In this document: one piece after another, positions 1 to 25,356 of the stretch
Position numbering within the stretch: the stretch's first letter is position 1
Layout: each line of letters begins with the position of its first letter
Virus record (IMG/VR): IMGVR_UViG_3300042401_002500
Location: 1-25,356 of that record
Direction: 5' to 3' (one strand)
Length of the DNA stretch: 25,356 nucleotides
From: a virus
The notes under the pieces: model-generated
Databases searched by the model: none
Seen by the model: only the letters and a program-made list of their open reading frames with translations
What the model was told of the DNA's origin: nothing
Translations under genes and position numbers: made by a program

Positions 1-2
1 CG

Positions 3-68
3 CCAACTCCATCTACAGTTTCAAGTCTTTCAAGCGAACATATAAAATACCAACAAAAAGATAAATAA
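3..68 (+). CDS. Possible C-terminal end of an upstream gene (partial)
   Basis: The reading frame beginning at base 3 is open and ends with TAA at 66-68. It gives a 21-residue tail starting PTPSTVSSLS. A second frame (from base 2) is also open and ends at 62-64, so the frame is not settled. I prefer the first because its Pro-Thr-Pro start resembles the PTPGG segment near the end of the next gene's product. No function can be given from so short a piece. Confidence 0.25.
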   Translation, partial: PTPSTVSSLSSEHIKYQQKDK

Positions 69-100
69 TTGGGATACATATCCTTATAAATTAACACGAT

Positions 101-694
101 ATGCCTGCACAGTGGCCAACATTCATCGATAATCTTTCTAAAAAACTAGCCAGTAGAGATTCTAAAGGCCCAGATGATATGGGTACTTTTGTTGCTAATG
201 AATATTTTGATGCTGTTAAAACAGCACAAACTCCATTTGGAAATATTCATGAAGCTGGGAAAAAGTCAATACTTGAAAGCGGATTTAAAAAGGCATTCAA
301 TCTGCTATTTGATTGTTTAGATGCTGAATATAAAAGTACTGATGCGTATGATGCAATGTCAAAATGTATACTTGACTACTGGAAATCAACAAAAGATCAA
401 CCCTTTGCGGCAGTGCCTCCAATACCGCCTTGTTTAATACCAGATCCTGGTACTTATGTCGCAATATCTTATGGAAATGAAGCATCGTTATCTGCTGATT
501 TAAAAAAAGCATGGAATATTAGTATTGGATCTAAATCTGATTCGGCAACTCAAACAGCTACCAAAGCAGTTGCATCGGCAGTGGCTTCAGCATGCACAAA
601 ACATCTTAAAGATCTATCATTCATATATAATGGAAAAATACCAACTCCAGGTGGTCCTGTTCCGATGGTAGGAACTTCTCCAACAGCACTTTAA
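101..694 (+). CDS. Unrecognised small protein, probably virion-associated (197 aa)
   Basis: I do not recognise this protein. The N-terminal two thirds looks mostly helical. An Ala/Thr/Ser-rich segment (about residues 146-165) follows, and then a Pro/Gly-rich C-terminus (about 178-193, PTPGGPVPMVG). There is no signal peptide or membrane segment. The ATG at 101 follows an AT-rich leader with a TATAAAT box at 85-91 and no Shine-Dalgarno, like most starts here. It sits directly before the S1-like gene and about 4 kb upstream of the baseplate block. A structural or assembly role is therefore inferred from position only. Confidence 0.8.
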   Translation: MPAQWPTFIDNLSKKLASRDSKGPDDMGTFVANEYFDAVKTAQTPFGNIHEAGKKSILESGFKKAFNLLFDCLDAEYKSTDAYDAMSKCILDYWKSTKDQPFAAVPPIPPCLIPDPGTYVAISYGNEASLSADLKKAWNISIGSKSDSATQTATKAVASAVASACTKHLKDLSFIYNGKIPTPGGPVPMVGTSPTAL

Positions 695-701
695 AAAACA
701 A

Positions 702-709
702 ATATATAA
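702..709 (+). promoter_or_regulatory. ATATATAA box before the S1-like gene
   Basis: The octamer ATATATAA lies in the 49-base gap before the gene at 744, about 35 bases ahead of the start codon. The same octamer recurs in four other gaps of this window. It resembles the T4 late promoter box TATAAATA, so a late promoter is plausible. In such AT-rich DNA chance is a real alternative. Confidence 0.35.
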
Positions 710-743
710 CTTAATAATTTACTAACCTTTTAAAATAAAAACA

Positions 744-1958
744 ATGTCACAAGACGTTTTAACTAAACAAACGGAGAATCAATCTAACGATATCTCTAAC
801 TTCGATTGGGATTTGTATTCTGCAGATTGCCCATCTACTCTTAGAAAAATAAACCATCATGTAAAAGCGCCAGACGGTGTTAAGGTTTATTCAAGAGAAC
901 CGTATGCTCAAGAACTTCTTAATTTAATGGAAAGTCACTGGAGTGAAAACAATCAAACACATGTAATACATGCCGGAGAAATGCACACCGGTAAAGTGTA
1001 CGCAGTAGACATGGAATGGGCATCTATCGATATTGGATATCGTGAAATGGTATACGTTCAATTGTCAAAAGAATCCGCAGTCTCAAGAGCGCGTTTAGTT
1101 CCAGGAACTGAAATTGCAGTTGAAATCACGGCAGAAAAAAGTAAAAGCACTAGAGGCTTTGTATTAGGTTCTGTTGAAGCTGGAATAAAAGCTGCCACGC
1201 TAAGAGATATTTTAGCATCTGCTGAAACTGGAAATACAGCATACATAGGAACTGTAACAAGTATGATTCCGGGTGGAGGTTACTTTGTTAATGTACAGGG
1301 AATCGATTGCTTTATGCCAGGATCCCTCGCTGGTATTAATAAACTTGCAGATTTTGGTTCTGTAATTAACACGCAAATGTATGTTGTACCGATGAGTTAC
1401 TCTCCTGAAAAAGGAACTGTAATTGTTTCTCACCGAAAATATCTTCAAGCTCTTATTCCAATGGCAATTGAAGCGCTTAGAAGTACTCCTGGAGAAACTA
1501 AAGAGGGTAACGTAACAGGTTCTACAAAATACGGAGTATTTGTTGAATTTGATGGTTGTTTAACCGGAATGATTCATGCAAATGATTTAAACCCTGAAAT
1601 GGCAAGAAAACATAAAGCCCGAGAAATTAATCCAGGCGATGTTATCGAATTTAAGATTAAAGAAATAATTAATGACGATAAAATCACATTGACTCAATTA
1701 GAGCATGTAGAAATTAATGACCCATGGGCAGATGTTGCTACCAAATACAAAAGCTTTCCAGTTGAAGTTAAAGGTACAATAAAATCTGTTAAAGATTACG
1801 GAGTATTCGTAGATGTTGGAGATGGAATTGTTGGATTACTTCACGTTTCAGAGCTTCCTGATAATATCAAAGTAGAGTCACTTGCTAAGAACGATAACAT
1901 TACGGTTCAAATTACAAGAATGGATGTTGCAACCCGAAAAGTATTCTTGAAATTATAA
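744..1958 (+). CDS. Phage-encoded multi-S1-domain RNA-binding protein (ribosomal protein S1-like)
   Basis: The 404-residue product is built from S1 (OB-fold) repeats at about residues 78-146, 164-230, 250-320 and 338-404. The last two are clearest, each with the hallmark YGVFV(D/E) strand followed by a Gly-Leu/Met-(L/I)H segment. The first two are more divergent. Bacterial S1 has about six repeats and brings mRNA to the 30S subunit; a four-repeat protein is shorter but of the same design. The first about 75 residues are unlike S1 and may carry a partner-binding segment. The gene stands between an unrecognised gene and a strong terminator, so it may be a separately regulated late unit. A role in translating phage mRNA is inferred from the family. 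RNA protection or decay control are alternatives. Confidence 0.9.
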   Translation: MSQDVLTKQTENQSNDISNFDWDLYSADCPSTLRKINHHVKAPDGVKVYSREPYAQELLNLMESHWSENNQTHVIHAGEMHTGKVYAVDMEWASIDIGYREMVYVQLSKESAVSRARLVPGTEIAVEITAEKSKSTRGFVLGSVEAGIKAATLRDILASAETGNTAYIGTVTSMIPGGGYFVNVQGIDCFMPGSLAGINKLADFGSVINTQMYVVPMSYSPEKGTVIVSHRKYLQALIPMAIEALRSTPGETKEGNVTGSTKYGVFVEFDGCLTGMIHANDLNPEMARKHKAREINPGDVIEFKIKEIINDDKITLTQLEHVEINDPWADVATKYKSFPVEVKGTIKSVKDYGVFVDVGDGIVGLLHVSELPDNIKVESLAKNDNITVQITRMDVATRKVFLKL

Positions 1959-1986
1959 TTGTTAATAACTTTAACATAAAATTAAC

Positions 1987-2014
1987 AACCCAGATTTTAC
2001 AGTCTGGGTTTTTT
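1987..2014 (+). terminator. Rho-independent terminator after the S1-like gene
   Basis: The arms AACCCAGA (1987-1994) and TCTGGGTT (2003-2010) form a perfect 8-bp stem with an 8-base loop, followed directly by TTTT. It lies 28 bases after the stop codon of the S1-like gene and separates that gene from the following cassette. The sequence on the other side has no T-run for minus-strand termination, so it acts on the + strand. Confidence 0.88.
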
Positions 2015-2042
2015 GTTTATATTTACATTATAATTAAAACAG

Positions 2043-2050
2043 ATATATAA
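2043..2050 (+). promoter_or_regulatory. ATATATAA box directly before the capsid-targeted protein gene
   Basis: ATATATAA ends three bases before the ATG at 2054. If it works as a T4-type late box, transcription would start at about the start codon and the mRNA would be leaderless. Alternatively it is simply an AT-rich translation-initiation region, as is usual in Bacteroidetes. It is the first such box after the terminator at 1987-2014, where a new promoter is expected. Confidence 0.35.
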
Positions 2051-2053
2051 ACC

Positions 2054-2842
2054 ATGAACAAATTTAAAACATACGGACAATTCATTAACGAGTCTAAACA
2101 AGATAATATTGTTAATGTTATCCTAGATGCATTGGAACCTACCCTCATTGAGATGTTAGCTGCAACTGAAAAATGGTTTGTAGAGACTTTTAAACAAGAA
2201 TACACAAAGTATGACAGAGAATATGATAGAATCAATTTAACTTATGATATGGTTAAATCTATTGAAAAGTATACCCAACCAACTGATTCACTGTTATCAA
2301 TGAACGTTCGTAAGAGTGTTAAAGGAAATATTCAAATTGATGCTCAAATCCAAAGAGGAGAAACTACTTATAGTTTTGCAACTGAAGCGATTTATGCAGG
2401 AGGACATAATATACAAAGACTTCATTATAGATATCTTGTTAAGACTAGTCTTCCAAAAACTGGAGCTAATCAAATTGCTAAAGAATATGCAGAAAAAATT
2501 AAGAAAATGTCTAAACTTGAACAACTAAATAAAGACATTAACAATTATGAGCTGCGTATTGAAAAGCAAAAGGCAGAACTTGAAGTTAACTCTAAATTAA
2601 CCGATACTGAATTAAAATTAAAGGCAAAAGTCGCTTGGCCGACTTGGGAAGAAATTGTAAAAAGAGATGCTGCTAAGAATTATAATAATGATGAAGCACA
2701 CTACTATCAAGAACAAGAAAAAAACATACAACGCCAAATTGATTCATGGAAACAGATTAATGTTATTTCAAAACAACAATGGTTAGTAAGTGTTACCAAA
2801 GAAGTTAAAAAACTACAGGCAAAACGAGATTCTATGGTATAG
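2054..2842 (+). CDS. Candidate capsid-packaged internal protein with T4-like targeting peptide (262 aa)
   Basis: The first 14 residues (MNKFKTYGQFINES) closely resemble the capsid-targeting sequence of T4 internal proteins (MKTYQEFIAEA). They contain I-N-E followed by Ser, which fits the T4 prohead protease rule (Ile/Leu)-x-Glu before a small residue. Cleavage would remove residues 1-13. The rest has no domain I recognise. It is charged and mainly helical, with coiled-coil-like stretches at about 150-192 and 215-258, and a central segment (about 82-132) that looks beta-rich. No membrane segment or signal peptide is present. It lies between a terminator and the amidoligase-like gene and probably forms a unit with the latter. 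Packaging into the head is an inference; a scaffold-type protein is the main alternative. Confidence 0.85.
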   Translation: MNKFKTYGQFINESKQDNIVNVILDALEPTLIEMLAATEKWFVETFKQEYTKYDREYDRINLTYDMVKSIEKYTQPTDSLLSMNVRKSVKGNIQIDAQIQRGETTYSFATEAIYAGGHNIQRLHYRYLVKTSLPKTGANQIAKEYAEKIKKMSKLEQLNKDINNYELRIEKQKAELEVNSKLTDTELKLKAKVAWPTWEEIVKRDAAKNYNNDEAHYYQEQEKNIQRQIDSWKQINVISKQQWLVSVTKEVKKLQAKRDSMV

Positions 2843-2853
2843 TTATTTTTTAC

Positions 2854-2889
2854 TTGGATATATAACCTAACTTAAGTTAATATATCCAA
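2854..2889. repeat. Perfect 10-bp inverted repeat between the two cassette genes
   Basis: TTGGATATAT (2854-2863) and ATATATCCAA (2880-2889) are exact reverse complements separated by 16 bases. Inside lies a second, 12-bp perfect palindrome TAACTTAAGTTA (2868-2879), slightly off centre. There is no T-run on either strand, so it is not a normal terminator. The right arm ends five bases before the ATG at 2895. That position would suit an operator or an RNA hairpin affecting initiation. The left arm contains an ATATATAA octamer (2858-2865). Confidence 0.6.
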
Positions 2890-2894
2890 ATTGA

Positions 2895-4187
2895 ATGAAT
2901 AATCTAAATGAATCTAATATTTTGCAAAATGCCCTTGTTGGTGTTGAATTTGAATTTTACTCAAATTTCAGTGCTGAAGAAACTGCAAAGAAACTTGCAA
3001 AATTGCTTGGCAAAAAGATTCACGTCGAGGAAAAAGCGCATAGCGATTTTGAAGTAACTCGTGATGAATTTAAAATAGAACCTGATATGTCAGGTGGAGC
3101 AAAACTTCTTGAATTGGTTACCGGTGCCCTTCCATATACCGCAGCCAGATTGATGATAATTAATGTTTGTCAATGGATTCAAGAAAATGGATATACAAAT
3201 GATAGGACTTCGATTCACTTAAATCTTTCATTTGATAAATCAAAAATTGAAAACAAGTACCGTATTTCTAAAATGAATGTTCTTAAGTTTATTTTAGATT
3301 TTAATGAAGAGCAAGTCTTCAAATTCTTTCCTAAAAGAGAAAACTCAGCCTACGCAAAATCTATCAAATTTGTTCTACCAAAAGAGGACACATATTTCTT
3401 TGATGGAAAACATATCAATCAACAGAATTTTATTTACCCTGATACAAAATATTATGGGATAAATTTTGACAAAAGACATAAAAATTATCTTGAATTCCGT
3501 TATATTGGAGGAGAGGACTGGGAAAAGAAAACAACTACAATTCTCTATTTAGTCGACCGTTTCCTACTTCAATTATGGAAATCAACCGAAAATCCAGACT
3601 TTACGGAATTAAATGCAATCGAATTAAAAAAGATAGTTGCAGATAATCAAAGAATAATCGACGCTAGAAGGGACTGGAAAACAATTAGAGATAATTGGAA
3701 AAATGTTAAGTTCACTGTCGATATGGATGACAATCCTAAAGTAGTTGACCTATACTGGAATTCAGTCAAAGAACGCGTAATGAAATTATTTACACACGGA
3801 GACCTTAGTAAAGGACATATTAACTATGACACAGATGCTGGTAAAATTCAAGTAAATGGAGGTCGTCTAGAATATTGTGTTGACCTTAGAGGTTATGAGT
3901 TTGTAAGTTGTTTCCTACGAGGAGAATTTACTGAATGCGATATGTATGGATGCGACGTTAACGGTTCTGATATTCATTATTGTAATTTCTATCAATCAAC
4001 ACAGCTTAATAGTTCTAAATTAGATGGTTCTTATGTTCATGGAACATGTACTGCAAACGACTGTTATGTATATGGAAAAGGAACATTTAAAGGAACAATG
4101 AATGGAGGAATCTTTAGAGAGGGTTCGTTTGATAAAAAACTGGCTAAATTTAACGATGTTGAAATTGTTAAGTCTAGAGCAATATAA
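2895..4187 (+). CDS. Putative amidoligase (COOH-NH2 ligase) with C-terminal pentapeptide-like repeats (430 aa)
   Basis: Residues 14-205 carry, in order, the features I associate with the phage amidoligase family (Amidoligase_2, glutamine-synthetase fold). These are VGVEFEF (Glu18, Glu20), IEPDMSGG then LELVTG (Glu62, Asp64, Glu73), IHLNLS (His108, Asn110) and LEFRYIGG (Glu200, Arg202). Such enzymes are predicted to join a carboxylate to an amine using ATP and metal. Residues about 326-385 repeat every five residues (CDMYG, CDVNG, SDIHY, CNFYQ) like a pentapeptide-repeat helix, a fold used for protein contacts. The N-terminus contains L-N-E before Ser7, a possible prohead-protease site. The start is fixed by an in-frame TGA immediately upstream. 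The substrate is unknown. The family call is from motif recall, without a search. Confidence 0.72.
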   Translation: MNNLNESNILQNALVGVEFEFYSNFSAEETAKKLAKLLGKKIHVEEKAHSDFEVTRDEFKIEPDMSGGAKLLELVTGALPYTAARLMIINVCQWIQENGYTNDRTSIHLNLSFDKSKIENKYRISKMNVLKFILDFNEEQVFKFFPKRENSAYAKSIKFVLPKEDTYFFDGKHINQQNFIYPDTKYYGINFDKRHKNYLEFRYIGGEDWEKKTTTILYLVDRFLLQLWKSTENPDFTELNAIELKKIVADNQRIIDARRDWKTIRDNWKNVKFTVDMDDNPKVVDLYWNSVKERVMKLFTHGDLSKGHINYDTDAGKIQVNGGRLEYCVDLRGYEFVSCFLRGEFTECDMYGCDVNGSDIHYCNFYQSTQLNSSKLDGSYVHGTCTANDCYVYGKGTFKGTMNGGIFREGSFDKKLAKFNDVEIVKSRAI

Positions 4188-4202
4188 AAATAAAATAAAA
4201 AG

Positions 4203-5033
4203 ATGAGTGATATAACAGCAATTGGAAATTCAAGTCTACTAGATCCGACATGGGATACGGACTGTTTTAATAAATTTGTAGATGAACTTGCGGCTGACAT
4301 AACAGGTTCATGCATGATTCCGATGAATCTTCCAAAAACCGAGGTTCAAAATATAGTTAAAAGAGCAAAGAAATGGTTTTATAAAAATTACGAGTATTCA
4401 GTTCAAGAAAACTTCTTGGTAATTCCAGCAGCAATGTTTGACACTGCTCATTTCAAATTAACTAGAAGTTTTACTCTTCCAGGAATGAATCCAACAACAG
4501 GTGGTGGTGAAGTATTTTCAGTATTTGCAGTACTTGAAAGAGGAAACACTTGGGGTGGAAGTATGGACATCAACTTTACGCAAGGAGATTTTGCGATCGA
4601 AAGAATGTTAATGGGTGGAATTTATGGAGGTTCTAAGACAGGACAGGCTGCAGAAAATTTGCAGTACTACGTAATTAATGAATCATTTTTTGACCTAGCT
4701 AGACAAATTTTTAAAAATCCTTATAGTTTCCACTATAGCCAACTTACTCATGAATTAAAATTTATGGGAGAAACACCTAAAAAAGATACAATCTTAAAAG
4801 TTTACCAAACAATTCCGGAATGCGCTCTATTCGGAGATGAAGCATTTTTTAGATATTGCTCTGCGAAGATTAAAATCTCACTAGGACAAAAACTTGGAAT
4901 ATTTGGATTCTCTCTTCCTGGAAATATTCAAATAAATCCAGACCTAATTAAAGGACTTGGCGAAGAGGAACTATCTTCATTAATTGAAGAAATAAAAAGC
5001 GACGAAGGTACTGACTGGATGTTCCATTCTTAA
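4203..5033 (+). CDS. Virion structural protein upstream of the baseplate block (276 aa)
   Basis: I do not recognise a named family. Residues 38-75 form a helix-rich segment starting MIPMNLP and containing the aromatic cluster WFYKNYEY. A Gly-rich middle (about 94-150) and an acidic helical tail (about 250-276) follow. There is no LysM domain, so although it sits where T4 gene 53 lies relative to gene 25, nothing supports calling it gp53. It starts 15 bases after the amidoligase-like gene, with an A-rich leader, and ends 16 bases before the gp25 gene. It is probably a neck, tail-completion or wedge-associated component; position is the only evidence. Confidence 0.82.
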   Translation: MSDITAIGNSSLLDPTWDTDCFNKFVDELAADITGSCMIPMNLPKTEVQNIVKRAKKWFYKNYEYSVQENFLVIPAAMFDTAHFKLTRSFTLPGMNPTTGGGEVFSVFAVLERGNTWGGSMDINFTQGDFAIERMLMGGIYGGSKTGQAAENLQYYVINESFFDLARQIFKNPYSFHYSQLTHELKFMGETPKKDTILKVYQTIPECALFGDEAFFRYCSAKIKISLGQKLGIFGFSLPGNIQINPDLIKGLGEEELSSLIEEIKSDEGTDWMFHS

Positions 5034-5037
5034 ACAA

Positions 5038-5045
5038 ATATATAA
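5038..5045 (+). promoter_or_regulatory. ATATATAA box before the gp25-like gene
   Basis: The octamer fills the 16-base gap between two structural genes and ends four bases before the ATG at 5050. Its spacing matches the copy at 2043-2050. It is a candidate late promoter box giving a leaderless transcript, or an AT-rich initiation region. Confidence 0.3.
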
Positions 5046-5049
5046 TATT

Positions 5050-5403
5050 ATGGAATTGTACATAAAATCTCTAGAAGACCCTAATTACGACGAAGATCAA
5101 TTGCAAATCGATGAAGATATTGCCCTAATAATATCCCAAATTGAAACATTGATATTTACCGAAAAGGGTGATGTAATGGGAGACCCTGAATTTGGGCTTA
5201 ACCTTGAAGATTATGTGTATTCCTTTATGTATAATGATACAATGTTACAAGGAGTAGTTCAAAACGCTATTTCACGATATATTCCATTAGCAGCAAAAAT
5301 ACCAGTGCACGTTACTGTTGAATTTGCCCAAATGACTGAAAGAAATATGGTTACGATAGATATTGCTATTGACTATAGGTTTGGAATAACAATCGCTATA
5401 TAA
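5050..5403 (+). CDS. gp25: Baseplate wedge protein, gp25/GPW family
   Basis: The 117-residue length and central motif fit the gp25-like family. Residues 31-55 read from IETLIFTEKG through DPEFGLNLEDYVY, matching the usual pattern of (L/I)(L/I)(F/T)xxxG, (D/E/P)xFG and an acidic helix. The C-terminal half gives the alternating strands (VHVTVEF, VTIDIAIDYRF) expected of this fold. In contractile tails gp25 joins the wedge to the sheath and central hub, and helps start sheath assembly. It is followed after 13 bases by the gp6-like gene, the arrangement seen in many contractile injection systems. The ATG follows a TA-rich spacer without Shine-Dalgarno. Confidence 0.92.
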   Translation: MELYIKSLEDPNYDEDQLQIDEDIALIISQIETLIFTEKGDVMGDPEFGLNLEDYVYSFMYNDTMLQGVVQNAISRYIPLAAKIPVHVTVEFAQMTERNMVTIDIAIDYRFGITIAI

Positions 5404-5416
5404 AAAAATAAATGAG

Positions 5417-7237
5417 ATGACTGAATTAAAATTTTTATCAAAGGCTAGAATTAAGGCTACTGAAATGATTGCAGATACTCGAACATATATTTCAAGAGTG
5501 TATGGTCGATCAAGCGATTTGTTTACAACAGCTTCACCATATTCTCAAATACTCGAAGTACTCGCTGAAATTACTAATTTAGTATTCTTTTATATTGAAG
5601 ATGCTACAGTTGAACAAAATATATTAACGGCGCAGGACCCAGAATCTATATATGGACTTGCAAGACTTGCAGGACATGATGTATTTAGAGGTTCATCTGC
5701 CCTAGGTGAATTAAAAATAAGACTAAATACTAGCGCATTTAACGATATCGAAGGAGACACTTTAAATATTCCTGCAAATTCAGTAATTAAAGCAAGTAAA
5801 AATGGTTTAGAATATATTTTAAAAACAAACAACGACCAATTTGTAATTCAAAAAAGAAGTCCAGATTATCTTTATATTCCTGTTATTCAAGGTAAAATTG
5901 AAAAACAGACTCTAACAGGAACTGGTGAAAAACTGCAATCATTTAATGTGATTATTAAGAAACCAACAGATAATGACTCAGTTCGGATTAGTGTTAATAG
6001 TGAATTGTGGAGCAAGTATGATTCATTATATGATATGCAAGTTGGAACAAAAGGATATCTAGTTAAGACTGGAATAACCGGAGGTTTAGATATTTATTTT
6101 GGTAATGGTTCTTTTGGAATGATTCCACTTGAAGGTTCTACAATTAATATTGAATATATTATTTCCGATGGAGTTAAAGGTAATCTATCAGGTTCTAAAG
6201 ACCTTAATTTTAAATTTCAAACTGAAGGGTTCGATTCTCTTGGAAATTCATGTGACTTAAATAAATTATTGGAGTCTTCATTTACAGTTGCTCCTGTTAT
6301 GGGTTCTGATCCTGAAAATATTGAACTTACTAAATTAATTGCACCTTTACAAAGCCACTCATTTGTACTAGCAACTCCGAACAATTACGAGTCATTTCTA
6401 TCAAAATATGGTATGTTCTCATATCTAGACGCGTACAACACTACTGATGATGGATATATTGATGACGACAATGTGATTTACCTATTCATGCTACCCGATA
6501 CTAAAAGAAAACTGACTAAAAATAACGACTATTTTAACCTACACCAAGAGGAATTCTTTTTCTCAGAAGAGGAAAAGAACGGAATCCTTAGAACTTTAGA
6601 AAATTCAGGTAGACAAATGGTAACTACTGAAGTTAAGATTGTAGAACCTAAAGTTCAATATTTTAGAATGGATGTTAAGGTAAGATATTTTGAAGGGTAT
6701 AATAAAATTAACCTGTTTGGAGAAATTCGAACAAAAATCTCTCAATACTTGATTAATATAACACGAAGAGATCGTTTACCAAAATCAGATATTATAGCGC
6801 TATTGGAAGGTGTTGAAGGAATTGATTCTGTTAATGTACGTTTTGTTTCTGAAAAGGAGGAGACTGCAAGAAGATTGGGATATTATGTAAGTGAAACAGT
6901 AACTGTAACTCCTTCGACTACAACCCTTGAAGATATTGGAAATGGAAAACAAAAATACGTTTTCTTTAAAAGAAATGTACAAACTAACTTGGTTAATTTT
7001 GAACCAAATGCAGCACTTCCAGAAAATGTAATTAATCTGGATTCTTTTGGAGACATTATTTTAGAGAAAGAAGAGGTTGCCCTATTCAGAGGAGGATGGG
7101 TAGATCGAGATGGCGCATCAGTACTAGATGATGCTAAAGTTGGAGAAATGGCGGCTCTATCAGTTTACTTTGATGAACCTGCAGTACCAAATACCATTTT
7201 TAGTAGAATCCAGGCTCAAAATAGAAAAGCATTATAA
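5417..7237 (+). CDS. gp6: Baseplate wedge protein, gp6/baseplate-J-like (606 aa)
   Basis: The length is close to T4 gp6 (about 660), and the protein directly follows the gp25-like gene. The N-terminus (about 1-90) is helical and carries the pattern SPYSQILEVLAEI, then a helix ending in EDATVEQNILTAQDP, typical of the start of baseplate-J/gp6 proteins. The middle holds beta segments with GNGSFGMIP (about 231-239), a familiar piece of J-like proteins. Near 452-478 the sequence RLPKSDIIALLEGVEG followed by IDSVNVRF matches the C-terminal J helix-strand unit. gp6 proteins dimerise to tie the wedges into a ring. The stop codon overlaps the next ATG by one base, indicating coupled translation. Confidence 0.9.
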   Translation: MTELKFLSKARIKATEMIADTRTYISRVYGRSSDLFTTASPYSQILEVLAEITNLVFFYIEDATVEQNILTAQDPESIYGLARLAGHDVFRGSSALGELKIRLNTSAFNDIEGDTLNIPANSVIKASKNGLEYILKTNNDQFVIQKRSPDYLYIPVIQGKIEKQTLTGTGEKLQSFNVIIKKPTDNDSVRISVNSELWSKYDSLYDMQVGTKGYLVKTGITGGLDIYFGNGSFGMIPLEGSTINIEYIISDGVKGNLSGSKDLNFKFQTEGFDSLGNSCDLNKLLESSFTVAPVMGSDPENIELTKLIAPLQSHSFVLATPNNYESFLSKYGMFSYLDAYNTTDDGYIDDDNVIYLFMLPDTKRKLTKNNDYFNLHQEEFFFSEEEKNGILRTLENSGRQMVTTEVKIVEPKVQYFRMDVKVRYFEGYNKINLFGEIRTKISQYLINITRRDRLPKSDIIALLEGVEGIDSVNVRFVSEKEETARRLGYYVSETVTVTPSTTTLEDIGNGKQKYVFFKRNVQTNLVNFEPNAALPENVINLDSFGDIILEKEEVALFRGGWVDRDGASVLDDAKVGEMAALSVYFDEPAVPNTIFSRIQAQNRKAL

Positions 7238-7506
7238 TGGGTATTTTAAGTAATCTATTTAAAGTTCGTAAAGTAAAGAGTTACGATACTCGACTTTCGG
7301 TAATGGACCAAAGATTACACGAAGGTAATGATTATCGAACAAACATATTAAGCAATTCATTATCAAAATACATACAGCGAAATAGTACGATGTATGATTT
7401 TATTACGATGATGCAGCACGTTGTCGCAGATTGGGTTGATTCTGTAACTTATTTAAAGGCATACAAATCATATACAATTAGAAAAGACGATAAAAAAGTT
7501 AAATAA
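7237..7506 (+). CDS. Small basic protein inside the baseplate wedge operon (89 aa)
   Basis: I do not recognise this protein. It is rich in Lys/Arg at both ends with a helical centre (about 40-72, including MYDFITMMQHVVADWVDS). Its ATG overlaps the stop codon of the gp6-like gene and it ends two bases before the next gene, so it is translated as part of the wedge block. A small wedge connector or assembly factor is the likely role, but only the position supports this. Confidence 0.85.
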   Translation: MGILSNLFKVRKVKSYDTRLSVMDQRLHEGNDYRTNILSNSLSKYIQRNSTMYDFITMMQHVVADWVDSVTYLKAYKSYTIRKDDKKVK

Positions 7507-7508
7507 GA

Positions 7509-10397
7509 ATGCAAATACAAAATTTAAGATTTTTTGATAGTGAATCAAATGACCTAAACCTTCTATATAATTCTGACACGGATATATGGGAGGGAGTTTG
7601 TTATTTACCAAAGGTATCTACTGGACTATATGAGACCCTAACAATATACATATTAGAACAAGTTGAAGGTGCGCTAGGAGATGAAATGTTTATTACACCA
7701 ATAGGTCAAGGTAATTTTAAAAATGAACTTAAATTCAAATTTTTTAGTGGTTATGAATTTAGTGAGGACATATTTATGTACAGCGCTAAAAATGTTAATG
7801 GAGTACTTGAAATTCAAAAAGATGAAATTCAAACCTATCCAATATTAAATGTAAATAATTCAGTAGGACAAAATGCTAATGATTTTAAAATTATTAGTAG
7901 TAATATTCCAATGATTCCCGTTAAGTGCAATGTTGCACTTATGAGTGAGGAAGATAATTATCATACCAGAATTCTCGATATTTATGCAGTGGAATATACT
8001 TCGGAAGAAGGAACAATTGGAACATATGGATCAGAAAGTTTAATTGCAAGCATTAGAATCTACGGAGAAACTGAATCTGAAGACGAAAGATTAGGGGTTC
8101 TTCTATCAAATATGGGAATGTCCCTATCTGAGGAAGAGTATATCATACTTAAAGATTCTAACATTTTGGAGATGTCTCCAGACTGGATTTTAATGAATCA
8201 AAAAAGAAAAGAACTTCTATTACAAGCATCTCAAATTCAACCGTTTGTCGGTACTTATAAAGCCCTCCTAAATGCCATTGATTTTTATGGTTATAATAAA
8301 ATAACAATTAAAGAATATTGGTTAAATATTAATGAACAGGCAGAAAACTTTGGAAAACTACAAGCAATTGCCCTTCCAAATCAAGATGTTGTTGGATTTC
8401 TTGCAAATAAAAATCAAGGAAACCAGTTGCCAAGTTCAAATCTAAAAAAGACCAGCAGATTTTCTCTTGTCTATAGATTAAATGAAGCTGATGGTAATGT
8501 TGATGAGTGGGATATCCCAACAGTAGTCGAGTCGACTGATTATAGTCCAGATGAGGTACTTATAAAACTGTATGGACTTAAAAACAAACTACAAGAAAAA
8601 TATTTGCCACTCCAGGCTAAAATTGTAGATATTACAGGAGAAGGTGATTATTTTGCACAATTTAATTTAAACGTTTGGAATAATCAACATTCTATCAAAG
8701 ACCAAACCGCTGGACAAATAGTTGATTTTAGCAGATATCCTGTGGAAAGACAATTATTTATTGAAGACCTAAGAAAGGTTGACTATAGATTAACGGGAAT
8801 TGGACAAGACTTTTCAATACTTAGTAATACTAATAGAGAAGGTATCTCAGAATCTATAATAAATTTTTATGATGGATATTATATTGATGACCTATCAAGT
8901 TTTAATACACTTGCTGGAATTCCGGTAGGATGCCCTGTTATTTTAAATGCAGACTCATTCATAGGAAGTTGGGATTCTGCGGAATTTACATATATAGATG
9001 CTGGTAAAGAATATGCAGGTCCCCGTGGTTTAAACAATTTTAGGGATGATTTTGAAGATCCCACAAATCCATCTATAAATTATTATGATTTGTTAAAGGC
9101 AAATGAACAATATAACCTATTAACATGGGATAACTGGTGGAGACAAGGAATCTATGAAATGGAATGGACAATTCTTGGACCTAGAGGTTATTCAAAATCT
9201 TTTAGAGGAGGGGTTGGTTATTATGATGGATCTGGAGTTTTTCATCCAGAATATCAGCAGTTTCCAATAGTACTTCCATATGATGGAACCTATTCAGTTG
9301 AATTGTCTATATTTGACCTATATAATGTGCGAAGTTCTTATAGAAAACCTGACTACTTTGAAGTAAAGAACAAAAATGTTGAGGTCTATGGAATATTCCA
9401 AAAAATGTTACCTCAATTAAATTGGAATGAGTATAAGTACACTTACGATGTTGCGGGAAGTGACTGGGATTGGGCTAGAGAGAACACAGCTAATGTCGAT
9501 AGTATTATCGCAACGTATTATTTAACATTAGACCGGGCAAACTATGTGCACGACGAAGAGGATGGTCCGGAATTTTCTACAGTAAGAAGATATTTAGATC
9601 CAAGTAATAGTACTGGATTTGCTGAAACTCCAGGACCATATCAATGGAGAGAATTAAGAACCCAGTTGTGGGAAGATGGAGATGAAGTTAATTGGAATAT
9701 GATGAGAGTTGGAGCTGATATTAATTCATCATTCAAGATGGATCTATTACAGTCTAATGGATATACCAATGGTTACAACTTTTACATGACGCAATATGAT
9801 GTTAATTCAAATCTATTAATTACTGATTCATATGAAATTCAAACAACCTATCCCGTTAATAACACTGATTTAAGTGCATGGAGAACAATTGCAAATGAAC
9901 TTTCTCAATTAGACCAGGTAGAGCATCCAATACTAACTAAATTTAATTACAATCCAATATTAATTGATGTAGACATTAATGGAACTGAAGATGTGTGCAA
10001 CTATATTTTAGTAGTCGGTGAAGAACCCGCAAGAACTCATGATTATTACAGTGTTGGATTTAATAGTTCAATGGGTGGAGAAATACTACCAGATTCTGAA
10101 ACTCATTTTGAAAGTTTTAATCCTGATTATCAAGACTTATGTGTTATTGATACTCACATGGAGGTTAAAAGATTAAATCATGTTACATTTTCTTATGATA
10201 TTACAAATATGCCTGGAATTATTTCTCAAAAATGGACTCTTAAAAATAATAATGAAAATGTAAATGATATATATTATAGTAATACATGGCTGACATACTT
10301 ATTCAAATACAAAGGCGACTATACAATAGAATTAGAATTGATAGACGTTAATGGAAATAAAAACACAATAAATAAAAATATATTAAAAATCATTTAA
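7509..10397 (+). CDS. Large baseplate wedge protein in the gp7 position, with tail-protein-I-like and PKD/Ig-like segments (962 aa)
   Basis: It lies where T4 gene 7 (about 1030 aa) lies after genes 25 and 6. Residues about 225-375 contain a helical unit with RKELLLQASQIQPFVGTYKA and then LLNAIDFYGYNKITIKEYW. This follows the pattern of phage tail protein I (helix, a Gly-Thr turn, helix, small strand), which gp7-type wedge proteins share. Two PKD/Ig-like beta domains can be seen at about 545-625 (ending DGTYSVELSIFDLYN) and 890-962 (SQKWTLKN then YKGDYTIELELIDVNGN). These are probably surface-exposed additions. There is no signal peptide. The wedge role is inferred from order plus the tail-I-like unit. 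One base separates it from the next gene. Confidence 0.82.
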   Translation: MQIQNLRFFDSESNDLNLLYNSDTDIWEGVCYLPKVSTGLYETLTIYILEQVEGALGDEMFITPIGQGNFKNELKFKFFSGYEFSEDIFMYSAKNVNGVLEIQKDEIQTYPILNVNNSVGQNANDFKIISSNIPMIPVKCNVALMSEEDNYHTRILDIYAVEYTSEEGTIGTYGSESLIASIRIYGETESEDERLGVLLSNMGMSLSEEEYIILKDSNILEMSPDWILMNQKRKELLLQASQIQPFVGTYKALLNAIDFYGYNKITIKEYWLNINEQAENFGKLQAIALPNQDVVGFLANKNQGNQLPSSNLKKTSRFSLVYRLNEADGNVDEWDIPTVVESTDYSPDEVLIKLYGLKNKLQEKYLPLQAKIVDITGEGDYFAQFNLNVWNNQHSIKDQTAGQIVDFSRYPVERQLFIEDLRKVDYRLTGIGQDFSILSNTNREGISESIINFYDGYYIDDLSSFNTLAGIPVGCPVILNADSFIGSWDSAEFTYIDAGKEYAGPRGLNNFRDDFEDPTNPSINYYDLLKANEQYNLLTWDNWWRQGIYEMEWTILGPRGYSKSFRGGVGYYDGSGVFHPEYQQFPIVLPYDGTYSVELSIFDLYNVRSSYRKPDYFEVKNKNVEVYGIFQKMLPQLNWNEYKYTYDVAGSDWDWARENTANVDSIIATYYLTLDRANYVHDEEDGPEFSTVRRYLDPSNSTGFAETPGPYQWRELRTQLWEDGDEVNWNMMRVGADINSSFKMDLLQSNGYTNGYNFYMTQYDVNSNLLITDSYEIQTTYPVNNTDLSAWRTIANELSQLDQVEHPILTKFNYNPILIDVDINGTEDVCNYILVVGEEPARTHDYYSVGFNSSMGGEILPDSETHFESFNPDYQDLCVIDTHMEVKRLNHVTFSYDITNMPGIISQKWTLKNNNENVNDIYYSNTWLTYLFKYKGDYTIELELIDVNGNKNTINKNILKII

Positions 10398-10398
10398 C

Positions 10399-10962
10399 AT
10401 GGCAAGTATAACAACAATTTTAGGAACCGACAGTGTTTCTTCATCTAGAATAGTAATTAACACAAATTTTGCGTCACTTAATAATGAATTGGCAGACATC
10501 TCAAACGCATTAATAATTGATAATGGAACTCTTACTCTAGGAGGGTTAATAACAGGAGGAACTTTAAAAATTAATAATGGAACAGATACTTTTAAAGTTA
10601 ATGAGTCAGATATTGAGGTAAATTTACCAATTGAATTTAATGACGATATTATTATAAATAAAGGAATAGTGTATTCAGTTGTAACTGGCGTACTTTCATT
10701 ACCATCAACAGGTAACCCTTACACTTATTCAACATATCTTTTAGATTCAAATGGTTTTCCTGGAACAATATCACTTTCTGCTGCAGACCCAGGACAAGAA
10801 ATTACATTGGTATCTCAAGGAGGAAGCGTTACACTTAGCAATACTAATATCGCTGGACCATCCGAAAATGTAGTAATATTGCAAAACGGTTCAATTACGC
10901 TAAGATATATAAGTGGAAATTTCTATATAGTATCGGCAGTTCATTGTACTATAACATACTAA
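10399..10962 (+). CDS. Small beta-rich fibre-like or baseplate appendage protein (187 aa)
   Basis: The N-terminus (ITTILGTDSVSSSRIVINTN then FASLNNEL) has a layout like the N-termini of the two tail fibres further on: a short strand, an Asp, then I/KIN-x-NF-x-x-L. The rest is Gly/Thr/Ser/Asn-rich and strand-forming, with a repeated GTLTLGGLITGGTLKINNG stretch typical of trimeric beta-helix fibres (about 43-61). It is probably a short fibre or a plug attached to the baseplate; no named family is recognised. It starts one base after the wedge gene and is followed by a 19-base A-rich spacer. Confidence 0.8.
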   Translation: MASITTILGTDSVSSSRIVINTNFASLNNELADISNALIIDNGTLTLGGLITGGTLKINNGTDTFKVNESDIEVNLPIEFNDDIIINKGIVYSVVTGVLSLPSTGNPYTYSTYLLDSNGFPGTISLSAADPGQEITLVSQGGSVTLSNTNIAGPSENVVILQNGSITLRYISGNFYIVSAVHCTITY

Positions 10963-10981
10963 TAAAAACAAAATCACTTAA

Positions 10982-12910
10982 ATGGCAACACCATTAATAA
11001 GAATGCCCCAAGAGCAGGGAGGTACTATGTACGCGTTTTCAAGTGCTGCTCGAGATTTGACTAGGGCTTATTATAATCCCGATATAAATTTTGAGTACTC
11101 TAAGTTTGCATTGATAAATATTCCAGACGTATCACCTCCGAGCAATGGAGAAAACTTTATTGAATTTGAAAATTTGCGTCAAGCGTCTGGAGCTGCATAT
11201 GTGCCTGATGAAAATGCTAATGTTGATTTCGCCCAAACTCTACAAAACTACGCACTTAATTTTGAGAATTTTATCCTAACTGACGATGACTTTGATAACA
11301 CTTTGTATTCTAGTGATGCTGAAAAAATATTATTTAAGTGGTTACATCATATAGGTGCATTTGAGGTTAAAACTGCAAATTCGCAGCAAGTTGTAGGAAA
11401 CAATTCTAGAGTTATAGAAAATGAAGATACTACAAATACAGGTAATAACTATTCTAGAGTTGTAAAGTATATTGGAAATATAGATGTTTCAAATGATAAA
11501 AATTATCAAGGAAATACTTACAATGAAATATTTGTAAATGTTCCATCTTCAGTAGGACATACTCCAGAAATATTATTCAAATCAACCTCTTATAATACTA
11601 ATGCAACGTTATACGATCCAGATACTAAAATTAATGGAAGAAGTGAACAAACACATCCTGATGCTTTCTTAACTTTAGATGCTCTTGCAGATACTGATGA
11701 GGGTACAATAAGTATGGATCCGTTAGATATACACAATGGTCTTGGCATTGAATGGAATTCAGCTCTATACTCTAAAATTGCGACTGACCCTAAATTAAAT
11801 AATTTTTTAGACTATTCTAAAAGAGGAGGAGACTTTAGATTTAATGCAATATTGGTTTACTATGATTTATATTCAAAATCAAATATTATTAATAAATCTA
11901 CAAATCTTTATGGTATATTAATATTAGATAATTTTAAATATTCTCCAAATACAACAGGATGGAAAATACCTGAAATTACAAAATATAAACCGAATGATGT
12001 TACCGGCTTAAATGGTACAGCATTTGCACTTAAATTAAATGTAAAATTTAATTCGTCTTTAGATAATGTAGGAGTTGAAATAAATATAAATGACTACTCT
12101 ACGTTTTCAATGGATATTTTTTTGGATACAACAACTGCTCTTGAAAATGCTGCAAAATTATTAGTTGATGCCGGTAATTCTTATGCTGGAATTGTGCAAA
12201 GAGTTAATGACCTAGAAAATTTATTAGTATATAATAATTCTACTGATTTTTCTGAAAGAATTACAACATTAGAAACTGCAATTGAAAATGCATCTTTAAA
12301 TTATGCGTCATCAACTTCAATTCTAGATATGATTACTTCAGTAAATACAAGATTGAACCAGATTATTAGTGGGGTTATTCCAACTGAAATACAATACAAT
12401 ACAAATGTTCTTAGTGCAGGAGATGGGATGAAAATTGATAAATCAAATCCAAACATGATTAAAGTCGTTAATGACAATACTGGATATTTTTTAAATTCTA
12501 TTTTTGAATATGATTTTACAACAACATCCCCAACAACAGGTTCTTTAATAACACATGTTAATCCATTCGAATTGGTAAAAACTGCGTCTACTGGTTTAAT
12601 CACAAGAATAAGACCGTTTGATAATTTGATTAGAATTAATACTAATGAAGATACATTGACCGGAGACTTGAATATATACTTAGATGATAGTATTAATTCT
12701 TGGAAAAATGGGCAAACTGTTAAGTTTTCTTTTAAAAATAAATTGCCAAACCTAGAAAATTACAGAATAAACATATATACTGAAAAAAACAAAGGTTATA
12801 TATTAAAATCGTTTATTGATTCCAATAATCTTTTAAGCAAAAAACCTTATTTTGAATTAATATGTGTAGATGAAATAAACAAGGCATTTGAACTTGAAAT
12901 AATAAGATAA
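10982..12910 (+). CDS. Large virion protein, unrecognised (642 aa)
   Basis: No family is recognised. Residues 1-380 are a mixed globular region rich in Asn, Asp and Tyr. Residues about 395-465 look like a coiled coil (VQRVNDLENLL, then ERITTLETAIENA, then DMITSVNTRLNQII), and about 180 beta-rich residues follow. A coiled coil followed by a beta C-terminal domain is common in trimeric baseplate appendages such as T4 gp10 or gp12. No sequence match to these can be claimed. The ATG follows a spacer without Shine-Dalgarno, and the stop lies one base before the next gene. Confidence 0.82.
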   Translation: MATPLIRMPQEQGGTMYAFSSAARDLTRAYYNPDINFEYSKFALINIPDVSPPSNGENFIEFENLRQASGAAYVPDENANVDFAQTLQNYALNFENFILTDDDFDNTLYSSDAEKILFKWLHHIGAFEVKTANSQQVVGNNSRVIENEDTTNTGNNYSRVVKYIGNIDVSNDKNYQGNTYNEIFVNVPSSVGHTPEILFKSTSYNTNATLYDPDTKINGRSEQTHPDAFLTLDALADTDEGTISMDPLDIHNGLGIEWNSALYSKIATDPKLNNFLDYSKRGGDFRFNAILVYYDLYSKSNIINKSTNLYGILILDNFKYSPNTTGWKIPEITKYKPNDVTGLNGTAFALKLNVKFNSSLDNVGVEININDYSTFSMDIFLDTTTALENAAKLLVDAGNSYAGIVQRVNDLENLLVYNNSTDFSERITTLETAIENASLNYASSTSILDMITSVNTRLNQIISGVIPTEIQYNTNVLSAGDGMKIDKSNPNMIKVVNDNTGYFLNSIFEYDFTTTSPTTGSLITHVNPFELVKTASTGLITRIRPFDNLIRINTNEDTLTGDLNIYLDDSINSWKNGQTVKFSFKNKLPNLENYRINIYTEKNKGYILKSFIDSNNLLSKKPYFELICVDEINKAFELEIIR

Positions 12911-12911
12911 T

Positions 12912-15900
12912 ATGAGCGCTAGCAATTCGATATCACACCTACTTGAACAATTTCTTGAGTTAAATACAAACTCATTAGAAACATTTAAAAGAATTAATGA
13001 AGCTATAACGACTGATAAAGAGACCGTTAGCATTGATCTTTTTAATACTAAAACGGGGAAAATGGAAACTATTCAAATACCTGCATTTGGTTATTTGAAA
13101 AGAGAAATTGATCGTTTAAATAAAAATGTTAGTTCTATTAGTGGGCTTGAAGGCTCAAATGCAAATGTAAGACTAAAAGACGGTTCTTTTAGAACTATCC
13201 ATACTTCTAGATTAAAAGGACCATCTCCTTCTATTACAACCCTTGCCTCTCCTACCCAGTTTTCAACTAAATTAAATGATTTTTTCGAAAACTTTTTAAA
13301 TCCGTTGCTTACAATTAATTTAGATGTAAGCGGACAAATTCCAGTGGAGACCGAAAAGGTATATGTTGAGCGATATATCTTTAATGAAAGTGACCTAGCT
13401 TCAACTACTTCATTTGATGAAATTTATAAAGGAGGTAGCGAAATTGTTTATTCTAACTTTAAAGAGCAGTTAACTAATAATAATTTAGTTTATTATTTAG
13501 ATTCTCAAGTAATCGATATGCCTATTAGAAAAATTCAATACACTGGATTTTTTGATGTGGTTAAAATAGACAATGTCCAAAAGAATGTTGTTATTGATGG
13601 AACAACTCAAACTAAAACTGTTAAATTATTTACGCTTAACAAATTAACTTTTACTGATTCAACTAAAAGTTTAAAAGATACTGAAACATTAAAGACTAGA
13701 GATTCTCTTATTGTAAACTCTGGTAATTATCGAACAAGATACCAAATTCTTTCTATTGATGCCTCTACTTCACAGGTAGAGTTACTATTAATTGAAGGTT
13801 CTGAATCTATTAAGATTGGAGTTAACCAACTTGGAATTTATAAAGCAGTCGATACTGATTTGAATATCGAAATTAATGTTGCATATGATGAACGACAAGT
13901 TATTTTTGTTAAACCAATCGATCCTGTTTCAAAAATACAATCTGAAGATTTTTCGCCAGGGATTGGATTCTATTCTAATAGTTTAGAAATGACTGACGCT
14001 ACTGGTACTAAAATGACCTTAGCTGAATATTATAAAAATGAAGTTGCAGATTTTGGGCAATTCCTTAAATCGCTAAAGGTAGATTATATTCCACCTGCAG
14101 CATCTGGAATTACGCCAACCCCTCCGGTTATTAACATTGAAAATTTTAAAGTTGTTCAAATTAATAAACATCTAACTGACAATACAACAACTGATAAAAT
14201 TAAACAATTAAAGTCTGACAAATCCTCAACAGAGCAAACTTTAAAACAACTTGACGAATCAATTAAACAAAAAAAATCTTTAATTAATAGTAAAAAATTC
14301 GCGTCTCAGGCAGAAAGAGATACTAATAAAAATGAATTAAGTTCATTAGTTTCTCAAAGAGATTTGGAGTCTAAACTTTTTTCTTCTATAGTTAATGAAA
14401 TTAAATCTTCTGCAGAATCTGCTGATTTACAAACGGTATCTCCAAAATATAAAGTTAGAGGATTTTGGTCAGTTCCAGAGCCAAAAACAATTGGAAATCA
14501 AGTATCGCAAGAAGTTATACAATTTAAGATTAGATATCGATATGTATCAACAACTGGGAAAACTTCAAATATCGATCAACTAAAATTTGTAGATGCAACA
14601 AATCAAACTGAAAAAACAGCTGCTTTTTCAAATTGGGTAGAAGTTAGTGGACCTGTTAGAAAAAGAGCAATGGATGCTACTGGAAAATATAATTGGATTC
14701 TTGAAAGTGAAGAAGATGCTAATGCGGTAAACTTTAACTCTTTCGATATTGCAATTAATCCTGGTGAAGTTGTTGAATTTATGATTAAATCAATTTCTGA
14801 AGCTGGATTCCCGGCGAATCCTCTAGAATCCGAATGGTCGTCAATTCAAAAAATAGAGTTTCCACAAGCAGAAATTAATACAGATCCTTTAGGAAATGTT
14901 ATTAAAAATAATGAGCTTGATATCTTAAAGGTACAAATTCAACAAGACTTGGAATCTGCAGGTGTATTCCAACACGTTGGAGAATCTTTTACAGTCGGTA
15001 GTCAAACATTTGCGCATAGCGCAAATACAATATCTTCAGGATTTATAACTGATAATCAAGCCCCAATTACTGTTTATGAAAAGTTATTAGCTCTTCAAAA
15101 TGAGGTTCTGAGCTTAAGAGCTGTTATTGAAAAAACAACTGGAGAATTACTTGTAAGAATTATTGATGAAAGCGGAAACGTTACACCAGTAACAAATAAC
15201 TCAACGGTACCGTTGTTCGCAGGCTACTATAGCCAAGAAATTCCAACGGTTAATGGAAAAGGAGCTATTGTTACCAAAAACTTTAAAATTGAATTATTAA
15301 ATACAAAAGCAACAAACCTTGAATTAATTTCTAGAATCGTAGGAGACACTAAACAACCTGCTCCAATTTCTACAACTAATACAAAATTTGGACTTGGAAA
15401 AGGAATTCAAGACCCATTATATAATAGTGATTATTACAGAGATGAAGCCAAATATGACTTAGTTCCGGTAATTTATCAAAATACTAGTGGTATTACAAGT
15501 GTTGACTATATTAATAGTAGTCCAGATCAGTCATCTCAATTAAAAGGACAATTTATATACTCTAGATTTAAAAATATTGCAAATGATGATAATTTATATG
15601 TAATTAATGAAAGTGTTCCAGGAGGTAATGCAGCAGACGGTAATATTAGTGCAGGCACGGGTGCAAGCGACCTTGGTATAAATACTGCATATGATAAATA
15701 TGAGTATGGAATTTCATATAAAATTAATGGTATTGCCACAGATACGACAAATCCTGAATTTAAAAACTTCCAATCAGCATCAATTACTCCATATTCTAGC
15801 GCAAAGTCAAGTCCAAATGATTTTATTTGGGCAGGGCAATATACAACTATTGTAGCTGGACCTCCAGAGAGAATAGGAGATAGGCTTGCAACAAGAGCGC

Positions 15901-16643
15901 AAGTCGGAACTACTGATATATCATTTGATTCATATTCGAATGGAATTTATTTGCACATTGACCACCCTCTTTTAAAAGGTAAAACTAGCAAAGAAACAGG
16001 TCTTACAATATTACAAATTGCAAGTAATGGAATTATTGGAATGCCTAAAACAGCGTCTTTAAGAGCGACAGATCAACATGGCAAAAAACAAACACCTCTT
16101 AGAATAATTAATACAGTAAATAGTGATGGAATTCTAGGAACAAGACAAGCGGGAAAAGCCGCTTTTGCACCAGAAGATCAATACTTATTAGGAGGAAGAT
16201 CGTGTGGATCTTTCCTTTATATTTCTCCATTAAACACCACCTCATTAGTAGTAGATGCTTCTAATAAGAGCGGTAAAAAAATAATTCCAGGAGGAAGCGC
16301 AAATGCAATATCGCTTGACTTAGTGTTTCAATACCGAATGACTGATTATTATGGACCTTCAAATACAGGGATTGGTAGAATTGGAGGAGTATTAACTAAT
16401 ACGTTTACAAACTTAAGTTATGCTAAAAAAATAGGTATTGATATAATTGATTTTGGTAACAATGAGTTTAAATTTGATATTGAAGTTTCTGCTAGATATG
16501 CAGCAGAAGGTAGAAATGTTAACAATATTACCGGTACAATGTTGTCAAGCTACCTGTCTAATTATAAATCAGGTAGTGGTAGAAGAAGATTTTTATCAAG
16601 TAATTCATTTGATTTATCTTTTCCAGATATTAATCAGTTCTAG
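12912..16643 (+). CDS. Very large virion protein with coiled coil and fibronectin-like segment (1243 aa)
   Basis: No named family is recognised. The N-terminus is helical (1-75). A strongly predicted coiled coil lies at about 427-500, Lys/Glu/Ser-rich with heptads such as IKQLKSDKSSTEQTLKQLDE. Residues about 510-650 look like a fibronectin-III-type domain, with strands around FKIRYRYVSTTG and a Pro/Trp/Ser edge ending SEWSSIQKIEFP. Such a domain is often seen in tail-tip and baseplate proteins. The C-terminal third is beta-rich and Gly/Asn-rich. It is the last gene of an unbroken run from 7237 apart from short spacers, and a 66-base regulatory gap follows. Baseplate or fibre-attachment function is inferred from context. 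Confidence 0.82.
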   Translation: MSASNSISHLLEQFLELNTNSLETFKRINEAITTDKETVSIDLFNTKTGKMETIQIPAFGYLKREIDRLNKNVSSISGLEGSNANVRLKDGSFRTIHTSRLKGPSPSITTLASPTQFSTKLNDFFENFLNPLLTINLDVSGQIPVETEKVYVERYIFNESDLASTTSFDEIYKGGSEIVYSNFKEQLTNNNLVYYLDSQVIDMPIRKIQYTGFFDVVKIDNVQKNVVIDGTTQTKTVKLFTLNKLTFTDSTKSLKDTETLKTRDSLIVNSGNYRTRYQILSIDASTSQVELLLIEGSESIKIGVNQLGIYKAVDTDLNIEINVAYDERQVIFVKPIDPVSKIQSEDFSPGIGFYSNSLEMTDATGTKMTLAEYYKNEVADFGQFLKSLKVDYIPPAASGITPTPPVINIENFKVVQINKHLTDNTTTDKIKQLKSDKSSTEQTLKQLDESIKQKKSLINSKKFASQAERDTNKNELSSLVSQRDLESKLFSSIVNEIKSSAESADLQTVSPKYKVRGFWSVPEPKTIGNQVSQEVIQFKIRYRYVSTTGKTSNIDQLKFVDATNQTEKTAAFSNWVEVSGPVRKRAMDATGKYNWILESEEDANAVNFNSFDIAINPGEVVEFMIKSISEAGFPANPLESEWSSIQKIEFPQAEINTDPLGNVIKNNELDILKVQIQQDLESAGVFQHVGESFTVGSQTFAHSANTISSGFITDNQAPITVYEKLLALQNEVLSLRAVIEKTTGELLVRIIDESGNVTPVTNNSTVPLFAGYYSQEIPTVNGKGAIVTKNFKIELLNTKATNLELISRIVGDTKQPAPISTTNTKFGLGKGIQDPLYNSDYYRDEAKYDLVPVIYQNTSGITSVDYINSSPDQSSQLKGQFIYSRFKNIANDDNLYVINESVPGGNAADGNISAGTGASDLGINTAYDKYEYGISYKINGIATDTTNPEFKNFQSASITPYSSAKSSPNDFIWAGQYTTIVAGPPERIGDRLATRAQVGTTDISFDSYSNGIYLHIDHPLLKGKTSKETGLTILQIASNGIIGMPKTASLRATDQHGKKQTPLRIINTVNSDGILGTRQAGKAAFAPEDQYLLGGRSCGSFLYISPLNTTSLVVDASNKSGKKIIPGGSANAISLDLVFQYRMTDYYGPSNTGIGRIGGVLTNTFTNLSYAKKIGIDIIDFGNNEFKFDIEVSARYAAEGRNVNNITGTMLSSYLSNYKSGSGRRRFLSSNSFDLSFPDINQF

Positions 16644-16650
16644 CAAATTA

Positions 16651-16700
16651 CTCTTTTTATGTTAATTTATTTATATGATATATAATATAAATAAAAAGAG
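16651..16700 (+). promoter_or_regulatory. Overlapping inverted repeats that could hide the Shine-Dalgarno of the 1494-aa gene
   Basis: CTCTTTTTAT (16651-16660) is the exact reverse complement of ATAAAAAGAG (16691-16700), whose last three bases belong to the Shine-Dalgarno GAGGTG. A second, competing pair is TTTATTTATAT (16666-16676) with ATATAAATAAA (16685-16695), loop of 8. The two stems share bases 16691-16695, so they cannot both form completely. No T-run follows, so a terminator is unlikely. A switch over translation initiation is possible, provided transcription starts upstream of 16651. Confidence 0.5.
16686..16693 (+). promoter_or_regulatory. TATAAATA, exact T4-type late promoter box
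   Basis: This octamer equals the T4 late promoter consensus and overlaps the end of an ATATATAA box (16678-16685). If used as in T4, transcription would start near 16699, inside or just before the Shine-Dalgarno GAGGTG, giving a very short leader. It sits in the largest gap of the 7-23 kb region, before the longest gene. The same octamer also appears inside the 1494-aa gene (about 20419), so chance remains possible. Confidence 0.45.
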
Positions 16701-16703
16701 GTG
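16698..16703 (+). promoter_or_regulatory. Shine-Dalgarno GAGGTG before the 1494-aa gene
   Basis: GAGGTG can pair over six consecutive bases with the usual 16S tail (CACCUC) and ends six bases before ATG 16710, an optimal distance. No other gene start in the window has a comparable site; the others have A/T-rich leaders, as is normal for Bacteroidetes. It therefore supports the ATG at 16710 and marks this gene as specially controlled. Confidence 0.7.
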
Positions 16704-16709
16704 TCCTAG

Positions 16710-19700
16710 ATGGCTACAATTAATACCAGTACCGCAAACAATTCAATAGACGACAAGTCTTTTGCTTTATTAAGAACAAACCCTAAGTTAACAAGTAATG
16801 CAAAACTAATTGTTAACTCAGTTGGTAATTTATTTTTAAGTTCTTTTAGAGCAAACAATGAACTTTCTAAAATCGAGTACCAAAAGTACTCGATTAAATC
16901 TACTGGGGTATATTCAATCGACATTGCTAATTTTTTCAAAAATATTCCATTAGCAAAGATATACGAAACTTTTAGAACTAGTTCGGATATTACAATTTTT
17001 TCTGAATATCAATTTCAGTATGAAGATCAGTATCAGTATGGTGCAATTCAAAACACTACCAAATTATATGATGAGCAATATAAGATATTTGCTCCAATTT
17101 GGCTTGAAAAACAAATACCTTCTAAGTTTATAATTTATAGAATTGAGGATGTTGATTATAAAAATGAATACACAGAAGATACTATTGGACAAAATTCTAG
17201 GATTTTAGAACTTCTTAAAAATGCAACTATAATTAAAACATTTGACTTAAGTAAGTCTTCACATATTGGAGAATACCTAAATACTCATGTTAATGATAAA
17301 AGATTTCCAAATTCTGCATTAACTATAAATTTTAAAGAATCTTCCCAGTCATCATTTAATGGAATAGACATAGTTAATGGAGGGTTTGTGTCTAGCGCCG
17401 AACAACTTGATAGAGACTATATACAAGTTGACAATCCTGAGATTTTTAGCAATCAAACAATTACCAATGGATTTGAAAGAAATGGAATTATTTCCGCAAA
17501 TATTATTAATTTAGAATTTTTATTTGATGATAATACCGCTGAAAATTATAAAATATATAGGTATTTTGGAATTTATGTTGATGATATTGATGAAGGAGTA
17601 TTTGGTTCTACTGGATTAGATTCTAAAGGCCAATTAAATATTGATTGCAATAGTTATAAAACGTTTTTTGATTTAACGGGTACATTAATAAAAGATATTG
17701 AGATGTTTCCAAAGGCAGAACAATTTCAAGTTCCAACAATTCAATATGTTAAAGATAAATCCGGAGTTTTTTATAATATAAAAGATTCATCTTTAAAAAC
17801 TATTAATCCTGGAGATCTAAATCTTAATATACCTCAAGTATTATTATACAAATTATTAATATCTGCAAATAATAATAATATTGATTCTTTTGTAGGATAT
17901 GCTAAAAATGGTAAAAAAATAACTGCAGAATTAAAAGAACCTAGTTATAAAGGATTTATTAAGATAACAGTAAAAGATATCCCAAGTTCTAATGATAGAA
18001 TTTTTATTGGAGATAAAACTGAAATTAATATTTCTAACTATAAATTAGGAGACTATTTAATTATTGCAGATTCAACTCTTCTTGCTGCTAGAGCAAACGG
18101 TAATAGATTTTCAAATAATGGAAGTTTACAACAAATCGCTATTGCTATTGCTTCGGCAATTAAGAATGGAGAAATTATAACTTATAAAACTAAAGTCATT
18201 GACACTTCGATAATTATTGAAGAAATTGTTGCTGGAAATAAGAGAAGGCAAACTGCACTTGGAGTTTATAAAAATAATTTAAAAGATTTTATCGAAATCA
18301 ATGACGCTGAATTTAATACAATTGGATTAACCAATGCAGTTTCAGATGATTGGAATATATGGACTACTATTTCTGGTTCAATAGAAGGTCAGTCAATTCT
18401 TGTTAAATCTTCAGAAATTGGAAATGTTCAAGTTGGAGAATATTTAAAACTAAAAGATTCTGATAAATTTGTTAAGATAATAGAGATTAATAAAGATCCT
18501 TTTGATAATAATTACTTTCGAGTAGTATTAAATGGTGTTTCAAAAATAGCAAATGATAGAGTATTTGAGGTTTATGAGGAATATAAGACCGTGCATGGAA
18601 AATTTGCTGCATATGATTTTAAAGATTTTGATTTTGATTTTTACTCAACAAGAAACTCAGATCTAGGAGATTTAGTTTATGATAAATACAAAAATCCTGA
18701 TTATGATAGTGAAGAATTTACACCGTTAGAACCTGAACTTTTAACAATAAATGCTCAATCATTTTATTCGGGTCTTAGAAATATTTTGTATTCGGAAAAT
18801 TCTGAAGAGTCTGCACAAACCAAACTCTTAAATGAATACGACCGTCTTAAAGAAAATAGTCTTAAAGAAACAGCCCTTTTAAGTAGAATTGTTCCTACTA
18901 TTTGTAAATATGCACTTAAAAATGCATCTAATGCTAGAAATTTACCATACATTTTAAATGTTAATGAATCATTCGGAGATGACAATCTATCGCCAAATAT
19001 AGAACTAGATTCAAAGAGAGATATTGAATTTTTGAACATGGAGCATTTTCACTTGAATAGGATTCCAACCAATATATTAAGTGATAGAAAGGACTTAAAT
19101 AATTATTTAGATTTTGCAGATGATGGAGGTTTGACTCTTGTCAAATTAAAAAGTACTGACTTTAATTACTTTGATAAACATTTTAATTGGACTGGATATT
19201 ATTATAATGGTATTTGGTATGATAATACGTATAGAAGGCTTTGGTCTAAGTTTGATACTGGTAATTTTGAAAAAAATTCATCTACTGTTTTTAGAGGTCT
19301 TCGATATGTTTTTCAAAAAAGAAAAGAAATAATAAATCAAGTTCCAACTGAATTTTTAAAAGGGGTTGATATCAGTGAATATAAGTTTGGAGCATATCTT
19401 TCATATAATTCATCAAATAATATTGGATCAAATTCGATCGTGTTTCACTGTATTAAAAATGACAAGTTTAAATTTATTTGTGTTAATATTGAATTAAACG
19501 TTATCGAAAACGATGTAGCAGAAACTGAATTAAATAGATATCTACTATATGCTTTAAAAGATTTAGAATTAGACAAAAAAATTATTGATACTACACTTCC
19601 TTTTGATATAGACTTTGATGCGGCTACACCTGATATAATTGATGAAGATATTCCATTTATTATTAAGGCAACTGAAACTTCAATTTTAGCAGGTGATGCT

Positions 19701-21194
19701 AAATTTACGCAATTTGTTAAAAAGGATTCTGCCGGAAGTTATTCATGGATATACTTTGATTATGGAGGTGTAACATATGCTATGAAAGTATTAGATGTAA
19801 TTGATGATTCTTCGATTTTAGTAAGCGGATGGCCTTATAAATTTAATAAAATAGACGGTAGCGTAGTTTTTAACGATGAAATTGTTAGATTAAATCATTT
19901 GCTATTTTCTCTTATTCCAACAAATGGACCATTTTATTACTATAGAGGAAGTGAAAATGGTTTTGCTAATTTATTAGATTCAATTAGTGCATATAATTAT
20001 TCAAAGAGATTTAATTCCTTTGAACAAGTAAACTATATTACAATTGCTGAAGATGGGACCTCAACAGAAAATGATTATGTTCTTTCAATAGAATCTGGTA
20101 TTGATGTTGTTAAACCATCTATTGTAATATCTAATGATGACCCGGATAGGCCAAAGGCATTTAAAATATCTTCAAATCAAATTGGAAATATTATAAAAGA
20201 TAGAGAGGATGGAGGGTATGCTACTATTTTAAGAAGGATGAACGGCGATTATAATCCTATTTTTAATAATATTATAACTTTTTCTGATATTTATTCAGAT
20301 AGAAAGATTATAACCAGTTTCAATACAGATCTAGGTCTTTCTGAAATTACTTATAATTTTTATAATGAAAAAGGAATTTCATTTGATTCTTTTAAGCAAA
20401 ATACAGATAAATATGGGTTTATAAATAATTATTTTTATCATAAAGTTAATGAGCAAGACTCTAGAAATGTATTAAAACTTTCGCAAACTACTGATAAATT
20501 GCCATTGTATCCTTTAATTGGTGAAATCGCGATTGATAAAAAAGACATTAATGTTTTTAAATCAAAATATGCAAAAGATTATTTTACAAGATCGCTAACT
20601 GCCGGAGAATCATCTTTAACAAATGGAACACTAAGCCCGGTAGAAAAGAAAGCCTTTATGACTTCAACTATTATGAAAGTTAAAGATTCTTACGATATAA
20701 CAAGCTATACGGACACTAAAGAAAAATCATTAGAAGATTTAGATAGAATAAGGTCTACTCAATCAAATACAACATCAATACATTGGATCGAAGATGATTC
20801 ACAAGTTATTGCAGATTTTTATTTATATTCTGCTATATTAAATGAATTGATTGAAGATGGAATTGAAAACTATTTTAAAAGATATATTGAACCTTCAGAG
20901 TCTTATGGCGATAAATCATCACTAAATGATGATTTACAACTATATTCTAAATTAAATATATCAAACCGATTTATTATAGATTTAATCAAAATATATGGTA
21001 TTGAAAGTAAGGGAATTGAGACTGGATTTATTTCAGTCACCCAAGCTTCTCAATTGACCGATAACAACTTTGAAGAATTGACTAATTTCAACATTCAAAG
21101 TTATCAAAATGATAGTTCAAGTTTTAGGTTAATATATAATAAAAAGCTTGGATATTCAAATAATTTCAAGATACTTATTAAAATACAAGCATAA
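16710..21194 (+). CDS. Giant virion protein, unrecognised (1494 aa)
   Basis: This is the longest gene in the window; I recognise no family. Composition is Asn/Asp/Ile/Lys/Tyr-rich with many short strands and helices, no membrane segment and no low-complexity repeat. An early segment (about 95-160) contains YQFQYEDQYQYG and then a Trp-containing run. A helical, charged segment appears at about 695-760. The length and the place between baseplate proteins and tail fibres suggest a distal baseplate or fibre-network component. The start is fixed by the Shine-Dalgarno six bases upstream. A perfect hairpin (16871-16895) lies 160 bases inside the gene. The stop is two bases before the fibre gene. Confidence 0.85.
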   Translation: MATINTSTANNSIDDKSFALLRTNPKLTSNAKLIVNSVGNLFLSSFRANNELSKIEYQKYSIKSTGVYSIDIANFFKNIPLAKIYETFRTSSDITIFSEYQFQYEDQYQYGAIQNTTKLYDEQYKIFAPIWLEKQIPSKFIIYRIEDVDYKNEYTEDTIGQNSRILELLKNATIIKTFDLSKSSHIGEYLNTHVNDKRFPNSALTINFKESSQSSFNGIDIVNGGFVSSAEQLDRDYIQVDNPEIFSNQTITNGFERNGIISANIINLEFLFDDNTAENYKIYRYFGIYVDDIDEGVFGSTGLDSKGQLNIDCNSYKTFFDLTGTLIKDIEMFPKAEQFQVPTIQYVKDKSGVFYNIKDSSLKTINPGDLNLNIPQVLLYKLLISANNNNIDSFVGYAKNGKKITAELKEPSYKGFIKITVKDIPSSNDRIFIGDKTEINISNYKLGDYLIIADSTLLAARANGNRFSNNGSLQQIAIAIASAIKNGEIITYKTKVIDTSIIIEEIVAGNKRRQTALGVYKNNLKDFIEINDAEFNTIGLTNAVSDDWNIWTTISGSIEGQSILVKSSEIGNVQVGEYLKLKDSDKFVKIIEINKDPFDNNYFRVVLNGVSKIANDRVFEVYEEYKTVHGKFAAYDFKDFDFDFYSTRNSDLGDLVYDKYKNPDYDSEEFTPLEPELLTINAQSFYSGLRNILYSENSEESAQTKLLNEYDRLKENSLKETALLSRIVPTICKYALKNASNARNLPYILNVNESFGDDNLSPNIELDSKRDIEFLNMEHFHLNRIPTNILSDRKDLNNYLDFADDGGLTLVKLKSTDFNYFDKHFNWTGYYYNGIWYDNTYRRLWSKFDTGNFEKNSSTVFRGLRYVFQKRKEIINQVPTEFLKGVDISEYKFGAYLSYNSSNNIGSNSIVFHCIKNDKFKFICVNIELNVIENDVAETELNRYLLYALKDLELDKKIIDTTLPFDIDFDAATPDIIDEDIPFIIKATETSILAGDAKFTQFVKKDSAGSYSWIYFDYGGVTYAMKVLDVIDDSSILVSGWPYKFNKIDGSVVFNDEIVRLNHLLFSLIPTNGPFYYYRGSENGFANLLDSISAYNYSKRFNSFEQVNYITIAEDGTSTENDYVLSIESGIDVVKPSIVISNDDPDRPKAFKISSNQIGNIIKDREDGGYATILRRMNGDYNPIFNNIITFSDIYSDRKIITSFNTDLGLSEITYNFYNEKGISFDSFKQNTDKYGFINNYFYHKVNEQDSRNVLKLSQTTDKLPLYPLIGEIAIDKKDINVFKSKYAKDYFTRSLTAGESSLTNGTLSPVEKKAFMTSTIMKVKDSYDITSYTDTKEKSLEDLDRIRSTQSNTTSIHWIEDDSQVIADFYLYSAILNELIEDGIENYFKRYIEPSESYGDKSSLNDDLQLYSKLNISNRFIIDLIKIYGIESKGIETGFISVTQASQLTDNNFEELTNFNIQSYQNDSSSFRLIYNKKLGYSNNFKILIKIQA
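16871..16895 (+). repeat. Perfect 10-bp hairpin inside the 1494-aa gene
   Basis: AATCGAGTAC (16871-16880) and GTACTCGATT (16886-16895) are exact reverse complements around a 5-base loop CAAAA. No T-run follows. It codes for ordinary residues (KIEYQKYSI), so it may be chance, or an RNA structure that slows the ribosome or RNA polymerase early in a very long gene. Confidence 0.4.
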
Positions 21195-21196
21195 TT

Positions 21197-23530
21197 ATGG
21201 CTATCGATATAAAAGAACTTTTTGTAACAGATCTGGATGCAACCGGTGGATACTGGTGGTCTAAAGAAAAAGTTGATAAGATTAATTACAATTTTATGCA
21301 ACTTTCAAACGGAGGAATGATAGGACCTCAGGGAGTTATAGGGGTAGATGGTATTAATGGTGATATAGGTCCTCGAGGATATCAAGGACCTATAGGTGAT
21401 AAAGGTCCCCAAGGACCTCAAGGAGATTCTGGAATAAATGAATGGGAATATTTTCCAGCAAGCAATGGATATCCAGGATATTTATTTCCTAGAAAAACAA
21501 GCGAAACACAGGTATCTCCTGTTTCTTTAAAAATTGGAGTAGATGAAAATGAAAGTGCATCGATTAATCAAGATCCTTCGCAGACTGTAGTAGCCCATGG
21601 GACGTCATACATAGATCCTAATGATAATATTAATGTTCCTGTAGTTAATTTAAGAGTTGAACATAATGGGTCAATATATGGTTATAATTTTCAATTTTTA
21701 AATCAGGAAAATGGTACTAATAAATTTAAAATTTTTCCAGGGATTTCTACTCCTGTCTTTAACGTTATTTTTACAGCACAGAAAATAGTAATAAAATCAA
21801 AAATAGGTTTAGATGTCATTGGCGGTCCTATTTTTGATGATTCAATTATTATTGATGATTCTTTAATTAAAGTAGTTGATGCATCTAATACTCCCAGTCT
21901 ACTATTTAATTTAAGTAATGGTACAGGTAAATATACAAAGTCAGAGACCGCATTAGAATATAAACCAACAGATAATGAAATTACTGATAATGTTTTAGTT
22001 TCAGAAAATACAAATGGAGATCTTGCATGGAAACCGGTTAAGGATGTTTTTGGATTATTTCCAATCGGCTCTATAATTTCAATTAGATTAGATGAGTTTA
22101 GAGATGAACATTTTCATTTAAACGAATCAATAGATACAATACAAGGTTCTCCCTTAAATAATATATATGGAAGAGGTAAACCAGGTACGGATTTTGAAGG
22201 ATGGTATTTATGTAATGGAGAAACTTGGACTATATCACAAAACGAAAATACTATAAATTTTTTAACTCCAAATCTAAATAACTTTAGTTATGCTATAGGA
22301 TCAGATGGAGGGGTTCAACCATCGATTAATGTGCCAGATGGAAATGGGATAGTTATTGGAGGGTATAATTTATCGATGAATGCAGTACCAAACGCAGATG
22401 GAATATATCAAATCCAAGATACTACTAATTTCGTGGATAATAATAATTCTATTGGAACATCTAGTTTTAAAGTAGGTGAAAGTGGTGGGTATTGTGAAAG
22501 TAGGATGATTCATATAGTTTACTTAGAAAATCCAAACTTGGCATGGCAAAATATTAAACAGGCAATTGTTGCGCCTCTTGTTCCATCTTTGCCAACTGTA
22601 ACGACGGTTGGTATATCTAATATAGTCGGCAATACAGCAACTTCAGGTGGAAATATAGTTAGTGATGGTGGTGCTAATATAATAGCGAGGGGAGTTGTTT
22701 GGAGCACAATTCCAGGTCCAACAATTACAACGAATCAAGGAATTACATCAAATGGCACAGGAACAGTTGCTTTTATAAGTAATTTGACTGGATTATCTCA
22801 AGCAATAAATTATAATGTAAGAGCTTACGCGACAAATAGTGTTGGAACTTCGTATGGCGATGAATTAAGTTTTGCTATTCCATTAATTACAATACAAATA
22901 GGCACTCAAAAGTGGCTTACTAAAAACTCGGATATAACAAAATACAGAGATGGCACCGAAATACCTGAACACACTGGAACTAATGCAGAATGGGCCAATT
23001 TAAAGGTAGGACGATGGTGTTATCCAGATAACAAACTTGCAAATAATGCAACCTATGGTAAATTGTACAATTGGTATGCTGTAGCCGGTATACTTGATGA
23101 AGAATCGAATCCACCAACTGCTCTGCAAATAGCCGCTAGGAAAACATTTGCTCCTACAGGCTATCATGTGCCATCATTTGTTGAATGGGCTACTTTAACG
23201 AACTATGTAAATACACTTCCGCCTTCTGGTGATTTAGCGACTGTTGGAGGGAAAATGAAATCAACAGGAACTATACAATTAGGTACTGGTTTGTGGAACA
23301 CCCCTAATATGGGAGCTACTAATAGTAGTGGTTTCTCAGGTCTTCCGGGAGGGATTCGCCACACCAGTGGAACGTTCGACTTGATTGGCACCAACGGTTT
23401 CTGGTGGAGTTCGTCAGAGTACGATACACTAAACGCCTGGAACCGCAACCTGAATTACAACTACGGCAATTTCACCAGTTACAACTACAATAAGACCTTC
23501 GGTTTCTCGGTGCGATTAATACAAGACTAA
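21197..23530 (+). CDS. Collagen-like tail fibre with collar, fibronectin-like and FISUMP receptor-type domains (777 aa)
   Basis: Domains in order: an N-terminal anchor (1-38, with VDKINYNFMQL); 13 Gly-x-y collagen triplets (Gly40-Gly79); a beta-rich shaft; a tail-collar-like unit at about 285-445 (FPIGSIISI, EGWYLCNGETW, RMIHIVYLENP); a Bacteroidetes fibronectin-like domain at about 465-560 (SGGNIVSDGG, ARGVVWST, YNVRAYATNS); and a Fib_succ_major (FISUMP) domain at about 566-777 (QIGTQKWLTKN, GKLYNWYAV, APTGYHVPS, GFWWSSSEY, GFSVRLIQD). Collagen and collar parts make trimeric fibre shafts, and the last two domains are typical of Bacteroidetes surface proteins. It most likely binds the host surface. 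GC rises clearly toward the 3' end, suggesting a domain acquired from bacteria. Confidence 0.92.
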   Translation: MAIDIKELFVTDLDATGGYWWSKEKVDKINYNFMQLSNGGMIGPQGVIGVDGINGDIGPRGYQGPIGDKGPQGPQGDSGINEWEYFPASNGYPGYLFPRKTSETQVSPVSLKIGVDENESASINQDPSQTVVAHGTSYIDPNDNINVPVVNLRVEHNGSIYGYNFQFLNQENGTNKFKIFPGISTPVFNVIFTAQKIVIKSKIGLDVIGGPIFDDSIIIDDSLIKVVDASNTPSLLFNLSNGTGKYTKSETALEYKPTDNEITDNVLVSENTNGDLAWKPVKDVFGLFPIGSIISIRLDEFRDEHFHLNESIDTIQGSPLNNIYGRGKPGTDFEGWYLCNGETWTISQNENTINFLTPNLNNFSYAIGSDGGVQPSINVPDGNGIVIGGYNLSMNAVPNADGIYQIQDTTNFVDNNNSIGTSSFKVGESGGYCESRMIHIVYLENPNLAWQNIKQAIVAPLVPSLPTVTTVGISNIVGNTATSGGNIVSDGGANIIARGVVWSTIPGPTITTNQGITSNGTGTVAFISNLTGLSQAINYNVRAYATNSVGTSYGDELSFAIPLITIQIGTQKWLTKNSDITKYRDGTEIPEHTGTNAEWANLKVGRWCYPDNKLANNATYGKLYNWYAVAGILDEESNPPTALQIAARKTFAPTGYHVPSFVEWATLTNYVNTLPPSGDLATVGGKMKSTGTIQLGTGLWNTPNMGATNSSGFSGLPGGIRHTSGTFDLIGTNGFWWSSSEYDTLNAWNRNLNYNYGNFTSYNYNKTFGFSVRLIQD
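23399..23520 (+). other. Candidate diversity-generating-retroelement variable region at the FISUMP C-terminus
   Basis: This 3' end codes for the Asn/Tyr-rich loop region (residues about 735-772) of the FISUMP domain. Codons AAC, AAT, TAC, ACC, TTC and AGT alternate between conserved residues (Trp737-Ser739, Trp748, Leu752, Gly757, Lys766, Gly769-Val772). This is the pattern left by adenine-directed mutation of AAC/AAT codons. It ends in a GC-rich stretch just before the stop, where an initiation-of-homing site would lie. No template repeat or reverse transcriptase is in the window, so this is a candidate only. Ordinary FISUMP proteins also have Asn-rich ends. Confidence 0.4.
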
Positions 23531-23604
23531 AGTAGTATTATCATATTTATAGATAACGCTTAACATTAATAAATAATTTAAAAAAAGTTAAATATATACT
23601 TTAA

Positions 23605-25356
23605 ATGATAATCAATCTTAAACAAATAACAGTATTTGATAGTGACAATATACTTCTGGACAAAATTAATTATAATTTTGACCAGTTAATTGTTAATGGA
23701 GGAGGTCCTAAAGGATATCTAGGCCCGGATGGACTTGCAGGTGCTCAAGGGTTTGCAGGTGCTCAAGGGTTTAAAGGTCCTCAAGGTGCTCAAGGATTTC
23801 CTGGAATTACATCACCTGAAACAGAATCATATTGGATATCAATTCCTTATGGATCAGGAGTTGGGTTTGCAGGAGTTGGGTTTCGATCAACCCTATTTCC
23901 AAAAAAAGATAACAGTCTGTATTCTTCAATTATTGCGGCAGGGTATATAAGTGATAACGCTAACAATCAATATTATAATCAGCAGGCTAATAATGGAATT
24001 CCAAAATATCAATGGGTTGTAAATAGAAAAGATAATGTTTTATCTAATATAAGTCTTAAATCTGTAGATACGAATAATATATTTAATATTAGAATGTGTA
24101 ATTCTGAATGTAGTCCATTGAATGACTTGTATTTAGAATTTAAAGATAATATTGGTGGAAATTCAAAATTAAATATAGAGTCAGATTCATTTGAGATTAA
24201 TGACAATGTAAGCGGTGGTCTTTTATTAAAAACTGATAAAGATGGAGGAGAAATACGGGTTAATTCTACCTTTAAAGATACTGTTAGATTTAATAAACAA
24301 TTAAGCGTTAAAAATTCAGGAGCAGATTTTAATAAAATTGTAACTGCTGTCGATAATACCGGACTTGTAATCTTTAAAACAGCAACAGAACTCGGAGGTG
24401 CTGTCAAAGTTGGTACCATTATTTCAATATTGCCTTCAATATATTTTAATTCCGGTAAGTTTATTAATTACCAGGAGATAGATGCAGGTATTGGAAGTCC
24501 AAATCAGAATATTCCATTACAGATAAGAATCGGCGCTGGAGCAGCGGAGTATGCAGGTTGGTACATTTGTAATGGAGAAACATGGACTAATGGAATTGTA
24601 TCATTTCCATCTCCAGATACTAATGGTCTTAGTTATACGATTGTAGGAAACCCAGTTTCTCAAGATGCGTATAGTCAGGGGTTTGCAAATGTACTAAGAG
24701 CTGGAATTAGATTAATTGGAGGCTCCGAGATTGCAGTAACTGCAACTATTCCAGAAGAGAGTACAACTCCGGAGTATAATATTACGTCTGCTATAGGTAA
24801 TAATACCTATAGTTTTAATAGTACTCCCGAAATAGTTCAAAATGGACTTATATTAAATTTAGATGCAAGAAATCTAAATTCATATCCAGGAACAGGGACA
24901 ATGTGGATAGATTTAAGTGGTAATAACAATATTGGAACGCTTGTAAATGGACCAACCTTTGATTCTGCTAATGGTAGCATTGTGTTTAACGGAAGTAATA
25001 ATCGTGTTTCTCTATCAGGACCAAAATTTACTACTATAAACAATCCTAATCCATCTCAAGAAGATAAATCAGCAACATTCAATGTTGCACCATGGTATCC
25101 AGTATACAATAATTTTACATACGAATTTGTATGTAAACCTACTGGTACGATAAACATAGTTGAAGAATCTGTAACAACAACAACCATTACGACAGGAACA
25201 ACCAATCAGAGATATATTACAAATAATAATAAATCTACAGACGGTCAAAATAATGGAAACTTTTTGGTATCTATTGGAACTAATGCAATACAGGTTTTTG
25301 ACCATGGGGACGGATATATGCCTTGTCTACTATCGCATACGGTAACTACTTCTACT
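23605..25356 (+). CDS. Second collagen-like tail fibre with collar and ConA/LamG-like module (partial, runs off window)
   Basis: An ATG at 23605 opens a frame that stays open for all 584 codons to the window end. Domains: an anchor (1-31, with LDKINYNFDQL); 11 Gly-x-y triplets (Gly34-Gly67); a beta-rich shaft; a collar-like unit at about 265-375 (AGWYICNGETW, SPDTNGLSYTIVG); then from about 413 a concanavalin-A/LamG-type module (NGLILNLDARN, WIDLSGNNN, GTLVNGPTFDS, SIVFNGSNN), a fold often used to bind sugars. Anchor and collar are clearly paralogous to the preceding fibre, while the C-terminal modules differ. The start follows a 74-base gap with ATATATAC at 23592 and no Shine-Dalgarno. Residues about 521-534 form a Thr-rich run. 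The C-terminus is missing only because the window ends. Confidence 0.9.
   Translation, partial: MIINLKQITVFDSDNILLDKINYNFDQLIVNGGGPKGYLGPDGLAGAQGFAGAQGFKGPQGAQGFPGITSPETESYWISIPYGSGVGFAGVGFRSTLFPKKDNSLYSSIIAAGYISDNANNQYYNQQANNGIPKYQWVVNRKDNVLSNISLKSVDTNNIFNIRMCNSECSPLNDLYLEFKDNIGGNSKLNIESDSFEINDNVSGGLLLKTDKDGGEIRVNSTFKDTVRFNKQLSVKNSGADFNKIVTAVDNTGLVIFKTATELGGAVKVGTIISILPSIYFNSGKFINYQEIDAGIGSPNQNIPLQIRIGAGAAEYAGWYICNGETWTNGIVSFPSPDTNGLSYTIVGNPVSQDAYSQGFANVLRAGIRLIGGSEIAVTATIPEESTTPEYNITSAIGNNTYSFNSTPEIVQNGLILNLDARNLNSYPGTGTMWIDLSGNNNIGTLVNGPTFDSANGSIVFNGSNNRVSLSGPKFTTINNPNPSQEDKSATFNVAPWYPVYNNFTYEFVCKPTGTINIVEESVTTTTITTGTTNQRYITNNNKSTDGQNNGNFLVSIGTNAIQVFDHGDGYMPCLLSHTVTTST
23737..23772 (+). 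repeat. Two tandem 18-bp copies in the collagen-like stretch
   Basis: The 18-base unit GCAGGTGCTCAAGGGTTT occurs twice without a gap and codes for (A-G-A-Q-G-F)x2. A related degenerate copy follows. Whole-unit gain or loss would keep the frame and the Gly-x-y register and change the shaft length. Confidence 0.85.
23855..23883 (+). repeat. Two 14-bp copies (15-base period) after the collagen stretch
   Basis: CAGGAGTTGGGTTT occurs at 23855-23868 and 23870-23883, with one base between them. It encodes GVGFAGVGF. The 15-base period keeps the reading frame, so it looks like a recent small duplication. Confidence 0.8.

Follow-up and report, generated by a model that had tools for sequence, protein, structure and literature searches.

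The window analysed here is a virus fragment of 25,356 bases, about 25 kb without head genes. On its forward strand an open reading frame at positions 2054-2842, with homologues at 42 loci on viral contigs, encodes a protein of 262 residues, the start codon of which is unambiguous because an in-frame stop lies just upstream. Residues M1-S14 (MNKFKTYGQFINES) are encoded at 2054-2095. The alignment, the codons and the structure model together mark M1-E13 (MNKFKTYGQFINE; 2054-2092, forward strand) as a putative N-terminal propeptide, a tag of the capsid-targeting type ending in Ile-Asn-Glu, and the remainder, S14-V262 (2093-2839, forward strand), as the predicted mature protein of 29.3 kDa with a pI of 9.0.

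Upstream, amid structural genes, lies a gene for a 404-residue protein with S1 RNA-binding domains (744-1958; Pfam S1, 1.4e-24), which is unusual for a phage. Between it and the tagged gene a putative terminator was read by eye at 1989-2014 of the forward strand, a hairpin CCCAGA...TCTGGG followed by a run of T. This is followed on the same strand by a conserved, presumed promoter element (TTTATATTTACATTATAATTAAAA / TTTATATTTACANTATAATTAAAA; 2016-2039), 14 bases before the start codon. Many homologues have it at a comparable distance, and it also occurs elsewhere in relatives, for example upstream of a tagged reading frame at 97903 of relative G001. Directly after the tagged gene comes an Amidoligase_2-family gene (2895-4187), whose product starts with MNNLN(E/D)S; dozens of relatives also have it ahead of their baseplate genes. 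The possibility that this neighbour (MNNLNES) is tagged as well was rejected, the Glu being replaced by Asp or Asn in relatives and the aromatic residues being missing. Further downstream, a 777-residue protein (21197-23530) with collagen-like GPQG repeats and a C-terminus that by eye resembles the Fibrobacter succinogenes major paralogous domains is likely to be a tail fibre or variable adhesin.

The peptide at the start of the 262-residue protein is similar to that of the T4 internal proteins. T4 IPII and IPIII both begin MKTYQEFIAEA (translated from AF158101), with IPI showing a divergent N-terminus (MKTFKEFTST...). The initial annotation had recognised the resemblance to the T4 capsid-targeting peptide with its cut site, a resemblance that is borne out, and had counted seven of ten positions in agreement; direct comparison of KTYGQFINES with KTYQEFIAEA gives six (K, T, Y, F, I and E). 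In T4 genetics the first 10 residues of IPIII were sufficient, residues 4 and 7 being reported to matter for targeting and residues 8 and 10 for processing, with gp21 cleaving after L/I-X-E (PMC9026906). All four of these positions (Y4 and F7, I8 and E10) are matched in the window peptide, the targeting pair by Y7 and F10 and the processing site by I11-N12-E13. A 54-residue reading frame of T4 itself (L231:18966-19130), beginning MKTFKEFIKE and thus near the capsid-targeting peptide, may be a further T4 internal protein.

Nearly all of the homologues at the 42 loci carry the tag, and a profile search of the collected loci added further copies. In an alignment of 28 homologues with 38-87% identity, only E13 is without variation within the tag, and F10, N12 and S14 are kept in at least 90%. 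Position 7 is Tyr or Phe, and the residue two before the invariant Glu (P3) is Ile, Leu or, in some homologues, Val, a slightly broader choice than the L/I of T4. The codons at the conserved positions vary silently (TTC/TTT, AAC/AAT, GAG/GAA, TCT/TCA/TCC). The motif is short, with seven positions of which four are constrained, and an accidental match at the start of an unrelated protein might be considered, but with E13 invariant, F10 invariant or nearly so over silently varying codons, and 15-24 tagged frames per genome where about one would be expected, coincidence is extremely improbable.

These counts come from three near-complete relatives, G001 (234 kb; the closest, with 88.5% DNA identity to the window over the homologous stretch), G004 (256 kb) and G007 (183 kb), together with LR756500, a 462-kb phage of which the first 390 kb were covered. 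The core motif [FY]xx[FY][ILV]xE, counted within the first residues of open reading frames, was present in 24/324 frames of G001, 21/347 of G004, 15/241 of G007 and 19/517 of LR756500. Interior windows of equal size in the same four genomes gave 0-1 and shuffled N-termini about 1. Elsewhere the number of such frames was three in T4, two in PTm1, one in Lak-C1 and none in pT24, the last having a few shorter tag-like N-termini of the form M-x-I-x-x-Y-I/L-x-E. The consensus is MKHIKLFEQFINE in G001, G004 and G007 and differs in LR756500 (MKYIKEYEEFLLE). A scan of IMG/VR with one consensus gave at least 233 distinct tagged frames in at least 116 clusters among the 120 stretches listed, and the 116 clusters have no detectable similarity to one another once the tag is removed. 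The other proteins with this N-terminal peptide that the initial annotation had proposed to look for are therefore present, at 15-24 per relative genome, and the occurrence of a single tag on unrelated proteins of one genome is confirmed in the four relatives and in the IMG/VR clusters.

Tags are also gained and lost, a tagged protein of G001 having a domain 79% identical to one in an untagged protein of G004. Turnover of tagged genes was significantly faster only with respect to homologues in the distant LR756500 (for example 2/28 versus 77/223, p=0.002) and was not significantly faster between the closer genomes. A DNA ligase with MNLQDIQDFVTE was rejected as a tagged protein and regarded as a false positive of the motif, since its N-terminus already falls within the ligase profile. 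Tagged genes also occur in operon-like arrays (L130:7745-11700; L150:17696-19871 with L151:371-5277; L164:627-7203), and the genes in these, mostly without known function, are candidates for new anti-defence proteins. A scan of bacterial genomes for a host gave 120 pattern matches, none of them a relative; the nearest cultured relatives found infect Tenacibaculum.

Conservation ends abruptly after the Glu. Over the 116 cluster representatives the information content is 2.3-5.1 bits per column from position -12 to 0, although the search pattern fixed several of these columns in advance, and evidence can therefore be drawn only from the columns that it left free. The drop after the Glu and the small residue at +1 both lie outside the search pattern: the +1 column holds 0.82 bits, with Ala, Ser or Gly in 60%, and from +2 onward the columns hold 0.1-0.3 bits. 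The same pattern is seen at the end of the tag in G001, G004 and G007 and in LR756500, and it looks like the cut site of a protease.

A protease of the appropriate family is encoded by the relatives. A search of the whole window returned no protease, the record being a 25-kb fragment, and the evidence was consequently taken from relatives, because the window has no head genes. A Peptidase_S77 match above cut-off was obtained in 8/8 of the relatives tested first and also in pT24, PTm1, LR756500, Lak-C1 and two further records, with T4 gp21 as positive control scoring 372 bits; in one further fragment the same profile test found no Peptidase_S77. The gp21-like protease that the initial annotation had proposed to seek in the rest of the genome is thus present in the relatives of this fragment. 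Alignment with gp21 indicates that GE-x-HP and SSRG are retained, and these likely hold the catalytic His and Ser. The protease frames are 527-640 residues long; their long C-terminal parts are rich in Glu and resemble coiled coils, which suggests that a scaffold is fused to the protease. In T4, protease and scaffold are separate genes, 21 and 22. The apparent fusion of the S77 protease with a long region of coiled-coil, scaffold-like character is seen in L123, L126 and L128, and a second, shorter S77-like match lies at G001:C1:36115-36369 (in a 132-residue open frame), with counterparts in G002 and G003.

In G004 the head genes are arranged as a portal-like frame, a tagged protein of 125 residues, the protease fusion and a Gp23 capsid protein (Pfam 3.8e-43), an order similar to that of genes 20, 67/68, 21/22 and 23 in T4. 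The G001 protein in the gp67/68-like position carries a weaker tag (MKIIKTFEEFTSSLQE). This arrangement bears on whether the peptide might direct proteins to, or dock them at, a destination that is not the prohead (a replication compartment, the membrane or a host protein, for example), with I/L/V-x-E not being a protease site. The enzymes among the tagged proteins (P-loop kinase-like, acetyltransferase, ATP-grasp) could have a cellular role late in infection, as such a signal would allow. Against this, the conserved positions are those mapped in T4 for head targeting and processing, conservation halts after the Glu with small residues at P1', and the S77 protease adjoins a tagged protein in the gp67/68 position; a destination other than the prohead is accordingly improbable.

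Structure prediction of the 262-residue protein with AlphaFold2, using the 28 homologues, gave a mean pLDDT of 85 and a pTM of 0.68. Residues 1-13 occupy the place expected of a T4-type removable propeptide, which would fall inside the first 10-19 residues. Residues 1-16 have a pLDDT below 50 and lie outside the well-modelled core, which consists of helices, a four-stranded sheet carrying the TEAIYAGGxNIQ-HYRY motif, and long coiled-coil helices; in the model the core would fold independently of the tag. A fold search of solved structures in the PDB gave no match (best E 0.098), nor did a profile search, and no function was assigned to the core for want of a significant match among solved structures. 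With regard to T4 IPI, IPII and IPIII, the mature part gave no PHROG or above-cut-off Pfam match and no PDB match that would indicate homology, but like the T4 internal proteins it is basic (pI 9.0). In a library of viral structures, A0A516LM60 and a protein of Tenacibaculum phage pT24 match over the full length. The latter, BPT24_236, is also homologous in sequence to the mature part (26% identity over 71%) and, unlike the window protein, has no tag: a stop lies just upstream, the frame opening two codons before the start, with no space for one. Packaging is therefore not essential to the function of the core.

Another possibility, less likely than delivery into the host but compatible with the packaging step, is that the protein, once packaged and trimmed, acts as part of the head structure or of its scaffold core and is not injected as an effector. 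The gene is kept beside baseplate genes in most relatives, its product is basic with long coiled-coil helices, and its rate of change is no higher than that of other genes (60% identity between G001 and G004), placing it among the more conserved tagged proteins rather than the fast-changing ones; T4 IPIII, moreover, has a role in head assembly (PMC9026906). Yet in G007 the homologue sits inside a cluster of accessory tagged genes, T4 internal proteins of this kind are ejected, and an untagged homologue in pT24 would be odd for a core part and argues against a pure one. The conserved position and average rate of change in turn speak against a protein engaged in a fast arms race. For the mature protein, a role early in infection or in association with the genome would be most likely, because the pT24 homologue exists untagged; that it counters host defence is only a possibility.

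For the tagged set as a whole, Pfam assigned members of 76 tagged proteins to the Tad3, Acb1, 2'-5' RNA ligase-like and ART-PolyVal families, as well as to P-loop kinase/zeta-toxin-like, ATP-grasp, acetyltransferase and leucine-rich-repeat families. Among the 116 IMG/VR representatives it found Tad3, Acb1, AAA_33, acetyltransferase families and phage lysozyme. Relatives of known anti-defence proteins are thus present in the tagged set. Tad3 is an inhibitor of Thoeris, and tagged Tad3 homologues lie at 180681-181439 of G007 (E 2.9e-23) and 199513-200277 of G004 (E 4.2e-20). The Acb1-like proteins keep both H-x-T motifs and, since they score 27-30 bits, just over the Pfam cut-off, could be other 2H phosphoesterases. 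ART-PolyVal is also among the tagged cargo of pT24. Weak PADLOC hits (E about 1e-4 to 1e-3) were disregarded.

Taken together, these observations are best explained if the peptide is a capsid-targeting propeptide of the T4 type that the prohead protease removes, and if the protein that carries it lies inside the virion and is probably injected (probability roughly 0.86). Packaging, docking, cleavage and injection are here inferred from sequence. During head assembly the tag, through the aromatic residues Y7 and F10, would dock the protein onto the prohead scaffold core, the partner probably being the scaffold-like C-terminal part of the S77 protease fusion. Cleavage by the protease after I11-N12-E13 would then release S14-V262, the basic mature protein of 29 kDa, which would stay inside the head alongside the DNA and probably be ejected together with the genome into the next host. 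The tag would serve as an address common to some 15-25 unrelated proteins per phage, some of them relatives of anti-defence proteins. The main interpretation of the initial annotation is therefore supported and proves wider than stated, the window protein being one of a large tagged set. On balance it seems somewhat more likely than not that, in a clade of uncultured jumbo phages, a single exchangeable tag at the N-terminus, with a consensus varying by phage group, serves to load a large and changing set of proteins (more than 100 families across the clade, including anti-CBASS- and anti-Thoeris-like ones) into the head, so that counter-defence arrives with the DNA before phage gene expression.

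As close relatives have the same label on about 15-25 unrelated proteins, each infection by these phages probably starts with a large supply of proteins made beforehand. The tag makes the question of which proteins an uncultured phage injects answerable by sequence search, and marks the members of well over a hundred families, most of them unnamed, as likely effectors delivered by the virion; the unnamed ones are candidates for new anti-defence functions. Since homologues of established anti-defence proteins bear the tag, defences based on fast nucleotide signals (CBASS, Thoeris) may be met by inhibitors that arrive pre-made. Variation of the consensus by phage group would allow the matching of scaffold and tag to be tested, and the peptide might also be used for delivery in systems beyond T4 and P1.

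In the open-access part of the literature, the term 'capsid targeting sequence' leads to T4 and T4-based platforms, P1, SPN3US and P22, and a term search of two jumbo-phage reviews gave no mention of it. The closest known system is the tag of T4 IPI, IPII and IPIII (Mullaney and Black 1996; reviewed in PMC9026906 and PMC3012670), likewise a short N-terminal propeptide, with which the window clade shares aromatic residues three apart, I/L-x-E followed by a small residue, a gp21-family protease and unrelated mature parts behind one tag. It differs in that the tag is three residues longer (13 against 10) and follows a consensus of its own, in the number of tagged proteins (about 15-25 per genome instead of 3), in a cargo that includes Tad3- and Acb1-like homologues and in a protease apparently fused to a scaffold-like region. 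Unlike the T4 internal proteins, the tagged proteins as a set display no large basic shift in three of the four genomes. The anti-restriction protein DarB of P1 is likewise directed by N-terminal residues into the head, from which it is delivered (PMC9024508); no consensus shared by the Dar proteins was found, whereas one consensus covers more than 100 families in the window clade. The jumbo phages phiKZ and SPN3US (PMC10052503, PMC13282480) also have many internal head proteins, proteolytic maturation and N-terminal propeptides, and pT24, like the relatives of the window, has an S77 protease, and it has a few short tag-like N-termini.
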